Shown: piece by piece, positions 1 to 64,000 of the stretch
How the letters are laid out: each line of letters starts with the position of its first letter
Position numbering within the stretch: position 1 is the stretch's first letter
Source: Natronospira proteinivora
Lineage (GTDB): Bacteria > Pseudomonadota > Gammaproteobacteria > Natronospirales > Natronospiraceae
Direction of reading: 5' to 3'
DNA length: 64,000 nt
Assembly (NCBI RefSeq): GCF_024170465.1
Contig: NZ_JALJYF010000001.1
Location: forward strand, 434,001-498,000
Position numbers and translations under genes: made by a program
The notes under the pieces: generated by a model
Told to the model about the DNA's origin: nothing
Database searches by the model: none
Seen by the model: only the letters and a program-made list of their open reading frames with translations

Positions 1-75
1 GCCGCCGCAAAGGGCATGGTCAGCGAGGATCCCAAGCGCGTGGCGCAGGTGATCAGAAACTGGGTGAAGGAATGA
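1..75 (+). CDS. fliF: Flagellar MS-ring protein FliF, C-terminal end (partial)
   Basis: Only the last 24 codons and the stop lie in the window; the gene begins upstream. The peptide ends DPKRVAQVIRNWVKE, which is the usual FliF tail: this cytoplasmic C-terminus binds the N-terminal domain of FliG and so fixes the rotor switch to the MS ring. fliG follows within about 10 bases, the standard order. The identification rests on the tail motif and on position, so it is likely but cannot be checked over the rest of the protein. Confidence 0.85.
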   Translation, partial: AAAKGMVSEDPKRVAQVIRNWVKE

Positions 76-84
76 TGGGGCGAG

Positions 85-1080
85 GTGACGTCAATGGAAG
101 GTGCTGAACGCGCTGCGGTATTGCTCATGAGCCTGGGCGAGAATGAGGCCGCCCAGGTGATGAAGCACATGAATGCCCGGGAGGTGCAGAAGGTGGGTGC
201 GGCCATGGCCACGCTCAGCAACATCAGCACCGAACAGGCCAGCAGTGTGCTGGATGATTTCATCGAGGAGGCCGGTGAACAGACCTCCCTGGGCGTGGGG
301 GCGGATGAATATCTGCGCAAGACCCTGATCAGCGCTCTGGGTGAGGACAAGGCCAACAGCCTCATGGACCGCATCGTGGTGGGGGGCAGCACCAAGGGCC
401 TGGATGCCCTGAAATGGATGGATGCACGGGCCGTGGCTGAAGTGATCCGCCTGGAACATCCCCAGATCATTGCCATTGTCCTGTCCCATCTGGACAGTGA
501 TCAAGCGGCAGAAGTCCTGGGCCAGCTTTCCGACCGGATTCGTCCCGATGTAATCATGCGGATTGCCACCCTGGACGGTATTCAGCCGTCAGCCATAAAG
601 GAACTGGACGCCATCATGGAGAAGCAGTTCTCCGGCAATTCCAATATCAAATCCTCCGAGGTGGGCGGCGCCAAGGTGGCCGCCGACATGCTTAACTATC
701 TGGACAGCAGTGATGAGGAAACCATCATGGAAATGGTCCGTGAGCATGATGAAGTGCTCGGCGATCGAATCCAGGAGTTGATGTTCGTGTTCGACAACCT
801 GTCCGATATTGACGACCGGGGGATTCAGCAACTGCTGCGGGAAGTGGCCTCCGATCAGCTCAGCACGGCCATGAAAGGGGCCTCGCCGGAGGTTCAGGAC
901 AAGATCTATCGCAATATGTCCCGCCGGGCCTCCGAGATGCTCAAGGAAGACATCGAGGCCATGGGCCCGGTGAAACTGAGTGATGTGGAATCCGCCCAGA
1001 AGGAGATTCTCGCCACCGCCCGGGCCATGGCCGATTCCGGCCGCATCAGCCTGGGTGGCAAGGGAGACGAATATGTCTGA
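85..1080 (+). CDS. fliG: Flagellar motor switch protein FliG
   Basis: FliG is the rotor component that converts stator ion flow into torque and binds FliF, FliM and FliN under the MS ring. The 331-residue length is typical. The N-terminal domain begins GAERAAVLLMSLGENEAAQV, the middle domain carries HPQIIAIVLSHLDSDQAAEVL, and the C-terminal torque helix region holds the charged segment FVFDNLSDIDDRGIQQLLREV. The start is GTG at 85; an in-frame ATG at 94 is an alternative. The last residues are GDEYV, a tail shared with FliK and with a small protein near 23.3 kb. The stop overlaps the fliH start. Confidence 0.97.
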   Translation: MTSMEGAERAAVLLMSLGENEAAQVMKHMNAREVQKVGAAMATLSNISTEQASSVLDDFIEEAGEQTSLGVGADEYLRKTLISALGEDKANSLMDRIVVGGSTKGLDALKWMDARAVAEVIRLEHPQIIAIVLSHLDSDQAAEVLGQLSDRIRPDVIMRIATLDGIQPSAIKELDAIMEKQFSGNSNIKSSEVGGAKVAADMLNYLDSSDEETIMEMVREHDEVLGDRIQELMFVFDNLSDIDDRGIQQLLREVASDQLSTAMKGASPEVQDKIYRNMSRRASEMLKEDIEAMGPVKLSDVESAQKEILATARAMADSGRISLGGKGDEYV

Positions 1081-1891
1081 GGGCGAGCAATGGCGGCGCT
1101 GGGAGGCCCCAACGGTGGGCGAGCGGCGCTCGCCTCGTCCAAGCCCGCGCAAGCCCACCTCCGGCAAGGGTGACTCCGCCAAGCCGGCCTCCCGCTCAGG
1201 GGATGACAAGCAGCCGGTCACGGCGGCGGAAATCGAGACTATTCAGGAGGCGGCCTATCGGGAAGCCTATGAGAAGGGCTATCAGGAAGGTTATGACAGT
1301 GGTGAAGCCGAGGTCCGGCGCCGCGCCGAAGAAGTCAGCGCCATACTCAATGCCCTCACCGAGCCACTGGACGCCGTGGATCGGGAAGTGGAGCAGGAAC
1401 TCAGCGACTTGGTCTGCGTTGTCGCCCGGCAGCTGATCCGTCGTGAGTTGCGTACTGACCCCGGCCAGATCGTGGCAGTGGTACGGGAAGCCGTCAAGGC
1501 CCTGCCCAGCGGTGACCGTCAGGTTCGGGTTCAGCTGAATCCGGAGGATGCGGCACTGATTCGGGAGCTTACCGGCCCCAGCAAGGATACTCGCTGGGAA
1601 CTGGCGGAAGATCCCAGCCTGAGTCGCGGGGGTTGCATTGTCTCGGACCGTAATTCCCGCGTGGATGTTCGCCTTGAACACCAGGTGGGTCGTGTATTGG
1701 CGGCCATGCTGGGTGAAGAACGCGAGGCCCCGGAGGAGCTGGGTGAATTGGCCCAGGCTGATACCTCGCCCGAGCGCCGCGAACCGGGACCTGAAGCGGA
1801 TGACAGGCCCCATGACCTGGAGGATGATGGGGGCAAGGCCGGATCACCGTCGGCAGTCGCCGGGGAGGACCGGGATGAGCCTGAGCAGTGA
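1073..1891 (+). CDS. fliH: Flagellar export apparatus regulator FliH
   Basis: FliH binds and restrains the export ATPase FliI and brings it to the export gate at the base of the flagellum. The start chosen is ATG at 1073 ([17 protein letters not shown]), which overlaps the fliG stop by 8 bases; a longer reading frame upstream would run inside fliG. The protein is 272 residues. After a disordered start comes the FliH heptad region [19 protein letters not shown] (around residues 62-80), with the aromatic/Gly spacing typical of FliH, then a conserved C-terminal domain. The last 40 residues are an acidic Pro/Asp-rich tail that may be lineage specific. Confidence 0.93.
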
Positions 1892-3344
1892 ATCCATACA
1901 AGCCGGCCGGCGCTCCCGCTGGTTGGGACGGTTGGCCCGCTATCAGGAACGGCTTTCCCGGCATGACAACGGCCCCATGGTGGAAGGGCTGCTGCGGCGG
2001 GTGGTGGGCCTGACCATTGAAGCGGTGGGTTGCCGCGCCCCGGTGGGCTCCCATTGTCTGGTGGAGACCGCCAGTGGAGACTATATTGACGCCGAGGTGG
2101 TGGGCTTTTCCGGCGACTCGGTCTATCTCATGCCCACCGGCGAACTGGCCGGCCTGGTACCCAATGCCCGAGTGATTCCCACCGGCAAGACCTCCCGGGT
2201 GCCGGTGGGTGATGCCCTGCTGGGGCGGGTGCTGGATGGCACCGGGCGGCCACTGGATAGTGGTCCGCCGCTGGAGACAGGGGAACAGGTCTCCATGACC
2301 GGGCGCATGATCAACCCCCTGGCCCGCCAGCCCATTCATGAGCCCCTGGATGTGGGGATTCGCACCATCAATTCCCTGCTCACCGTCGGTCGGGGACAAC
2401 GGATGGGCCTGTTCGCCGGCAGTGGCGTGGGCAAGAGTGTGTTGCTGGGCATGATGACCCGCTTTACCGAGGCCGATGTGATCGTGGTGGGCCTGATCGG
2501 GGAGCGGGGGCGCGAGGTAAATGATTTCGTTCAGGAAACCCTGGGCGAGGAAGGCATGCGGCGGGCTGTGGTGGTAGCCACGCCGGCGGACAATCCACCC
2601 CTGATGCGTTTGCAGGGGGCCTGGTTGGCCACCCGGGTGGCCGAGCATTTTCGGGACCGGGGCCGCAAGGTTCTGCTGCTGATGGATTCTCTGACCCGTT
2701 TTGCCCAGGCCCAGCGGGAAGTGGCCCTGTCCATCGGTGAACCGCCGGCCACCAAGGGCTACCCCCCGTCGGTGTTTGCCAAGTTGCCGCAGCTGGTGGA
2801 GCGGGCGGGTAATGGTGACCGTGGCCAGGGGTCGATCACGGCCTTCTACACCGTATTGGTGGAGGGGGATGACCAAACGGACCCGGTGGCGGATTCCGCC
2901 CGGGCCATTCTGGACGGCCATGTTGTCTTGTCCCGCGCCATCGCCGAGTCCGGGATGTACCCGGCCATTGACGTGGAAGCCTCGGTCTCCCGGGCCATGA
3001 CCGCGATTACCGATGATGCACAGCAAGACCTGGTTCGGCGTTTCCGTCAGTATTATTCCCTCTATCGACAGAACGAGGATCTGATCAGTGTGGGGGCCTA
3101 TCGCCGGGGCAGTGATCCCCGGCTGGATGAGGCGATCAACTATTGGCCCCGTATCCAGGAATTCCTGCGCCAGTCCATGAACGAGCAGGTCTCTTTCGAA
3201 GGCAGTCTTGAAGCCTTGAAGGCTTTACTGGAAAAACCCGCGGCGGAGGCCCGTCCGGCCGGGCAGAATGTCCGTCGCGAGGGGGAGCCGAGCCGGGCCC
3301 GCCCCCAGGCGGCCCGGGCCTATTCGGGCACGGGGCAGTCCTGA
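1875..3344 (+). CDS. fliI: Flagellum-specific ATPase FliI
   Basis: FliI is the F1-beta-like ATPase of the flagellar type III export system, supplying unfolded substrates to the FlhA/FlhB gate. The start chosen is ATG at 1875 ([13 protein letters not shown]), inside the end of fliH with a 17-base overlap; the frame is open further upstream but that part is fliH in another phase. The protein is 489 residues. The Walker A motif is [14 protein letters not shown], Walker B is [19 protein letters not shown], and the signature [21 protein letters not shown] is present. The C-terminal 30 residues are a basic and Pro-rich extension beyond the usual FliI end. Confidence 0.97.
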
Positions 3345-3370
3345 GTATCGGATGACGGAGGAGTAGCTTC

Positions 3371-3814
3371 ATGACAAGAAAAAAGAGATCCGAGCGCCTC
3401 AAGCCGGTCAGAAAACTGGCTGACAAGGGCCAGCAGGATGCCTCCCGGGAGCTTGGCCACAGTCAGCAAGCCTTGTCCGAGCAGGAGGCACGGCTCGAGC
3501 AGCTTGAAAACTACCGTGAGGAATACCGACAGATGTTCGAGGGGGAAGGCGACCGTGCCATCGATCCTCGACGTTTGCGGGACGAGCGGGCCTTTCTCTC
3601 CCGCCTGGACGAAGTGATCCGTCAGCAGCAGCAGGTGGTGGAAAACAACATGGCCGAGTATGAACGGCAGCGGGAAGGCTGGCTGCAGGCCCGTACCCGG
3701 GTCAATGCACTGGACCGGGTCAGTGATCGCTACCGCAGTCACGAAGCTCGAGAGAGCGACAAGCAGGAACAGCGGGAAATGGACGATCTGCCCAATCCCT
3801 CACGGCACCGCTGA
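3371..3814 (+). CDS. fliJ: Flagellar export chaperone FliJ
   Basis: FliJ is the small coiled-coil stalk protein of the FliI ring and links the ATPase to FlhA. The 147 residues are almost wholly charged and helical, with long Gln/Glu-rich heptads such as SQQALSEQEARLEQLENYREEY and VIRQQQQVVENNMAEYERQREGW, as expected for the antiparallel coiled coil of FliJ. The start ATG lies 8 bases after a GGAGGAG ribosome site. FliJ sequences diverge quickly, so the assignment depends on length, coiled-coil character and its place between fliI and fliK. Confidence 0.9.
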   Translation: MTRKKRSERLKPVRKLADKGQQDASRELGHSQQALSEQEARLEQLENYREEYRQMFEGEGDRAIDPRRLRDERAFLSRLDEVIRQQQQVVENNMAEYERQREGWLQARTRVNALDRVSDRYRSHEARESDKQEQREMDDLPNPSRHR

Positions 3815-3830
3815 GGTGAGTCGATCCAGC

Positions 3831-3846
3831 TGGCACGGAATCTGCA
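3831..3846 (+). promoter_or_regulatory. Sigma-54 promoter candidate upstream of fliK
   Basis: TGGCAC at 3831-3836, five bases, then CTGCA at 3842-3846. The invariant GG (3832-3833) and GC (3844-3845) are exactly ten bases apart, as RpoN promoters require. It differs from consensus only in CTGCA for TTGCA. It sits 52 bases before the fliK start, in an 83-base gap in an otherwise tightly packed cluster. This suggests fliK opens its own middle-class flagellar transcript. Confidence 0.65.
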
Positions 3847-3897
3847 ACATCCCCTCCAAGTACCCGTGATCCACTCCTGAATCGAGAGGCCTGAGCC

Positions 3898-5034
3898 GTG
3901 ATCCATTCCATTTTTTCCTTGTCCGATGCCGGGGGAGTCTCCCCTTCAGAGGGTGATAACCGCCTCATGGCGCTGCTTTCGGACGATCTGGATGGTGAGG
4001 AGCTGGAAGCCTTCCAGGCATTGCTGGACGGTGCCTTTGACCAGCTTCGTCTGGAAGACGGCAGACTGGTCTTGCCCGAGAGCGGCAAGGGTTTGCCGGC
4101 GGCAGCGGAGCTGGAGGGGCTGGCGGAAGCGCTACAGTCCGGTTCTCCGCCTGAAGATGCCATGGCGGCGTTGGTTCGATTGATGCGGCTTGAAATGGCC
4201 CAGGCAGAGTCTGATGCCCCGTCGCGATCCAAGGCCTTGCCCGAGCTGTTGAATAGCCTGCGTCCTCCCGAACGTGGTCACGCCGCACTGGATTCCCGCT
4301 TGACGGAAATGCGTCCCCTGACCATGGGGGTGGCCCCGGGCCAGGGCGGTCCAGGGTTCGATCTGGGTGGGCGGGACATGATGGCTGACATGGACTGGCT
4401 CAAAAACCGGATCCAGGAGCGCTTGAGCACGCTGTTGTCGACCCAGCAGCAAGGACAGGAGCGGGGAGGCGGTGAGCCCTTGATCCGTGAAGTGGGCTCC
4501 GGAGGCCATCAGGCACAATCTGCCTCGCCCCAGCAACTGGCGGCCCTGATGTCCACCGCCTCCCAGAGTGGCGAGAGCAGCAGCATGAATCGTCTACCCC
4601 CCGTCCAGGCGCCGGTTGGGGGGCCGAACTGGGGCGACGCCCTGGGCCAGCGAATCCTCATGATGAAGGGGCAGGGTATCGATCGGGCAGAGATCAAGCT
4701 GAATCCCCCGCACCTGGGTCCGCTGGAGATCCGGGTAGCTGTCACCCAGGAACAGACCAGCCTCTTGATGTCCAGTCAGCATGCCCTGACCCGGGATGCC
4801 CTGGAGCAGGCCCTGCCCCGTTTGCGGGAAATGCTGCAGGATAAGGGTCTGGAGATGGGCGATGCCGAGGTAAGCGATGGCCGGGAGGAGCAACTGGCTC
4901 AAGAGGAAAAGGGTGACGAGCAGGCAGGAGAGCGGGACGGTGGCACCGGCCCGGGGTCATCCGCCAGCAAGGCGGGAGTGGAAACTGCTGTATTGCGGGA
5001 AGGGCAGGTCTCCCTGTTGGATGAATATGTCTGA
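3898..5034 (+). CDS. fliK: Flagellar hook-length control protein FliK
   Basis: FliK is the secreted molecular ruler that sets hook length and switches FlhB from hook to filament substrates. The 378-residue protein has a variable acidic N-terminal part and a conserved Flg_hook C-terminal domain at about residues 240-330, with the family core AEIKLNPPHLGPLEIRVAV. After that comes a disordered Glu/Gly-rich tail ending LLDEYV. The start is GTG at 3898, 53 bases past a sigma-54-type site; no better start is seen. A second FliK-like gene lies on the reverse strand near 24.3-25.6 kb. Confidence 0.93.
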   Translation: MIHSIFSLSDAGGVSPSEGDNRLMALLSDDLDGEELEAFQALLDGAFDQLRLEDGRLVLPESGKGLPAAAELEGLAEALQSGSPPEDAMAALVRLMRLEMAQAESDAPSRSKALPELLNSLRPPERGHAALDSRLTEMRPLTMGVAPGQGGPGFDLGGRDMMADMDWLKNRIQERLSTLLSTQQQGQERGGGEPLIREVGSGGHQAQSASPQQLAALMSTASQSGESSSMNRLPPVQAPVGGPNWGDALGQRILMMKGQGIDRAEIKLNPPHLGPLEIRVAVTQEQTSLLMSSQHALTRDALEQALPRLREMLQDKGLEMGDAEVSDGREEQLAQEEKGDEQAGERDGGTGPGSSASKAGVETAVLREGQVSLLDEYV

Positions 5035-5139
5035 TCTCATTCCATGGTACGCCTTGGCTGCTGATTAGCCATTCTCCCGTCCATCGGTCCATTAAGTGTT
5101 CCACTTCATCGGGAGTCTGCTTTCCCCACCTCCCTTCAA

Positions 5140-5172
5140 GTGACAAAATCCCGTCAGGGTTTTCCCTGTCAC
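5140..5172. promoter_or_regulatory. Inverted repeat upstream of the fliL promoter
   Basis: A perfect GTGACA / TGTCAC pair encloses an inner CAGGG TTTT CCCTG hairpin. It lies 78-110 bases before the sigma-54 promoter at 5250, a distance where enhancer-binding activators such as FleQ or FlrC commonly bind. It could instead be a weak terminator for fliK, although no run of T follows. The role is inferred from position only. Confidence 0.35.
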
Positions 5173-5249
5173 GTCCCGGTCGAGTTCTTTTGACTGGGCA
5201 TTATTCCTAAGTAATTGAAAATAAAGTTTATTTATTGATCATCTCAGGA

Positions 5250-5265
5250 TGGCACGCCACTTGCC
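5250..5265 (+). promoter_or_regulatory. Sigma-54 promoter of the fliL operon
   Basis: TGGCAC at 5250-5255, five bases, then TTGCC at 5261-5265. The GG (5251-5252) and GC (5263-5264) are ten bases apart, a near-perfect RpoN -24/-12 element. It lies 53 bases before the fliL start in a 283-base gap, the longest in the flagellar cluster. No comparable promoter appears before the next dozen tightly spaced genes, so this promoter probably drives fliL through at least flhB. Confidence 0.85.
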
Positions 5266-5317
5266 TCTAGACAGGCAGACGGGCCGGCATTCTGCGGCTT
5301 CCATGGGAGATTAGATC

Positions 5318-5794
5318 ATGAAGGCATGGTTCATCGGTGGTATCGGCATCGTATTCGTTCTGCTGATCGGCTTGGGTACCGGTCTGTTTCTCGCCGGCGC
5401 CCTCAATGGCAATGGCGATGGCATTGAGACCACGCCGTTGGAAGGTGAAGACGAGGAGGAAGTTGGGCCCAGGGAGCCGGCATTGTATTACGAAATGGAG
5501 CCGGCTTTCGTGGTCAACCTGGACATGGGGCAACGGAGCCGTTATCTCCAGGTCAAGGTGGAGTTAATGGCCCGCGAGGAGGCGGTCATCAATGCCGTGG
5601 ATCGGCATATGCCCCGGATTCGCAACAGCCTGCTGCTGCTCTTTGGCGAAGTGGATGCGGACAAGGTAGCTAGTCGGTCTGGTCGGGAAGCGTTGCAGGA
5701 GGAATCTCGACAGCAAATCATGCAGGTTCTGGAAGCGGAGGGCGAGCCGTCCGAGATCGAAGCGGTTTTCTTCACCAACTTCGTCATGCAGTAG
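5318..5794 (+). CDS. fliL: Flagellar basal body-associated protein FliL
   Basis: FliL is a single-pass inner-membrane protein that rings the stator units and supports torque at high load. The 158-residue protein has one membrane segment at residues 5-28 (FIGGIGIVFVLLIGLGTGLF), an acidic linker (EGEDEEEVGP), and a periplasmic domain containing PAFVVNLDMGQRSRYLQVKVEL and ending VFFTNFVMQ, both typical of FliL. The ATG follows GGGAGATTAG. It is the first gene after the sigma-54 promoter and is followed within 12 bases by fliM. Confidence 0.95.
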   Translation: MKAWFIGGIGIVFVLLIGLGTGLFLAGALNGNGDGIETTPLEGEDEEEVGPREPALYYEMEPAFVVNLDMGQRSRYLQVKVELMAREEAVINAVDRHMPRIRNSLLLLFGEVDADKVASRSGREALQEESRQQIMQVLEAEGEPSEIEAVFFTNFVMQ

Positions 5795-5806
5795 CCGGGG
5801 GCCATT

Positions 5807-6892
5807 GTGAGCGACGTACTTTCACAGGAAGAAATCGATGCCCTCATGCATGGCGTGGAGGGCGGGGATGTGGACACCGAGGAGGAAGAGCTCGCTCCCG
5901 GTGAAACCAAGCCCTATGACTTTACTCGGGAAGATCGGATCGTCCGGGGTCGTTTGCCCACGCTGGAGATGATCAACGAGCGTTTTGCCCGTTACATCCG
6001 AATCAGCCTGTTTGACATGCTTCGGCGTTCTGCCGAGATCTCGGTCAACGGCGTGGACATGCTCAAGTTCTCCGAATATGTCCACTCCCTGTATGTCCCC
6101 ACCAGCCTGAACATGGTGCGTGCCGATCCATTGCGAGGCACCGCACTGTTCATCATCGACCCCAAGCTGGTCTTTGTGATTGTTGATAACTTCTTTGGTG
6201 GGGACGGGCGTTTCTATACCAAGATTGAAGGCCGGGAATTCACACCGGCGGAGAACCGGATTATCCAGAAGTTCCTGGGCGATGTGTTCAAGGACCTCAA
6301 GGAAGCTTGGTCGCCAGTGATGGATGTTGACTTCAGCTTCATTGAATCCGAGGTCAATCCCCAGTTTGCCAATATCGTCAGTCCCAGCGAAGTGGTGGTG
6401 GTCAGCACCTTCAATATCGAATTGGAAGGGGGTAGCGGTGAGTTTCATATCACCATGCCCTATTCCATGATCGAGCCTATCAAGGACTTGTTGGACACCG
6501 GGGTGCAGAGTGACCGAGTTGAGAAGGATGAGCGCTGGACCCAGGCCTTGAAGGAAGAAATCAAGGATGCCCGGGTGGAGGTCTCGGCAGTACTGGCGGA
6601 ATCGGAACTTAGCATCCGTCGTCTGATGACCATGAAGGCGGGCGATATTTTGCCCATCGAGATTCCGGATCAGGTGGTGGTGACCGCAGAAGGGGATTTG
6701 CCGCTCTTCAAGGGGCGGTTTGGTATTTCCGACGGCCGCAATGCGGTGCAGCTGGCTTCATGGGCCAAGCAGGAGAAGGATGACAGTTCCCATACCGCCC
6801 GCAAGATGCGAGACGAGGCCAAATCGAAAGATGAGGCTCCCCCGAAGGATCAGAGTGGCCAGAACAAGGGCAGCAAGAGGAAACAACGATGA
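5807..6892 (+). CDS. fliM: Flagellar motor switch protein FliM
   Basis: FliM forms the C-ring wall and receives phosphorylated CheY to reverse rotation. The N-terminus is SDVLSQEEIDALMHGV, the canonical CheY-P docking peptide. The middle CheC-like domain follows, with INERFARYIRISLFDMLRRS, and the C-terminal SpoA domain contains GDILPIEIPDQVVVTAEGDLPLFKGRFG. The GTG start at 5807 places the docking peptide exactly at the N-terminus. At 361 residues it is longer than the usual 320-330 because of a Lys/Asp-rich tail of about 40 residues. The stop overlaps fliN by four bases (ATGA). Confidence 0.97.
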   Translation: MSDVLSQEEIDALMHGVEGGDVDTEEEELAPGETKPYDFTREDRIVRGRLPTLEMINERFARYIRISLFDMLRRSAEISVNGVDMLKFSEYVHSLYVPTSLNMVRADPLRGTALFIIDPKLVFVIVDNFFGGDGRFYTKIEGREFTPAENRIIQKFLGDVFKDLKEAWSPVMDVDFSFIESEVNPQFANIVSPSEVVVVSTFNIELEGGSGEFHITMPYSMIEPIKDLLDTGVQSDRVEKDERWTQALKEEIKDARVEVSAVLAESELSIRRLMTMKAGDILPIEIPDQVVVTAEGDLPLFKGRFGISDGRNAVQLASWAKQEKDDSSHTARKMRDEAKSKDEAPPKDQSGQNKGSKRKQR

Positions 6893-7332
6893 GTGATGAC
6901 GACAAAAAAGATGGTCTGAGCGAGGAAGAGCGACAGCAGATCGAGGAAATGGAGGCTGCCCAGCAAGAAGGTGAGGGTGCCTCAGCGGATAAGTCTGATG
7001 GCAGTAGCGTGGAGAAGGCGGAGTTTGATCACCTCAATGCAGGCTCAGGTTTGGGTGCTTCTGGTTCGGAAGACGTGAATCTGGAGATGATTCTGGATCT
7101 TAACGTCAATCTAGCCATGGAAGTAGGCCGGACCAAGATCAGTATTCGCAATTTGCTCCAGCTAAGCCAGGGTTCGGTGGTGGAACTGGATCGTTTCGCC
7201 GGCGAGCCATTGGACGTAACGGTCAATGGCACCCTGGTAGCCCACGGCGAAGTGGTGGTGGTCAATGAGAAATTCGGTATCCGTCTCACGGATGTAATCA
7301 GTCCCTCGGAACGTATCAAGAAGCTGCGGTGA
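6889..7332 (+). CDS. fliN: Flagellar motor switch protein FliN
   Basis: FliN forms the lower part of the C ring and takes part in switching and export-substrate docking through FliH. The conserved SpoA domain occupies the last 80 residues, with VNLAMEVGRTKISIRNLLQLSQGSVVELDRFAGEPLDVTVNG and VVNEKFGIRLTDVISP. The first 60 residues are a disordered, strongly acidic extension (GLSEEERQQIEEMEAAQQEG), longer than in enteric FliN. It overlaps fliM by four bases and is followed directly by fliO, so translation is probably coupled. Confidence 0.96.
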   Translation: MSDDDKKDGLSEEERQQIEEMEAAQQEGEGASADKSDGSSVEKAEFDHLNAGSGLGASGSEDVNLEMILDLNVNLAMEVGRTKISIRNLLQLSQGSVVELDRFAGEPLDVTVNGTLVAHGEVVVVNEKFGIRLTDVISPSERIKKLR

Positions 7333-7337
7333 TCAAC

Positions 7338-7742
7338 ATGAGAGTTTTGTCTGCCAGCCTGTTCTTGATGCTGTCCGGCCCCCTTCTGGCTGAGCAGCCT
7401 CATGAATTTGAGGGAGTGTCCGGCGCCTTGAGCGTATTGCTCTCCCTGGGGGTGGTACTGGCAGTAGTATTTGCCCTGGCCTGGGCCATGCGACGCATGC
7501 ATGGCTTTGCCGGTGGCCGGGACCCCAATATGACCATTATCGGGCAAATGGCCTTGTCCACCCGGGAACGACTGATGCTGGTGGAAGTGGGCGGTCAGCA
7601 GTTGTTGCTGGGGGTTAGTCCGGCGGGTATCCGTACCCTGCATGTGCTGGAAGAGCCCGTTGAAAGCAAGTCACCCGCTCAGGGGGGAGCCAGCTTCCGG
7701 TCCCGCCTGATGGAAAGCCTGGGCAAGGAGCGGGAGCAATGA
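7338..7742 (+). CDS. fliO: Flagellar biosynthesis protein FliO
   Basis: FliO is a small membrane chaperone that stabilises FliP during export-gate assembly. The ATG at 7338 gives 134 residues; a GTG at 7329, overlapping the fliN stop, would add three. Residues 1-18 look like a signal peptide (MRVLSASLFLMLSGPLLA). A membrane segment follows at about 31-50 (ALSVLLSLGVVLAVVFALAWAM). The cytoplasmic part holds the family motif MTIIGQMALSTRERLMLVEVGGQQLLLGVSPAGI. It overlaps fliP by four bases. Confidence 0.92.
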   Translation: MRVLSASLFLMLSGPLLAEQPHEFEGVSGALSVLLSLGVVLAVVFALAWAMRRMHGFAGGRDPNMTIIGQMALSTRERLMLVEVGGQQLLLGVSPAGIRTLHVLEEPVESKSPAQGGASFRSRLMESLGKEREQ

Positions 7743-8482
7743 ACAGGCTCCGGTGGATACTGCCACTGGCCTTGATGCTCCTGCCGGGGATGGCCATGGC
7801 CCTGCCGGGCCTGCCGGCAGTGACGGTGGAGACCGGCGAGGATGGCGGTCAGACTTACTCGGTCACCCTGCAGATCCTGATTCTCATGACGGCGCTGACG
7901 GTATTGCCGGCGCTGGTCCTGATGATGACGTCTTTCACCCGTATCGTGATTGTTCTGGCGCTGCTTCGCCAGGCCATGGGCACACCACAGACACCACCCA
8001 ATCAGGTGCTTATTGGCCTGGCCCTGTTCCTGAGCTTTTTCATCATGACGCCGGTGATTAATGCGGCTTATGACAATGGGGTTCAGCCTTATCTGGATGA
8101 GGAAATCAGTGCCGAGGAAGCCATTGATGCGGTGGTGGAACCCTTGAGGGAATTCATGATGGGCCAGGTGCGGGAGAATGATCTGGCCACCTTCGCCCGC
8201 ATGGCTGATGAAGAATCCTTCAACGGGCCGGATGATGTGCCCATGTCCATCCTGATTCCTGCCTTTATCACCAGTGAGCTGAAAACTGCCTTTATTATCG
8301 GTTTTCTTATCTATATTCCTTTCGTGATCATCGATCTGGTTGTGGCCAGTACCCTCATGTCCATGGGCATGCTCATGCTCTCGCCCATGTTGGTATCTCT
8401 GCCGTTCAAAATCATGCTGTTCGTTCTTGTGGATGGTTGGTCTCTGGTGCTGGGGACGTTGGCCTCCAGTTTCTTTATATAG
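7739..8482 (+). CDS. fliP: Flagellar type III export gate protein FliP
   Basis: FliP forms the pentameric core of the export gate with FliQ and FliR. The 247-residue protein starts with a cleavable signal peptide (MNRLRWILPLALMLLPGMAMA) and has the FliP signature stretches LVLMMTSFTRIVIVLALLRQA and TPPNQVLIGLALFLSFFIM. Further hydrophobic segments include FIIGFLIYIPFVIIDLVVAS and MLMLSPMLVSLPFKIMLFVLVDGW. It overlaps fliO by four bases. All family features are intact. Confidence 0.97.
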   Translation: MNRLRWILPLALMLLPGMAMALPGLPAVTVETGEDGGQTYSVTLQILILMTALTVLPALVLMMTSFTRIVIVLALLRQAMGTPQTPPNQVLIGLALFLSFFIMTPVINAAYDNGVQPYLDEEISAEEAIDAVVEPLREFMMGQVRENDLATFARMADEESFNGPDDVPMSILIPAFITSELKTAFIIGFLIYIPFVIIDLVVASTLMSMGMLMLSPMLVSLPFKIMLFVLVDGWSLVLGTLASSFFI

Positions 8483-8504
8483 CGAGTTTCACGGGAAGCG
8501 TGTC

Positions 8505-8780
8505 ATGAGTCCGGAATTGGCAGTCACCATTGGTCAGGAAGCATTGAAGGTTACCGCCATGGTCGCCGCGCCCCTGTTGGTCTCGGCATTGGCCATGGGT
8601 TTGCTGGTGGGGATGTTCCAGGCCGCGACCCAGATCAACGAAATGACCCTGAGTTTCATCCCCAAGCTGTTGGTGCTGGTGCTGTCCCTGGGGTTTTTCA
8701 GCTCTTGGATGCTGTCCACACTGATGGACTTCACCGTTCGACTTATCCGAAGCATTCCGCTGATTCTTGGCGGCGGTTGA
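8505..8780 (+). CDS. fliQ: Flagellar export gate protein FliQ
   Basis: FliQ is the two-helix hairpin subunit of the FliPQR export gate. The start chosen is ATG at 8505 (MSPELAVTIGQEALKVTAMV), giving 91 residues, very close to the usual 89; an upstream in-frame start would lie inside fliP. Two membrane hairpins are clear, residues 17-38 and 52-75, with the family motif GMFQAATQINEMTLSFIPK between them. It follows fliP by 22 bases and precedes fliR by 6. Confidence 0.96.
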   Translation: MSPELAVTIGQEALKVTAMVAAPLLVSALAMGLLVGMFQAATQINEMTLSFIPKLLVLVLSLGFFSSWMLSTLMDFTVRLIRSIPLILGGG

Positions 8781-8786
8781 CGGGCC

Positions 8787-9566
8787 ATGCTGAGTTTTAC
8801 CGCAGCTGAGATCAGCGGTCTTATTGGCCAGTACTACTGGCCCTTTACCCGGATTGCGGGAATGATCATGGTGGCGCCGATCTTTGCCACTGCCTTTATT
8901 CCCATGCAGGTCCGGGTCTTGCTGGCCGTGGCCCTCACCGCGGCCGTGGCCCCCATTCTGGGGCCGGTGCCGGCCGTGGAGGTACTCAGCTTTCAGGGTC
9001 TTGTGATTACCGTTCAGCAGATACTGATTGGTGCCATGCTGGGATTCATGGTGCAGATGGTTTTTGATGCGGTAGTGATTGCCGGTCAGATCATTGCCAT
9101 GAGCATGGGGCTGGGTTTCGCCTTCATGGTGGATGCTCAGCGAGGGGTATCGGTGCCCATTGTGGGTCAGTTCTTTCTGATCATGGCCACCCTGTTCTAC
9201 CTGTCCATGAACGGCCATTTGATCATCATTGAAGTTCTGGTGGACAGTTTTCGAAGCATGCCCGTGGGTACTTCCGGCGTGGTACGTGATGATTTCTGGG
9301 CGGTGGCCATGTTTGGCGCTGAGATGTTCAAGGGGGCCGTCCAGATTGCTTTGCCTGCGGTGGTCGCCTTGCAGACGGTGCTGGTGGCTTTCGGTGTAAT
9401 GAGTCGGGCCGCGCCCACCATGAATCTCTTTGCCGTGGGTTTTCCGGTCGCCATGACGCTGGGCTTTGTGATTCTGATGGTGGCCCTGCCGTATATGCAG
9501 CCGGCCATTATGGGCTTACTCCAGACGGCCTTTGACACCGCCCGCAATATTTTTGCCGGCGGCTGA
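8787..9566 (+). CDS. fliR: Flagellar export gate protein FliR
   Basis: FliR is the single-copy subunit that closes the FliP5-FliR-FliQ4 gate. The 259 residues contain six or so hydrophobic segments, including FTRIAGMIMVAPIFATAFIP, VRVLLAVALTAAVAPILGP and FGVMSRAAPTMNLFAVGFPV, the last being the FliR signature region. The ATG start lies six bases after fliQ, and flhB follows after 18 bases with a GGGGAGACG ribosome site. Length and motifs are typical. Confidence 0.96.
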   Translation: MLSFTAAEISGLIGQYYWPFTRIAGMIMVAPIFATAFIPMQVRVLLAVALTAAVAPILGPVPAVEVLSFQGLVITVQQILIGAMLGFMVQMVFDAVVIAGQIIAMSMGLGFAFMVDAQRGVSVPIVGQFFLIMATLFYLSMNGHLIIIEVLVDSFRSMPVGTSGVVRDDFWAVAMFGAEMFKGAVQIALPAVVALQTVLVAFGVMSRAAPTMNLFAVGFPVAMTLGFVILMVALPYMQPAIMGLLQTAFDTARNIFAGG

Positions 9567-9584
9567 TGCGAAGGGGAGACGACC

Positions 9585-10715
9585 ATGTCGGAACAGAAGG
9601 ATACCAGCCAGGAAAAAACAGAAGAGCCGACACCGAAACGGTTACAGGACGCCAAGAAAAAGGGGCAAGTGCCCCGTTCCCGTGAATTGAGCGCCATGCT
9701 GGTGATGATGACCGGTGCCGTCTTCCTCCTCAGTTTTGGCGGCTTCATGGTGGGAAGTGTGGCGGACGTGTTACGGGAAGGACTGACGCTGGATCCGGAC
9801 CAGGTTCGGGATGCCAGCGATATCCCCATCCAGTTTCGCAAGGCCGTGGTGGCGGGTATTCAGGTGGTGTTGCCCATTATGGGGGTCTTGTTTGTGGCAG
9901 CCTTGGCGGCACCCTCCTTGATTGGGGGCTGGTCATTCAGCCTGGAAAGTGTCCAGCCCAAGCTCAGCAAGATGAATCCCATTAGCGGTTTTCAGCGGAT
10001 ATTCGGGGTCAAGGCCCTGGTGGAACTGGCCAAGGCCATCGGCAAGTTTGGCGCGGTGGCGGTGGTGGCCGCGGTGATTTTCTGGCTGTTTCGGGACCGT
10101 TTCCTGTCCCTGGGCAATGCCCCCATGCCCCAAGGGCTGTTCGATGCCGGCAATCTGGTGGCTTTGTGTTTCCTGGCTTTCACCGCTGCTCTGATCATCG
10201 TGGCGGCCATCGATGTGCCGTTCCAGATCTGGGACAACACCCGCAAGCTCAAGATGAGCAAGCAGGAGGTCAAGGACGAGTTCAAGGAAACGGAGGGCAA
10301 GCCGGAGGTCAAGCGCAAGATTCGCGAGACCCAGCAGGAGATGTCCCGCCGCCGAATGATGGAGGAGGTGCCCAAGGCCGATGTAGTGGTCACCAACCCC
10401 AGCCATTTCGCCGTGGCGCTGCGATATCGCCCCAATCGCGCCAAGGCGCCAGTGGTGGTGGCCAAGGGCGTGGACCGCATTGCCCTGCGTATTCGCGAGA
10501 TTGCCGAGGAAAATCACGTGCCTATCCTGGAAGCACCGCCGTTGGCCCGGGCCTTGCATGGGACTACGGAGTTGGGTGACGAAATCCCGGCACGTTTGTA
10601 TCGCTCGGTGGCGGAAGTCTTGAGCTGGGTCTATCAGCTGCGCCGTCAGCGGGCTCGGGGTGGTCCCCGGCCGAGACGTCCCAATCCCTCCTTGGACGAG
10701 GAGGGTGACGAATAA
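9585..10715 (+). CDS. flhB: Flagellar export switch protein FlhB
   Basis: FlhB sets substrate specificity of the flagellar export gate. It starts with a charged stretch (KTEEPTPKRLQDAKKKGQVP), carries four membrane segments, and then a cytoplasmic domain that self-cleaves within an N-P-T-H motif. Here the motif reads NPSH, with Asn at residue 271, followed by FAVALRY; cleavage falls between Asn and Pro, and Ser replaces the usual Thr. The C-terminal subdomain includes PVVVAKGVDRIALRIREIA and PILEAPPLARAL. The 376-residue length is usual. A separate tail-only homologue is encoded at 23961-24266. Confidence 0.97.
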   Translation: MSEQKDTSQEKTEEPTPKRLQDAKKKGQVPRSRELSAMLVMMTGAVFLLSFGGFMVGSVADVLREGLTLDPDQVRDASDIPIQFRKAVVAGIQVVLPIMGVLFVAALAAPSLIGGWSFSLESVQPKLSKMNPISGFQRIFGVKALVELAKAIGKFGAVAVVAAVIFWLFRDRFLSLGNAPMPQGLFDAGNLVALCFLAFTAALIIVAAIDVPFQIWDNTRKLKMSKQEVKDEFKETEGKPEVKRKIRETQQEMSRRRMMEEVPKADVVVTNPSHFAVALRYRPNRAKAPVVVAKGVDRIALRIREIAEENHVPILEAPPLARALHGTTELGDEIPARLYRSVAEVLSWVYQLRRQRARGGPRPRRPNPSLDEEGDE

Positions 10716-10745
10716 CCGACGCCATAGGTGAGAGGCACTCAAGGC

Positions 10746-12881
10746 ATGGCAAGCACACAGTCAATGGTGACCGACGGTTTCAAGCACGCCCTGCGCTCGG
10801 GGTTGGGTGTGCCGATATTGCTGCTGGCGGTGTTGGGGATGATCATCGTCCCCCTGCCTCCCATCGCCTTGGACATGTTCTTTACCTTCAATATTGCCCT
10901 GGCACTGATTGTGGTGTTGGCGGTGATCTATATTGCTCGTCCTCTGGATCTTGGGGTGTTCCCCACGGTACTGCTGGCCGCCACTGTACTGCGGTTGGCA
11001 CTGAATATTGCCTCCACCCGGGTCATCCTGCTGGAAGGGCATACCGGTACTGCCGCGGCGGGCCGGGTGATTGAGTCCTTCGGTCAGTTTGTGGTTGGCG
11101 GCAACTATGCCGTGGGCCTAGTGGTGTTCGCCATTCTTGTGATCATCAATTTTGTGGTGATCACCAAGGGGGCTACCCGGGTCTCGGAAGTGACCGCCCG
11201 CTTTACCCTGGATGCCATGCCCGGTAAGCAGATGGCCATTGATGCCGATCTCAATGCCGGTCTGTTGACCGACGAGCAGGCCCGGGACCGTCGACAGGAA
11301 ATTCGGGAAGAGGCGGACTTCTATGGTTCCATGGATGGTGCTTCCAAGTTTGTCCGCGGGGATGCCATTGCCGGCATTCTGATCATGATCATCAATATCG
11401 TGGGTGGTTTGGTGATCGGCCCCGTTCAGCACGGTCTCTCCCTGGCCGAGGCCGGCCGCAATTACACCCTGCTCACCATCGGTGACGGCCTGGTGGCCCA
11501 GATTCCCGCCCTGCTGCTGTCCACTGCCGTGGCGGTGATTGTCACCCGAATGTCCCGCAGTCAGGACATGGGGCAGCAGATTCTGACCCAGCTGGTGGGC
11601 AATGGTCGGGTGCTGGCGGTGGCCTCCGGGGTATTGTTCACTCTGGGAGTGATTCCGGGCATGCCCAATCTCGCCTTTTTGAGCCTGGCGGCCATCACCG
11701 GTTTCATGGCCTGGCGAACCCAGCGCAAGGGTGAGCTGGTTGATGGTGAGCCGGTGGATGATGAGGTTCAGCCGGCCGGGGGCGCTCACCGTGACCGTGC
11801 CGGCGGTCGGACCGTGGAACCCGGCGGTGGCGGTGAAGAGCTGGGCGAGCTGGGCTGGGAGGATGTCACCCAGAACGATCTCTTGGGTCTGGAAGTGGGA
11901 TATCGCCTTATCCCGCTGGTGGATCGCAAGCAGGGTGGCGAGCTGATGACCCGCATTCGCGGTGTCCGCAAGAAACTGTCCCGGGAGCTGGGTTTCCTGG
12001 TTCAATCGGTCCATATCCGGGACAACCTGGAGTTGCCTCCCAATTACTATCGCCTGACTTTGATGGGGGATCCGGTGGGCGAGGCCGAGATCCACCCGGA
12101 TCGGGAAATGGCCATCAATCCGGGACAAGTGCACGGCAAGATTCAGGGTATTGAAACCACGGATCCCGCCTTCGGCCTGGAAGCGGTGTGGATCGAATCC
12201 GAGCAACGGGACAACGCCCAGACACTGGGTTACACCGTGGTGGACCCGGCCACGGTTGTGGCCACCCATCTCAGTCATGTCATCCAGAGCCATGCCCATG
12301 AGTTGCTGGGTCACGAGGAAGTCCAGAAATTGCTGGACATGCTCAAACAGACCGACAAGAGGCTGGTGGAAAGCCTGGTACCCGACATCATGCCGCTCAA
12401 TCGGGTGGTCAAGGTACTTCAACGCCTGCTGGAAGAGCGCGTACCCATTCGCAACCTGCGCACCATTGCCGAGAGTCTGGCCGAGCACGGCACCCAGACT
12501 CAGGATCCCGAGGAATTGGTGGGACAGGTTCGGGTGGCCCTGGCCCGGACCATCGTTCAGGAAGTCGCCGGGACGCGGGACGAGCTGCCGGTGATTACCC
12601 TGGATCCCAAGTTGGAACAGATATTGCAAGATGCCCTACGTCAGGGCGGAACCGGGAGCATTGAGCCGGGCTTGGCCGAACGGCTCCAGCAGAGCCTGGC
12701 CGAGGCCACCGAAAAGCAGGAGAACCAGGGCGAGCCTGGCATCCTCCTGGTGGCGCCTTTGATCAGAAGTTGGTTGGCCCGTTTCCTGCGCCAGCCGGTA
12801 CCGGGACTGAACGTATTGTCCTACAACGAAATACCGGATAGCCGAAAGGTCCGCCTGGTGGCTTCCATCAGTGGCGAATAA
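10746..12881 (+). CDS. flhA: Flagellar export gate protein FlhA
   Basis: FlhA is the large export-gate subunit whose cytoplasmic nonamer binds chaperone-substrate complexes. The ATG at 10746 is preferred because AGAGG lies 10 bases upstream; a GTG at 10728 would add six residues. Of 711 residues, the first 330 contain eight membrane segments and the FHIPEP signature region (LVVFAILVIINFVVITKGATRVSEV and RFTLDAMPGKQMAIDADLNAG). A 50-residue Gly-rich linker then leads to the cytoplasmic domain. No gene-sized gap separates it from flhB, so it is probably in the fliL transcript. Confidence 0.97.
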   Translation: MASTQSMVTDGFKHALRSGLGVPILLLAVLGMIIVPLPPIALDMFFTFNIALALIVVLAVIYIARPLDLGVFPTVLLAATVLRLALNIASTRVILLEGHTGTAAAGRVIESFGQFVVGGNYAVGLVVFAILVIINFVVITKGATRVSEVTARFTLDAMPGKQMAIDADLNAGLLTDEQARDRRQEIREEADFYGSMDGASKFVRGDAIAGILIMIINIVGGLVIGPVQHGLSLAEAGRNYTLLTIGDGLVAQIPALLLSTAVAVIVTRMSRSQDMGQQILTQLVGNGRVLAVASGVLFTLGVIPGMPNLAFLSLAAITGFMAWRTQRKGELVDGEPVDDEVQPAGGAHRDRAGGRTVEPGGGGEELGELGWEDVTQNDLLGLEVGYRLIPLVDRKQGGELMTRIRGVRKKLSRELGFLVQSVHIRDNLELPPNYYRLTLMGDPVGEAEIHPDREMAINPGQVHGKIQGIETTDPAFGLEAVWIESEQRDNAQTLGYTVVDPATVVATHLSHVIQSHAHELLGHEEVQKLLDMLKQTDKRLVESLVPDIMPLNRVVKVLQRLLEERVPIRNLRTIAESLAEHGTQTQDPEELVGQVRVALARTIVQEVAGTRDELPVITLDPKLEQILQDALRQGGTGSIEPGLAERLQQSLAEATEKQENQGEPGILLVAPLIRSWLARFLRQPVPGLNVLSYNEIPDSRKVRLVASISGE

Positions 12882-12904
12882 GGACGGCGAGAAGGGATAA
12901 GACC

Positions 12905-12979
12905 ATGAAAAGGCTGAGGTATTACACCATGCAGGCTGAACCGCAAGCGGGCTGCGCTGATCGGGAGGAACAACAATGA
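12905..12979 (+). CDS. Possible 24-residue leader peptide before flhF
   Basis: A short open frame with ATG at 12905 encodes a 24-residue peptide beginning MKRLRYYTMQAEPQAG. Its stop TGA overlaps the flhF ATG (ATGA at 12976-12979). A GAGAAGGG stretch lies about ten bases before its start. It fills the whole gap between flhA and flhF. It may simply be a chance frame, or a translated leader that couples flhF translation to upstream ribosomes. No function is recognised. Confidence 0.3.
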   Translation: MKRLRYYTMQAEPQAGCADREEQQ

Positions 12980-14439
12980 AGATCAAGCGATTCGTGGCGC
13001 CGGATATGCGCACCGCCATCCGCCAGGTGCGGGAGGATCAGGGGCCGGATGCGGTGATCCTGTCCAACCGCAGCATCAACGGTGGTATCGAGATCATTGC
13101 CGCGGTGGATTACGACGAGGCCCTGGTCAACCATGCCATTGGCAGCAGCGCACGCTATGGCGCCGACCGGCGTGACGATGAGCCCATGAATGAAGGTCCC
13201 AATCCAAGCGGCCGTCGGAAATCCGTCGCGCCCAGTTATGCCGAGCTTGCGGCTTCCTATCATGCCGAGCCTCCGGAAGAAGAGGATGAGCGGAGCTGGC
13301 TGGCGGGGTCGGCAGAAGAGGATGAGCCATTCCAGGAGTCGCCAAGGCCGGCTTCCGTGGAGCCATCCTCTGTCAAGACGGGCGCCCGTCGTTCGCGTCC
13401 GATTCCCGACAATCCCTATGGCGGCCAGTACGAGGACGACGATTTCGACGTACCGCGGGAACGGGGGCAGGACAATGCCCGTATCGTCTGGTCCCAGGAA
13501 CCCAACCTCATGGAAGTGCGCCGCGAGCTATCCAGCGTGCGCAACATGCTGCAAAGCCAGTTTTCCAATCTGGCCTGGGATCGGCTTTCCCGTGAGCGCC
13601 CTATCAAGGCTACGGTGCTTCGGGAGCTGAGCGCCATGGGCATCGAGCCGGATCTGGCCCGCCAGATCCTGGAAGAAATGCCGGCCACAGAGGATGAGCA
13701 GCAGGCTTGGCGCTTGCCTTTGGGGATGTTGGCCCGGCGTGTTCCGGTGGGAAATGATCCCATTCTGGAGAAGGGCGGGCGGATTGCCTTGGTGGGGCCC
13801 ACCGGGGTGGGCAAGACCACCACCATTGCCAAGCTGGCAGCTCGTTTCGCCCTGCGCCACGGCAAGCGCCATGTGGCACTGATTTCCACCGATCACTACC
13901 GGGTAGGGGGGCAGGAGCAACTGCACAGTTACGGCCGTATACTCGGGGTACCGGTCTTTTCCGTGGATACGGCGGAAGAATTGCGTGAAACCTTGCTGGA
14001 ACTGGACAATAAAAAACTGGTGCTGGTGGACTCCGCCGGCATGAGTCAGCGGGACAGTCGTATCCCGGTTCAGATGGATATGCTCCGTCGAGTCGAAGGG
14101 CAGGCCCTTTCAGTCAATCTGGTCTTGTCTGCAGACAGCCCTGCCCCGACCATGGAGGAGACGGTCCGTGCTTATGCGGATGTGGGGCTGGACGGTTGCA
14201 TCCTGACCAAGCTGGACGAAGCCACCGGGTTGGGCGGCGCTTTGTCGGTGGCGGTACGCCATGCGCTGCCCATCGGCTATATCACCGATGGGCAGCGGGT
14301 GCCGGAGGATATCCAGCCGGCGCGAAGTCATCGCCTGGTGAGCCGCGCAGTGCAGCTGCAGCGACGGTGGCCTGGTCAGGTGGATGAGAATGAACTGGCC
14401 GCCCGTTTTGGCCAGGTGGCCGCCCAGACCATGGCTTGA
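12976..14439 (+). CDS. flhF: Flagellar placement GTPase FlhF
   Basis: FlhF is the SRP-type GTPase that marks the pole for flagellum assembly. The N-terminus MKIKRFVAPDMRTAIRQVREDQGPDAVILSNR is the FlhF hallmark. Residues 60-170 are a disordered acidic region. The NG domain contains P-loop VGPTGVGKTTTIAKLAARFA, the STDHYRVGGQEQLHSYGRILG segment, G3-like LVDSAGMSQRD and the G4-like TKLDEATGLG. The 487-residue length is usual. flhG follows, and the pair together controls flagellar number and position. An ATG overlapping a short upstream frame gives the start. Confidence 0.97.
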   Translation: MKIKRFVAPDMRTAIRQVREDQGPDAVILSNRSINGGIEIIAAVDYDEALVNHAIGSSARYGADRRDDEPMNEGPNPSGRRKSVAPSYAELAASYHAEPPEEEDERSWLAGSAEEDEPFQESPRPASVEPSSVKTGARRSRPIPDNPYGGQYEDDDFDVPRERGQDNARIVWSQEPNLMEVRRELSSVRNMLQSQFSNLAWDRLSRERPIKATVLRELSAMGIEPDLARQILEEMPATEDEQQAWRLPLGMLARRVPVGNDPILEKGGRIALVGPTGVGKTTTIAKLAARFALRHGKRHVALISTDHYRVGGQEQLHSYGRILGVPVFSVDTAEELRETLLELDNKKLVLVDSAGMSQRDSRIPVQMDMLRRVEGQALSVNLVLSADSPAPTMEETVRAYADVGLDGCILTKLDEATGLGGALSVAVRHALPIGYITDGQRVPEDIQPARSHRLVSRAVQLQRRWPGQVDENELAARFGQVAAQTMA

Positions 14440-14482
14440 GGCCAGGCCCCCGGGTGACAGACCCCACGATTTGGAGTATTCA

Positions 14483-15355
14483 ATGGATCAGGCGGCAGGA
14501 TTGAGACGCATGGCATCACCCAAGCCAGTACAAGTCATTGCCGTGACTTCGGGCAAGGGTGGGGTGGGAAAGACCAATATCTCGGTCAATCTGGCTACGG
14601 CCATGGGCTTGAGCGGCAAGCGGGTCTTGTTGTTTGATGCCGATTTGGGCCTGGCCAATGTGGATGTGGTCCTGGGCCTGCAGCCCAAGCGCAACCTTTC
14701 CCATGTGATCAATGGGGAATGCAGCCTGGAGGAGATCCTGCTGGAGGGGCCTGCCGGTATCAAGATTGTGCCGGCTTCCTCGGGTACCAAACAGATGGCC
14801 GAGCTCAGCGCTGCCGAGCATGCCGGGGTGATCCGGGCCTTCAGTGAGCTGAGCGACGATGTGGATGTGATGATCGTAGATACTGCCGCCGGCATCGCTG
14901 ACGGGGTGGTAAGTTTTACCCAAGCGGCTCAGCACGTGATTCTGGTGGTTTGTGACGAGCCGGCATCGATTACTGATGCCTATGCCATGATCAAGGTTCT
15001 CTCCCGGGAGCATGGTGTCACCCATTTTCGAGTATTGGCGAATATGGCCCAGACCGCCCATCACGGTCGTACCTTGTTCAACAAGATTTCCAGCGTAGCC
15101 GAGCGCTTTTTGGATGTGAGCCTGGAATACATGGGGGCGGTGCCCTTTGATGAACAGCTGAGAAAGGCCGTTCAGAAGCAGGGGGCGGTGGTGGAAAATG
15201 CGCCCCGCAGCCGCTCGGCCATGGCCTTTCGCAACCTGGCGGAGGAGGCCGGTCGCTGGCCTTTGCCGCAGGGGCCCCGGGGCAATCTGGAGTTTTTTGT
15301 CGAACGGCTGTTGAATGCCGATGCCCGTGACGGGGGAGGTGGACAGATCGCATGA
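14483..15355 (+). CDS. flhG: Flagellar number regulator FlhG (FleN, MinD-like ATPase)
   Basis: FlhG is a ParA/MinD ATPase that limits flagellar number, partly by antagonising the FleQ-type activator and stimulating FlhF GTPase. The start chosen is ATG at 14483 (MDQAAGLRRMASPKPVQVIAV), preceded by TTTGGAG; it retains the N-terminal FlhF-activating segment DQAAGLRRM. The deviant Walker A is SGKGGVGKTNISVNLA, and DADLGLANVDVVLGL follows. 290 residues, normal size. Its stop overlaps the fliA start (ATGA), so the two are translationally linked. Confidence 0.96.
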   Translation: MDQAAGLRRMASPKPVQVIAVTSGKGGVGKTNISVNLATAMGLSGKRVLLFDADLGLANVDVVLGLQPKRNLSHVINGECSLEEILLEGPAGIKIVPASSGTKQMAELSAAEHAGVIRAFSELSDDVDVMIVDTAAGIADGVVSFTQAAQHVILVVCDEPASITDAYAMIKVLSREHGVTHFRVLANMAQTAHHGRTLFNKISSVAERFLDVSLEYMGAVPFDEQLRKAVQKQGAVVENAPRSRSAMAFRNLAEEAGRWPLPQGPRGNLEFFVERLLNADARDGGGGQIA

Positions 15356-16083
15356 TGGATGCCTCCTCTCGCTATCAACAGGTCCAGGGAAGCTGTGCCG
15401 ACGAGCTGGTACTCAAGCATGCCGGTCTGGTCAAGCGGATCGCCTATCATCTGGCGGCCCGGTTGCCGGATAGTGTGGAGGTGAATGACCTGGTGCAGTC
15501 CGGCATGATCGGCTTGCTGGAGGCGGGGCGTCAGTATAGTGATCAGCATGGGGCCAGCTTCGAGACATATGCTGGAATTCGTATTCGGGGCGCCATGCTG
15601 GATGAGATTCGCAAGACCGATTGGACGCCACGCTCGGTGCACCGGGCCTATCGGGAAATCAACGAAAAGATACGCCAGATCGAGAATGAGACCGGGCGTG
15701 ACGCGCGGGATTCGGAAGTGGCAAAAGCGGCCGGGTTGACCATGGAGGAATACCACCGTGTCATGCAGGATGCAGTGAGCTGTCGTTTGTTCAGCCTGGA
15801 TGAGTTGCAGTCGGATCATGACGACAACCTGCCCGGCTCGCTGGATCAGGATCAGGATAGCCCGCTTCGCCGGGTGGAATCGGTGGATTTCAGGCAGGGG
15901 TTGGCCGATACCATTGATGGTCTGCCGGAAAAGGAACGGTTGGTGATGTCCTTGTACTATGAACAGGAATTGAACCTGCGGGAGATCGGCGAGGTATTGG
16001 GCGTGAGTGAATCCCGGGTCTGTCAGATCCATGGCAAGGCACTTACCCGTACCCGTGCCAGAATGGATGAGTGGCTGGATTAA
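15352..16083 (+). CDS. fliA: Flagellar sigma factor FliA (sigma-28)
   Basis: FliA directs RNA polymerase to late flagellar and chemotaxis genes and is held by FlgM until the hook is complete. The 243 residues show region 2 (ARLPDSVEVNDLVQSGMIGLLEAGRQYS and YAGIRIRGAMLDEIRKTDWTPRSV), region 3, and region 4 with the helix-turn-helix LREIGEVLGVSESRVCQIHGKAL. It overlaps flhG by four bases. A promoter of the type FliA recognises may be present at 25806-25832. Confidence 0.97.
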   Translation: MMDASSRYQQVQGSCADELVLKHAGLVKRIAYHLAARLPDSVEVNDLVQSGMIGLLEAGRQYSDQHGASFETYAGIRIRGAMLDEIRKTDWTPRSVHRAYREINEKIRQIENETGRDARDSEVAKAAGLTMEEYHRVMQDAVSCRLFSLDELQSDHDDNLPGSLDQDQDSPLRRVESVDFRQGLADTIDGLPEKERLVMSLYYEQELNLREIGEVLGVSESRVCQIHGKALTRTRARMDEWLD

Positions 16084-16132
16084 GTATTGAGGCCCGCAAT
16101 CGGGTCACCTGGAGAATCGTCGGGAGGTTGGT

Positions 16133-16519
16133 TTGGACAAGAATATGAAGATTCTGGTGGTGGATGATTTTTCCACCATGCGGCGGATTATCAAGAATCT
16201 GCTCAGGGACCTGGGTTTCAATAACACCCAGGAAGCGGATGATGGCAAGACGGCCCTGCCCATGCTCAAGAATGGTGACTTCGATTTCGTGGTCACTGAC
16301 TGGAACATGCCTGGCATGACGGGGCTGGACCTGCTCAAGGAGATCCGCGCTGACGACAAGCTGCAGTCCACGCCGGTGTTGATGGTGACGGCCGAAGCCA
16401 AGCGGGATCAGATCGTGGAAGCCGCACAGTGTGGTGTCAATGGCTATATCATTAAGCCCTTCACCGCCGCCACCCTGAAGGAAAAGATTGAAAAGATCTT
16501 CGAGCGGCTGGATGCCTGA
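16133..16519 (+). CDS. cheY: Chemotaxis response regulator CheY
   Basis: CheY is phosphorylated by CheA and binds FliM to change motor direction. The single receiver domain of 128 residues begins [19 protein letters not shown], nearly identical to known CheY. The acidic pocket is Asp11-Asp12, the phospho-acceptor is Asp56 in [11 protein letters not shown], with Thr in MVTAEAKRD and Lys in IKPFTAATL. The start is a TTG at 16133 with GGGAGG five bases upstream; the ATG at 16145 would remove residues normally present. It lies 49 bases after fliA. Confidence 0.97.
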
Positions 16520-16557
16520 TACCGGGCTGGACACACTGGATACGGGAAGGAGGGGCA

Positions 16558-17328
16558 ATGGCGTTCGAAGAACAGGCCAGGGCTGATGATTACAAACAGC
16601 GGCTGGAGAGCATGCTCCAGGCGCTGGAAGCCGGCGACGAAGAGACATTCAACCAGGAGCTGGACGGCCTGACCCATATTCGGGAAAAGGAGCTGTTCGT
16701 GGAGGTGGGGAAACTCACACGAGAACTTCACGAGGCGCTCAAGGGCTTTCGTATGGACTTTCGTCTGGCGGAACTGACCGAGAAGGAAATGCCTGATGCC
16801 CGGGACCGGCTGCTTTATGTCGTGGAGATGACGGAGAAGGCCGCCCATACGACCCTGGAAACGGTGGAAAGGTTGTTACCCAAAGCCGAGCAGATGGCCA
16901 GCGAGGCCGATTCCCTGGGACATTCTTGGAAGCGTTTTATGGATCGGGACATGGACGCGCAGGAGTTTCGGGATTTGGCCCACAGGCTCAACGATTTCCT
17001 GCAGCAGGTGAACCAGGAAGGTGAAGGACTGCGCTCCGGTCTCACCGAGATTCTCATGGCTCAGGAGTATCAGGACATCACCGGCCAGATCATCGGCCGG
17101 GTGATTCGTATGGTCCAGGAGCTGGAAGCCGGCATGGTGGATCTTTTGCGGGTGGCCGGTGGAAAACGGCTCAAGTCCGAGGAGGATGCGGCCGATAAGG
17201 AACAAGAGAAGGAACGCAGGGACGGCAATCTAGGTACCGGGCCGGCCACGCCCACCGATCAGGGGGGCGGAGAGGTGGCCCAGGGCCAGGATGAGGTTGA
17301 CGACCTGCTTTCCAGTCTGGGTTTCTGA
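16558..17328 (+). CDS. cheZ: CheY-P phosphatase CheZ
   Basis: CheZ dephosphorylates CheY-P and ends the tumble or reversal signal. The protein is a long helical hairpin of 256 residues. The catalytic segment AQEYQDITGQIIGRVI holds Asp173 and Gln177, matching the D-x-x-x-Q pair of enteric CheZ. The C-terminal peptide QDEVDDLLSSLGF is the amphipathic CheY-binding helix, joined by a disordered linker of about 40 residues. It lies between cheY and cheA. Confidence 0.96.
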   Translation: MAFEEQARADDYKQRLESMLQALEAGDEETFNQELDGLTHIREKELFVEVGKLTRELHEALKGFRMDFRLAELTEKEMPDARDRLLYVVEMTEKAAHTTLETVERLLPKAEQMASEADSLGHSWKRFMDRDMDAQEFRDLAHRLNDFLQQVNQEGEGLRSGLTEILMAQEYQDITGQIIGRVIRMVQELEAGMVDLLRVAGGKRLKSEEDAADKEQEKERRDGNLGTGPATPTDQGGGEVAQGQDEVDDLLSSLGF

Positions 17329-17424
17329 TGCCCCGGTAAGGCATCCCGGGACAGTGCCCTGCAGGGGGATGATCGCCCCGGTCCCCGTTTCCATAATGCA
17401 GGGCGGATGTGAGTGGAGGGCAGC

Positions 17425-19659
17425 ATGAGCTTTGATGGTGACCAGGAGCTGTTGGCGGATTTTCTGGTGGAAGCGGGCGAGATCCTGGATGAGCTGGGCG
17501 AGCAGCTTGTGGAGCTGGAACAGTCCCCGGACGATCGTGATCTGCTCAACACCATTTTTCGCGGCTTCCATACCATCAAGGGCGGTGGCAGTTTTCTCGG
17601 GCTTCGTGAAATGGTGGATCTGTGCCACAGCGCCGAGGATGTCTTCGATGTGCTGCGCGAGGGCCGTATAAAGATCAGCCAAGGCTTGATGGATGATGCT
17701 CTGACCACGCTGGATTGGCTGCAGACTATGTTTGGCGAGCTCCGGAAAGGGCAAGCCCTGTCGCAGCCGCCCCAATCCCTGATTGATTCCCTGCGTTCCC
17801 GCATAGAGAGCGATGCTCCCCAGGAAGCCGGCGCCGCTCCGGCCGAGCCCTCCCAGGCTCAGCCGGAACCGACGCAGGAGCCGCCGCCTTCCGATCGGGA
17901 TGCCACCGATGATGAATTCGAGGCCATGCTCTCTGGCGCGCCCGCTGGCCGTGGTGGCGCCCAAAGTTCATCCACCGCATCGGGCGATGATGAAATCGAC
18001 GAGGCTGAGTTCGACCGACTGCTGGACGAATTGCATGGTCCGGGCAAGGCGCCCGAGACGGCTGACAAGCCAGCCGAGAAGACGTCGGGCAGTGACGAGA
18101 TCACCGAAGAGGAATTCGATTCCCTGCTGGATGAGTTGCATGGCGGGGCACCCGGGACCCAATCAAGCCTTTCGGGGGGGCAGACTCAGTCCAAGGCCGG
18201 GCACAATGCCGAAAAGGGTGGCGGGGATGGTTTTATTAGCGATGATGAATTCGAGTCTCTGATGGATGATCTTCACGGCAAGGGCCGTGGTCCGGGGGCT
18301 GAAGCAGACGGCAAAGCGACTGCCGACTCGAATGGACCGTCCCCGAAAGCACCTTCCAAGCAACCGGCGAGCCTGAGTGAAGGGGCATCAGAGAGCCGGC
18401 CCACCCAGAAGCAGGTGGACAAGCCGGAAAGCCGCCAGCCGGCAAAACCGGCCAGTCCGGCGGCGGCTGCCATGTCCGCTGAGACCACGGTTCGGGTGGA
18501 TACCAGTCGCCTGGATTCCATCATGAATCTGGTGGGGGAACTGGTTCTGATCCGTAATCGCCTGGTCACCCTGGGGGGCAATGTCAGCCAGGATGAGGCT
18601 ACCGCCACCGCCGTGGGGGAACTGGATCTGGTGACATCGGATCTCCAGGGCGCGGTGATGCAGACCCGCATGCAGCCGGTGAAAAAGGTTTTCTCCCGTT
18701 TTCCTCGGGTGGCCCGGGATCTGGCACGCACTCTGGAGAAAGAGGTCAAGCTGGAACTGCGCGGCGAAGATACCGATCTGGACAAGAATCTGGTGGAGGC
18801 TCTGGCCGATCCATTGGTACATCTGGTTCGCAATGCCGTTGACCACGGGATTGAATCCCCGGAAGTCCGCCGCCAGGCCGGCAAGAATGAAGCCGGGACC
18901 GTGGTGCTGTCCGCGGAACAGGAAGGCGATCAGGTCTTGCTCACCATCAGTGACGATGGCGGTGGCATGAACCCGGATGCCTTGCGGCGCAAGGTGGTGG
19001 AAAAGGGGTTGATGGAAGAGGAGGAGGCCTGGCGCCTGGACGACAAGGAAGCCTTTCATCTGATTTTCCGTCCCGGTTTCAGCACCAAGGATCAGATTTC
19101 CGATGTTTCCGGGCGCGGGGTGGGCATGGATGTTGTCAAAACCCGTATTTCCCAGCTTAACGGCACTATTGAGATCGATTCCCGTCAGGGTCAGGGCTCG
19201 GAAATCCAGATTCGGGTGCCCTTGACCCTGGCCATCCTGCCGACCTTGATGGTGACCCTGGGCCCCTCCATCTTTGCCTTGCCCCTTTCCAATATCCGGG
19301 AAGTGATCTATCTGGAAGATGAAAGCGCGCATCACATTGACGGACGGCGCGTGATTCGGGTGAGAAATCGTACCCTGCCACTTGTCTACCTCCAACAGTG
19401 GCTATCCGGAGACATGCCTTCACCGGATACGAAGCAGAGCCAGGTGGTGATTGTGGAAGTAGGTGGCCAGCAAATGGGACTGGTGGTGGAAGATGTCCTG
19501 GGTCGCGAGGAAGTGGTCATCAAGCCCCTGGGTGCCTATTTGCGGGGCATGTCCGGTTATGCCGGGGCCACCATCACCGGTGACGGGCAGATTGCCCTGA
19601 TTCTGGATGTACCCATTCTGGTGAAATCCTATGGTAATGAACATCGACGGGCGTCGTGA
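17425..19659 (+). CDS. cheA: Chemotaxis histidine kinase CheA
   Basis: CheA phosphorylates CheY and CheB in response to receptors. The ATG at 17425 with GGAGGG upstream is preferred over GTG at 17413. Of 744 residues, the Hpt (P1) domain has its phospho-acceptor at His49 in FHTIKGGGSF. P3 to P5 follow from about residue 350: dimerisation, the ATPase (HLVRNAVDHGIESPEVR, DDGGGMN, GRGVGMDVV) and a CheW-like domain. Between residues 120 and 350 no ordinary P2 domain is seen; this linker carries four copies of an acidic motif of type DEFDSLLDELHG (residues about 161-171, 188-205, 224-240 and 271-285). cheB is absent from its usual place downstream. Confidence 0.96.
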   Translation: MSFDGDQELLADFLVEAGEILDELGEQLVELEQSPDDRDLLNTIFRGFHTIKGGGSFLGLREMVDLCHSAEDVFDVLREGRIKISQGLMDDALTTLDWLQTMFGELRKGQALSQPPQSLIDSLRSRIESDAPQEAGAAPAEPSQAQPEPTQEPPPSDRDATDDEFEAMLSGAPAGRGGAQSSSTASGDDEIDEAEFDRLLDELHGPGKAPETADKPAEKTSGSDEITEEEFDSLLDELHGGAPGTQSSLSGGQTQSKAGHNAEKGGGDGFISDDEFESLMDDLHGKGRGPGAEADGKATADSNGPSPKAPSKQPASLSEGASESRPTQKQVDKPESRQPAKPASPAAAAMSAETTVRVDTSRLDSIMNLVGELVLIRNRLVTLGGNVSQDEATATAVGELDLVTSDLQGAVMQTRMQPVKKVFSRFPRVARDLARTLEKEVKLELRGEDTDLDKNLVEALADPLVHLVRNAVDHGIESPEVRRQAGKNEAGTVVLSAEQEGDQVLLTISDDGGGMNPDALRRKVVEKGLMEEEEAWRLDDKEAFHLIFRPGFSTKDQISDVSGRGVGMDVVKTRISQLNGTIEIDSRQGQGSEIQIRVPLTLAILPTLMVTLGPSIFALPLSNIREVIYLEDESAHHIDGRRVIRVRNRTLPLVYLQQWLSGDMPSPDTKQSQVVIVEVGGQQMGLVVEDVLGREEVVIKPLGAYLRGMSGYAGATITGDGQIALILDVPILVKSYGNEHRRAS

Positions 19660-19676
19660 GACGAGGCTGACCTGAC

Positions 19677-20420
19677 ATGGATATTTTGACCGTGCTCGGC
19701 ATCATTTTTGGCGCCATTGCTGTCTTCGGCGGCGTGATTGCCAAGGGGTCCGATATCGGGGCGTTGTGGAATGCCGCGGCCTTTATCATTGTCATCATCG
19801 GCACTTTCGGCGCCATGATGCTGCAGACACCGTTGCGTGCCCTTGCCCGGGCGGGCCGGGTCTTCGGCTGGCTGTTCAAACCGCCCCAGGAGGATCGTCA
19901 GAAACTAATTGAAAAGATCATTGACTGGAGTCAGGTGGCCCGCAAGGAAGGACTGCTGGGCCTGGAAGCCGTGGTGGAAGAAGAGCAGGACGAATTCACC
20001 AAGAAAGGGTTGCAGCTTTTGGTGGACGGCGGTGAGCCGGACGTCATCCGCAGCATTCTGGAAGTGGATTTGGATGCTACCGAGGAATTCGATAAACAGG
20101 CCGTCAAGGTCTATGAAAACCTGGGCATTTACGCTCCTACCCTGGGCATTGTGGGGGCGGTGATGGGACTGATGGCGGTGATGCAGAATCTTAACGAGCC
20201 TGACAAGTTGGGGCCGGGGATCGCCGCTGCCTTTGTGGCCACCATCTACGGTATTGGTTCGGCCAACCTGCTGTTTCTACCCATGGCCGGCAAGCTTTCC
20301 CGGGCGATCAAGGATCAGGTTCAGACCCGCGAGATGTTTATTGATGGCTTGATTTCCATTGCGGAAGGGGAGAACCCCCGCAATATTGAAACCAAGCTCC
20401 AGGGTTATCTGAACGGTTGA
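19677..20420 (+). CDS. motC: Flagellar motor stator protein MotC (MotA family)
   Basis: This is the MotA/PomA-type stator subunit that surrounds the ion channel and pushes on FliG. The 247 residues begin MDILTVLGIIFGAIAVFGGVIAKGSDIGALWN, with four membrane segments and a cytoplasmic loop between the second and third. The family signature ENLGIYAPTLGIVGAVMGLMAVMQNL is followed by GPGIAAAFVATIYGIGSANLLFLP. Position between cheA and a MotB-type gene, as in Pseudomonas motCD, supports the MotC name. The next gene starts 31 bases later. Confidence 0.93.
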   Translation: MDILTVLGIIFGAIAVFGGVIAKGSDIGALWNAAAFIIVIIGTFGAMMLQTPLRALARAGRVFGWLFKPPQEDRQKLIEKIIDWSQVARKEGLLGLEAVVEEEQDEFTKKGLQLLVDGGEPDVIRSILEVDLDATEEFDKQAVKVYENLGIYAPTLGIVGAVMGLMAVMQNLNEPDKLGPGIAAAFVATIYGIGSANLLFLPMAGKLSRAIKDQVQTREMFIDGLISIAEGENPRNIETKLQGYLNG

Positions 20421-20451
20421 CCCCGCCATACGGGGCGGAGGCAGCTAGATC

Positions 20452-21390
20452 ATGGCTCGACGCAAGAAAGGTGAAGACGAACACATCAACCACGAGGCCT
20501 GGGCTATTCCCTATGCGGATATGCTGGTACTGCTGTTGGCCTTCTTCGTGGTGATGTATTCCATCTCCTCGGTGAACGAGGGCAAGTACCGGGTGCTGTC
20601 CAATTCCCTGGCGGCCGCCTTTCGTGGCCAGCCCATGACGGTGGAGCCGGTACAGTTCGGCGAGCGGCAACGGGCCACCGGCGAATCCGCCCTGGAGATG
20701 GATATCATCAGCGATCCGGTGGATTTCCCCACCCACTCCGACGGTAGCCAGGTGGACCCCGCCGACGCCATGCGGGAAGGGCTGGATGAGATTGCAGATG
20801 CCATGCGGGAAGCCATGGCGCCACTGATCGATGAGGATCTAGTGGAAGTTCGGGGATCTGAGTTCTATATCGAGATCGAGATCAAGGCGGACATTCTCTT
20901 TCCCAGTGGATCCGCGGATTTGTCACAGGCGGCCCGGCCCGTACTGGGGCGGGTGGCGGAGGTGCTTGAGCCTTTTCCCAATCCGATCCAGGTGGAAGGC
21001 CACACCGATAATGTACCGATCGAGACCGATCGTTTTCCCTCCAACTGGGAGCTGTCGGCCGCACGCGCAGCGAGTGTGGTTCATCTGTTCCGCGATCAGG
21101 GCATTCAGCCCATGCGGCTGGCAGTGGTGGGCCTGGGTGAATATCGGCCTGTCGCGAGTAATGAGACCCCGGAAGGACGCAATCGCAATCGTCGGGTGGT
21201 TCTGACTGTACTGGCCGATCCCCGCTTCCAGGAGCGCTGGTTCAGTCCGGAGAATGCGGAAGGGCTTACAGATCCATCGGATATGCAACAGATGCTGGAA
21301 CCATTGGAGTCCATCGAAGATGGAGCAGGGGATGGAGATCTGCCGGAGGATCTGTTTCCGGACCAGCAAGCGGAGGGTGAGCAGCCATGA
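20452..21390 (+). CDS. motD: Flagellar motor stator protein MotD (MotB family)
   Basis: MotD anchors the stator to peptidoglycan and carries the ion-binding Asp. The 312-residue protein has one membrane segment with the essential Asp in PYADMLVLLLAFFVVMYSISS, a plug-like region just after, and an OmpA-type peptidoglycan-binding domain with QVEGHTDNVPIETDRFPSNWELSAARA. The C-terminal 50 residues are an acidic tail. Absence of obvious sodium-type features suggests protons, but that is inference. Its stop overlaps the start of the ParA-like gene by four bases. Confidence 0.95.
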   Translation: MARRKKGEDEHINHEAWAIPYADMLVLLLAFFVVMYSISSVNEGKYRVLSNSLAAAFRGQPMTVEPVQFGERQRATGESALEMDIISDPVDFPTHSDGSQVDPADAMREGLDEIADAMREAMAPLIDEDLVEVRGSEFYIEIEIKADILFPSGSADLSQAARPVLGRVAEVLEPFPNPIQVEGHTDNVPIETDRFPSNWELSAARAASVVHLFRDQGIQPMRLAVVGLGEYRPVASNETPEGRNRNRRVVLTVLADPRFQERWFSPENAEGLTDPSDMQQMLEPLESIEDGAGDGDLPEDLFPDQQAEGEQP

Positions 21391-22178
21391 ACGTCTGGGC
21401 AGTTGCCAACCAGAAAGGGGGGGTGGGCAAGACCACCACTGTGGTCAGCCTGGCCGGAGAGCTCGCCCGCCAGGGTGAGCGGGTGTTGGTGGTGGATCTG
21501 GACCCCCATGCATCGCTGACCAGCTATCTGGGCCTGGATCCCGAGACCACTGATGATGGGGTGTATGCCCTGTTTCGACAAGCCGCCGGTGAATCGACGC
21601 CGTCTCCCCACGTTCGCCCCGGCCAGGCGGAGGGACTGGATCTGCTTCCGGCCAGCCCCGCCCTGGCGGTACTGGATCGGACCCTGGGAACCCGTAAGGG
21701 CATGGGCGTGGTGTTACAGAAGGGCCTGGCTTCCCTTGGGCAGGGTTACGACCATGTCTTGCTGGATTGCCCACCCATGTTGGGGATCCTTATGGTCAAC
21801 GCCCTGGCGGCCTGCGATCGATTGGTGATACCGGTTCAGACCGAGTTTCTCGCCCTTCATGGACTGCGGCGCATGCTGCGTACCCTGGAAATGATTGGCC
21901 GCTCCCGGGACCGGGCTCCTGAATACATTATTGTGCCCACTCAGTTTGATCGTCGTACACGGGCGGCGACCCAGAGCCTGTATACCCTGCGGGACGAGTT
22001 CCATCCCCATATCTGGACCCAGTACATTCCGGTGGACACCCGTTTTCGCGAGGCCAGCCGCCAGGGCCGGGCCCTGACCTGCAGCGACCCTGCTAGTCGG
22101 GGCGCCCAGGCCTATGCCTCCTTGGCGAGGCATTTATTGAGTCTGGAAAACACGCCTCAAGAGGAGTTGGCTTCATGA
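21387..22178 (+). CDS. ParA-family ATPase of the chemotaxis array (ParC-like)
   Basis: A ParA/Soj ATPase of 263 residues with a deviant Walker A (NQKGGVGKTTTVVSLAGELARQG), a DLDPHASLTSYLGLDPE switch segment and LLDCPPMLGILMVNAL. In Vibrio and Pseudomonas the gene at this place, called parC, positions the chemoreceptor array at the cell pole. Here it lies between motD and a degenerate CheW-like gene, overlapping each by four bases, which makes array positioning more likely than chromosome or plasmid partition. No parB-like gene or parS-like repeat is seen nearby. Confidence 0.85.
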   Translation: MNVWAVANQKGGVGKTTTVVSLAGELARQGERVLVVDLDPHASLTSYLGLDPETTDDGVYALFRQAAGESTPSPHVRPGQAEGLDLLPASPALAVLDRTLGTRKGMGVVLQKGLASLGQGYDHVLLDCPPMLGILMVNALAACDRLVIPVQTEFLALHGLRRMLRTLEMIGRSRDRAPEYIIVPTQFDRRTRAATQSLYTLRDEFHPHIWTQYIPVDTRFREASRQGRALTCSDPASRGAQAYASLARHLLSLENTPQEELAS

Positions 22179-22750
22179 GCGGCGATCATAGCCAGGACCC
22201 CCTTGCCCGGTATCTGGATGAGATGCTCGACGATGAGAACACCGCTGGACCGACTTGGATTGAGTCGGCGCAAGGGACCGGGTCGGAATTCCCGACCCAA
22301 GTCGTGGCATCGGCGTTGCCTGAAGCCGACTGGTGGGGTTTTGGCGTGGCCCATCTGATACTGGTCTTGCGCGGTGATGCGGTAGCGGCTATTCGGGATC
22401 AATGTGATGGGGATTGGCTGAGCGATGATGGCGCCTTGTTGCAGGGTTGGGTGGAGTTGGACAATGAAGGGCATCTGCTGGTGGATGCGGCCAGAATGAT
22501 CCTGCCGGAAGAACATTTTAAAGCGCTGCCGCCCCTGTCTCAGCGTGCGGGGGGGGTGATACAGGTAAAAGACACCGGTGTTGCCCTGTTGACGGATTCC
22601 GAGCCCATGCCGATTGAGATCAGCGAGGATGAGATTCGCTGGCGTAAGGGGGCCGGGTCGCGTCGCTGGATGGCGGGAACCATCATGAACCGCAGCATGG
22701 TCGTGCTGGACGTGGCCGGTCTGCTGGAAACAGCAAGCATGGGAGAATAG
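22175..22750 (+). CDS. Degenerate CheW-like protein, probable ParP
   Basis: A 191-residue protein with a loose CheW-type fold in its C-terminal two thirds: ILVLRGDAVAAIRDQ, LLQGWVELDNEGHLLVDAAR, IQVKDTGVALLTDSEPMPIEI and a final GTIMNRSMVVLDVAGLL that aligns with the closing strands of CheW. The N-terminus DPLARYLDEMLDDE is an acidic amphipathic helix. Sitting between a ParA-type ATPase and cheW, it fits ParP, the adaptor that ties CheA and receptors to ParC. The assignment is from order and weak similarity. Confidence 0.65.
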   Translation: MSGDHSQDPLARYLDEMLDDENTAGPTWIESAQGTGSEFPTQVVASALPEADWWGFGVAHLILVLRGDAVAAIRDQCDGDWLSDDGALLQGWVELDNEGHLLVDAARMILPEEHFKALPPLSQRAGGVIQVKDTGVALLTDSEPMPIEISEDEIRWRKGAGSRRWMAGTIMNRSMVVLDVAGLLETASMGE

Positions 22751-22752
22751 TT

Positions 22753-23286
22753 ATGGCGGAAACGCGTCAAAAGGATACAAAGGCCGAGCAGGCCGAGCGT
22801 TCCCGGGCAGCCCAGAAAAAGCGGGAAGAGCGCCGCCAGGAACCACGGGAGCAATGGGTCAGCTTCAAGCTGGGCCGGGAATTGTATGCCCTGAAGGCAC
22901 TGCATGTTCAGGAAATTCTCAAATCCGGTGATATTTCTCCCGTACCCGGGGCGGAGCATTTTGTGCTCGGGGTGATCAATTTGCGTGGCAATATCGTGAC
23001 CGTGGTTGATACTTGCAAGCGTTTTGGGCTTTCCAGGCCGGAAAGCGATACCATTCAGCAGATCATCGTGGTGGAAGCCGATGATCAGACCCTGGGATTG
23101 CAAGTGGATGATGTGACGGAAGTGATTGATATCCGTCCCAGCGAGGTGGAAGCTGCCCCCCAGTTTGAAAGCGATCAGGTGGCCCGTCATATTCAGGGCG
23201 TGGTACGCCGGGATCGGAATCTGGTTGTGCTGGTGGATGTTCGCCGGCTCATGCCCCAGCGAAGCGAGAAGCAGGCGGCAGTCTGA
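22753..23286 (+). CDS. cheW: Chemotaxis coupling protein CheW
   Basis: CheW joins CheA to chemoreceptors in the array. After a charged N-terminal extension of about 34 residues rich in Lys, Arg and Gln, the CheW domain spans residues 35-165 with WVSFKLGRELYALKALHVQEIL, FVLGVINLRGNIVTVVDTCKRFG and VVRRDRNLVVLVDVRRLM. Total 177 residues, slightly long because of the extension. It starts two bases after the ParP-like gene. A second CheW is encoded at 25896. Confidence 0.95.
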   Translation: MAETRQKDTKAEQAERSRAAQKKREERRQEPREQWVSFKLGRELYALKALHVQEILKSGDISPVPGAEHFVLGVINLRGNIVTVVDTCKRFGLSRPESDTIQQIIVVEADDQTLGLQVDDVTEVIDIRPSEVEAAPQFESDQVARHIQGVVRRDRNLVVLVDVRRLMPQRSEKQAAV

Positions 23287-23307
23287 GCCGCGTCGGGAGG
23301 CCTTGCC

Positions 23308-23529
23308 ATGGCAGATAATGTGGGTCCCACCAGTCCCATTGCTCCTACCAGCCCTGCCAGACGGGAGCTGACGGATGAAGAACGTCGCCGCCGGGAAGAG
23401 GCTCGTCGTCGGCGCAATGAACCACGGCAGGAAAAAGCGCCGGAGGAGGAAGGTGGAGAAGCACCTTCCGAAGGGGATTCGGGGCGGCATGATGACGACG
23501 ATGGGCCCCATATCGACGAATACGTCTAA
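23308..23529 (+). CDS. Small acidic flagellar-cluster protein ending in IDEYV
   Basis: A 73-residue hydrophilic protein of unknown function with GGGAGG eight bases before its ATG. It opens with a short Pro/Ser/Thr segment (VGPTSPIAPTSPARRE), continues with a basic helix (LTDEERRRREEARRRRNE) and ends in an acidic tail GPHIDEYV. The DEYV end is shared with FliG and FliK in this window. No signal peptide, cysteine or membrane segment is present. It lies between cheW and the DUF2802 gene, so a link to flagella or chemotaxis is likely, but no role is recognised. Confidence 0.75.
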   Translation: MADNVGPTSPIAPTSPARRELTDEERRRREEARRRRNEPRQEKAPEEEGGEAPSEGDSGRHDDDDGPHIDEYV

Positions 23530-23555
23530 GCTTTTTTCACTGACCGGGGAATTCC

Positions 23556-23951
23556 ATGTCCATTGACTGGACAGTCATCATAGGTGGCTTGATCATCGGC
23601 ATCATGGGCTTGGCCCTGGCCTTGTTTGTGGTGGCCATCCGACGGTTGCGGACCGCTGAGCAATTGATGCGGCGTGTCCGGCAGGAGCTGGACAAGGGCG
23701 GCCGGGAGCAGGCGGAAATCAAGCCCTATGTCCTGCAATTGGGGGAACGCCTGTCCGGCATGGAGAAACGCCTGCGACATCTGGGGGAAAGAATGAGCCA
23801 AGTGGAATCGCGCGCCCAATCCGGCCCGGATTACGATCAGGCCATTCGCATGGCCCGCAACGGGGCCGGTCCCGATGAACTCATGCGCCAATGCGGACTG
23901 GGCCAGAGTGAAGCCAAGCTGGTGGTGGCGATTCACGGCGTCCAGAAATAG
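23556..23951 (+). CDS. DUF2802 membrane-anchored protein
   Basis: A 131-residue protein of the DUF2802 family, regularly found after cheW in polar-flagellate gammaproteobacteria and of unknown function. Residues 5-28 form a single N-terminal membrane anchor (WTVIIGGLIIGIMGLALALF). A coiled coil follows (about 30-90), and the end DELMRQCGLGQSEAKLVVAIHG looks like a short helix-turn-helix segment. It faces the next, reverse-strand gene with only nine bases between, too little for a terminator. Confidence 0.85.
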   Translation: MSIDWTVIIGGLIIGIMGLALALFVVAIRRLRTAEQLMRRVRQELDKGGREQAEIKPYVLQLGERLSGMEKRLRHLGERMSQVESRAQSGPDYDQAIRMARNGAGPDELMRQCGLGQSEAKLVVAIHGVQK

Positions 23952-23960
23952 CAGTACTGT

Positions 23961-24266
23961 TCAGTCGCTGTCATTCTGCCAGCGATCTTCTTCCCTGGGG
24001 TCCCGGCCCGATACCCAATAGGCGAAGGCAATTACCTCGGCCACCGCCACATAGAGCTCTCGCGGAATCGTTTCCCCCACTTCCAGGCGGGTCAGAAAGC
24101 GGGCCAGATCTGGATCCTGGTGGATGGGGATGCCGTATTCCTCAGCCAGGGCCGTGATCTCGCGGGCCAGTTTCCGCCGGCCCTTGACTGAGACCGAAGG
24201 GGCCTGATTGCCGTCATAGTGCAGGGCCACCGCCATTTCGTTTTCCCAATGCCGAGACTCACTCAT
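23961..24266 (-). CDS. FlhB C-terminal-domain homologue (FlhX/YlqH type)
   Basis: A 101-residue protein matching only the C-terminal cytoplasmic subdomain of FlhB: ALHYDGNQAPSVSVKGRRKL aligns with ALRYRPNRAKAPVVVAKG of FlhB here, followed by EEYGIPIHQDPDLARFL. The membrane part and the self-cleaving N-P-S/T-H are absent. Stand-alone proteins of this type can partly replace the FlhB tail in the export gate. Its start overlaps the stop of the upstream FliK-like gene by four bases (ATGA), so the two are made together. Confidence 0.88.
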   Translation of the reverse strand: MSESRHWENEMAVALHYDGNQAPSVSVKGRRKLAREITALAEEYGIPIHQDPDLARFLTRLEVGETIPRELYVAVAEVIAFAYWVSGRDPREEDRWQNDSD

Positions 24267-25570
24267 GCTTCACTCCGCCAGGCCCGCATGGGGAGGGCGG
24301 TTAGTCCCGGGGGCGGTGATCCCGCGCTGACACCGATTCGGTCCAGCCTGAGTTGCTGGGCCCGAAGTCGTTGCCGGAATTCCCCCAGGTGTCGCCTTAG
24401 TTTCTCGATGGTTTCGCCCGTCTCGGCATACAGAAGGACGGAGAGCCGCTCGCCCTGTAGTCGCAATTCCGCATAAAAAGGACCCAGTTCCGCCAAATGA
24501 ACCGCCAGTGTGGCCGTCCAGGCATCCTCGCCGTTGCGCTTTGAGGCTTGTTCTTCGCGTTGTAGATAGAATTGCCAGAGATCGGAGCCGTCCTGGCGCT
24601 GGACCGGCACCTCAAACCAGAGCTGGGTCCGGCCCCCCTCGCTGTCGCCGCTTTGGGAGGCGGCTTGCTGCAGTTCACTGCGGCCCAAGGCCCCTTCGAT
24701 TTGTCGGATAATGATTCGCAAGGCTTCCGGCAAGGACTGCAGCAATTGCCCCTGCTGCCCGGCGACCGGGCTCTGGAGGAGGGGGCTGTTGCCCGGTGGG
24801 GCACTGTTCCAGCCATTCCCGGGGGGAGGTGGGACGGCCCCGGCACGCAGGGTGGCCGGATTGCCGCTGTTTGGCGGGCTTGGTGGTGGCAAGCGCCCGG
24901 CGCGCACGGTCTCTCTCAGGTTCAAAAGGCTGCGCCCCAGGGCGATCTTCCAATCACGCGCCAATGGATCATGGCCACCAAAGCCCCCGGTTGTTGGAAT
25001 TGAGGGTGTATTGGGGTTCAGCATGAGCCGGTTTTCGGCGAACAGGCCGCTATCCCGCAGTGCCTGGCGAACCCCATTGGCAGAGGACAGCTCGTTGACC
25101 GAGCGCATGGCCGTCAGCAGGGGAGCCAGTGCTTGTCTCAGGGCTTCTGGGGGACGGTTGATCTCGCCTGCCGACGGTTGGATGATCAGGCGCAGGCTTT
25201 GCAGCAGGTTGCGGCTGTCCAGCTGTCGAGCCAGACCTTCCCGAGCCAGGGTTTCCCGGGCCAGGGCCAGGCGGTCGGGGTTCGGTCGATTGCTCTGGCT
25301 TTGCCCCGATTGTTCCAGGATGCGCATGTCCAGCGCCGGTCGGACTTGGATCACCTCTAGTAGCAGACGGCTGCCGGGCGCGGGTCGGACATCGCCTCTC
25401 AAGGGTAGCGTGATCTCGCCCACTCTCAGACGAGCCCCTTCCGGGGTCGAGATGACACGGCCTTCCAGGATCTGTCCGGGCCTGAACCACGATGCTGGTC
25501 CCGACGCGCTGCCGCGGTGAAGTCCAGACGGGGCAGGGCGATGAGGGTCGGTGGGGCGAATCTCGGACAT
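24263..25570 (-). CDS. Second FliK-like flagellar hook-length control protein
   Basis: The start is placed at ATG 25570 (MSEIRPTDPHR), giving about 435 residues; ATGs at 25582 and 25612 are alternatives and none has a convincing ribosome site. The N-terminal 70 residues include a compact region (GQILEGRVISTPEGARLRVG) followed by a long Gln/Pro/Ser-rich linker. The C-terminal 120 residues match the Flg_hook fold: LWFEVPVQRQDG, ATLAVHLAELGPFYAELRL and GERLSVLLYAETGETIEKLR. It is co-translated with the FlhB-tail gene, hinting that the two form a ruler-and-switch pair separate from fliK-flhB. Confidence 0.8.
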   Translation of the reverse strand: MSEIRPTDPHRPAPSGLHRGSASGPASWFRPGQILEGRVISTPEGARLRVGEITLPLRGDVRPAPGSRLLLEVIQVRPALDMRILEQSGQSQSNRPNPDRLALARETLAREGLARQLDSRNLLQSLRLIIQPSAGEINRPPEALRQALAPLLTAMRSVNELSSANGVRQALRDSGLFAENRLMLNPNTPSIPTTGGFGGHDPLARDWKIALGRSLLNLRETVRAGRLPPPSPPNSGNPATLRAGAVPPPPGNGWNSAPPGNSPLLQSPVAGQQGQLLQSLPEALRIIIRQIEGALGRSELQQAASQSGDSEGGRTQLWFEVPVQRQDGSDLWQFYLQREEQASKRNGEDAWTATLAVHLAELGPFYAELRLQGERLSVLLYAETGETIEKLRRHLGEFRQRLRAQQLRLDRIGVSAGSPPPGLTALPMRAWRSEA

Positions 25571-25730
25571 GGCGCTGTTCATCCAGAGAGTGATACCGCC
25601 AGTGTAATCCATCCCCGCAGGGTGGACCCAACTGGTTACAATTCGGGCACCGGGGTGCTTGGGATACCGGCTTTATTCAACATAATGCAAGAATGTACCT
25701 TTTCTCACATGACGGGCGGGTGGCTCAATC

Positions 25731-25746
25731 TGGCATGGATTGTGCT
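25731..25746 (+). promoter_or_regulatory. Possible sigma-54 promoter upstream of cheW2
   Basis: TGGCAT at 25731-25736, five bases, GTGCT at 25742-25746, with GG and GC ten bases apart. Two positions depart from consensus (TGGCAC and TTGC). It reads toward cheW2, 150 bases ahead. It is much weaker than the fliL site and shares its gap with a better sigma-28 candidate. Confidence 0.35.
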
Positions 25747-25805
25747 GTGATCTTGTCAGGGACGGGTGAAGGCCACTCATTTGACGGAAAGATGGCGCTG
25801 CAAGC

Positions 25806-25832
25806 TCAAGCTTTTCAGTCATCTGCCGTCAA
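25806..25832 (+). promoter_or_regulatory. Sigma-28 (FliA) promoter candidate upstream of cheW2
   Basis: TCAAGCTT at 25806-25813 and GCCGTCAA at 25825-25832 are separated by exactly 11 bases. The enteric FliA consensus is TAAAGTTT, 11 bases, GCCGATAA; each half matches at six of eight positions. It lies 63 bases before the cheW2 ATG. This would place cheW2 and the downstream receptor gene in the late flagellar class. Confidence 0.55.
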
Positions 25833-25895
25833 CGTTGATGACAGCGCTCAACCGTCGGGGCCAGACCGGGTCCCGTGAAGCAGGAGCCGAGATTG

Positions 25896-26423
25896 ATGGC
25901 TGAACAAGACAGCTGGGAAGAAGGTGATAACTCCATGCTGGCCGGATTCGAGGAAGATGGCCGGCAGTTTCTCAGTTTCTCACTGGGGGGCGAGGACTAC
26001 GGCATCGATATCTTCCGGGTGCAGGAAATCCGCGGCTGGTCGGAAGTCCGAAAGATTCCGGGATCACCGCCCTGGATACTGGGCATCCTGAAACTGCGCG
26101 GCAATATTATTCCCATCGTGGACATGCGGCTTCGCTTTGACCTGGAAGTCAACGACACCAATGAACGAACCGTGATCATCATTCTCAATCTCGGGGATGA
26201 AGAAGACAGTCAGGATGTGGGCATTGTGGTGGATGAGGTGGCCGATGTGATGGGAGCGGCCGAGGATGATATCCGGCCGGCTCCGCGCATGGGGGGCAAT
26301 GTGGATACGGAGTATCTGGAAGGGATTGCCACGGTGCGCGATAGCATGCTGATGCTGTTGGACGCCCCGCGCCTGTTCCGGGGCTGGGAGCTGGAAGAGC
26401 TGCGCCAGCTGGGAGAGTTGTGA
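25896..26423 (+). CDS. Second CheW coupling protein
   Basis: A 175-residue CheW-domain protein. ATG at 25896 with CAGGAG upstream is chosen over an in-frame GTG at 25875. The acidic N-terminus is followed by FLSFSLGGEDYGIDIFRVQEIRGWSEVRKIPGSPPWILGILKLRGNIIPIVDMRLRFDL in pieces typical of CheW, and IATVRDSMLMLLDAPRLF at the end. It differs clearly from the first CheW. With the receptor, cheR, cheD and cheB downstream it may couple that receptor to the shared CheA, or form an adaptation-focused module. Confidence 0.94.
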   Translation: MAEQDSWEEGDNSMLAGFEEDGRQFLSFSLGGEDYGIDIFRVQEIRGWSEVRKIPGSPPWILGILKLRGNIIPIVDMRLRFDLEVNDTNERTVIIILNLGDEEDSQDVGIVVDEVADVMGAAEDDIRPAPRMGGNVDTEYLEGIATVRDSMLMLLDAPRLFRGWELEELRQLGEL

Positions 26424-26509
26424 TGCATAAGTGCAACCATTTTGAATCCAGCCCTCGGGTGGACTGGATGACTATCCAAACGGATTAGATAACGGTCAGG
26501 GGAATTGTG

Positions 26510-28306
26510 ATGAGACTCAAGCTTTCCATTCGTGCCCGGCTGATGCTGTTCATCGCCATCGCCGCCCTTGCGTTGCTCATTGTTGGGGCCTTGGGCCTCA
26601 ATGGCACCCGAACCGGGGAGCTCACGCTGGATCGGGTGATTGAAGAGAGCTATCTGCCCACCACTCAGATTTATGACATTTATGTCCTGAACAACGACCA
26701 GATCAGGGCTGTGGATCGGGCCCTGATTGAGGAAAATCCCAGTTTTGCCGAATCACAGCGCGAGGAGATTGAGGAGCGGGAAGCGGAAATCAATACCCTG
26801 CTGGCCGAGTATCGCGAGCGAGATATCTCAGCCGAAGAACAGCCGTTGTTGGATGCATTTTCCGAGGCCCGGGAGAATCAGCTGGATTCCATTCACCGGG
26901 TGCTGGATGCCATTGCCGATGAAAACATCAATCTGGCCATGAATCTGGAGTTCAATCAATTGGGGCCGGATTCTCGAGAAGTGGCAACGGCGGTGGAAAG
27001 TGTCGTGACCTACCAGCACGACGCGGCCCAGCGCTTGGATCAAGAGTCGGATCAGCAGCTGCGGAACCTGAACATCATCGCCGCCATTGCTATTGCCATG
27101 GGCCTGGCATTGTTGATCCTGGTGGGCTGGAACACCGTCCGCAATATCCGGGCAGCCATTATCAAGGCCAGTGATCTGGTGGATCGGATATCCGAGGGCC
27201 ACCTTAATAACAAGGCGACGGTTGAGGTCCGTGATGAGATTGGTCTCATGATCGAGGACCTGGGTCGCATGGACAATCAGTTGGCCGATATCGTCGGCAA
27301 GGTGCGGGATTCGGCCACCGCCGTGGATACGGCTGCCCAGCAGATCGCCACAGGCACCGACGACTTGGCCCAGCGGACTCAGGAACAGGCGTCCTCCATT
27401 GAAGAAACCGCTTCCAGCATGGAGGAAATGACCTCCACGGTGAAAAACAATGCCGATAATGCTCAGGAGGCCAATCAATTGGCGTCCGGGACGCGCGACG
27501 AAGCTGAACGCGGTGGGCAGGTTGTCCAGCAGGCGGTGTCTGCCATGCGGGATATCGACGAAAGCAGTGGCAAGATTGTCGAGATCATTTCCGTCATCGA
27601 CGAGATCGCCTTCCAGACCAACCTGCTGGCACTGAATGCCGCAGTGGAGGCCGCCCGGGCCGGTGAGCAAGGGCGCGGCTTTGCGGTGGTGGCCACTGAA
27701 GTCCGGAACCTGGCCCAGCGCAGTGCCAAGGCGGCCAAAGAGATCAAGGATCTGATTAATGACAGCGTGGGCAAGATCAAGAATGGTTCCCAGCTGGTGG
27801 AAGAGTCAGGCAAGACCCTGGAAGGCATTGTGGAGAATGTCCGAAGGGTGACCGAGATCGTGGCCGAAATTGCCGCTGCCAGCAATGAGCAGGCTTCCGG
27901 GATTGATCAGGTCAACCGGGCAGTGATGCAGATGGACGAGGTGACCCAGCAGAATGCCTCCCTGGTGGAGGAGACGGCGGCGGCCAGCCGTTCCATGCAG
28001 GAACAGGCCGCTCAATTGCTCGAACGCATGGCCTTCTTTAGCCTGGATGGCGAGAGTGGCGAGGCGCTGGTGGAAATGGGCCAGCGGGCGAGGCATCAGG
28101 CTCAGCGTCGGGAAGAAAAGGTCCAGGCTCGGCTGGAAGATACGGCCCAGGGTAGCGTGATTGATAATAATGAAGCCCGGCCGGGTCAGAGCCAGTCCCG
28201 TCATGGGGGACGGAAAGATCGAGATGGTAAGCATTCCACTGCTGCCGCTTCCTCTTCCACGGGCAAGTCCTCTGCTGGCAGTGATGACCATTGGGAAGAG
28301 TTCTGA
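26510..28306 (+). CDS. Methyl-accepting chemotaxis protein with C-terminal CheR tether
   Basis: A chemoreceptor of 598 residues; the ATG at 26510 is preferred over the adjoining GTG at 26507. A membrane segment at about 9-30, a periplasmic helical bundle of about 155 residues (four-helix-bundle type), a second membrane segment near 188-210 ([19 protein letters not shown]), HAMP, and the signalling hairpin with [49 protein letters not shown] in consecutive pieces. A flexible linker of about 80 residues ends in HWEEF, matching the x-W-E-x-F pentapeptide that binds CheR. The ligand is not predictable. A hairpin terminator follows. Confidence 0.94.
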
Positions 28307-28355
28307 TGCCGTTCGAACGGCTTAAGGCTGTATCCTGATGGGAATGTTGCTTTAG

Positions 28356-28395
28356 GCTGACGGTGGCCGCTTCTATCGGCTACCGTCAGCTTTAT
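28356..28395 (+). terminator. Hairpin terminator after the chemoreceptor gene
   Basis: GCTGACGGTGGCCG at 28356-28369 pairs with CGGCTACCGTCAGC at 28377-28390 around a seven-base loop, with a single mismatch, followed by TTTAT. The T-run is short, so efficiency may be modest. It separates the chemoreceptor from cheR. Confidence 0.6.
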
Positions 28396-28453
28396 AGGAA
28401 GAACACAAGGCTAGGCAATTATGCGAGGTTGATCGCAATCACTGTCGGAGGTC

Positions 28454-29293
28454 ATGGTCGAGCCGCCTATGCAATCGTATTCCTTCTCCGACGCCGAGTA
28501 TGACGAACTGCGGCGCCTGATTGAAAATCAGGTCGGCATTGCCCTTTCAGGCGGCAAGCGGGACCTGGTCTATAGTCGGGTGTCCCGTCGTCTGCGTTCC
28601 CGCAATCTGTCCTCTTTTGCCCAATACCTTTCCCTGCTGCGAAGTGGTGACGAGGAAGAACTGTCCGAGCTGGTCAATGCCATGACCACCAATGTGACCC
28701 AGTTTTTCCGTGAATCCCATCATTTCGATTACCTGAACCAGAAATTCTTTCCCGAGATGGTCGCCAGCAAGGGGTCGGATAAAACCATCCGCATCTGGTC
28801 GGCGGGCTGCTCCAGTGGTGAAGAGCCTTATTCCATTGCCATTGTGCTGGCCGAGTTTCTCGAGAACCATCCCGGTTGGAAAGGGGAGATCTGGGCCACC
28901 GATGTGGACGGGGCCATTCTTCGTCAGGCCGAGGACGGCATCTACGCCATGGATCGCCTTAAGAGTGTCTCGCGGGAACGCCTGCGCCGATTCTTTCTAC
29001 GGGGAAGTGGGCCCAATGAAGGCAAGGCCCGTGTCGGCCGCACGCTACGTGACCTGGTCAGTTTTCAGCGCGTCAACCTGATCGAATCCTGGCCGGTTCG
29101 AACTGCCTTCGATGCCATCTTCTGCCGAAATGTCATTATCTACTTTGATCGTGGGCATAAAAGCCAGGTGGTGGATGGCTTTGCTGATCATCTCCAGCCC
29201 CATGGTTATCTTTTTCTGGGGCATTCCGAATCACTGCACGGCCTGTCCGAGCGCTATCAGTTGATCGGCCAAACCATTTACCGGCGCCGCTAG
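28454..29293 (+). CDS. cheR: Chemotaxis protein methyltransferase CheR
   Basis: CheR methylates receptor glutamates using S-adenosylmethionine. The 279 residues have an N-terminal helical domain (SFSDAEYDELRRLIENQVGIAL) and a Rossmann-type methyltransferase domain with the SAM loop IRIWSAGCSSGEEPYSIAI, DGAILRQAEDGIYAM and FDAIFCRNVIIYFDRGH. The GGAGG lies only two bases from the ATG at 28454, so a start at 28469 (MQSYSFSDAEY) is also possible. The upstream receptor ends in a pentapeptide that CheR should bind. Confidence 0.95.
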   Translation: MVEPPMQSYSFSDAEYDELRRLIENQVGIALSGGKRDLVYSRVSRRLRSRNLSSFAQYLSLLRSGDEEELSELVNAMTTNVTQFFRESHHFDYLNQKFFPEMVASKGSDKTIRIWSAGCSSGEEPYSIAIVLAEFLENHPGWKGEIWATDVDGAILRQAEDGIYAMDRLKSVSRERLRRFFLRGSGPNEGKARVGRTLRDLVSFQRVNLIESWPVRTAFDAIFCRNVIIYFDRGHKSQVVDGFADHLQPHGYLFLGHSESLHGLSERYQLIGQTIYRRR

Positions 29294-29381
29294 GAAGGTA
29301 GCTCGTGTGTGTGAGCTTGCCATGATGTAGGCTCAAGGAAAGCGACTCTGATCCGACCGCACACTGGCCGGGAGGGAAAGG

Positions 29382-30032
29382 ATGCAACGAGTATTCGGTG
29401 GTAGTTCGGATGGTTTTTGCAGCTTTGACCCGCTGCTGGACCGTGAAATCACCCGCATTCACGCGGGTGGATACTGCGTGGTTCAGGGAGAAGCCGTGCT
29501 GAGTACCTTGCTGGGCTCCTGTGTCTCGGTTTGCCTTCGGGATCCGAAAGGCCCGGTAACGGCCATGAATCACTTTTTGTTGCCCGGGGAGCAGGCAAGA
29601 CATTCCCTTGGGGGCGCCGGCAATAATGGTGATTACCCAGTTTCCCGTATGTTGGCGATGGCAAGACCGACGCCAGAAGGAGATTGTCGTTACGGGATTT
29701 ATGCCATGTCGGCCATGATCGATAGCATGCTGCTCATGGGGGCGTGCATGGAACGGCTGGAAGCGAAGATTTTCGGGGGGGCCATGATGATCAATGCATC
29801 CCGGGATATCGGCGGTGTGAATGTGACGTTCGCCGAGGAAAAGCTACATAGCCTGGGCGTTCCGATTCTGGCCTCCGATGTGGGTGGGAAATACCATCGG
29901 GTTATACGCTTTTTCTCGGAAAGCGGTCGAGTGCTGGTGAGCCGGGGTAACGAGTCCCGCACGCTGGGCCGCTATACTGCGGCGGTGACGAATGCCCGGG
30001 GCGTTCAGACAGACCAGAGGAGAGAACATTGA
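29382..30032 (+). CDS. cheD: Chemoreceptor glutamine deamidase CheD
   Basis: CheD deamidates receptor glutamines and thereby prepares methylation sites. The 216-residue protein has the catalytic Cys47 in LSTLLGSCVSVCL and His64 in AMNHFLLP, spaced 17 residues apart as in Thermotoga CheD. Further conserved stretches are RYGIYAMSAMIDSMLLMGA, AKIFGGAMM and VGGKYHRVIRF. GGGAGGGAAAGG precedes the ATG. Its stop overlaps the cheB start. CheD beside CheZ is less usual than CheD with CheC. Confidence 0.95.
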   Translation: MQRVFGGSSDGFCSFDPLLDREITRIHAGGYCVVQGEAVLSTLLGSCVSVCLRDPKGPVTAMNHFLLPGEQARHSLGGAGNNGDYPVSRMLAMARPTPEGDCRYGIYAMSAMIDSMLLMGACMERLEAKIFGGAMMINASRDIGGVNVTFAEEKLHSLGVPILASDVGGKYHRVIRFFSESGRVLVSRGNESRTLGRYTAAVTNARGVQTDQRREH

Positions 30033-31135
30033 GTGTCAGCGGCAAGATAAAAGTGGTGGTGGTTGATGACTCGGCCCTGGTCCGCAAGCTGCTGACCAGG
30101 ATGCTGGAATCCGATCCCGGTATAGAGGTGGTGGGGGCGGCTCCGGATCCTTTCGCCGCCCGTGATCAGATCAAACGCCTGAATCCGGACGTGATCACCC
30201 TGGATGTGGAAATGCCGCGGATGGATGGCATCACCTTCCTGGAAAACCTCATGCGTCTGCGGCCCATGCCGGTGGTGATGGTCTCCTCCCTGACCCATAA
30301 CGGCGCCAAGGTAACCCTGCAGGCCATGGAGCTGGGCGCGGTGGATTTTGTCACCAAGCCCGCCCGGGAATTGTCGGTCAAGCTGGAAGACTATGCTGCC
30401 GAAGTGGTTGAAAAGGTCAAGAATGCTGCCCGGGCCAGCATCCGCCCTCTGAGCACCTTCTCTGGGGAAGATCGGGACCGTTTCCGGGATCGGGTTCGCC
30501 AGTCCCTGCGCGAAGCGGGTGCTTATGAGGCGCGTAGCGCCGGCACCCGACAGAAGCTCGTGGCCATCGGTGCATCCACCGGCGGAACGGAAGCCATTCG
30601 GCGAGTACTCGAGTGTCTGCCGCCCAATTCGCCACCTATTGTCATCAGCCAGCATATTCCAGCCAATTTTAGCGGACCCTTTGCTGAGCGCCTGGATGCC
30701 TGTTGCAGCTTGTCGGTGAAGCAGGCCGCCGACCGCATGCCCATTTTGCCCGGGCATGCCTACGTGGCGCCCGGGGATTACCATCTTCGGGTGCAGCGGG
30801 ATGGCGCCCGGCTGATCTGCCGCATCGACCAGTCGGCGACCGTGAATCGTCACCGGCCCAGTGTGGATGTGATGTTTGATTCCGTGGCCGAGGCCGCAGG
30901 CAGTGAGTCGGTGGGGGTGCTGCTCACGGGCATGGGGCGGGATGGCGCCCAGGGCTTGTTGCAAATGAAGCAGGCCGGGGCAGCGACCTTGGTCCAGGAT
31001 GAGGCCACTTCCACCGTCTGGGGCATGCCGGGGGCGGCCAATCAGTTGGGAGCGGCGGACGAAGTCCTGGCGATTGAAGAGATTCCCGCCAGAATGCTCA
31101 CCCTGGCCTCAGGAAAGGGTGCCCGCAGTGCCTGA
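30029..31135 (+). CDS. cheB: Chemotaxis methylesterase/response regulator CheB
   Basis: CheB removes receptor methyl groups when phosphorylated by CheA. The receiver domain has phospho-acceptor Asp59 in ITLDVEMPRMDG. After a linker of about 50 residues the CheB methylesterase domain starts, with the catalytic Ser in VAIGASTGGTEAIRR, the His in VISQHIPANFSGPFAERL and the Asp in GVLLTGMGRDGAQG. The start is a TTG at 30029 overlapping the cheD stop, with GAGGAGAGA upstream. Length 368. It is separated from cheA by 10 kb. Confidence 0.96.
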   Translation: MSVSGKIKVVVVDDSALVRKLLTRMLESDPGIEVVGAAPDPFAARDQIKRLNPDVITLDVEMPRMDGITFLENLMRLRPMPVVMVSSLTHNGAKVTLQAMELGAVDFVTKPARELSVKLEDYAAEVVEKVKNAARASIRPLSTFSGEDRDRFRDRVRQSLREAGAYEARSAGTRQKLVAIGASTGGTEAIRRVLECLPPNSPPIVISQHIPANFSGPFAERLDACCSLSVKQAADRMPILPGHAYVAPGDYHLRVQRDGARLICRIDQSATVNRHRPSVDVMFDSVAEAAGSESVGVLLTGMGRDGAQGLLQMKQAGAATLVQDEATSTVWGMPGAANQLGAADEVLAIEEIPARMLTLASGKGARSA

Positions 31136-31308
31136 AGGGTGGGCTTTGCCCCCCTGTCCGGGGGAGTACCGGCTCCTGCTCGGCATCTGATAAACTATCC
31201 AGATTGAATTCAACCGCCCCGGGTCGGGACATGGTCCCGTCTGTGGTGCCAAGGCCCGGCAAGGCTGTGGCCCGGGGTCAGTGGAAAACTCATTCTGGAG
31301 GAATAGGC

Positions 31309-32358
31309 ATGAATGCGGAGCTTGCAAGCAAGTTGGATCAGCTCAAGCGGGTGGCGCGGGAGCTGGTGGCTCCCGGCAAGGGGATTCTGGCAGCCGACGA
31401 GAGTACCGGCACCATCAAAAAGCGGCTGGATTCGGTGGGCGTGGAATCCACCGAAGAAACGCGCCGTCGTTATCGCGAGATCCTGCTGACCACGTCGGGT
31501 GCGGAAGAATTTATCAGCGGTGTAATTCTGTTTGATGAGACTCTTCGTCAGTCCACCCGGGATGGGGTGCCGTTTTCCCAGCATCTCAAGTCCCAGGGCG
31601 TGATCCCCGGCATCAAGGTAGATGCCGGTGCCAAGCCCCTGGCGGGCCACCCGGGCGAGAAAGTCACCGAGGGGCTGGATGGTCTGCGGGATCGCTTGTC
31701 CGAGTACGCCGACTTGGGCGCCCAGTTCGCCAAGTGGCGGGGCGTGATCACCATCGATGCCGCCAAGGGCCTACCTAGCGACTACTGCCTGACGGCCAAT
31801 GCCCATGCCCTGGCCCGTTATGCTGCCCTTTGCCAGGAAGCCGGTATCGTGCCCATTGTAGAGCCGGAAGTGCTGATGGATAGTGACAACAGCATTGAGG
31901 TCTGTGAAGACGTGACCAACCGGACTCTGAATACCGTGTTCCAGGCCCTATTCGAGCATGGTGTGGCCCTGGAAGGGATCTTGCTGAAGCCCAATATGGT
32001 TATTGCCGGCAAGCAGGCAAAGCGCCAGGCGGGGCCCCAGGAAGTGGCTGAAGCCACCGTGCGTTGCCTGAATCGTCATGTTCCGGCGGCAGTGCCTGGG
32101 ATTGTCTTCCTCTCCGGCGGCCAGAGCGACGAGTTGGCCACCGAGCATCTGAACCTCATGAACCGCATGGGCCCCCATCCCTGGGAGCTGAGTTTCTCCT
32201 ACGGCCGTGCCCTGCAGGCACCCGCGCTCAAGACCTGGGCCGGTGATGAGGGCAAGGCCGAGGCCGCACAGCGAGCCTTTTATCATCGGGCCCGCTGCAA
32301 CGGTGCGGCTCGCCACGGTGAGTGGTCGGCCGAGCTGGAGAAAGAGCGGGCCGCCTGA
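31309..32358 (+). CDS. Class I fructose-bisphosphate aldolase
   Basis: The enzyme cleaves fructose 1,6-bisphosphate to glyceraldehyde-3-phosphate and dihydroxyacetone phosphate through a Schiff base. ATG at 31309 with CTGGAGGAA upstream gives 349 residues; an open frame reaching 31204 lacks homology. Motifs: GKGILAADESTGTIKKRL, VILFDETLRQ, GIKVDAGAKPLAG, VEPEVL and the Schiff-base Lys227 in EGILLKPNMV. It resembles the eukaryote-type class I aldolase, less common in bacteria than the zinc class II enzyme. It is a single gene followed by a strong terminator. Confidence 0.95.
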   Translation: MNAELASKLDQLKRVARELVAPGKGILAADESTGTIKKRLDSVGVESTEETRRRYREILLTTSGAEEFISGVILFDETLRQSTRDGVPFSQHLKSQGVIPGIKVDAGAKPLAGHPGEKVTEGLDGLRDRLSEYADLGAQFAKWRGVITIDAAKGLPSDYCLTANAHALARYAALCQEAGIVPIVEPEVLMDSDNSIEVCEDVTNRTLNTVFQALFEHGVALEGILLKPNMVIAGKQAKRQAGPQEVAEATVRCLNRHVPAAVPGIVFLSGGQSDELATEHLNLMNRMGPHPWELSFSYGRALQAPALKTWAGDEGKAEAAQRAFYHRARCNGAARHGEWSAELEKERAA

Positions 32359-32365
32359 TCCGAAG

Positions 32366-32394
32366 GCCCCGGGCGTGACCCGGGGCTTTTTTTT
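32366..32394 (+). terminator. Rho-independent terminator after the aldolase gene
   Basis: GCCCCGGG (32366-32373) pairs with CCCGGGGC (32379-32386) around a five-base loop, followed by eight T. It is a perfect stem and the strongest single-direction terminator in the window. It separates the aldolase from mlaF. Confidence 0.9.
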
Positions 32395-32420
32395 GCCCTT
32401 GTCATGGAGCGTCAGCAAGC

Positions 32421-33236
32421 ATGCAGGCAGAATCATCCAGTCCCCATATCGTCATGAAACAGGTCCGTTTCAGCCGCGGGGAACGTCCGATTTTCGAGGA
32501 CGTGAGCCTCAGCGTGCCCCGCGGGAAGGTGACCGCCATCATGGGGCCCAGCGGTACCGGCAAGACCACCTTGCTGCGCCTGGTCACCGGTCAGCTTCAG
32601 GCGGATGCCGGCCATATTGAAGTGGATGGTCAGGTGGTGGATCGATTGGGCTTGAAGGATCTTTATGCCCTGCGCAAGCGGATAGGCTTTCTATTCCAGG
32701 CCGGCGCCCTGCTGACGGATCTGGACGTCTATGAAAATGTGGCTTTTCCCCTGAGAGAGCACACCCGGCTGCCGGAGGCGGTGATCCATCACTTGGTGAT
32801 GATGCGCCTGCAGTCGGTGGGCTTGCGTGGTGCCGCGCGCCTGATGCCGGCGGAACTTTCCGGTGGCATGGCGCGTCGGGTAGGGTTGGCCCGGGCCATT
32901 GTGATGGACCCGGAACTCGTGCTCTATGATGAGCCCTTTGCCGGCCTGGATCCCATCTCCATGGGGGTGATCGTGCGCTTGATCCGCCAGGTCAATGAAG
33001 CCCTGGGCTTGACCAGCGTGATCGTGTCCCATGACATTGAGGAAGTCTCTCAGGTGGCGGATTGGGCCCATATCATTGCCGACGGTCGTATCGTGGCCAG
33101 TGGCACACCGCAGGAACTGCATCAGGAGGATTCCCCCTGGGTGCGCCAGTTCATGCATCGCCAGTCCGATGGCCCCGTGCCTTTTCACATGCCCGCCCCG
33201 GACTACGTCAGTGATCTGATGGAGGTGGGGGAATGA
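32421..33236 (+). CDS. mlaF: Phospholipid transport ATPase MlaF
   Basis: MlaF is the ATPase of the MlaFEDB inner-membrane complex that moves phospholipids between inner and outer membrane and keeps outer-membrane asymmetry. The 271-residue ABC protein has Walker A IMGPSGTGKTTLLRL, signature LSGGMARRVGLARAI, Walker B VLYDEPFAGLDP and switch SHDIEE. It overlaps mlaE by four bases, opening the order mlaF-E-D-C-B. Confidence 0.95.
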   Translation: MQAESSSPHIVMKQVRFSRGERPIFEDVSLSVPRGKVTAIMGPSGTGKTTLLRLVTGQLQADAGHIEVDGQVVDRLGLKDLYALRKRIGFLFQAGALLTDLDVYENVAFPLREHTRLPEAVIHHLVMMRLQSVGLRGAARLMPAELSGGMARRVGLARAIVMDPELVLYDEPFAGLDPISMGVIVRLIRQVNEALGLTSVIVSHDIEEVSQVADWAHIIADGRIVASGTPQELHQEDSPWVRQFMHRQSDGPVPFHMPAPDYVSDLMEVGE

Positions 33237-34015
33237 CCACCATGTTGCAGGATTTGCGGGACAGTGGCCGGGGGTTTTTACAGACCCTGGGGGCCATGAC
33301 TTGGTTTCTGTTACGGCTGTTGCGGGAAACGCCGTCGGCATTGCTGCGTTTTGGACTGATTTGGCAACAACTGTATCGACTGGGCGCCCATTCCCTGTTG
33401 ATTATTGGAATATCGGCGGTTTTCGTGGGCATGGTGTTGGCCCTGCAGGGCTATCACATACTCAGCCAGTTTGGTGCTACCGAGTCCCTGGGGGTTATGG
33501 TGGCCATGACCTTGGTCCGTGAGTTGGGTCCGGTGCTCACCGCGGTGCTGTTTGCAGGCCGGGCGGGGACATCCCTGGCATCGGAAATCGGCTTGATGCG
33601 GGCCACCGATCAGCTATCCGGCATGGAAATGATGGCGGTGGATCCGGTCAAACGGGTTATCGTGCCCCGCTTTTTGGCGGGTGTGATCGCCGTGCCGCTG
33701 TTGACGGCCATCTTCAGTGCCTTGGGTATTTTCGGGGGCTATGTGGTGGGGGTGGGATTGCTGGGCGTGGACGCCGGGCCATTCTGGTCCCAGATGAACA
33801 ATGCTGTGCAGGTGGGTACGGATGTAATGAGCGGCATCTGGAAGAGCGTGGCCTTTGGGGTCACCGCCAGCCTGGTGGCCGTGTATGAAGGCTACAAGGC
33901 ACCGCCCACCGCCGAGGGCGTTAGCCGGGCTACCACCCGGGCGATTGTGATTACCGCGGTGGCCGTATTGGCCATCAATTTCCTGATTACGGCAATGATT
34001 GTGGGTGAGGGATAA
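33233..34015 (+). CDS. mlaE: Phospholipid transport permease MlaE
   Basis: MlaE is the membrane subunit of the Mla lipid transporter. The 260 residues contain about five hydrophobic segments and the family stretches LVRELGPVLTAVLFAGRAGTSLASEIGLMRATDQLSGMEMMAVDPV and VYEGYKAPPTAEGVSRATTRAIV in consecutive parts. Position after mlaF with a four-base overlap, and before mlaD with a three-base gap, fixes the assignment. Confidence 0.95.
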   Translation: MTTMLQDLRDSGRGFLQTLGAMTWFLLRLLRETPSALLRFGLIWQQLYRLGAHSLLIIGISAVFVGMVLALQGYHILSQFGATESLGVMVAMTLVRELGPVLTAVLFAGRAGTSLASEIGLMRATDQLSGMEMMAVDPVKRVIVPRFLAGVIAVPLLTAIFSALGIFGGYVVGVGLLGVDAGPFWSQMNNAVQVGTDVMSGIWKSVAFGVTASLVAVYEGYKAPPTAEGVSRATTRAIVITAVAVLAINFLITAMIVGEG

Positions 34016-34018
34016 GCC

Positions 34019-34477
34019 ATGCGTCATAACAAGGCGATGGATTTCGGAACCGGTCTGTTTGTCTTTCTCGGCATTCTGGCCATATTCTTTTTGGTGACTC
34101 AGACCACCGGCATGCGGGGTCTGGGCGCGGGGGATGGCTACGAAGTCACCGCCCGCTTTGATGATATCGGTAACCTCAGGACCAGGGCCCCGGTTACCAT
34201 GGCCGGGGTGCGGTTGGGGCGTGTGACGGATATTGAATTTGACGGGGATCGTCTGGATGCGGTGGTGACCATGACGATCAATGACCGTTACGATAATCTT
34301 CCTGCGGACACCACGGCTTCCATCCGAACCTCCGGCTTGCTGGGTGAACAGTTCATCGCTCTCGAGCCGGGAGGGGATGTGGAGGCTCTGGCCCAGGGGG
34401 ATCAGATCATTCACACCCAATCGGCCTTGGTGCTGGAAAACCTGATTGGACAGTTTCTCTACTCGCAAGGAGAGTAA
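34019..34477 (+). CDS. mlaD: Mla lipid-binding MCE protein MlaD
   Basis: MlaD forms the periplasmic hexameric MCE ring that channels lipids between MlaE and MlaC. The 152 residues have one N-terminal membrane anchor (GTGLFVFLGILAIFFLV), then a single MCE domain with YEVTARFDDIGNLRTRAPVTMAGVRLGRV and PADTTASIRTSGLLGEQFIAL. Size is close to the short Mla type, without extra MCE repeats. Confidence 0.95.
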   Translation: MRHNKAMDFGTGLFVFLGILAIFFLVTQTTGMRGLGAGDGYEVTARFDDIGNLRTRAPVTMAGVRLGRVTDIEFDGDRLDAVVTMTINDRYDNLPADTTASIRTSGLLGEQFIALEPGGDVEALAQGDQIIHTQSALVLENLIGQFLYSQGE

Positions 34478-34480
34478 GCC

Positions 34481-35188
34481 ATGCGGACCTGGAACAAGTT
34501 CACGTTGATGTCTGCTGTTGTTTCCATCTTTAGCGCCTTGACGCTGCTGGCCTGGACGCCGCCGGCCAAGGCCGAGTCCTTGCCGGATCCGGCCGAAATG
34601 GTGGAGCGGACGGCCAATGAGATACTGAATGAATTGAAAGAACGCCGGGAGGAAATGCAGGAAGATCCCCGGGAAGCCTATGAGTTTGTTGAAGAGATCC
34701 TGTTACCGGTGTTCGATGTTCCCTATGCCACCCGTCTGGTGATGGGGCGGCATGGTCGGGATGCCAGCCGGGAACAACGCCGTGCTTTCGGTGAGGCCTT
34801 TTATAGTTTTCTGGTCCGCAGCTACGCCGATGGCCTGATTGAGTACGACATCTCCGATGTGGATATTGAGGTAAGACCGGTTCGCGGTGAACCGGACCCG
34901 GACCGGACCCGGGTTCGCACGGTTATCAAGCGTAGCGATGGCGGGGATATTCCCGTGGATTACAGCCTGCGTTATACCGACGATGGCTGGAAGGTCTTTG
35001 ATGTCACCATCGAGGGCGTGTCCTATGTCACCAACTATCGCAATTCCTTTGATAGCGAAATCCGTCAGCGTGGCCTGGATACCGTGATCGAGCGCCTTGA
35101 GGAGCGAGCCCGCAAGGCCGGGGAAGAATTGGAAGAGTCCATGGAAGAAGGCGCTGAGGATCAGTCCGACGAGGATTCCGATGAGTGA
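34481..35188 (+). CDS. mlaC: Periplasmic phospholipid carrier MlaC
   Basis: MlaC shuttles phospholipid across the periplasm between the MlaA-porin complex and MlaFEDB. The 235-residue protein has a signal peptide of about 31 residues (ending PPAKA), and the MlaC fold with LLPVFDVPYATRLVMGRHGRDASREQRRAFGEAFYSFLVRSYADGL in parts and a closing WKVFDVTIEGVSYVTNYRNSF. The last 40 residues form a coiled, highly acidic tail (EESMEEGAEDQSDEDSDE) not usual in enteric MlaC. Its end overlaps mlaB. Confidence 0.94.
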   Translation: MRTWNKFTLMSAVVSIFSALTLLAWTPPAKAESLPDPAEMVERTANEILNELKERREEMQEDPREAYEFVEEILLPVFDVPYATRLVMGRHGRDASREQRRAFGEAFYSFLVRSYADGLIEYDISDVDIEVRPVRGEPDPDRTRVRTVIKRSDGGDIPVDYSLRYTDDGWKVFDVTIEGVSYVTNYRNSFDSEIRQRGLDTVIERLEERARKAGEELEESMEEGAEDQSDEDSDE

Positions 35189-35489
35189 ACCCAAAGGGGC
35201 CGAGCTGGCGCTGGAAAATGTCTCGGAAGGGCGTTACCGACTCAGTGGAGAGCTGAGCTTCAAGACTGCCGAGCAGGCACTTGCCACCGGGCGGGATTTT
35301 CCGCTGGCGCAATCCCTGTGCCTGGATGTATCCGGGCTCGAACGCGTGGATAGTGCCGGTCTGGCGGTGATTCTGGAATGGTGGCGGCTGTCCCATTTGG
35401 CGGGAGGAAGCCTCAGCCTGGAAGGGCCCTCTGAGCAATTAAAAAAACTGATTGCCATTAGTGAATTGGAACCGGTATTGCTGGGTTGA
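35181..35489 (+). CDS. mlaB: STAS-domain protein MlaB
   Basis: MlaB binds MlaF and is needed for assembly and activity of the transporter. The start chosen is ATG at 35181 (MSEPKGAELALENVSEG), overlapping the mlaC end by 8 bases; the frame is open further upstream but only as antiphase mlaC. The 102 residues are a STAS domain with LCLDVSGLERVDSAGLAVILEWWR, where the Ser occupies the usual phosphorylatable position. It is the last gene of the operon and faces mlaA head-on. Confidence 0.92.
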   Translation: MSEPKGAELALENVSEGRYRLSGELSFKTAEQALATGRDFPLAQSLCLDVSGLERVDSAGLAVILEWWRLSHLAGGSLSLEGPSEQLKKLIAISELEPVLLG

Positions 35490-35496
35490 GCCGGGC

Positions 35497-36249
35497 TTAC
35501 CAATCCCAGTCATCGTCATCATCGTCGTCCCAGTCCAATTCCTCCGGTGGCGGATCGCCGTCATAAATCAGATGGCGCCGCCGCTGGAGGTAGGCTTCCC
35601 GCATGGAAACGTAGGGATCGTACTCCTCTTCCAGGAAGCGGTCCGCCTCCAGCAATTGGGCCCGGGTATCCACGGCGCGCAGGAGATAAACGCCGTAACG
35701 TTCGGGCAGTGGAATCACCGAGTAGGTCGGGTCGATATAGGTGTCCACGGCCAGTCCCGAGGTATCCCGGACGGTGGAAGGCCCCAAGGCCGGTAATACC
35801 AGATAGGGCCCGGGGCCCACGCCCCACACCCCGAGTGTCTGGCCGAAATCTTCATTGGCGCGCTCCAGGCCCAACTTGCTGGCCGGATCGAACAGCCCGC
35901 CAATACCGATGGTGGTATTGATCAGGAAACGTCCCGTTCCCGAAAAGGCCTCACCAAACTTTCCTTGCAGGGCACTGTTGGCGATGACACCAGGATGGGA
36001 AAGATTATTGATGAAATTCCGCGTGCCCAGGCGGGCAGGGCGGGGCACATAGTCCCGGTAGGCCACTGCTACCGGCCTGACAGCCGTTCGGTCCACGGCG
36101 TCGTTGAAGGCATAGATCTTGCGATTGAAGCCCTCATAAGGGTCCCGGGGGTCCCTTTCTTCCTGAGTCTGGTTCCCGGCGCAGCCTACCAGGAACAGGG
36201 CAATGAAAAGCCCGCTGATCAGGCGGGAAACATTGTGATGGACGTCCAT
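35497..36249 (-). CDS. mlaA: Outer-membrane lipoprotein MlaA (VacJ)
   Basis: MlaA removes mislocalised phospholipid from the outer leaflet and hands it to MlaC. Start placed at ATG 36249 because the signal peptide then ends in a lipobox LVGC with Cys23; a further in-frame ATG upstream gives an unlikely N-terminus. Family motifs are DPYEGFNRKIYAFNDAVD, FINNLSHPGVIANSALQGKF and FGQTLGVWGVGPGPYLVLPALGPST. Length 250. The C-terminus carries an odd Trp/Asp tail, ELDWDDDDDDDWDW. It is convergent with mlaFEDCB. Confidence 0.94.
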   Translation of the reverse strand: MDVHHNVSRLISGLFIALFLVGCAGNQTQEERDPRDPYEGFNRKIYAFNDAVDRTAVRPVAVAYRDYVPRPARLGTRNFINNLSHPGVIANSALQGKFGEAFSGTGRFLINTTIGIGGLFDPASKLGLERANEDFGQTLGVWGVGPGPYLVLPALGPSTVRDTSGLAVDTYIDPTYSVIPLPERYGVYLLRAVDTRAQLLEADRFLEEEYDPYVSMREAYLQRRRHLIYDGDPPPEELDWDDDDDDDWDW

Positions 36250-36487
36250 GGGTATTGGCTCGATACGAAAAAGAGTGCAAATGGTATCACGCTGTCTGGT
36301 ATCTGACAGCGGATGACGCAAGCCTTGGACAATGCGAAAATCAGGGGTTCAGTCCGTGACCTGCTTAAGGGGTGGCGGATGAGGGGAGGGCACTACCCTG
36401 GTGGTGCGAGAAGGGGGAATACGCGGGGCCCCGGGTTCCGGAATGATCGGAGCATGGTGGCACTCTTCAGAAACCGAAGGAGTTGCA

Positions 36488-39073
36488 ATGAAGATTCATC
36501 GCTATTTCCTCGCAGCCTGCCTGTTGGCGTTTGCGGGCAGTCTGCATGCTGAAAAAGATATTATGGAATGGTATCTGCCCTGGTCGGCGGATTATGACGA
36601 ATCCATTCCCACGCCGGAGTCCGTGCTCGGTTATGAGCCCGGGGAATGGCATGTCAGTCATGATCAACAGATCCGATATTTCGAGCGTCTGGCCGCGTCC
36701 TCGGACCGGGTTAGCCTGGTGGAGAAGGAGCGGACCTACGAACAGCGCCCCATGCTTGTGGTCAAAATCAGCGCCAGTGAAAACCAGTCCCGACTGGACG
36801 AAATCCGCGAAGAGCGTTTGGCTGCTCTGGAGCCGGGTTCCGATGCAGATCTGAGCGAGCAGCCGGTGGTGAACTGGCTGGGCTACAGTATCCATGGGGA
36901 CGAGGCCAGCGGCGCCAATGCCGCACTGGTGGTGGCCTGGCATCTGGCTGCGGCTCAGGATGACAAGACTCGTGCATTGCTTGACGACAGCATCATTCTC
37001 ATTGAACCGGCCATGAATCCCGATGGGGTTCAGCGCTTTGCCAGCTGGGTCAATTCCCATCGTGGCCATACCCTGGTGGGGGACCCCCAGAACCGGGAGC
37101 ACCGCCAGGCCTGGCCCCGGGCCAGGACCAATCATTACTGGTTCGATCTGAACCGGGATTGGCTGCCGGTTCAGCACCCGGAATCCAGAGCCCGTGTGGC
37201 CGGCTTCCACCACTGGAAACCCAATGTGGTGGGGGACTGGCATGAGATGGGGCGTAACAGCACCTATTTCTTCCAACCGGGTGACCCGGAGCGGAACAAT
37301 CCCCGCACGCCGGAACGCAACTACGAGCTCACCGCCGATATCGCCGAGTACCATGGCCGGATCCTTGATGAACACGGGGAGACCTATTTCACCAAGGAAG
37401 TGTTCGACGATTATTACTATGGCAAGGGTTCTACCTTCCCCGATATCAATGCGGCGGTAGGGATCCTGTATGAGCAGGGTAGTGCAAGGGGTCATCTGCG
37501 AGAGACCATTTATGGCGAGCGCAGTTTCAAGGACGCCGTCCGTAATCAGGTGCTGACATCCTTCTCCACTTTGGAAGCGGCCTACGAGATGCGCGAGGAA
37601 TTGCTCAGCTTCCAGCGGGAGTTTTTCGAAGACGCCCTGGAGGAGGCCTCGGGGGATCGTCGCAAGGCATTTGTCATTGGCGAACCGGGAGACCAGGCTC
37701 GCACGGCCGAGCTGGTGGAAATACTGCTCCGCCAGGACGTGGAAGTCCGCCCGCTGGGTTCTTCCATTGAGGCAGATGGACAGCGCTTCAATCCGGGTGA
37801 AGCCTGGGTGATTCCGCTGGAACAGCCTCAGTACCGTTTCATCCTGGCCATGATGGAACGCCAGCTGGAGTTCCCCAGCACCCGTTTCTATGATGTCTCA
37901 ACCTGGACGCTGCCCCTGTCCTTCAATATGCCCATCGCCGAACTGTCGGCCCGCCAGTTGCGCCAGGTGGATGCCGGTGAACCGCTGACCCAGGCGCCGG
38001 ATTTCGGTGGCATGGCGGATCTGAGCAGTGACAAGCCGGTGGCCTGGGCCTTTGATTGGGAGCCCTACTATGCGCCCCGCATGACCCAGCGTCTGCTGGA
38101 GGCCGGTGCCCGTCTGCATGTGGCCACGGAGCCCTTTGAGTCTCCGATTGGCGATGGGGAAACCCGCCGCTTTGATCGTGGTTCGATCATGATTCCAGTG
38201 GGGATGCAGGAAGACGGCGTGGCCGAGAAAGTGGAATCCATTATTCGCCGCAACTGGGCCCGGGATGGTGTGTCCGTTTCCAGTATCCAGGGCGGTTTGT
38301 CCCGGGATGGCGTGGACCTGGGTAGCCGGAGCTTCCAGCCGGTTGAAAAGGTTCGTCCCATGATCCTGGTGGATGATGGCGTGAACATGCAGGAAGCCGG
38401 GGAAATCTGGCATCTGCTGGATTTCCGATACGAAATCCCGGTGTCCCTGGTGAATCGGGATGAGGTTTCAAGCGCCGATCTGGATCGCTACACCCACATC
38501 TTCATGGTGAACGGAAACTGGTCCGGTTTCAGTGAGGAGGCAGAGAAAGCCCTTCATGAATGGGTCCGTGAAGGGGGCACCCTGGTGGCCCAGAAGAGTG
38601 CGGTGGAGTGGGTCTCGGATACCGGCCTGTATGAACTGGAATTCCGCGAACGGGATCAGGGCGAAGAGACTCGCAAGCCCTATGAGGCATTCAGCCAGGA
38701 CATCGCCGCCCAGGTCATCGGGGGATCCATCTTCGAAGCGGAACTGGATTTGTCTCATCCCATGGCCTATGGCTATGCCCGGGAAAGTCTGCCCATATTC
38801 CGCAACAGCACTCGCTTTGTGGAGCCGGTGGAAAACCCCTATGTGCAGGTGGCCCGTTACACGGATGAACCGCTCCTGAGCGGCTACGTGTCGGATGAGA
38901 ACCTGGAACTGGCCGGGGGTAGTGTGCCGGTGCTGGCCGACCGAGTGGGTTCTGGTTCGGTGGTGCTGTTCGTGGATAATCCGAGCTTCCGGGCCTTCTG
39001 GTTCGGCACCAATCGCCTGCTGCTGAACAGCCTGTTCTTCAGCGAGGCCTTTGGCCATACCCGTCGGCCGTAG
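36488..39073 (+). CDS. Secreted M14-family zinc carboxypeptidase-like protein
   Basis: An 861-residue exported protein with a signal peptide (KIHRYFLAACLLAFAGSLHA). The peptidase domain covers about residues 45-400: zinc ligands His136 and Glu139 in GYSIHGDEASGAN and His252 in VVGDWHEMGRNSTYFF, with the substrate segment NPDGVQRFASW. The second half includes a glutamine-amidotransferase-like domain (FMVNGNWSGFSEEAEKALHEWVREGGTLVAQKSA). ATG 36488 with AAGGAG is chosen over an open frame from 36401. It probably degrades peptides outside the cell or in the periplasm; exact substrate unknown. Confidence 0.88.
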   Translation: MKIHRYFLAACLLAFAGSLHAEKDIMEWYLPWSADYDESIPTPESVLGYEPGEWHVSHDQQIRYFERLAASSDRVSLVEKERTYEQRPMLVVKISASENQSRLDEIREERLAALEPGSDADLSEQPVVNWLGYSIHGDEASGANAALVVAWHLAAAQDDKTRALLDDSIILIEPAMNPDGVQRFASWVNSHRGHTLVGDPQNREHRQAWPRARTNHYWFDLNRDWLPVQHPESRARVAGFHHWKPNVVGDWHEMGRNSTYFFQPGDPERNNPRTPERNYELTADIAEYHGRILDEHGETYFTKEVFDDYYYGKGSTFPDINAAVGILYEQGSARGHLRETIYGERSFKDAVRNQVLTSFSTLEAAYEMREELLSFQREFFEDALEEASGDRRKAFVIGEPGDQARTAELVEILLRQDVEVRPLGSSIEADGQRFNPGEAWVIPLEQPQYRFILAMMERQLEFPSTRFYDVSTWTLPLSFNMPIAELSARQLRQVDAGEPLTQAPDFGGMADLSSDKPVAWAFDWEPYYAPRMTQRLLEAGARLHVATEPFESPIGDGETRRFDRGSIMIPVGMQEDGVAEKVESIIRRNWARDGVSVSSIQGGLSRDGVDLGSRSFQPVEKVRPMILVDDGVNMQEAGEIWHLLDFRYEIPVSLVNRDEVSSADLDRYTHIFMVNGNWSGFSEEAEKALHEWVREGGTLVAQKSAVEWVSDTGLYELEFRERDQGEETRKPYEAFSQDIAAQVIGGSIFEAELDLSHPMAYGYARESLPIFRNSTRFVEPVENPYVQVARYTDEPLLSGYVSDENLELAGGSVPVLADRVGSGSVVLFVDNPSFRAFWFGTNRLLLNSLFFSEAFGHTRRP

Positions 39074-39094
39074 GGCTTGGCAGGGTTGTTGACC

Positions 39095-39133
39095 CAAAAA
39101 AGCCCCCGTTCATTCGAACGGGGGCTTTTTTTT
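39095..39133. terminator. Bidirectional terminator between M14 peptidase and bepA
   Basis: AGCCCCCGTTC at 39101-39111 pairs with GAACGGGGGCT at 39116-39126 around ATTC, with six A before and eight T after. It can stop transcription on both strands, serving the peptidase gene (plus) and the bepA gene (minus). Confidence 0.93.
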
Positions 39134-39182
39134 GGTTCTTCGCGCAGTTCCGAATAGGGTGGACCTTGTTCGGATGGCTGAC

Positions 39183-40703
39183 TTAGTCGCGCTCGGGGTT
39201 TCTGGGGCGCGGGTCCTGGGCGCGTCTTACCTCTTGGGGCAGCATCTCCCATTCCCGCCGCAGCTGTGCCATCCGCTGCTCGAAACGCCGTTCTGCCCGG
39301 GGATCGATTTGCGGTTGAGCGAAGGCGAGCTGCATCTGGGTCAGTGCGGCAAAAATATTGCCCTGCTCCAGGTGAAAGCCAGCCATGTGGTAATGGGATT
39401 CTGCCTGACGGCCCATTTCGCTATGGGCACGGGCCATCAAGCGGTGGTGACGGGGCTGGACGCCGGGGCGCTCCACCAGCCGCTCGAGAACCTTCAGGGC
39501 GGCTCCGATTTCGTTCATATCCAGCAGGGAGCGGGCATAGCTTTCCATCAGGGTCTCATTATTGGGGAAAAGCCGTGCCGCCCGCTCATACACTTCCTGC
39601 GCTTCCTCCATTTTGTCCTGGGAAACCAGGTTTTCCGCCCAGCCCAGGTGATAGCTGATGATGTCCGGCGAAGCATTGGCCAGCTGAGAGAAGATGTGTG
39701 CCGCCTGCTCGTGGCGTGAACGGAACTGATGCACCAGCGCCTGTTGATATCGTTCCAGCTGGTGGGTGAAGTCCAGCTCCAAGGGGGAGCGGGCCGGGTT
39801 GAGTCGCACCAGCTCCCGTTGGCCTCGGGCGGCCATTTGGGCATTAATCCTTTCCCGGATCAGGTAGAAGCGACGGCTGGAGTCCCGGTGCTCACCATCC
39901 GCCTCATCTGCCCGATTACGGGCTTCCGTGATTCGGGATGAAGTCAGGGGATGGGTTCTCAGGTATTCAGGCATCGCGGCCCCGGCGGTGTGCTGGGTTT
40001 GCCGGTGCAATTTCTCAAAGAAGCGAACCATGCCCTGTGGGTCAAAACCGGCCTCGGTCAGTATACGAATCCCGACACGATCCGCCTCGTATTCGTGGGC
40101 CCGGGTATAGTTGATCTGCCGTTGCATCTGCAGGGCCTGGGCCGAGAGGGCCCCGGCCATGGCCGCATCGCTGTTGCCTGTTTGGCTTGCCACCAGTACG
40201 GCGGCGATCATGGCCCCCACCGTCGCCAAGCCGGAACCCCGCATGGCGTCCATCTGGCGGGCAATATGCCGCTGGGTCACGTGGGCGATTTCGTGAGCCA
40301 TTACCCCTGCCAGTTCAGCTTCGGTGTCGGCGGCCAGGATAAGGCCGGCATTGATACCAATGTAGCCACCGGGCAGGGCGAAAGCATTGATGCCATCACT
40401 GCGCATGATGAAAAAACGATAGTGTTCACCGGGGCGGGAGCTATGAGCGGCCAGGTGTTGGCCCACGCTTTGGATATATTCCTCCACGTCCGGATCTTCC
40501 AGCATCAGCCCGGCATCACGAATCTGGCGCACGATATCCTTGCCGATTCGGGCCTCTTCCCGGGGACTGAAAATCTGGCTGCTGGCATCACCCAGATTGG
40601 GCAGTTGGGAAATATCGAAACCACTGCCTCCATGGGCGGTGCCGGCTCCAGCCAGCAGGCCGATGCCAACCAGGCTCAGCAGGCTTTGTCTTAATGCGCG
40701 CAT
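39183..40703 (-). CDS. bepA: Outer-membrane assembly metalloprotease/chaperone BepA
   Basis: BepA is a periplasmic M48 protease with TPR repeats that degrades stalled LptD and helps outer-membrane protein assembly. It has 506 residues and a signal peptide of about 24. The M48 motif is VMAHEIAHVTQRHIARQ with His137, Glu138 and His141, and the third zinc ligand is in AHEYEADRVG. Loop stretches FALPGGYIGINAG are typical. The C-terminal 200 residues form TPR repeats. It is a single gene on this strand, and its neighbours match the known bepA region. Confidence 0.95.
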   Translation of the reverse strand: MRALRQSLLSLVGIGLLAGAGTAHGGSGFDISQLPNLGDASSQIFSPREEARIGKDIVRQIRDAGLMLEDPDVEEYIQSVGQHLAAHSSRPGEHYRFFIMRSDGINAFALPGGYIGINAGLILAADTEAELAGVMAHEIAHVTQRHIARQMDAMRGSGLATVGAMIAAVLVASQTGNSDAAMAGALSAQALQMQRQINYTRAHEYEADRVGIRILTEAGFDPQGMVRFFEKLHRQTQHTAGAAMPEYLRTHPLTSSRITEARNRADEADGEHRDSSRRFYLIRERINAQMAARGQRELVRLNPARSPLELDFTHQLERYQQALVHQFRSRHEQAAHIFSQLANASPDIISYHLGWAENLVSQDKMEEAQEVYERAARLFPNNETLMESYARSLLDMNEIGAALKVLERLVERPGVQPRHHRLMARAHSEMGRQAESHYHMAGFHLEQGNIFAALTQMQLAFAQPQIDPRAERRFEQRMAQLRREWEMLPQEVRRAQDPRPRNPERD

Positions 40704-40872
40704 GAGGTGCCCTGTCGTCTCCCTGTGGACGTCCTGCAGAAATCGCGGATCGCTATAGAGCTTGGGACAAGTTTTCTCCAGTCCGGTTTCATGCGGGGCC
40801 CCCTCCGGGGCAAATATCGCTGAATAGTCTCAGTCTAACAGCTGTGGGATGCGGTGCCAGAAAGCCGACCGA

Positions 40873-40908
40873 CATGAAAAAAGCCCGCGGTAGCGGGCTT
40901 TTTTCATG
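40873..40908. terminator. Bidirectional terminator downstream of fadL
   Basis: A 16-base perfect stem: the arm at 40873-40888 (including AAAAAAGCCCGC) pairs with the arm at 40893-40908 (GCGGGCTTTTTT plus four more) around GGTA. It lies 21 bases past the fadL stop on the reverse strand, and can act in both directions. Confidence 0.93.
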
Positions 40909-40929
40909 CTCAGGCAAGCGTTTTCAGTC

Positions 40930-42282
40930 TCAGTCGAACAGGTAGCGGTAGGAAACCCCCACGATATTAGCGGAAACCTCGTAGGTCCCGACGATATTGT
41001 CGCCCTGGCTTCCATCATGATCCAGAGAGATGTCGTCATCCAGCATCAGATGGGTGTAGGCGAAATCCCATTCACTGTTGGGGGACTGCTTAAAGGTGGC
41101 ACCGAAGGAGAACCAGGTCCGGTCGTCGTCCGGCAGGCGCGGCGTGCGGTACTGGTCGTCCACGGGGCTCTCGTCGTAGGCCAGACCGGCACGGAGGGTC
41201 CAGCGGTCATTGTGCCGGTAGTCAAAACCCACCGAATAGCGCATGTCATCCTGGTAATTCTGTTCTTCTACGGTGTCCTCACCACCCTGGGTTTCGGGGT
41301 TTCGGTATTCGACTCGTAGTTCGTCGAAGGTGCTCCAACCCATCCAGGTGACATCCCCCAGCAGGGTCCAGCGATCATCCAGTTCGTGGGCCACGCTGAC
41401 AGAGAGGCTGTCCGGTGCTCGGAATCCAGCATCCACGCGGCCATCGGAGAAAGCAGCGGCGATCTGGGGTGGCACCTCTTCCGGTACGCCGAAGCGGGCG
41501 TCGCCGGTCAGATCATGCTTGACCTGGCTGCGGTAGTGAATGCCCACCCGGGTCTGGTCGCCTTCCCACAGGGCCCCCACGTTGAAGCCATAACCCACGC
41601 CATCGCCCTTGATTTGGGCACTGCCATCGGCTTCCTGAGGGCGCAGACCCAGGGCAGAGCAGGTGGTGGGGTCCACCTGGTCAAAGCACACGGCCCCGAA
41701 ATCTACTGCATTGGTCAACTCCACTTCCATGTATTGGACGTTGAGGCCAAAGCCCAGAGACCACTGATCGTCAATCTTGTAGGACAGGGAAGGGTTGACG
41801 TTAATGATGGATACGTCCGAGAGCCTGGCCTGATAGCGGAAGATGGAGTCGTCATCGTAGCTGGTGGCCAGGCCAAAGGGTGCACCGATACCCAGGCCAA
41901 AGTTCCAGTCGTCATTGATGACGCGATGGTAGTAGAAATTGGGAACCGGGCTGGCTCCATCCCCCACATCACCGCCTTCGCCCCCCGAGAGTGGCTGGCC
42001 GGTGGCGTCGGTAGCGCTTTCCTTGGTGAAATCGCCCTGCAGGTCGATTACGGCAACCCCGAAAAGCAGCTCATCCCGATCCAGCCGGCTCATGGCGGCC
42101 GGGTTGAAGTAAATGGTGCTGGCGTCGTCGCCGAGGGCAGCGCTACCGGCGTAGGCATGGCCCAGACCCCGGTTGCCTTGTTCGATCAGGTGGAAACCAG
42201 CGGCCGAAGCCGTCATGGGGGCGGCCAGGGCGGCACCAAGCACAACGGCGATACTGCGGCGTAGCGTGTTCTTGTGCATCAT
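40930..42282 (-). CDS. FadL-family outer-membrane transport protein
   Basis: FadL-type barrels take up long-chain fatty acids or other hydrophobic compounds. The 450-residue protein has a signal peptide (ends MTASA) followed by AGFHLIEQGNRGLGHAYAGSAALGDDASTIYFNPAAMSRL, which carries the FadL N-terminal plug motif including N-P-A-A-M. The rest shows repeated amphipathic strands, and the final strand is GVSYRYLFD. The first two codons are both ATG. An in-between palindrome with the next gene may be an operator. Substrate is not predictable. Confidence 0.92.
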   Translation of the reverse strand: MMHKNTLRRSIAVVLGAALAAPMTASAAGFHLIEQGNRGLGHAYAGSAALGDDASTIYFNPAAMSRLDRDELLFGVAVIDLQGDFTKESATDATGQPLSGGEGGDVGDGASPVPNFYYHRVINDDWNFGLGIGAPFGLATSYDDDSIFRYQARLSDVSIINVNPSLSYKIDDQWSLGFGLNVQYMEVELTNAVDFGAVCFDQVDPTTCSALGLRPQEADGSAQIKGDGVGYGFNVGALWEGDQTRVGIHYRSQVKHDLTGDARFGVPEEVPPQIAAAFSDGRVDAGFRAPDSLSVSVAHELDDRWTLLGDVTWMGWSTFDELRVEYRNPETQGGEDTVEEQNYQDDMRYSVGFDYRHNDRWTLRAGLAYDESPVDDQYRTPRLPDDDRTWFSFGATFKQSPNSEWDFAYTHLMLDDDISLDHDGSQGDNIVGTYEVSANIVGVSYRYLFD

Positions 42283-42360
42283 TTTTCCTTCCTCAAGGTC
42301 GATTCCAAGACTCCTGAGCCTGATTTAAGCACAGGGAAAGCGAAAATGAAACGCCCGTTT

Positions 42361-42379
42361 ACAACAACTGTCTTGTTGT
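42361..42379. promoter_or_regulatory. Palindrome between fadL and the perM-like gene
   Basis: ACAACAA and TTGTTGT form a perfect 7-base inverted repeat around CTGTC in the 190-base gap between divergent genes. A partial copy TTTACAACA recurs at about 42412-42420 (also present at 42359). The size fits a TetR-type operator, for instance a fatty-acid regulator; it could also be chance in an AT-richer spacer. Confidence 0.35.
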
Positions 42380-42472
42380 GCCGCGGCGGGGGTGCAATCA
42401 TCTGTGGGTCCTTTACAACAGATGTGGAAAAGGCCATGATTCTCCCTCAAATCCGGCGGGTGTGACGGGCAA

Positions 42473-43552
42473 ATGATGGACGTCATCAGACAGTGGTTCC
42501 AACGGCATTTTTCCGATCCTCAGGTGGTGATTCTCGCCACGCTATTGCTGACCGGTTTTCTGGCCGTCATTTTTGCCGGCCAATACTTGGCGCCGGTGAT
42601 GGCCAGTATTGTCATCGCCTATCTGTTGGAAGGTGTCATCAAGCCCATGCAACACTGGGGCATTCCTCGATTGCTGGCGGTCTTGTTCACCTTTACCATC
42701 TTTTTCGTGGTGTTACTGGCCATCCTCTTCGGCCTGTTTCCCGTGCTGACCCGCCAGGCCACCCAGTTTCTGGGGGAAGTGCCGGAGATGCTGACCGAGG
42801 GCCAGCGTCTGATCCTGACTTTGCCTGAACGCTACCCCGCGCTGTTCAGTGAAACCCAGATGGAAGAGTTTGTGGGCCAGATTCGTTCCGAGGCGGCCCG
42901 TTTCAGTGAGGATATGCTGCGCCAGACCATTTCTTCGGTGGTGGGGGTGATCACCTTTACGGTTTATATCATCCTGATGCCGTTGCTGGTTTTCTTCTTC
43001 CTCAAGGACAAGGAAGCCATCCTGGCCTGGGCCCGCAGTTACATGCCCCGCGAGCGGGGTCTGGCGACCCGGGTGTGGCAGGAAGTGGATGCCCAGCTGG
43101 GGAATTTTATTCGTGGCAAGTTCTGGGAGATCCTGATTGTATGGGTGGTTAGCTATGCCACCTTCCTGTTCATGGGACTCAATTTCGCCATGCTATTGGG
43201 CTTTCTGGTGGGTATTTCGGTCCTGATTCCCTATATCGGTGCCGCGGTAATGACCTTCCCGGTGGCCATGGTCGCCTATTTCCAGTTTGGTTGGAGTGCG
43301 GAACTGGCCTGGATTCTGGTGGCTTACGGCATCATCCAGATGCTGGACGGCAATGTGCTGGTACCGATCCTCTTCTCGGAAGTCATCAATCTCCACCCCA
43401 TTGCCATTATTGTGGCGGTGTTGTTCTTCGGGGGGATCTGGGGCTTCTGGGGGGTCTTTTTTGCCATCCCCCTGGCCATTCTGATCCAGGCCATTCTGCG
43501 GGCCTGGCCAAGAAAGGGAGATGAGGAGGCAACCGCCTCCGAAGGGGCCTGA
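42473..43552 (+). CDS. perM: AI-2E family (PerM-like) membrane permease
   Basis: A 359-residue inner-membrane protein with seven to eight hydrophobic segments and the family core LLVFFFLKDKEAIL, LGFLVGISVLIPYIGAAVMTFPVA and the closing ILFSEVINLHPIAIIVAVLFFGGIWGFWGVFFAIPLAI (in parts). The family contains exporters of AI-2 and Na+(Li+)/H+ antiporters, so the substrate is not fixed. The gene name follows the conserved bepA-perM-bcp-gcvR-dapA order and is therefore tentative. Confidence 0.88.
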   Translation: MMDVIRQWFQRHFSDPQVVILATLLLTGFLAVIFAGQYLAPVMASIVIAYLLEGVIKPMQHWGIPRLLAVLFTFTIFFVVLLAILFGLFPVLTRQATQFLGEVPEMLTEGQRLILTLPERYPALFSETQMEEFVGQIRSEAARFSEDMLRQTISSVVGVITFTVYIILMPLLVFFFLKDKEAILAWARSYMPRERGLATRVWQEVDAQLGNFIRGKFWEILIVWVVSYATFLFMGLNFAMLLGFLVGISVLIPYIGAAVMTFPVAMVAYFQFGWSAELAWILVAYGIIQMLDGNVLVPILFSEVINLHPIAIIVAVLFFGGIWGFWGVFFAIPLAILIQAILRAWPRKGDEEATASEGA

Positions 43553-43589
43553 TTGGCCCAGCGTTTCCCGGAGGTGGTTTTCCGAGGTT

Positions 43590-44990
43590 CTATAGTACCT
43601 CGGAGGCGTAATCCGCGAGCCGGGATCGTTCGCCGCGCATCAGGGTCACATGACCGGAATGGGCCCAGGTTTTGAAGCGGTCCACCACAAAGGTCAGGCC
43701 CGAAGTGGTCTCGGTGAGGTAGGGCGTATCAATTTGAGACACATTGCCCAGGCAGATGATCTTGCTGCCTGGACCCGCTCGGGTAATCAGGGTTTTCATC
43801 TGCTTGGGGGTGAGGTTTTGGGCCTCGTCCAGAATGATGTAGCGATTCAGAAAAGTTCGGCCTCGCATGAAGTTGAGCGAGCGGATCTTGATGCGGCTCT
43901 GGAGTAGATCATTGGTGGCCGCCCGGCCCCAGTCTCCACCCTCCTCGGAGCGGGTCAACACTTCCAGGTTATCCATTAGGGCCCCCATCCAGGGCGTCAT
44001 CTTTTCTTCCTCCGTGCCCGGCAGGAAACCGATATCTTCACCCAGCGGTACGGTTACCCGGGTCATGATGATTTCATTGTATAGATTCTGTTCCAGGGCC
44101 TGGGTCAATCCCGCCGCCAGGGTCAACAGGGTCTTGCCAGTACCCGCAGCGCCGAGCAATGAAACAAAATCCACTTCCGGGTCCATAAGCAGATTGAGGG
44201 CGAAATTCTGCTCTGTGTTACGGGCGGTGATTCCCCAGACCCCATTGCGGGGAGTGCGGAAGTCCCGGACCATTTCCAGAGTGGCGGAGTCACCTTCAAC
44301 GTGTCGTACGATGGCATGAAAGTCATCGCCGGCTGATACGAACTGATTGGGTTGCCATTCACTCACATTAGGGCCCTGGAGGCGATAATAGTTACGTCCT
44401 CCTTCGGTCCAGGAGTCCATGGCTTCCCCATGGGCTTCCCAGAAATCATCCGGAAGCTCGGCAAAGCCCGAGAACAACAGGTCCACATCCTCCAGGACCT
44501 TGTCGTTGTAATAATCTTCCGCACGAACCCCGACCACCGATGCCTTGATACGGAGGTTGATGTCCTTGGTGACCAGGATGACCTGGCGGTCCGGGTGCTT
44601 TTCCTGCAAGCCCAGGGTGGTGGCCAGGATGGTATTGTCCGGCTTGTTGCCGGGCAATGAATCCGGCAACTTCCCCGGTAAAGGTTCAGTCTGGAAGAAC
44701 AGCCTTCCGGAGGGGACCGTGTCCGCGCCGGCCGAACGACTGATCATGGGTAGGGGCAGGCCACTGGCCACATTGCTTTGCCCGGCCTCATGCATGATCT
44801 CGTCCAGAAAGCGGCTGATCTGGCGTACGTTCCGGGCGGACTCGGACATGCCTTTCTTGTGGGCATCCAGTTCTTCCAGGACCACCATGGGGAGGAATAC
44901 ATCATGCTCCTCAAAGCGAAAGATGGCGGTGGGGTCGTGCATCAGTACGTTGGTATCCAGCACAAAACGCTTTTTCACATCGGCTCCCAT
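43590..44990 (-). CDS. PhoH2-type PIN-PhoH ATPase/RNA helicase-ribonuclease
   Basis: The N-terminal PIN domain (KRFVLDTNVLMHDPTAIFRF) carries the acidic nuclease residues, and the C-terminal PhoH domain has Walker A LLGAAGTGKTLLTLAAGL and Walker B-like YIILDEAQNLTPKQMKTLITRAG. Proteins with both domains (PhoH2, YlaK) unwind and cleave RNA. Length 466. Start at 44990 (MGADVKKRFVLD). It is convergent with the perM-like gene and separated by a 36-base gap from bcp upstream. Confidence 0.93.
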   Translation of the reverse strand: MGADVKKRFVLDTNVLMHDPTAIFRFEEHDVFLPMVVLEELDAHKKGMSESARNVRQISRFLDEIMHEAGQSNVASGLPLPMISRSAGADTVPSGRLFFQTEPLPGKLPDSLPGNKPDNTILATTLGLQEKHPDRQVILVTKDINLRIKASVVGVRAEDYYNDKVLEDVDLLFSGFAELPDDFWEAHGEAMDSWTEGGRNYYRLQGPNVSEWQPNQFVSAGDDFHAIVRHVEGDSATLEMVRDFRTPRNGVWGITARNTEQNFALNLLMDPEVDFVSLLGAAGTGKTLLTLAAGLTQALEQNLYNEIIMTRVTVPLGEDIGFLPGTEEEKMTPWMGALMDNLEVLTRSEEGGDWGRAATNDLLQSRIKIRSLNFMRGRTFLNRYIILDEAQNLTPKQMKTLITRAGPGSKIICLGNVSQIDTPYLTETTSGLTFVVDRFKTWAHSGHVTLMRGERSRLADYASEVL

Positions 44991-45026
44991 GAGTCGCCTC
45001 TTGAGCGGAACAAATACAAGCCTGCC

Positions 45027-45506
45027 TTAACCGGCGGCTTCCAGTTCTTTTACTGCCTCCAGCACCTCTTCCACATGCCCCTTGACCTTCACCTTTCGCC
45101 ATTCCCGGCGCAAGACGCCTTTTTTGTCTACCAGGAAGGTGCTGCGTTCCACTCCCAGACTCTTCTTGCCGAACATGTTTTTTTCCTTGATGACATCAAA
45201 CTGGCGACAGAGGGTCTCTTCCTTGTCTGAAAGCAGCTCAAAGGGGAATTCCTGTTTCGCCTTGAAGTTCTCATGGGACTTAATGCCGTCCCGGGAGACG
45301 CCGAGGATATCGGTGTCCAGCTTCTGGAAGGCCGCATAGCGGTCGCGGAAATCCTGGCCTTCCGTGGTGCAGCCCGGCGTGCTGTCCTTGGGATAGAAGT
45401 AAATCACCAGGTTGCGGCCCTTGAAATCCGACAGGGACAGGGTCTGGTCTCCCGTGGCGGGCAGGCTGAAGTCTTCGATTTTCTTGCCAACTTCCAGCGT
45501 ACTCAT
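45027..45506 (-). CDS. bcp: Thioredoxin-dependent peroxiredoxin (Bcp type)
   Basis: Bcp reduces peroxides and lipid hydroperoxides. Start at 45506 (MSTLEVGKKIEDF), nine bases past AAGGAG; an ATG at 45515 would sit directly against that site. The 159-residue thioredoxin fold has the peroxidatic Cys46 in FYPKDSTPGCTTEG. The usual second Cys five residues later is Gln51, so this is a one-Cys or atypical form; another Cys lies in KEETLCRQFDVI. It shares the transcript direction with gcvR. Confidence 0.93.
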   Translation of the reverse strand: MSTLEVGKKIEDFSLPATGDQTLSLSDFKGRNLVIYFYPKDSTPGCTTEGQDFRDRYAAFQKLDTDILGVSRDGIKSHENFKAKQEFPFELLSDKEETLCRQFDVIKEKNMFGKKSLGVERSTFLVDKKGVLRREWRKVKVKGHVEEVLEAVKELEAAG

Positions 45507-45529
45507 GGTGCGCATCTCCTTGTTTATTG

Positions 45530-46060
45530 CTAGTGCTTGATGGGTTCCATCAGGCCATCCAGGTTGAGCCGGTCGCAGAGTTCCATGAACTGATCCCGGA
45601 TAACGGTCAAGGGCTGGACATCGGGGATGTGGACCGTCATCTGTATGGTGGCCATGGGTGTGTCGGTGTGGTCGGAGACATAGCTCTGGGTCACAACCTC
45701 GGCCACTTCAATCTGATACTGGGAGAAAAAGCCCAACACCTCATTCAGGGTACCGTTTCGGTCCCGTGCCACGATATCCACCGTGTAGGGCAGTTGCAGG
45801 CGGTTCTCCGGCGGGGCTTCCACCCGCCGTATCTGGATGGCCATGCCCAGTTCCCGCTCCAGGCGCTCACTGGCGGCTTCCACCCGGGCCAGGGTGTCCC
45901 AGCTGCCGGTCAGGCGGGCCACGAAGAGGATATGGCCATCAATCAGGGAGCCACGGCTATGGTTGACGGAGCAGCCGCTTTGGCTGATCTGGCGGGTCAG
46001 GGCTTCCAGCAGGCCCGGGCGATTGCTGCCGAGTGCGGAAATGATCAGTGACTGAGTCAT
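45530..46060 (-). CDS. gcvR: Glycine cleavage system regulator GcvR
   Basis: GcvR carries two ACT domains and, in Escherichia coli, binds GcvA to repress the glycine cleavage operon. The 176 residues show ACT 1 (LIISALGSNRPGLLEALTRQISQSGCSV) and ACT 2 (YTVDIVARDRNGTLNEVLGFFSQYQIEVAEV). It is divergent from dapA and followed by bcp, the same order as in E. coli. No gcvA is seen in the window. Confidence 0.92.
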   Translation of the reverse strand: MTQSLIISALGSNRPGLLEALTRQISQSGCSVNHSRGSLIDGHILFVARLTGSWDTLARVEAASERLERELGMAIQIRRVEAPPENRLQLPYTVDIVARDRNGTLNEVLGFFSQYQIEVAEVVTQSYVSDHTDTPMATIQMTVHIPDVQPLTVIRDQFMELCDRLNLDGLMEPIKH

Positions 46061-46199
46061 AGCGTGTTCTTTGGCTCATCCGTGCCGGGTCGGGCCCGTC
46101 GGGTGGTCTCGGGCCGCCTCCGACCGTGGGTGCGAGCAGGTAGGCCGTCATGGGCCCAGATGCTCGCAGATACCGTTCAGTCTAACCCGGCGCCGATGC

Positions 46200-46228
46200 C
46201 CTGAAAACGGCTCTGGCCGCTTTTCAGG
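46200..46228. repeat. Hairpin in the gcvR-dapA divergent region
   Basis: CCTGAAAACGGC (46200-46211) pairs with GCCGCTTTTCAGG (46216-46228) with one bulged base and a four-base loop. It lies 100 bases before dapA and 140 before gcvR in a 268-base gap. It has no T-run long enough for a terminator; it could be an operator or an mRNA leader structure. The rest of the gap shows no recognised feature. Confidence 0.4.
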
Positions 46229-46328
46229 AGAACTCGGGGGCTATACACTGGCCCGGCTCAAGAAAACGGGAACCCCAGCGGACCCGATTTGTCCTGTGTA
46301 GGAATGCATATTTTCTGGGAGTCGAGCG

Positions 46329-47204
46329 ATGTTTGGCGGAAGCATGGTGGCCCTGGTCACGCCCATGCGGGCGGATGGTGAGGTTGATTATGACGCGCTG
46401 GAGCGCCTCATCGAGTTTCATGTGGACGGGGGAACCGAGGCCCTGGTGATCGCGGGAACCACGGGGGAATCCCCCACCCTGCGAACCGAAGAGCATGCCC
46501 GCCTCATCGGTGAGGCCGTACGTTTGTCCAATCGCCGTATTCCCATTATTGCAGGCACCGGCTCCAACTCCACTCAGCAGACCCTGGAATTGACCTGCAA
46601 AGTGGAACGCATGGGGGTGGATGGCTTTCTGATGGTGGTGCCTTATTACAATAAGCCCAGTCAGGAGGGTCTCTACCGTCATTTCCATACCGTAGCTTCG
46701 GCGGTGGAGAAACCGGTGATCCTGTACAATGTGCCAGGGCGAACCAGTTGCGATCTGCGACCGGAGACGGTGGCGCGCTTGGCGACGTTGGACAATGTGG
46801 TGGGTATCAAGGAGGCCACCGGCTGCATGAACCGTCTGGCTGATCTTTGCCGGGAGTGCGGTGACAGTCTGGAACTCTATACCGGGGATGATGCCACTGC
46901 CCTGGATTTCATGCTGGGGGGCGGTATCGGTGATATCTCCGTGACGGCCAATGTGGCGCCCCGACAGATGCGCCAGTTGTGCGATGCGGCCAGGGCCGGG
47001 CGCGAGGACGAGGCCCGAGCCATTAACGAACGCCTCATGCCGCTGCATCGGGAGCTTTTCGTCGAGGCCAACCCGGTTCCGGTGAAGTGGGCGCTTCAGC
47101 AGATGGGACTGATTGATTCCGGCATTCGCTTGCCCCTGGTCCCCCTGGACGAGGCGCACCATGAGCGGGTCCGTTACGCCATGACGCATGCGGGCATCAT
47201 CTGA
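46329..47204 (+). CDS. dapA: 4-hydroxy-tetrahydrodipicolinate synthase
   Basis: DapA condenses pyruvate and aspartate semialdehyde, the first step of the lysine/diaminopimelate pathway. The 291-residue TIM barrel has MVALVTPM, the GTTGESPTL phosphate loop, the Schiff-base Lys161 in VVGIKEATG and Tyr133 in LYNVPGRT, identical in number to the E. coli residues. It is followed after 72 bases by the gene in the usual bamC position. Confidence 0.97.
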   Translation: MFGGSMVALVTPMRADGEVDYDALERLIEFHVDGGTEALVIAGTTGESPTLRTEEHARLIGEAVRLSNRRIPIIAGTGSNSTQQTLELTCKVERMGVDGFLMVVPYYNKPSQEGLYRHFHTVASAVEKPVILYNVPGRTSCDLRPETVARLATLDNVVGIKEATGCMNRLADLCRECGDSLELYTGDDATALDFMLGGGIGDISVTANVAPRQMRQLCDAARAGREDEARAINERLMPLHRELFVEANPVPVKWALQQMGLIDSGIRLPLVPLDEAHHERVRYAMTHAGII

Positions 47205-47276
47205 CATCACTCGGACGTCGTGCTCCACCCAGTTTGGTGGGGCTCCGTAACACTTGACTAAAGATCTTTTACATCC

Positions 47277-48683
47277 ATGCCTATTCGATTTGCTTTCGCA
47301 CTCCTTGGAGTGACGCTGTTTCTGAACGGCTGTGCCGGCACTTTCCAATGCGATGAGGATCGCGTGGAGCCTTATATGGAGGTGGACCGGGGCAGTGAGC
47401 TGGATCCAGGAGACCTGGATTTTCAGCCCGATCCCCGTGGACGCTTTGATATCCCTGGAGAGGAAAGGGTGGATCGTGCCCGGGCCAATCCCTGCCTGGC
47501 TCAGTCACCACGGATCGTGGATCCACCGACGCCGGAAGAGCGGGAAGTGCGTGAGGCGCAAGCTTTTGCGGATCTGCGCGTGCGGGTTGAAACATTAAGC
47601 CAGGATGGTTTTGACTTGGGTTCAACCGCCAACACCATGCGACTGCGCCTGGGGGGCACCACGCCAAGGGTGGCTGGCTTCGATGCTGGCATTGCCTTCC
47701 AAACCAACCAGGTTCTGGATGATATCCGCTATGCCGACAGCACCGGGGCGCAGCCGAATCGTCCGGTGATTCGTGACCCGGCGGATACCGGGGTTTCGGA
47801 AGGCTGGGGCCGTTATGTCACCGCTGGTGACGGGTTCGAGGTCAAGGTGGGTCGTCAGGCCTTGCGCCATGACAATCAACGATTCGTGGGCAGCAGTTCC
47901 TTCCGTCAGTTGGAGCAGACCTATAACGCCGCAGCCTTTCGCTTCGGCACTGGCGAGACCTGGCAGCTGGATGCTCAACATCTGAGCCAGGGCATCACGC
48001 CACTGGGCCCCAATAACCCGGACCGCTCTTTGGGCAAGATGGACGTGGGCGCAACATTGCTGGACTTCAGTCGCCAGATTGGTGACAGTCAGCTGGGTCT
48101 CTACGCCCATCATGTGGATTTTGATGATCAGCGCGTTTCCCATCAGAACTTGGGTTTGAGATTACATGGCCGCTTGCCCTGGACTGAACGTTTCGATTAT
48201 CGCCTGGAACTGGCAGAGCAGAGCGATCTCCGTGGCACGGGCCCGGAGGACGGTCTTGGCTATTATCACCTGAAACTGGGGCAGTCCCTGGATGATTGGC
48301 GCTGGTACGCCGGCCAGGAACGCCTGGAAGGTGATGGCGAGCTCGGATATCAGACTCCCTTGGGCAGCACCCATGAATTTAATGGTTGGGTGGATCGTTT
48401 CCTGACCATTCCTTCCCTGGGCCTGGTGGATAATTACGCCGGTGTGGTGGTGTCGCGCTGGGGCTGGGATTTCGAGTCCCGCATGCATCAGTTCCGTGTC
48501 GAGAACGGTAGCGGTGGCTATGGCGAGGAACTAGGCATTAGGGCAGGGCGTAGCTTGGGAGACAATCTCCGGGTGGATATCGGTTATAGCCGATACTTCG
48601 GTGAAGACAACGATGCCCACGGCTATGAGGATTTGAGAGGTGATTCCCGTCGCAGCTGGATCAGTCTCGGTGCCGAGTTCTAA
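47277..48683 (+). CDS. Porin-like outer-membrane protein with BamC-like lipoprotein N-terminus
   Basis: A 468-residue protein in the slot normally held by bamC. Residues 1-19 form a lipoprotein signal (LFLNGC, Cys19). Residues 30-62 (YMEVDRGSELDPGDLDFQ then FDIP) resemble the extended arm of BamC that lies on BamD. From about residue 105 it turns into amphipathic strands like alginate-export porins: LRLGGTT, VKVGRQALRHDNQRFVGSSSFRQLEQTYNAA, and a final strand SRRSWISLGAEF ending in Phe. Two more Cys, 25 and 73, could form a disulfide. No convincing ribosome site precedes the ATG. The globular BamC domains are missing. Confidence 0.7.
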   Translation: MPIRFAFALLGVTLFLNGCAGTFQCDEDRVEPYMEVDRGSELDPGDLDFQPDPRGRFDIPGEERVDRARANPCLAQSPRIVDPPTPEEREVREAQAFADLRVRVETLSQDGFDLGSTANTMRLRLGGTTPRVAGFDAGIAFQTNQVLDDIRYADSTGAQPNRPVIRDPADTGVSEGWGRYVTAGDGFEVKVGRQALRHDNQRFVGSSSFRQLEQTYNAAAFRFGTGETWQLDAQHLSQGITPLGPNNPDRSLGKMDVGATLLDFSRQIGDSQLGLYAHHVDFDDQRVSHQNLGLRLHGRLPWTERFDYRLELAEQSDLRGTGPEDGLGYYHLKLGQSLDDWRWYAGQERLEGDGELGYQTPLGSTHEFNGWVDRFLTIPSLGLVDNYAGVVVSRWGWDFESRMHQFRVENGSGGYGEELGIRAGRSLGDNLRVDIGYSRYFGEDNDAHGYEDLRGDSRRSWISLGAEF

Positions 48684-48715
48684 ACTGGAAGCATTTTGCC
48701 GGATGGTCGCTGCCC

Positions 48716-48744
48716 TTGAGGACCGGTTCTTATACCGGTATGAT
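48716..48744 (+). promoter_or_regulatory. Sigma-70 promoter of the tRNA-Ser gene
   Basis: TTGAGG at 48716-48721 and TATGAT at 48739-48744 with a spacer of exactly 17 bases. The -10 ends 14 bases before the tRNA, which fits short-leader stable-RNA transcription. The spacer itself is palindromic (ACCGG / CCGGT). Confidence 0.75.
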
Positions 48745-48758
48745 ACGCAGCTTCCTTC

Positions 48759-48904
<146 letters not shown>

Positions 48905-49079
48905 CGGCCCGACAATCCCGGGAGTGAGATTAACCCAAGTGGTTGGGTAGAAGCCTTCAGGGGTAGAATGTTTTCCGGATGGACAGAGGCCCCAAGCCCT
49001 GCTTAACTGATGGGACTGTCAGGGTACGCCTCGTCAGTCAGCCGGGGTAAGGCGGAGCGCCAGGAGCCATGGGTTCAGT

Positions 49080-50006
49080 ATGAGTGAAGTATCCCAAAAA
49101 CGTTTTAGCGGTATGGTTATTGAAAATCGATCTGCCAGACCGAATGACGCCTCGGCTTCCTACTATACTCCCCCATCCGGAAGAATCGACTGGGCGGCTC
49201 AGCCATTGCCTGATGCCTGGACGGATGGGCCAGAAGGGCGGGGCCTGCGAGGGTTTTGGCGGTTGATTACGCATCCCTTCCGGCGGCGGGGCAAGGTTCA
49301 ATTGCCTCCCGGGCTGCCCGGTGCCGAGCGAATTCCCAAGTACGTCCTGCTGGAATTTCATCACTTGCCCAACGGCAACTATTCAAAACGTCTCACCCGC
49401 GGCTATGTCAAGGGTTTTGAAGCCTCTATGTTGGGAGAGATGAAGAAAACCCGGTCGCGCATGGCCCGGGATCTGGTGGCTTGCCAGTCCGTGGTGGATA
49501 TTGGCTGTGGTGGTGCTCGCCTTGCCGGTCAGCTGGCGACGCAGGGGATTGATGATGTCCATGGCCTGGATCCGTCACCCTATATGCTGCAATACGGGGC
49601 CGAAGCCCATCCCTCTGTGACATTCGCACAGGGAGTGATGGAGGCCATGCCCCATGAAGATAATCGTTTTGACGGGGCCGCGGTGCTCTTTGTCTTCCAC
49701 GAAATGCCACCTCGCTACATCCATCAAGGCCTGGCGGAAGTGGCTCGGGTGCTTCGTTCTGGCGGTTGTCTGGTGGTGGCCGAACCCTCACCGTTGCATT
49801 ATCAGTCCGGCCTGGTTTCCGCCTGGCGGCATTTTGGCTGGCGAGGCTTGTATTTCCGAATCCTGGCCCATCTGGTACATGAACCCTTCGTCAAGGCCTG
49901 GCATCGTTTCGACCTGGTATCCGCAGCCGAGGCGCATGGCTTGAAGCTTGAGCAGGTGGATGAGGGAATGCCTATCAAGTACTGGCGATTTCGTTTGGCG
50001 GAGTGA
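49080..50006 (+). CDS. SAM-dependent class I methyltransferase
   Basis: A 308-residue protein with a Methyltransf_11-type domain at about residues 135-250: motif I VVDIGCGGARLAGQLATQG, then GLDPSPYML, GVMEAMPHEDNRFDGAAVLFVFHEM and LRSGGCLVVAEPS. The first 130 residues contain a basic region (GFWRLITHPFRRRG) and YVLLEFHHLPNGNYSKRLTRGYV, which suggests membrane-lipid or quinone-like substrates, but this is a guess. The gene is alone between tRNA-Ser and the SRP RNA; the 230-base gap before it shows only the palindrome. Confidence 0.85.
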   Translation: MSEVSQKRFSGMVIENRSARPNDASASYYTPPSGRIDWAAQPLPDAWTDGPEGRGLRGFWRLITHPFRRRGKVQLPPGLPGAERIPKYVLLEFHHLPNGNYSKRLTRGYVKGFEASMLGEMKKTRSRMARDLVACQSVVDIGCGGARLAGQLATQGIDDVHGLDPSPYMLQYGAEAHPSVTFAQGVMEAMPHEDNRFDGAAVLFVFHEMPPRYIHQGLAEVARVLRSGGCLVVAEPSPLHYQSGLVSAWRHFGWRGLYFRILAHLVHEPFVKAWHRFDLVSAAEAHGLKLEQVDEGMPIKYWRFRLAE

Positions 50007-50060
50007 GTTCTGATGCATCGATATGCTGCCCCGGGGGGGCAGCATTATCTTCCTCCCTCA

Positions 50061-50069
50061 TGCTAGAAT
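50061..50069 (+). promoter_or_regulatory. Extended -10 promoter of the SRP RNA gene
   Basis: TGCTAGAAT is an extended -10 element (TGn plus TAGAAT) about 50 bases before the RNA. No -35 match is seen at the right distance, as often with extended -10 promoters. Confidence 0.45.
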
Positions 50070-50118
50070 GCGCGTCCGCGTTCACCGGCCGTCGGCTGCT
50101 GAACGCCCACAGTTTCAA

Positions 50119-50237
50119 TGGTGACCCGTATCGGCTCCCCCGCGACGGCCAGCCGCGAACCCCGTCAGGCCCGGAAGGGAGCAGCGGTAGCGGTGACGCC
50201 GGGTGCCGGGGTGCTAGCCGGTGCGGGTTGCCACCCT
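50119..50237 (+). ncRNA. ffs: 4.5S signal recognition particle RNA
   Basis: The conserved SRP domain IV core is present at about 50165-50213: GTCAGGCCCGGAAGGGAGCA followed by GCGGTAGCGGTGACG and TGCCGGGGTG, with the GGAA tetraloop and the asymmetric bulge. The ends pair: GGTGACCCG near 50120 with GCGGGTTGCCACC near 50223-50235. Eight T follow at 50237-50244 and probably terminate it. Exact ends are estimated to within a few bases. Confidence 0.93.
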
Positions 50238-50262
50238 TTTTTTTGGGGGAGCCTCTCCTAGT

Positions 50263-50394
50263 CGGTTTTCTGCCTCTGAGGCGCATTCAGCGCCGCCGCT
50301 TCTGCGTTGCAAGCCTTGCTCGTAGCGTTGCTACTGTGCGGCGGCTTGCGCCTTGAATCGACGACGCTGAATGCGCCTCAGAGGCAGAAAACCG
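50263..50394. repeat. Large inverted repeat between ffs and dnaX
   Basis: The 30-base arm at 50263-50292 is the exact reverse complement of 50365-50394. Inside, GCCGCCGC near 50292-50299 can pair with GCGGCGGC near 50339-50346, so the 132-base element folds as one long hairpin. It encodes nothing recognisable. The form resembles a REP/BIME-type or MITE-like palindrome. Confidence 0.85.
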
Positions 50395-50479
50395 GCCAGG
50401 AGGGATGCGCTTTTGGGGCAGGCAAGGGGGTGGGCTGTGGTACAGTATTCGGCCATTTCCAAGTTGGCGAAGTGTCCCG

Positions 50480-52225
50480 ATGACGTATCAGGTCCTGGCT
50501 AGAAAGTATCGTCCAGCCACCTTCCCGGAACTGGCGGGGCAGGAGCATGTGCTGCGGGCTCTGATCAACGCCCTGGACAATGACCGCCTGCATCATGCCT
50601 TTCTGTTTACCGGCACCCGCGGGGTGGGCAAGACCACCATTGCCCGCATTCTGGCTAAATCCCTGAATTGCGAGGAGGGCATCAGCTCCCAGCCCTGTGG
50701 TGTCTGCAGTGCCTGCCGGGAAATTGCTGAAGGGCGGTTCGTGGATCTGATCGAGGTGGATGCCGCTTCCCGTACCCGGGTGGATGATACCCGGGAACTG
50801 CTGGATAACGTTCAGTACGCGCCCACCCGGGGGCGTTACAAGGTCTACCTGATTGACGAAGTCCACATGCTCTCCAGCCATTCCTTCAACGCTTTGTTGA
50901 AGACCCTGGAAGAGCCGCCGCCCCATGTGAAGTTCCTGCTGGCCACCACCGATCCCCAGAAGCTGCCGGTGACGGTGCTGTCCCGTTGTCTGCAATTCAA
51001 CCTCAAGCGTTTGCCGGTGAGCGTGATTCGCGATCAACTGGACCGTGTCCTGGCGCAGGAATCGGTGCAGGCGGATCCGCCGGCGGTGGACCTGCTGGCC
51101 CGGGCGGCGGATGGCAGTATGCGGGATGGTCTGAGCCTGCTGGACCAGGCCATCGCCTTTGGTGGCGGTGCCCTGGGCGAGTCCGATGTGCGGGCGATGC
51201 TGGGTACGGTGGAGCGGGATGATGTGTTCCGCCTGCTGGAAGCGTTGGCTGATCGTGACGGGGCCGTGGTTTTGGAGACTGTGGAAGCCTTGGATACCCG
51301 CGCCCCGGATTACCTCAGTGTGCTGGATGAGCTGGCCACTGCGTTGCAGCGGATGGCGGTATTGCAGATGGTCCCGGAGGCCGGTGAGGAATGGGATGGC
51401 CGGGAGCGCTTGGTCCAGTTGGCGGATCGCTTGAGCCCGGAAGATGTGCAGCTGTTCTATCAGATTGCGATTCTGGGTCGTCGTGACCTGCCTCTGGCAC
51501 CCGAGCCCCGAGCCGGACTGGAAATGTGTCTGCTGCGCATGCTGGCTTTCCAGCCTGGGGACATGGCTGCGCCGCCCGTGGCTTCAACGAGCGAGCCTGG
51601 CGATCGGCCTGCCTCGCGATCGGCGCCGGCTGCCAAGGCGCAAACCGTGGCCCGATCCGAGCCGGGCCGGAGCCTGAGTGATGCGATGGCTGAGGTCACA
51701 GAAGGCCCTTCGGAGAAGCCCGGAGCGGTAGACTCCCAGAATCGCGCAGACGAGCAGGCGGACGAAGCGCCGGCATCGAATCAGGGATCGGAACCGTTGT
51801 TGACCGGGGGTGGTCAGAACTGGTCCGCCCTGGTGGACGGTCTGAGTCTGAAGGGGCTGTCCCGTCAGCTGGCCGACAACTGCGAGCTGGAGGGTTGGGA
51901 AGGTGACACCGTGTTATTGAGATTGGATGCGGTGGGGGAGCAGTTGCGTACGCCCACCGCCATCGAACGTTTGGAAAAGGAACTGGGCCGGTTTTTTGGA
52001 AAAACCGTCAAGTGCCGGATTCGGATGGGCGAGCAGGTCTCGGGAACACCCGCCCAGAAGCAACAGGCTCGCAAGGCCCAGCGTCAGGAGGAGGCGGAGG
52101 CCTCCATCCAGCGGGACCCCAATGTGCGGGCTCTGGAAGAGCAGTTTGGGGCCCGCGTGGAAATGCGTACCGTACGGTACCGCTCCGGAGATAGCGCGCC
52201 GGAGAATGCGCCAAAACAGCAATGA
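50480..52225 (+). CDS. dnaX: DNA polymerase III subunit gamma/tau
   Basis: DnaX is the clamp-loader ATPase of the replisome. Start ATG 50480 (MTYQVLARKYRPATFPELAGQEHV) is the canonical N-terminus; the frame is open further upstream. Walker A is FTGTRGVGKTTIARILAKSLNC, the zinc site is CGVCSAC, Walker B YLIDEVHML, and SRC sensor VLSRCLQF. Domain III ends about residue 360; a 100-residue acidic linker leads to the tau domain V (WSALVDGLSLKGLSRQLADNCEL). 581 residues. No A-AAA-AAG slippery site is visible, so a separate gamma product is not predicted. Confidence 0.96.
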   Translation: MTYQVLARKYRPATFPELAGQEHVLRALINALDNDRLHHAFLFTGTRGVGKTTIARILAKSLNCEEGISSQPCGVCSACREIAEGRFVDLIEVDAASRTRVDDTRELLDNVQYAPTRGRYKVYLIDEVHMLSSHSFNALLKTLEEPPPHVKFLLATTDPQKLPVTVLSRCLQFNLKRLPVSVIRDQLDRVLAQESVQADPPAVDLLARAADGSMRDGLSLLDQAIAFGGGALGESDVRAMLGTVERDDVFRLLEALADRDGAVVLETVEALDTRAPDYLSVLDELATALQRMAVLQMVPEAGEEWDGRERLVQLADRLSPEDVQLFYQIAILGRRDLPLAPEPRAGLEMCLLRMLAFQPGDMAAPPVASTSEPGDRPASRSAPAAKAQTVARSEPGRSLSDAMAEVTEGPSEKPGAVDSQNRADEQADEAPASNQGSEPLLTGGGQNWSALVDGLSLKGLSRQLADNCELEGWEGDTVLLRLDAVGEQLRTPTAIERLEKELGRFFGKTVKCRIRMGEQVSGTPAQKQQARKAQRQEEAEASIQRDPNVRALEEQFGARVEMRTVRYRSGDSAPENAPKQQ

Positions 52226-52233
52226 GGTGAAAC

Positions 52234-52563
52234 ATGAAAGGTGGATTGGGTGGTCTGATGAAACAGGCCCAGGAAATGCAGGAACAGATGAAACAGGCCC
52301 AGGAAGAGCTGGGTAAACTGGAAGTCATCGGCTCCGCAGGTGGTGGCATGGTGGAGGTGACGCTGACGGGCAAGCACGAAGTCCGTTCCGTGAAGATTGA
52401 TGACAGCGTGGCCGGGGACGACAAGGACATGTTGGAGGATCTGGTGGCCGCTGCCTTTAACGATGCGGTTCGCAAGGTGGAAGCGGAAACCCAGGAGAAG
52501 TTCTCGGGGATGGCCGGTGGTCTGGGGGGCATGATGCCGCCGGGCATGAAACTGCCGTTCTGA
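52234..52563 (+). CDS. ybaB: YbaB/EbfC nucleoid-associated protein
   Basis: A 109-residue DNA-binding dimer that coats DNA. It starts [21 protein letters not shown], with the helical N-terminus, and has the conserved core [19 protein letters not shown] and a Met/Gly-rich tail. It lies 8 bases after dnaX and 9 before recR, the standard dnaX-ybaB-recR operon. Confidence 0.96.
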
Positions 52564-52572
52564 TTCAAGCCC

Positions 52573-53169
52573 ATGTTCTCACGTCATGTGGATGCGCTGA
52601 TCGATGCATTCCGGGTATTGCCCGGTGTGGGGCCTCGCTCGGCCCAGAGAATGACCTTCCACCTGCTGGAGCGGGATCGGGAAGGCGGTCAAGGCCTGGT
52701 TGAAGCCCTGCAACGTGCCCTGGAGCACGTGGGGCAATGTCGCCAGTGCCGCATGCTCAGCGATGAGGATATCTGTGGTATCTGCCGAAGTGAACGCCGG
52801 GACGCTTCCCTTCTTTGCGTGGTGGAGAGTCCAGCAGATGTGATGGCCATTGAGCAGGCCACGGATTATCGGGGGCGATACTTCGTGCTGATGGGGCATT
52901 TCTCGCCCCTGGATGGCATCGGGCCGGATGAATTGGGGCTGGATCTGCTGGAACAGCGTCTGGACAGTGGGGAGGTCGCCGAGATGATTCTGGCCACCAA
53001 CCCCACCGTGGAAGGCGAGGCCACGGCCAGCTATCTGATGGATATGGCTCGCAGCCGCAATGTCCGAAGCAGCCGTATCGCCCATGGCGTTCCCATTGGC
53101 GGGGAGCTGGAATACGTGGATGGCGGAACCCTGTCCCATGCCTTCCAGGGGCGACTGGAAATCAAGTAG
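52573..53169 (+). CDS. recR: Recombination protein RecR
   Basis: RecR acts with RecF and RecO to load RecA at gaps. The 198 residues hold a helix-hairpin-helix start ([24 protein letters not shown]), a zinc finger ([16 protein letters not shown]), a Toprim domain ([15 protein letters not shown] and [17 protein letters not shown]) and the C-terminal Walker B-like region. Size and motifs are standard. Confidence 0.97.
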
Positions 53170-53199
53170 GGTCAAGCAGAAACCGTGAAGGGAGCAAAG

Positions 53200-53547
53200 A
53201 TGAGTGACGATACCATTTTCGGCAAGATTGCACGGGGCGAAATGGATGCCGACATCGTGTATGAGAACGAGCGGATCGTGGCCTTCCGGGACATCAACCC
53301 CCAGGCCCCCACTCATGTGCTGATTATTCCTCGCAAGTCCATTCCCACCCTCAATGATATTGAGCCGGATGATGCTTCCCTGATGGGAGAGTTGTTCCTC
53401 GCTGCCAAGGAAGTAGCGCGGCTGGAAGGCTTGTCCGAATCCGGCTATCGTGTGGTGATGAACTGTGGTGAAGGGGCAGGGCAGAGTGTTTTTCATGTCC
53501 ACCTGCATGTCATGGGTGGGCGTAAACTGAAGTGGCCGCCTGGCTGA
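53200..53547 (+). CDS. HIT-family nucleotide hydrolase (HinT-like)
   Basis: A 115-residue histidine-triad protein, probably a purine nucleoside phosphoramidase. The triad is HVHLHV, preceded by GEGAGQSVF. Start ATG 53200 (MSDDTIFGKIARGEMDADIVYE) with AGGGAG upstream; GTG 53185 would add five unneeded residues. It is the last of the recR group and its stop overlaps the next start. Confidence 0.94.
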   Translation: MSDDTIFGKIARGEMDADIVYENERIVAFRDINPQAPTHVLIIPRKSIPTLNDIEPDDASLMGELFLAAKEVARLEGLSESGYRVVMNCGEGAGQSVFHVHLHVMGGRKLKWPPG

Positions 53548-54161
53548 TGCGCTTTTTGTTACTCGCGCTCTGGCTGGCGCTGACCTCGAGCGTGGCCCTG
53601 GCCGGTGAACGCCAGACCCTGGAAGGGCAGTTCGAGTATCTGTCACACGTCGCCAGCAGTCATCAGCTACTGGGCATTCCCGCCCGTCGAGCCGCCGATT
53701 ATCCCCTTTCCCTGCAATGGGAGGCGGAGGCGCTCGTGTCCGTGGGCCGAGGCCTTCACGGCCGAGAGCATTTTCTGGCACCCGAAGCGGCTGTGGCCTG
53801 GCGGGCGCTGTCTAATCGAGCGCGATCGGAAGGGCTGGCCCTGCATCTGGTTTCCAGTTTTCGCTCGGTCAATTATCAGACACGCCTGATCCAGCAACGT
53901 CTGGATGAAGGTCGTTCCCTGGAACGGATTCTGATCGGAACTGCACTGCCTGGCTACAGCGAGCATCACAGCGGTTGTGCCATTGACCTGGCCACTCCGG
54001 ATAAACCCACGGTGCGCCAGTCATTCCGGGAAACCGAGGAATATGCTTGGCTACAGGCCCATGCCGATGAGTACGGGTTTCGTGAAAGTTATCCTCTGGG
54101 CAATGATAGCGGCTTGATCCCGGAACCCTGGCACTGGTTTTTTGAGGCCTGTGAACGTTGA
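53547..54161 (+). CDS. Exported D,D-carboxypeptidase of the VanY/M15 family
   Basis: A 204-residue protein with a signal peptide (MRFLLLALWLALTSSVALA); GTG 53532 would add five residues. The M15B zinc site is seen in SEHHSGCAIDLATPD and in EPWHWFFEACER, and the SSFRSVNYQTRLIQQRL segment matches VanY. It trims D-Ala from peptidoglycan stem peptides in the periplasm. Its start overlaps the HIT gene stop by one base, and it is convergent with rsgA with 12 bases between. Confidence 0.9.
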   Translation: MRFLLLALWLALTSSVALAGERQTLEGQFEYLSHVASSHQLLGIPARRAADYPLSLQWEAEALVSVGRGLHGREHFLAPEAAVAWRALSNRARSEGLALHLVSSFRSVNYQTRLIQQRLDEGRSLERILIGTALPGYSEHHSGCAIDLATPDKPTVRQSFRETEEYAWLQAHADEYGFRESYPLGNDSGLIPEPWHWFFEACER

Positions 54162-54173
54162 CTGGGCGGTGGC

Positions 54174-55091
54174 CTAGAGAAGGTCGGGATTTCTTTCCTT
54201 GAGTTGCCGCATCTGTTCCCGAAGGCGGAGGTAGCTCCGGTAGCGGCGGGCGCTGATCTCCCCGCTCTCCACGGAAGCACGCACCGCGCAACCGGGTTCC
54301 GCATCATGCTGGCAGTCGTTGAAGCGGCAGCCGACACTGGTTTCACGAATTTCCCGGAACAGCCCGGCCACTGATTCCGGCGCGATGGGCCAGAGGTGGA
54401 AGTCCCGTACCCCTGGGGAGTCAATGATTCCACCGGCTCCGCTGGGCAGGTCATGCAGGTAAGCGGTGGTTGTGGTATGGCGTCCCTCACCGTGTTTCTC
54501 GGAGATGGCTGCGGTTCGGGCTACCGATTCGCCCAGCAGGGCATTAAGCAGGGTGGACTTGCCCACGCCGGATTGCCCCACCAGGGCTGCGGTGTGTCGG
54601 GCCAGATGGGCAGTCAGGGACGACAGGCCATCCCCCCGGGCGGCGGAGACGGTAAAGACCGGATACCCCAGAGCTCTGAACTCGGATAACCAGTCCGGCG
54701 GGCCGTCCGGGGCCAGTTCCTCCTTGTTGAAGACCACGGCGGCATCCAGCCCCAATGCCTCGGCGGCGGCAAGGTAGCGATCCACAATACCCGGCTCCGG
54801 CGCCGGTTCGGGGGCGATCATGACCACCAGCAGATCCAGGTTGGCCGCCAGTACCTGCTTGCGGCGGCCCCCCCCGCTTTGCTTAGCCAGTTCCGATTGG
54901 CGAGGGAGGATTTCGCTGAGTACCGCCTCGTCCTTGTGGCCCAGCACCACCTGGACTCGGTCTCCGGCGACCGGGCGTAGCCGCTTGCCCTTGATGCTGC
55001 ATTCTCGGGCCTTGCCATCGGCTAGTCGCACCAGGGCATGACTGCCGTAGCTGGCCAGTACCTGTCCCGGTTGTTGCTTTTCATGCCCCAT
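54174..55091 (-). CDS. rsgA: Ribosome small-subunit GTPase RsgA
   Basis: RsgA is a circularly permuted GTPase that matures the 30S subunit. The 305 residues have an OB fold ([27 protein letters not shown]), then the permuted G motifs: G4 FNKEEL, G1 [19 protein letters not shown]3 DSPGVRDF, and a C-terminal zinc site ([14 protein letters not shown]). It is divergent from orn, a usual gammaproteobacterial arrangement. Confidence 0.96.
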
Positions 55092-55121
55092 TAAACTTGC
55101 CCCTTTACGGCGCTTGTGGCC

Positions 55122-55130
55122 TGTTAGAAT
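55122..55130 (+). promoter_or_regulatory. Extended -10 promoter candidate for orn
   Basis: TGTTAGAAT is an extended -10 form (TGn plus TAGAAT), 35 bases before the orn ATG in the rsgA-orn divergent gap. No clear -35 is seen. Confidence 0.4.
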
Positions 55131-55165
55131 GCAGACAAGCCTTTCACAATGAAATGGAGATTGTC

Positions 55166-55732
55166 ATGGCTCAGGACGCGGAGAACCTCATCTGGATCGA
55201 CCTGGAAATGACCGGTCTGGATACCCAGCGCGACAAGATCATCGAAATTGCCACCATCGTCACTGACAAGCATCTTAACACCCTGGCCGAGGGACCAGTG
55301 TTGGCCATTCACCAGCCAGCCTCCGTCATGGATGCCATGGATGAATGGAATACCCGGCAGCATGGCAAATCCGGTCTGACCCAGCGGGTGCTGGACAGCG
55401 ATGTCACGGTGGAGCAGGCCGAGGGCGAGACCCTGAACTTCTTGCAGCAGTGGGTACCCGAGCGCAGCTCTCCCATGTGTGGCAATAGCATCTGCCAGGA
55501 TCGCCGTTTCATGGCCCGGCTCATGCCGCGCTTGGAGGCCTACTTCCACTACCGTAATCTGGATGTGAGCACTCTGAAGGAACTGGCGCGTCGCTGGGCG
55601 CCCGAAGTGGCGGCCAGCTTCAACAAGGAATCCAGTCACCTCGCGCTGGATGACATCAAGGATTCCATTGATGAGTTGAAACATTATCGGGAGCACTTTC
55701 TTCGCATCGGTGTGCCCCATCTGGAGCCCTGA
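55166..55732 (+). CDS. orn: Oligoribonuclease
   Basis: Orn degrades di- to penta-ribonucleotides, including pGpG, to mononucleotides. The 188-residue DEDDh exonuclease has Asp/Glu in [11 protein letters not shown], the second acid in [16 protein letters not shown], and His/Asp in [18 protein letters not shown]. The start is ATG 55166 ([17 protein letters not shown]); an open frame upstream lacks homology. It overlaps the next gene by one base. Confidence 0.96.
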
Positions 55733-56337
55733 TGAGCGTTGACATGGACCCGCCGGTTTCCCCGGCCTGTGAGCGCAACCGGGGCCCCATACTGGCGCAT
55801 TTGCAAGCGGTATTCGACCAACCCGGTGAGGTACTGGAGATTGGCAGTGGCACGGGGCAGCACGCGGTTTATTTTGCCCGGCATCTGCCCCATGTGATCT
55901 GGCATGCCAGTGACCGGCCCGAGCATCATCCGGGGATCCGGGCCTGGATAGCAAAGACGGGACTTGCCAATCTGCGGGGGCCGCTGACGCTGGATGTGAA
56001 TCAGGCTCACTGGCCCTTGCCCAGCGTGGACGGGGTTTTTTCCGCCAATACGGCGCACATCATGCACTGGCCGGAAGTAGAGAAGCTGTTTTTCGGCACC
56101 GGGACTTGTCTGCGAACGGGGGGTGCCTTCTGTCTCTATGGGCCCTTCGCCTATGACGGGGTACATACCAGTGAGAGCAATCAGCACTTCGACGCCAGCC
56201 TCAGACAGCGGGACCCGGGGATGGGTATTCGTGATCGATCCGATCTGGTGACTTTGGCTCGAAGTCATACCTTGATACTGGAGGCGGACCATGCCCTGCC
56301 GGCCAACAACCGGCTCTTAATCTGGCGAAAGGAGTAA
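55732..56337 (+). CDS. DUF938 methyltransferase-like protein
   Basis: A 201-residue protein of the DUF938 class I SAM-dependent methyltransferase family. Motif I is VLEIGSGTGQHAVYFARHLP, followed by WHASDRPEHHPGIRAWI and FSANTAHIMHWPEVEKLFFG; FCLYGPFAYDG is highly typical. The substrate is unknown. Its ATG overlaps the orn stop, so it may be expressed with orn. Confidence 0.9.
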   Translation: MSVDMDPPVSPACERNRGPILAHLQAVFDQPGEVLEIGSGTGQHAVYFARHLPHVIWHASDRPEHHPGIRAWIAKTGLANLRGPLTLDVNQAHWPLPSVDGVFSANTAHIMHWPEVEKLFFGTGTCLRTGGAFCLYGPFAYDGVHTSESNQHFDASLRQRDPGMGIRDRSDLVTLARSHTLILEADHALPANNRLLIWRKE

Positions 56338-56345
56338 GGAATCGT

Positions 56346-57302
56346 ATGTCTTCCACCGTGACCTGGCCCAGCCCGGACTCCGTTCGCGAGGCCGAACGTC
56401 GAATTCGGCCCTGGATTGAAGAAACCCCGCTGCGTTGGGAGCTGGGTCTGGAGCGAGCATTGGGACGGCCGGTGGCGCTCAAGTGCGAGAACGAACAGGC
56501 GGTGGGGGCGTTCAAGTCCCGGGGCGCTTGTAACGCCGTGTTTGCACTGGACGATGCGGTGGCATCCCGGGGTGTGGCAACCCATTCCTCCGGTAACCAT
56601 GCCGCTGCCCTGGCCCGGGCAGCGCATTTGCGGGGCATTCAGGCTCATGTGGTCATGCCCGAGGGGGCCGCGCGTCCCAAGCGGGAGGCCGCAGCGGCCT
56701 GGGGGGCGGAGATCGTCACCTGCCCCCCCACCATGGCGGGACGCATCCAGGCCCTGGCCCGGCTAGTGGAAGCCACGGGCGCCCATGTGGTTCATCCCTA
56801 CGAGGACCATCATGTGATGTCCGGGCAGGGGACGGTGGCATTGGAATTGGAAGCCGCCCTTGAGCCCGGGGATACCCTGCTGGTCCCGCTGGGGGGGGGT
56901 GGCCTGATCAGTGGCATGGCCTGCTACCTGGCAGAACGCCAACCCGCCGTGAATATCGTTGGTGTGGAGCCGGCGGGCGCCGATGATGCTTTGCGTTCCT
57001 GGCAGGCCGGAAAGGTGATCGCGGTCGAGCCGAATACAGTGGCTGATGGCCTCAGAGCGACCATCGGACAGACCAACCTGGATATTGTTCGACGTCACGT
57101 GTCCAAGATTATAACGGTACCGGAAGAGGCGATCCGGGAGGCCATGGGCTTGATCTGGCACCATTCCGGCATGCGGGTGGAGCCTTCCGCCGCAGTATCG
57201 GTGGCGGCTCTGCTGGATAATGCCGCCCTTGCCCCGAATCGGGCACTCTGTGTGTTGACCGGTGGTAATGTGGAAGTGAATCGCTTCGATGTCTGGTCAT
57301 GA
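56346..57302 (+). CDS. Serine/threonine dehydratase-like PLP enzyme
   Basis: A fold-type II PLP enzyme of 318 residues. The cofactor Lys is in GAFKSRGACNAVF, the Ser/Gly substrate loop is SSGNHAAAL, and the phosphate-binding loop is GGGGLISG; VLTGGNV closes the domain. The lack of an ACT domain is like catabolic threonine dehydratase or serine racemase, and the choice between them cannot be made here. GTGTGGC-style divergence is absent; composition matches neighbours. Confidence 0.85.
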   Translation: MSSTVTWPSPDSVREAERRIRPWIEETPLRWELGLERALGRPVALKCENEQAVGAFKSRGACNAVFALDDAVASRGVATHSSGNHAAALARAAHLRGIQAHVVMPEGAARPKREAAAAWGAEIVTCPPTMAGRIQALARLVEATGAHVVHPYEDHHVMSGQGTVALELEAALEPGDTLLVPLGGGGLISGMACYLAERQPAVNIVGVEPAGADDALRSWQAGKVIAVEPNTVADGLRATIGQTNLDIVRRHVSKIITVPEEAIREAMGLIWHHSGMRVEPSAAVSVAALLDNAALAPNRALCVLTGGNVEVNRFDVWS

Positions 57303-57436
57303 AAACAGCGGGGAGGGTCGCTGACTATGCTGGCATGATCCTTCTGGCTCTGCTGCCGCCAATCTGGCGCCGAGCCATGGACCTCCGAGCCGAATAATAC
57401 GGCCGGGAGGTTCTATATCTATGAAAGGAATGAGCA

Positions 57437-59026
57437 ATGAGTGATAAGAATGACACGCGTGATTATGAAGAGCATCATCTTAAGCTACGCAATCTGAATC
57501 ATGATGATTATGCCGATGTGGTGGAGATCATGGATCAGGTTTATGCCGGCATGGGGGGTGCCTGGGACCGGGATGAATTCAATGCTCTTTTGGCCCGGTT
57601 CCCGGAAGGTCAGATCGGCGTGGAAGACAAGGGAAAGATTATTGCCGCGGCCATCACCCTGATCGTGGATTACGGCCGTTATGGGGATCATCATAGCTAC
57701 CGCCAGATTACTGGTAACGGTACCTTCTCCACTCATGACCCCAACGGGGATGTGATGTACGGGGTGGATGTCTTTGTTCACCCCGAATACCGGGGGATGC
57801 GTCTTGGCCGGAGACTGTACGATGCCCGAAAGGAGCTTTGCCGTAATCTCAACCTTCGCGCCATAGTGGCCGGCGGACGGATTCCCGGTTATCGGGCCCA
57901 GGCGGGGGATATCTCGCCGGAAGAGTATATTGAACTGGTCAAGCGCCGGGAGCTTCGCGACCCCATTCTGAGTTTCCAGCTGGCCAATGATTTCCACGTG
58001 CGGCGAGTGATCCGTGATTACATTCCGGATGATGATGCCTCCCAGGGTTTTGCGACCATTCTCCAATGGAACAATATCTTCTATGAGGACAAGAGTCCCT
58101 CGCTCATCGGCGAACAAAAAACCAATGTTCGGGTGGGGACCGTACAGTGGCAGATGCGCCGGGTGCGTTCACTGGATGAGCTGATGCAGCAAGCAGAGTT
58201 CTTCGTGGATGCCATGGGTGGCTACAATGCCGATTTTGTGGTCTTCCCAGAGTTGTTCAATGCGCCGCTACTGGGCTTCTTTGATCAGGGCAATCCGGCG
58301 GAAGCTATTCGTGGCCTGGCAAGCTATACCGAGGAGATAGCCGAGGAGATGCAGCAGCTTGCGGTTGCTTACAATATCAATATTGTCGGTGGCTCCATGC
58401 CTGTCTACGAAGATCAGAAACTTTACAACGTAGCCTTTCTGTTTCGAAGGGATGGGACCCAGGAGCGCCAGTATAAGCTCCATGTAACGCCAGACGAGAA
58501 AGCCTATTGGGGTACAGTGGGTGGCAGCTCGTTGAAGGTCTTTGATACCGATGTGGGAAAGATTGGCATTCTGGTCTGCTATGACTGTGAGTTTCCGGAA
58601 CTGTCACGAATTCTCATGGACAAGGGCATGCAAATCCTGTTTGTACCCTACTGGGTGGATACCAAGAACGGTTATCTGAGAGTACGCCGCTGTGCCCAGG
58701 CACGGGCAGTGGAGAATGAGTGCTATGTGGCTATTACCGGCAGCGTTGGCAATCTGCCCAAGATCGAGAACGCCGATATCCAGTATTCCCAGACGGCCGT
58801 CTTCACACCGGCGGATTTCGCCTTCCCCCACGACGGGGTGGCCGCTGAATCCACACCCAACACGGAGATGACACTGATCGTGGACCTGGATCTGGAAAAG
58901 CTCAAGCAGCTGCGTAACGAAGGCTCTGTCCGAAACTTTCGGGATCGACGGCTGGATCTGTATCGCATCGACTGGCTGGGCCGGAATGAAGACGAGGAAC
59001 GGGATCTGGGTGGCACCCAGCACTAG
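57437..59026 (+). CDS. GNAT acetyltransferase fused to a nitrilase-family amidohydrolase
   Basis: A 529-residue two-domain protein. Residues 15-215 form a GNAT domain with the acetyl-CoA-binding stretch GVDVFVHPEYRGMRLGRRLYD. Residues 230-510 form a carbon-nitrogen hydrolase domain with the catalytic triad Glu272 (VFPELFNAP), Lys347 (RQYKLHVTP) and Cys381 (GILVCYDCEFPEL). Such fusions are known in several phyla, but the substrate is not. AAAGGAATGAGCA precedes the ATG. It is convergent with the kinase gene. Confidence 0.92.
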   Translation: MSDKNDTRDYEEHHLKLRNLNHDDYADVVEIMDQVYAGMGGAWDRDEFNALLARFPEGQIGVEDKGKIIAAAITLIVDYGRYGDHHSYRQITGNGTFSTHDPNGDVMYGVDVFVHPEYRGMRLGRRLYDARKELCRNLNLRAIVAGGRIPGYRAQAGDISPEEYIELVKRRELRDPILSFQLANDFHVRRVIRDYIPDDDASQGFATILQWNNIFYEDKSPSLIGEQKTNVRVGTVQWQMRRVRSLDELMQQAEFFVDAMGGYNADFVVFPELFNAPLLGFFDQGNPAEAIRGLASYTEEIAEEMQQLAVAYNINIVGGSMPVYEDQKLYNVAFLFRRDGTQERQYKLHVTPDEKAYWGTVGGSSLKVFDTDVGKIGILVCYDCEFPELSRILMDKGMQILFVPYWVDTKNGYLRVRRCAQARAVENECYVAITGSVGNLPKIENADIQYSQTAVFTPADFAFPHDGVAAESTPNTEMTLIVDLDLEKLKQLRNEGSVRNFRDRRLDLYRIDWLGRNEDEERDLGGTQH

Positions 59027-59041
59027 TGCTCCATTAGTGCT

Positions 59042-62000
59042 TCAGGTAGTGTCCTGTTGCCTCATCAGTTGACGGATCTTGCCCAGTAGTCGGCCAAAGT
59101 CGATGGGTTTGCTTTCATATTCATCGCAGCCGGCCTCCAGCGCCTGTTTTCGGTGGCTGTCCATGGCGTGGGCGGACAGACCGATGATGGGAACATGGTG
59201 CTGTCGTTTATTCGCTCGCAGTTGCCGCGTGGTTTCCCAGCCATCCATGGCCGGCAGACTCATGTCCATCAGGATTAGATCCGGGTGCTGTTCGGCCACC
59301 ATTTCAAGGCAACGTTCCCCGTCAGGTGCCAGGTGCACCTCATAGCCTTCCAACTCCAGATGGCGGGCCAGCATATCGCTATTGACCGGGTTATCCTCCA
59401 CTACCAGCAAGCTTCCCCGGGGTTGGCTTCCCAGGCTCGGAGCATTTTCTGCATGGTCACGGTTTTCCTGTCGCGTATTTTGGATCGTGTCATTATCTCC
59501 TTGGCTTGTATTGGCGGGCGGCTCCAAGGGTAGGGTAACTGTAAAGCGGGACCCATTGCCTGGCTGGCTCTTGACTGAAATATCACCGCCCAATAGCTGG
59601 CAAAGCCCCCGGCTCACCGACAGCCCCAGGCCGGTGCCACCGAATCGGTGGGAGATGCTCTCATCCGCCTGGGTAAAGGAATCAAAGACCCGCCGTGTCT
59701 GTTCCGGTGTCATGCCGATACCATTGTCCATCACTTCAAACAACAGATGATGTCCCTCTTGCCTGCTGTTCAGGCGGATTTCTCCATTTTCGGTAAACTT
59801 GGCGGCGTTCGCCAGGAGATTGAACAGGATTTGGCGGAGACGGACGGGATCGGTGTGGATTTTTTCAAGTGTCGGGTCCGTCTCTACAATCAGGCGGTTA
59901 CCGTTTTCCTCCACCTGGGGCTGGATCATGCCGCAGACATCTTCCAGCAGTTGAGGGACTCGCGTTTCCACAACCCGGATTTCTGTTTTTCCCGCCTCGA
60001 TTTTGGACAGGTCCAGCAGTTCGTTGATCAGGGTCAGCAAATGCTGTCCGGCTGAACGTATCCGCTGGGCATCACTAGTGAAGGCGGGTAGGGAACGACG
60101 ATCCAATTCCCTGGTGAGCATTTCACTGTAGCCGATAATGGCATTCAGTGGTGTTCTCAGTTCATGGGACATGCGAGCAAGGAACTCGCTCTTGATGGCG
60201 TTGGCCTTTTCCGCATCTTCCACCGCCTGCTTGAGATTGCGCTCAGCGATTCGCAGGCGACAAATGGCCTCCTCGGCTCGCAGGTTTTCATCCTTAAGAT
60301 GTTCCATGTGCCGGGCACGGCTCAGAGCGGAAATGGCATGCTCCCGAATTCGTGCGAAGCGTTCCGCATCACCTGGCCGGAAGGCAGACTGGTCTTCTCC
60401 ATTGGTCAGCAGCAAAAAGCCCTGAATGCGCTGATCAATGGTGATGCTCATGGCCACCATGGAAACCGGGGGTGGTTTTACCCCCATGGTTTCTTCCTCG
60501 GTAATCGGTGGCCGGGGGTCATGCAGGAACACGCCTTCTGCAATTTCCTCCGCCCCTCGGCTATAGCGGTCCACCGCACTGTCATAGTCCAGGATAGTGG
60601 GATTGATTTCTGAGGAGAGAATCCCGTAGCTGCTGGCCACCTGAAAATGCCGGGTCACAGGATCCAGAACCAGAATCAGGCCTTGGTCCGAATTTCGGAA
60701 GAAGGACACCGTGCGCTGGAGCAACATCGCGAGCACATCACTGAAGTCTTCCCGGGAGTTAATGGCCGCTACAATGCTATCCAGGGTTGAGAGTTCCTTG
60801 TTCTTGCGTTCAATGGTGCGGTTGGCTCTGACCTTGAGCCGGTATCGGTTATAGGTAACGCCAATCAGCACCAGCATCAGGGCACTGCCGCCGATGGCGG
60901 TATTCCGGACCAGGGTGTCGAAACGGCGTTCCTCCTGAAGCAGGGCGATCTCTCTTTCCTTTCGGCTGGTTTCGAAGCGGGCGCTCATGGCCTCCATTTC
61001 CCGCTGGCGTTCTACATCAAACAACTCTGCTCGAAGCTCGCTGACTTTGCGGCTGTAATTCAGGGCGGCCTCGAAATCCCCTTGTTCTTCATTGAGCATG
61101 GACAGGGCGTTATAACCGACCCGCATCAGCTCCAGTGCATTGTGTTCTTCGGCAATCTCAATGGCATCATAGAAAAGACCCCGGGCCGTGTCCGGCTCCG
61201 TGGTGCGCTGGACTTGTGCCATGTTCAGCATGGAGCGGGCTTCGGAGACACGGTCGCCTACCTGACGTTGAAGCGCGACGGCTCGCTCCATCCATTCAAG
61301 GGCTTGTTCGGCTTGGTCCTGAAAGTGATAAAGAACGGCAATATTATTATAGGTTCCGGCCATGTCCCGTAGATTGCCGGTCCGTTGGCGGATGGCAATG
61401 CTGCGTTCATAGGCCGCCAGCGCTTCATCTACATTGTCATTCTGGCGCTGAAGGGTGCCTATATTGTTGAGCTGGGTGGCCATGCCGTCCAGGTTGCCGG
61501 CGGCCTCATGCTGGTCCAGGGATTGTTGGTAGTAGTCCAGGGCCCGCTTACTATCACCCTGAGCATCATGGATACGACCGATACGATTCAATGCCTCGGC
61601 CCGGCCACTCAGATTGCCGCTTTCCTCGAAATGGGCATAAGCCTGGTGAAATATCTCAAGTGCTTCACTGTACTGACCAGTGTAATAGAGGATCGCGCCC
61701 CGCTGGATGAGACTGTCGGCCAGACCATCAACATTGCCTGTCGCTTCAAAATGCGCTTGCGCATCATCCAGCAGGAGCAGCGCCTCGTCATAGCCACTCA
61801 GAACCTCGAGAGAACGGGCCATCTCGATACGAGCCAGGGCAGCTGTATCTTCATCGCCCTGGGCCATACTGTCTTCCAGAACATCACGGGACAGTTCCAG
61901 AGCATTGGCTGGCTCGCTATCCCTCAGCTCGGCGGCCTGATCCAGCCGCTCATCCGCCAGCAAAGCCGAAGGTGCGGTGGCAACGGAGAGCATGAAAAAA

Positions 62001-62056
62001 GCGATCAAGGGCATCCAGGCCATGCCTGATCGAGAAACTGGGTGGTGCATCCGCAT
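59042..62056 (-). CDS. Hybrid sensor histidine kinase with periplasmic TPR region
   Basis: A 1004-residue hybrid kinase. After a signal peptide (1-34) come six or more TPR repeats (about 75-340, each near ALxxIGxxxxxQGDxxxALxYY), a coiled coil, one membrane segment (about 388-404) and a GAF-like domain (440-580). HisKA follows with His631 in [22 protein letters not shown]. HATPase motifs are [25 protein letters not shown] and [11 protein letters not shown] receiver domain ends the protein with Asp in [15 protein letters not shown]. The signal and output partner are unknown; no response regulator is adjacent. Confidence 0.92.
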
Positions 62057-62131
62057 CTTGTCTCCCTGGATGAAGGATGGCCATTATCTTTGGTATCCGA
62101 CCACTGACAATACCATGGCCTGATTGTGCCA

Positions 62132-62677
62132 TTACTGCAAGGGTTTACCGAGCCCCTGAAAGCCGAGGACCTGGACCTCCAAGATGGTGTGATTCCAGCG
62201 TTTGCGAACACTTTCCCCCGGCGGAATCGGAGGCAGAGGTAGGGGGTGGAAGCGGTCCTCTCCGGCCACTAGCTGCTCCGCCTGCAGGAAGAGTGGCCGA
62301 TCCAGGGGGTTTTGTAATCGAAGTTCGGAGAAGAATAGGCCTTCTTCATTCACTTGCTGCAGTTTAATGCGAAATCGTGCCTCAGAGGGGGCAACAGCCG
62401 GTGCCCAACTGGGATGGATTCGCCCCGCCTTGTCTTCCATGAGTACAAGCGCATGTTGCTCCCCGCTAATCACGCTCAACCAGCCGCCGGCAAAGATGGG
62501 GCCGGCTGGCACCTGGACTGGATGGGGTTCGCCCGATTGATCCTGAAGCTGGATGACGGTGGCCGGGCGACAGGGTTGCCGCTCGCAGACACTGGACAGC
62601 ATTTCCTCCCGGGGCGGCATTTGCTGGCAGGCCCCGAGCAATGACAGGCAGATCAAAAGGAACAGCCAACGATTCAT
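62132..62677 (-). CDS. Hypothetical lipoprotein
   Basis: A 181-residue protein with a lipoprotein signal (MNRWLFLLICLSLLGAC, Cys17). The mature part is mainly beta, with a Cys pair in CERQPC and Pro-rich PLPLPPIPPGESV near the end, and resembles an Ig-like domain. I do not recognise the family. Its start overlaps the aldehyde dehydrogenase stop by four bases (ATGA), so it is co-transcribed with that gene. Confidence 0.75.
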   Translation of the reverse strand: MNRWLFLLICLSLLGACQQMPPREEMLSSVCERQPCRPATVIQLQDQSGEPHPVQVPAGPIFAGGWLSVISGEQHALVLMEDKAGRIHPSWAPAVAPSEARFRIKLQQVNEEGLFFSELRLQNPLDRPLFLQAEQLVAGEDRFHPLPLPPIPPGESVRKRWNHTILEVQVLGFQGLGKPLQ

Positions 62678-64000
62678 GAACGCTGAAACAAGCTGGGCAG
62701 AAGTCGCAGGAAGCGGCCAAGGCCCTTGATGCGCGTTATCGGGCCCTGACCGTGGAAGCCGGTGACGGCCCCGGCCAGTCCTTGACGGGCGCGTTCACTG
62801 TAGGGAAACCACCAGGGTGCCCGTTGAGCCATGATCAGTCGTTCATCCACCACATTCTGCTCCCGGCTCATGCTCATGAAGCCGCTATAGCCATGGGTCC
62901 GTCCCAGTCCACTTTGACCGGGTCCCCCCCAGCTGATTTCCGGCATGCCGTGACTCATGAGGTGATCATTGAGAGTGACCGTGCCGGCCTTCAGACGTTG
63001 GGCAAGCTGACGGCCACGCCGGCGTTTGCCGGTCCAGATGGAGGCGGTCAGGGCGAAGGGGCCATGGTTGGCCTGGGAGATGGCTTCTTCCAGGCTGCTC
63101 ACTTTCTGCACGGCAATAATCGGCCCGAAGGTTTCTTCCCGCATCAGGGCCATATCATCGTCAACGTCCGTCACCAATGTGGCCGGAAACCAGAAGCCGT
63201 TTTCAGGCAGCTGGGAGGACAGGGGAGACTGGGCCATAATGCGCGCCCCCTGGGCCACCGCGGCATCCAGTTGGCCCTGTACCTTGTCCCGTTGCTGCGC
63301 CGTGCTCATGGGACCCAGGTCCACGTCCGGATCGTCCGGTCGACCAACACGAATCCGGCTGACCTTCTCTGCCAGCGCTGAGACAAAGTCGTCATGGATC
63401 TTGTCCTGCACATAGATCCGTTCAATGCCGGCGCAGGCCTGTCCGCTGTTCTGGAGGCTGCCCCACAGGGCCCCATTCACACTTCTCGCCAGGGGTGCGT
63501 CGTCACAGACGATCATGGGGTCCTTGCCACCCAACTCGGCGCTCATGGGAATCAGGCGATCGCCGGCTTCCCGGGCCAGCAGCCGCCCCACGGGCACCGA
63601 GCCGGTGAAACAGAGTTTGTCCACGCCATGCCTGTCGTCCAGCAGGGCCTCACCGGCCGCCGATCCCGGCAGGATCAGATGCTGGAAAAGCCCCTCCGGT
63701 AGATCCAATTCGGCCACACCACGGCTCAGCGCCTCACCCACGGGAACCGTTTCCGGGGCGGTTTTGAATATAACTGCATTCCCGGCAAGCAACGCCGCAC
63801 TGATTTCGTGCAGGGGGATGCCCAGGGGATAGTTCCAGGGCACGATAATCCCCACCAGCCCATGGGGCACATGGTGGATGCGGGTACGTTTGCCCAGATA
63901 GGCCGGATTGCTGAGCGCCGGCTTTGATTCGGCCAGCCAGCGGGGCGCCATTCGGGCGTAATAGCGAATGGCGTCGGCACCGGGCAGGATTTCGGTGGCG
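62674..64000 (-). CDS. Aldehyde dehydrogenase (partial, N-terminus outside window)
   Basis: The frame runs to the window edge, so the N-terminus is missing; the ATG at 63951 is internal, because the residues before it (ILPGADAIRYYAR) continue the domain. About 442 residues are seen. NAD-binding VPWNYPLGIPLHE, FTGSVPVGR, the general-base Glu in SAELGGKDPM, and catalytic Cys in NSGQACAGIERIYV all match. It looks closest to coniferyl-aldehyde-type dehydrogenases. It carries a C-terminal extension (about 60 residues after the domain) rich in basic and aromatic residues. Confidence 0.92.
   Translation of the reverse strand, partial: ATEILPGADAIRYYARMAPRWLAESKPALSNPAYLGKRTRIHHVPHGLVGIIVPWNYPLGIPLHEISAALLAGNAVIFKTAPETVPVGEALSRGVAELDLPEGLFQHLILPGSAAGEALLDDRHGVDKLCFTGSVPVGRLLAREAGDRLIPMSAELGGKDPMIVCDDAPLARSVNGALWGSLQNSGQACAGIERIYVQDKIHDDFVSALAEKVSRIRVGRPDDPDVDLGPMSTAQQRDKVQGQLDAAVAQGARIMAQSPLSSQLPENGFWFPATLVTDVDDDMALMREETFGPIIAVQKVSSLEEAISQANHGPFALTASIWTGKRRRGRQLAQRLKAGTVTLNDHLMSHGMPEISWGGPGQSGLGRTHGYSGFMSMSREQNVVDERLIMAQRAPWWFPYSERARQGLAGAVTGFHGQGPITRIKGLGRFLRLLPSLFQRS

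Follow-up and report, generated by a model that had tools for sequence, protein, structure and literature searches.

Stand-alone homologues of the FlhB C-terminal domain, known as FlhX or FlhB2 and matching the C-terminal part of Pfam family PF01312, are short proteins of the CC type that carry neither a transmembrane part nor a cleavage site. Bacillus subtilis YlqH is presumably one of them, and the homologue of Helicobacter pylori (HP1575) is reportedly called a "spare part" in the title of a 2006 paper. FliK and YscP-type switch proteins, which share the Flg_hook domain (PF02120), form the second family relevant here. FlhX is already a named family in two papers (PMC10746217, PMC9321776), one of which mentions in print the adjacency of flhX and fliK in Nitratiruptor (PMC9321776). 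For Salmonella, a 2026 report describes the FlhB CC domain as needed for early secretion, FliK as the trigger of its loss, which flips the export gate to late secretion, and the resulting hook-to-filament switch as irreversible (PMC13344023). Our literature search, which left most subscription papers outside, found no functional study of an flhX–fliK pair. The tightness of the partnership described below, together with the distinct N-terminal domain of its FliK-like member, seems to be new in the searchable literature.

The DNA analysed here (the window) is a stretch of 64,000 nucleotides from Natronospira proteinivora. Its two proteins of interest are labeled FliK2 and FlhX in this work, and the relevant features are as follows.

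24263..25570, reverse strand: FliK2, a FliK-like protein of 435 aa (Pfam Flg_hook, E 7.4e-17)
23961..24266, reverse strand: FlhX, 101 aa, a stand-alone domain of the FlhB CC type that lacks the cleavage site (Pfam Bac_export_2)
24263..24266, reverse strand: ATGA shared by the stop of FliK2 and the start codon of FlhX (sequence)
24273-24276, reverse strand: GGAG 5' of the FlhX start codon, at a gap of 6 nt (sequence)
25301..25492, reverse strand: OB/S1-like domain of five strands at the N terminus of FliK2, roughly residues 27-90 (HMM and AlphaFold2; fold tentative)
24311..24553, reverse strand: Flg_hook (substrate-specificity switch) domain of FliK2 (Pfam and structural model)
3898..5034, forward strand: canonical FliK of the same genome, the other Flg_hook protein, with no match to the N-terminal domain
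9585..10715, forward strand: canonical FlhB of the same genome, full length, with the cleavage motif N-P-S-H

The original prediction, made from the letters of the window, had described a FliK-like and an FlhB-tail reading frame overlapping by four bases on the reverse strand, the latter lacking N-P-T-H, between two chemotaxis modules. Each of these points was confirmed. Both frames are present and share ATGA, the FlhB-tail protein contains no N-P-T-H, and chemotaxis genes flank the pair, with CheW and a DUF2802 protein on one side and CheW, MCP, CheR, CheD and CheB on the other. The longest FliK2 reading frame begins at 25612, and the start at 25570 is backed by a homologue from the same genus (L009). 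The Flg_hook match of FliK2 (PF02120) exceeds the gathering score, with 61.4 bits where 29.8 are required. FlhX covers profile positions 261-334 of the 335 in PF01312 (E 1.5e-20; 74.1 bits, with the cut-off at 24.4), and resembles the described stand-alone homologues in being a short, CC-type member of the same fold family that likewise has no transmembrane part and no cleavage site. However, it differs from NCBIfam TIGR00789 (flhB_rel) by scoring under its cut-off (69.5 bits against 117.35), although this is still its best-scoring NCBIfam model. The genome contains exactly one full FlhB and one Flg_hook protein besides FliK2. A similar pair occurs in Pseudomonas aeruginosa, with the same gene order, a 4-bp overlap and FlhX parts 43% identical to the window FlhX, but it is located next to ccmA and not among chemotaxis genes. 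Its members are annotated as "flagellar hook-length control protein FliK" and "EscU/YscU/HrcU family ... export apparatus switch protein". A stretch carrying ccm genes together with a FliK2–FlhX pair was also seen in two P. aeruginosa plasmid records (L005, L006).

The distribution of the two genes was surveyed with the FlhX profile and PF02120 in 187 evenly drawn gammaproteobacterial genomes of at least 95% completeness, 106 of which have FlhB-family matches. Seventy-two were scored as FlhX-positive: 69 with matches at E <= 4e-25 that are not full FlhB frames, together with G044, with G052, whose FlhX is split, and with G117, whose FlhX is divergent. Sixty-six of these genomes have two Flg_hook matches and six have one, whereas among the 34 FlhX-negative genomes bearing an FlhB-family match 33 have one, one has none and not a single one has two or more (Fisher p ~6e-22, a statistic that ignores relatedness). 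The number of FliK proteins also tracks FlhX within three families that contain both states (G057/G171, G188/G085, G094/G194). A FliK-like gene lies upstream of FlhX in all 72 positive genomes. The two abut, at 30 bp or less, in 70 genomes and are separated by 371 bp and 1.47 kb in the remaining two; a 4-bp overlap is found at 53 of the 72 loci (50 ATGA, 3 GTGA). Among the six positives with a single Flg_hook match, FliK2 abuts FlhX in five (G052, G063, G074, G101, G195), while in the sixth (G178) the FliK-like frame ends 1.47 kb upstream of FlhX with another gene in between. By eye, this intervening gene looks STAS-like (L088). The FliK2 match of G117 is weak (E 1.6e-05). Independent distribution of the two genes, against which the original prediction was to be judged by examining co-occurrence, was not found; the genes co-occur and stay together across this sample. 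On the basis of these Flg_hook counts and the adjacency in class genomes, the partnership can be called obligate.

Two further interpretations of these loci were considered and rejected. An association with polar placement was not seen, as FlhF scores above its cut-off in 65 of the 72 FlhX-positive and 32 of the 34 FlhX-negative genomes. Long open frames at some loci suggested gene fusions, but there the FliK2 frame stops a few bases from the FlhX start and FlhX lies in another frame.

Beyond the class, a phylum-level search of 199 genomes returned frequent short-frame FlhX matches. A FliK-like frame adjoins FlhX at 24 of the 26 loci inspected (L134-L159, some of which belong to the class); at the other two (L156, L158) no such frame was found within the 1.5-kb flank, and the genome of L158 (G248) encodes a FliK2-like protein about 8 kb from FlhX. 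In Bacillota, the pair abuts at all four related loci. Acetoanaerobium encodes one FlhB and two FlhX alongside one FliK and two FliK2, with each FlhX adjoining its own FliK2. The FliK2–FlhX pair is widespread in flagellated bacteria, occurring in other Pseudomonadota and in Bacillota as well as in Gammaproteobacteria, and the one in the window is a typical example. Recurrence across phyla shows that the arrangement is not a product of chance and, together with the Pfam scores, rules out a fortuitous overlap or a mis-called reading frame. No relative of FlhX was found in viral contigs. Five genomes of one family (f168; G244, G228, G234, G279, G263) have three FlhB-family matches, two of which are short FlhX-like frames.

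The ancestry of FlhX was examined in a tree of 44 FlhX and 29 FlhB sequences over 77 columns, with the cleavage-motif columns removed; it included every third gammaproteobacterial FlhX plus the named ones and all others, with L108 excluded. One branch separates FlhX from FlhB (support 97/79, recovered in 96% of 200 bootstrap trees, although the bootstrap had not settled). The split holds across gammaproteobacteria, other Pseudomonadota and Bacillota, and the window protein falls on the FlhX side. In a first tree that retained the motif columns, all FlhB formed one group with a support of 98 and a few FlhX stood beside it, which makes the FlhX side the weaker one. Because FlhX and FlhB lie on opposite sides of a single branch, FlhX is an old paralogue, which rules out a recent local duplication of FlhB and corrects the earlier description of the switch domain as duplicated.

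FlhX begins just ahead of the strand that comes after the cleavage site in FlhB. N-P-T-H is absent from the equivalent place in all 114 labelled FlhX rows except two that were set aside, a mislabelled FlhB with NPTH (L021) and an injectisome-type protein (L174). In FlhB, the motif reads N-P-T-H in most sequences, N-P-S-H in the window genome, in its genus (L029, L034) and in L027 and L035, N-P-M-H in L023 and N-P-N-H in L026. The FlhX profile matches the FlhB CC chains 3b1s_B (E 5e-20) and 3b0z_B (E 6.5e-20). The early-substrate pocket of Salmonella FlhB comprises A286, P287, A341 and L344 according to PMC13344023; with numbering transferred through the alignment of the FlhX profile with FlhB CC, the corresponding positions in 93 FlhX are A in 86, P in 93, A in 93 and I or L in 92. 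Elsewhere the two families differ consistently. Position 38 (window numbering) is R or K in 28 of 29 FlhB and mostly I or L in FlhX, position 56 is R in 28 of 29 FlhB compared with 13 of 93 FlhX, and positions 53 and 57 differ as well. Furthermore, the beta2-beta3 loop of gammaproteobacterial FlhX is about two residues shorter than that of FlhB. Since deletion of residues 281-285 in this loop abolishes secretion in Salmonella (PMC3640470), FlhX may not be a straightforward replacement for FlhB CC. Judged by its residues, FlhX keeps the docking pocket, yet it departs from FlhB CC elsewhere.

These features bear on the possibility that FlhX serves as a spare for the FlhB CC domain in general, working with the ordinary FliK as well, with FliK2 acting as a chaperone or anti-lock that would stop FlhX from clamping the gate in its early mode. 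The conserved pocket fits such a role, as does the "spare part" wording of the title on H. pylori HP1575, whereas the consistent surface differences at positions 38, 53, 56 and 57 argue against a mere spare. Coevolution was assessed by a mirror-tree test on 45 genomes, using rank partial correlations controlled for the transmembrane part of FlhB, for domains that are short. The correlation was 0.17 for FlhX–FliK2 (p 0.047) and 0.26 for FlhX–FliK1 (p 0.002), a difference that falls short of significance (bootstrap interval -0.24 to 0.06); the FlhB CC domain gave 0.26 with FliK1 (p 0.003) and 0.12 with FliK2 (p 0.098). Pair-specific sequence coevolution was thus not found, as the test did not single out FliK2 as the partner of FlhX in these 45 genomes, and an exclusive FlhX–FliK2 partnership at the sequence level is not supported. 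That FlhX is tied to FliK1 at least as strongly as to FliK2 agrees with a shared spare domain. Nevertheless, FliK2 homologues usually retain a FliK-type tail and the Flg_hook fold, which is more than a chaperone would need, and we consider this explanation unlikely, albeit worth serious attention.

The original prediction had also presented FliK2 as a second ruler. At its C terminus, FliK2 indeed resembles the FliK and YscP-type proteins. The model of this part has the switch domain of PscP as its top match (Z 7.8), and 2rrl, the C-terminal domain of FliK, comes third (Z 5.2), although full-length FliK2 is modelled poorly (mean pLDDT 41.1). Of 76 FliK2 rows, in which one genome is counted twice, 74 end in A, V or I and 52 carry D four from the end. 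All 25 canonical FliK end similarly, with D, S or N at that position. For Salmonella FliK, the five final residues are proposed to contact FlhB CC (PMC13344023). In the window protein the tail is RSEA, so the acidic residue is lost, as it is in two relatives of the same genus.

The N-terminal part of FliK2 is different, with an OB/S1-like domain of about 60 residues replacing the canonical FliK N-terminal region. A profile built from gammaproteobacterial FliK2 finds this domain in 66 of 74 FliK2, partly by construction because these formed the building set, with two copies in seven; five of the eight proteins missing it are truncated frames. Outside the building set it was detected in 24 of 34 further FliK2, including four of five from Bacillota, and in none of 25 canonical FliK (the 34 and 25 being distinct genomes or loci). 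No Pfam or NCBIfam family matches the domain above its cut-off, and no PDB sequence match was found below E 0.07; three of 20 N-domains weakly match Pfam RNase_II_C_S1 (best E 0.00054). Modelled alone with AlphaFold2 (four sequences), the domain forms five strands with a mean pLDDT of 76.6. The structural neighbours are mostly OB/S1 chains (NusA, Tex, RNase II, IF5A) at Z 4.5-5.7, none reaching Z >= 8, and Foldseek returned no match at E <= 0.001. These matches are no more than suggestive of an OB/S1 fold.

This domain bears on two further explanations. Were FliK2 genuinely a second ruler that sets a different length state of hook or rod, and FlhX the switch domain matched to it, the C-terminal switch domain and the FliK-type tail of most homologues would be accounted for. 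However, the OB/S1-like part, sometimes doubled, has no counterpart in the 25 canonical FliK, and the genome has a single complete FlhB. The sequence points away from the N-terminal region of the canonical hook ruler, "second ruler" is probably wrong, and we regard the corresponding explanation as improbable. Alternatively, the pair could be mainly regulatory, with the OB/S1-like domain binding nucleic acid or a gate protein and thereby coupling the state of the gate to flagellar gene expression. The S1 and OB neighbours and the weak RNase_II_C_S1 matches are in line with this suggestion, but OB folds bind many ligands and all Z scores lie below 6, so that it appears no less improbable. A search for sigma-54- and sigma-28-like sites, allowing up to two mismatches, found none immediately upstream of FliK2 on the same strand.

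We infer from sequence, with about an even chance of being right, that the FliK2–FlhX pair is ancient and serves the flagellar type III export gate as an accessory cassette for switching specificity. Its fold family, retained pocket residues and missing cleavage site suggest that FlhX would amount to an FlhB CC domain supplied already cleaved, one that offers the early-substrate docking pocket. By docking, it could take the position of the cleaved CC fragment on the FlhB CN stub. FliK2 would be its FliK-type partner, and the gene overlap suggests that the two are usually translationally coupled. The C-terminal switch domain of FliK2 is predicted to bind FlhX, FlhB CC or both and to determine when the bound domain sits on the gate and when it is off it. 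Given that an OB/S1-like domain replaces the canonical N-terminal region, FliK2 is likelier to act as a loader or remover at the gate than as a second ruler of the hook. The mirror-tree result, the RSEA tail of the window protein, the shorter FlhX loop and the promoter search all count against the switch-cassette reading.

A bolder version envisages a second lock that can be reset. Once FlhB CC has been ejected by FliK, the gate would be re-occupied by FlhX, which FliK2 would deliver or strip; the switch would thereby become reversible or tunable in the flagellated bacteria retaining the pair, and FliK2 would represent a new class of FliK-type proteins in which an OB-domain loader replaces the ruler; we consider this speculative and rather unlikely. 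If a free domain of the CC type, linked to a FliK-type protein of its own, is present in approximately two thirds of the flagellated genomes of the class, the account in PMC13344023 may be incomplete outside the model species. The pair also offers a direct genetic handle on whether the hook-to-filament switch can be reset.

The link of the pair to the flagellum is drawn from its companions, its location and its fate. A further FlhB-family match is present in 70 of the 72 FlhX-positive genomes and is full-length in the rows examined, except in G117, where the frame is shorter (370 aa). FlhX lies within 20 kb of FlhB in 34 of the 35 genomes listing both on one contig, and the pair is thus usually located near the flagellar cluster. 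In G063, whose assembly comprises about 590 contigs, no complete FlhB was seen. Two FlhX-negative genomes have a second FlhB-family match. That of G184 is a second full-length FlhB, and that of G139 is an FlhX relic split into two frames (L318, L319), about 16 kb from FlhB and with no recognisable FliK2 adjoining it. G052 has neither FlhB nor a second FliK, and its FliK2 and FlhX are each interrupted by a copy of one 290-bp insert, the copies being 96% identical (L109, 2099-2387 and 3284-3571); a broken pair in a genome without FlhB supports the flagellar tie. The matched accessory unit envisaged at the outset is in keeping with genes that co-occur, stay together and usually lie near the flagellar cluster, and both G052 and G139 are consistent with the pair decaying together.

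Follow-up and report, generated by a model that had tools for sequence, protein, structure and literature searches.

In Natronospira, a soda-lake bacterium, the gene directly downstream of dapA, which is the place of bamC, encodes a lipoprotein-type N-terminal arm joined in a single reading frame to a porin-type barrel with 18 predicted strands. BamC is an accessory part of the outer membrane protein assembly machine (BAM). Our preferred explanation, which we hold to be probable, is a lineage-specific fusion of a BamC-type arm and a duplicated porin, in which the arm would dock on BamD and BAM would fold the barrel. The features of the locus, numbered within the window (the whole 64,000-nucleotide stretch of the Natronospira proteinivora genome that was analyzed), are as follows.

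46329..47204, + strand: dapA, an ORF with 41 to 78% identity in relatives, in nearly all of which a BamC-type lipoprotein comes next
47277..48683, + strand: the fusion gene (lipoprotein signal, BamC-type arm, and Alginate_exp barrel; 468 aa)
47277..47330, + strand: putative lipoprotein signal peptide, residues 1 to 18, with lipobox L-N-G-C (read from the sequence)
47331..47561, + strand: arm (mini-BamC, lasso), residues 19 to 95, with the Cys25/Cys73 pair, predicted to be disordered (profile match to the arm-only BamC family, HMM, pLDDT)
47562..48680, + strand: porin barrel, 18 predicted strands, residues 96 to 468, with terminal Phe (Pfam PF13372, AlphaFold2, Foldseek to AlgE and Occ porins)
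48759..48849, + strand: tRNA-Ser(GGA) (ARAGORN), the next gene downstream, which marks the locus boundary and lies outside the system

The fusion ORF starts with ATG 72 bases after dapA and runs for 468 codons to a C-terminal Phe468. Its product begins with MPIRFAFALLGVTLFLNG-C19, a lipobox (LNG-Cys19) whose cysteine is invariant in the three Natronospira species and in G003, a genome of the same family but of another genus. The arm that follows, about 77 residues of low-complexity sequence rich in proline and acidic residues, contains the motif Y33-MEVDRGSELDPGDLDFQPDPRGRFDIP60. Among the three Natronospira species the ORF is about 53% identical, and the junction between arm and barrel is free of stop codons in all of them; this means that the fusion is neither a sequencing error nor a chance ORF, and an assembly or frameshift artifact was likewise ruled out. 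In both parts nonsynonymous change was lower than synonymous change. The ratio of nonsynonymous to synonymous changes was 0.49 to 0.60 for the arm and 0.37 to 0.45 for the barrel (synonymous sites are near saturation in these comparisons), and the arms are 44 to 56% identical between species, somewhat below the barrel in two of the three comparisons. Both arm cysteines and the NPCL..PR segment are kept in every Natronospira arm.

The first-pass annotation had proposed, from the sequence alone, an alginate-export-type barrel ending in a terminal Phe, and this proposal was borne out. The only Pfam match in the protein is to Alginate_exp (PF13372), at residues 162 to 327 (E = 3.1e-8; 33.3 bits, compared to a curated cut-off of 25.2), and the two orthologues scored 24.4 and 23.0 bits, just under that cut-off. 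An AlphaFold2 model built on 47 sequences placed 18 strands at residues 96 to 467, mostly with pLDDT above 90, whereas residues 47 to 88 were below 50; about 20 residues separate the second arm cysteine from strand 1. In a Foldseek search the best PDB match was AlgE (8rqp, E = 7.5e-15), and Occ/OprD porins were also found. None of the best 50 PDB matches listed was a FadL structure, so that the fold is not that of a BamG-like FadL-family barrel with an extended N-tail. As modeled, residues 96 to 468 are thus an Alginate_exp/AlgE-Occ-like porin barrel. Of the residues that 80% or more of the wider barrel family have in common, the fusions keep most, which makes it unlikely that the barrel is dead; about a dozen are changed in all three fusions, and some of these changes also occur in paralogues.

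Relatives of the barrel were detected in 82 of 369 genomes of the class. Outside Natronospira the matches cover the barrel, and a match from residue 1 was obtained only within the genus; those relatives whose N termini were read have ordinary Sec signals and no arm. The window genome carries exactly one further Alginate_exp barrel. In a maximum-likelihood tree the three fusion barrels form one clade (100/100), which groups with the non-lipidated barrels of the same family (100/100), and this grouping points to duplication within the family as the source. Judging from the tree, the fusion barrel therefore arose as a copy of the non-lipidated porin that the family already had. The non-lipidated paralogue adjoins a divergent Crp-type regulator in two genomes (G001, which is of the window's genus, L076:4689-6703; G002, L077:6869-8859), and in a third (G000, L075:7027-14228) its neighborhood contains molybdenum cofactor (moaA) and nitric oxide reductase (NorB-like) genes. 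These neighbors suggest a link of the paralogue to anaerobic nitrogen metabolism.

The dapA-bamC gene order was surveyed in 134 gammaproteobacterial genomes, most of which represent separate families of the class. Slots were sorted by a simple lipobox rule, with visual inspection wherever the assignment was in doubt; 13 unclassified slots and one mis-sorted slot were assigned in this way, and the corrected counts are given here. Full-length BamC occupied the slot in 70 genomes, proteins of intermediate length in 14, arm-only lipoproteins in 39, and fusions in 3. In one genome (G050) the slot held a short arm protein together with full BamC, and in four there was no BamC-like gene; in one the contig stopped partway through the gene, and two had too little sequence. 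The expectation that dapA is normally followed by bamC therefore holds, with BamC or a shortened BamC in the slot in nearly all 134 genomes, and strongly shortened BamC is common. The mature arm-only lipoproteins are about 40 to 127 aa long, although G064 and G068, both among the shortest, are doubtful. Arm-only loci after dapA include L022-L037, L039, L040, L060, L065, and L067, many of them with an extra Cys pair, and all readable order-mates of the window (families f2, f3, and f4) are arm-only. In the G050 case (L002), the gene after dapA encodes an arm-only lipoprotein of 65 aa in which the BamC arm motif is clear, and full-length BamC comes directly next; the arrangement looks like a duplication of the arm.

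A separate complete bamC, which would have told against the reading of the annotation, was not found: PF06804 (BamC) had no match at E ≤ 10 anywhere in the window genome (2.9 Mb, 98% complete, 4 contigs). BamA, BamD, and BamE are all present above curated cut-offs. In G001, a PF06804 match on contig C18 that does not lie at dapA was due to chance and was dropped. In two order-mates that are 99 to 100% complete (G005 and G007), an arm-only BamC is present but nothing exceeded the TIGR03302 (BamD) cut-off; their best TIGR03302 matches are weak and CpoB/YbgF-like, and the lack of a BamD match may be due to gaps between contigs or to limits of the search.

The fusion gene itself shares the position of bamC, and the annotation had called its N-terminal segment BamC-like by eye. 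Direct comparison did not uphold this. PF06804 failed to match the fusion protein at E ≤ 10, which agrees with the claim that the BamC globular domains are absent from it; the arm gave no BamC match in Pfam, NCBIfam, or PDB sequence searches; and the whole fusion protein gave no match in the PDB by phmmer. When the arms of the window's family were compared directly with those of full-length BamC, the profile E value was 0.03 and 3 of 150 column shuffles were as good, which is not significant. An order-level arm HMM used in a six-frame scan of the window genome did not recover the fusion gene either, so that homology of the arm rests on profile comparison and position rather than on a database match. 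A significant direct match to BamC, on which the annotation had staked its reading, was thus lacking, and what rescues the reading is an intermediate family, the arm-only proteins.

The evidence through this family is as follows. First, the family arms matched the arm-only proteins with a profile E value of 3.3e-6 (score 31.9, shuffle maximum 14.6, 0 of 150 column shuffles as good). Second, the arm-only proteins matched the arms of full BamC to a similar degree (E = 3.2e-6, score 32.9, shuffle maximum 14.7, 0 of 150 as good). Third, an arm-only HMM trained without the family gave the four family arms 19 to 24 bits, the window arm scoring 20.3, compared to 12.9 for the best of 2,000 shuffles; the best genuine decoy among 24 non-slot lipobox ORFs reached 9.2, well under the family arms. 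One high-scoring candidate decoy, L210, was rejected because it is a real dapA-slot arm (G103). Finally, the window arm and its order-mates have a derived feature in common, a cysteine a few residues past the lipidated one and a second cysteine in a C-L-x-x-(P/A/S)-P-type segment. Derivation of the arm from BamC is therefore supported, through the arm-only intermediates and synteny, as a conclusion drawn from sequence.

Two features of the arm bear on its possible function. The extra cysteines occurred together in 24 of 41 short or fused arms and were both missing in the other 17, never singly by the rule used, and this co-occurrence suggests that they form a disulfide. The P-x-G-L core, which in other arms is the best-conserved part, is degenerate in the window's family, and binding to BamD may be altered as a result.

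The fusion was present in three of three Natronospira genomes and nowhere else among the genomes sampled, whereas an arm-type gene follows dapA in all family members. The key intermediate is G003, in which dapA is followed by a 93-aa arm-only lipoprotein that is 42% identical to the window arm and ends at the point where the barrel starts in Natronospira; this end should be read with caution, as only about 10 bases separate the stop codon from the edge of a contig and the genome is 83% complete. The G003 barrel is encoded elsewhere in the genome. At that locus (L078:5573-8520) a DHDPS-family (DapA-like) gene is found a short distance upstream of the non-fused barrel. The replacement seems to have taken place in two steps, with BamC reduced to its arm first and the barrel added later. 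Since P-x-G-L is also degenerate in the G003 arm-only protein, the degeneration is older than the fusion.

The sequence of events that we consider probable is the following. BamC in the ancestor of the order would already have been without its two helix-grip domains, leaving a short lipidated arm after dapA. In Natronospira, a duplicated 18-stranded Alginate_exp-type porin, minus its signal peptide, would then have been fused in frame behind this arm. The product would be exported on the lipoprotein signal, lipidated at Cys19, and, with Ala at +2, sorted to the outer membrane, and its arm would probably be closed by a Cys25-Cys73 disulfide. By analogy with E. coli BamC, the lipidated arm may dock on BamD in the manner of the BamC lasso, a step to which we give about an even chance, and the attached barrel, with its N terminus facing the periplasm, would be folded into the membrane by BAM. 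Afterwards the barrel might be kept tethered next to BAM as an additional transmembrane subunit, where it must remain if the arm stays docked, or released as a lipid-anchored porin; it would also have pore activity. A bolder version is that a second transmembrane barrel belongs to the Natronospira BAM in stoichiometric amounts, as a subunit joined covalently to a BamC-type lasso on BamD, the BamC globular domains having been lost and a porin put in their place, as an independent proteobacterial counterpart of the Bacteroidota BamG. This is offered tentatively, at somewhat less than an even chance.

Other readings of the same protein were weighed. The duplicated porin may simply have captured the export signal and lipid anchor of the arm gene, in which case the arm would by now have lost its binding to BamD and serve as a spacer, and the porin could be anywhere in the outer membrane. 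The retention of most family-conserved porin residues and the degenerate P-x-G-L core fit this reading, and loss of BamC has little effect in E. coli (PMC13067283). Against it, the arm is conserved among Natronospira, with nonsynonymous change below synonymous change and with its cysteines and NPCL..PR segment intact, and the degeneration of the arm, seen also in G003, preceded the fusion; we regard this reading as unlikely. Still more doubtful is that the arm takes its own barrel to BamD for faster folding and then releases it, so that the protein would be a favored substrate and not a subunit. BamD does have a role in the handling of substrates, and an N-terminal periplasmic arm would suit a barrel modeled with a periplasmic N terminus; yet the family's barrels fold without an arm, and relatives have arm-only BamC without an attached barrel, which argues that the older role of the arm was not self-targeting. 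That the arm is an unrelated lipoprotein, resembling BamC by composition and chance, is very improbable: it would agree with the lack of a direct Pfam match and the weak direct comparison with full BamC arms, but not with the profile statistics, the matching Cys pair and PP motif, the location of the gene after dapA throughout the family, or the arm-only orthologue in G003.

The preferred reading, a BamC-type arm fused to a duplicated porin, has several implications. The arm of BamC, and not its globular domains, is the part most widely kept, and it is the sole remnant in some 30% of the gammaproteobacterial genomes surveyed. One genus has hung a porin on this arm, a natural domain swap that makes the purpose of BamC testable. 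If docking is true, the proteobacteria would offer an example of a barrel tethered to BAM, the very machine by which barrels are built. It also presents a puzzle of lipoprotein trafficking, as an 18-strand barrel would need to travel as a lipoprotein. Neither arm-only BamC nor the arm-barrel fusion was found described in the open-licence literature searched, and within that literature both appear to be new.

The fusion can be compared with several known systems. BamC (NlpB, PF06804) has been reported in all beta- and gammaproteobacteria, with the helix-grip motifs conserved throughout (Anwari et al. 2012, PMC3359395), and in E. coli its disordered N-terminal arm wraps around BamD (PMC3359395, PMC13067283). 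The fusion resembles it in its place after dapA, its lipobox, and its arm, predicted to be disordered, but lacks the helix-grip domains, has two extra arm cysteines, and carries a transmembrane barrel where those domains would be. The alphaproteobacterial BamF is likewise a lipoprotein in which a short membrane-proximal arm motif, proposed to be a docking motif, is all that is common with BamC and is followed by other sequence (PMC3359395); it has no barrel, whereas the fusion has one and shows synteny with bamC. The Bacteroidota BamG is an essential second transmembrane barrel in BAM (PMC12611786, PMC12578637), but it belongs to the FadL family, has no BamC-type arm, and binds BamA directly, whereas docking of the fusion on BAM is suggested by its arm only. 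AlgE, the Occ (OprD-type) porins, and PF13372 proteins have the predicted 18-strand fold and the Alginate_exp profile match in common with the fusion barrel and differ from it in the ordinary Sec signal and armless N terminus of those relatives that were read. Mdm10 is also a porin-like barrel that associates with an Omp85 insertase, in the mitochondrial SAM (PMC7335169); its association is transient and involves no covalent docking arm, and no homology to the fusion is claimed. Thus, the docking arm is known and the porin fold is known, and it is their combination that is new.
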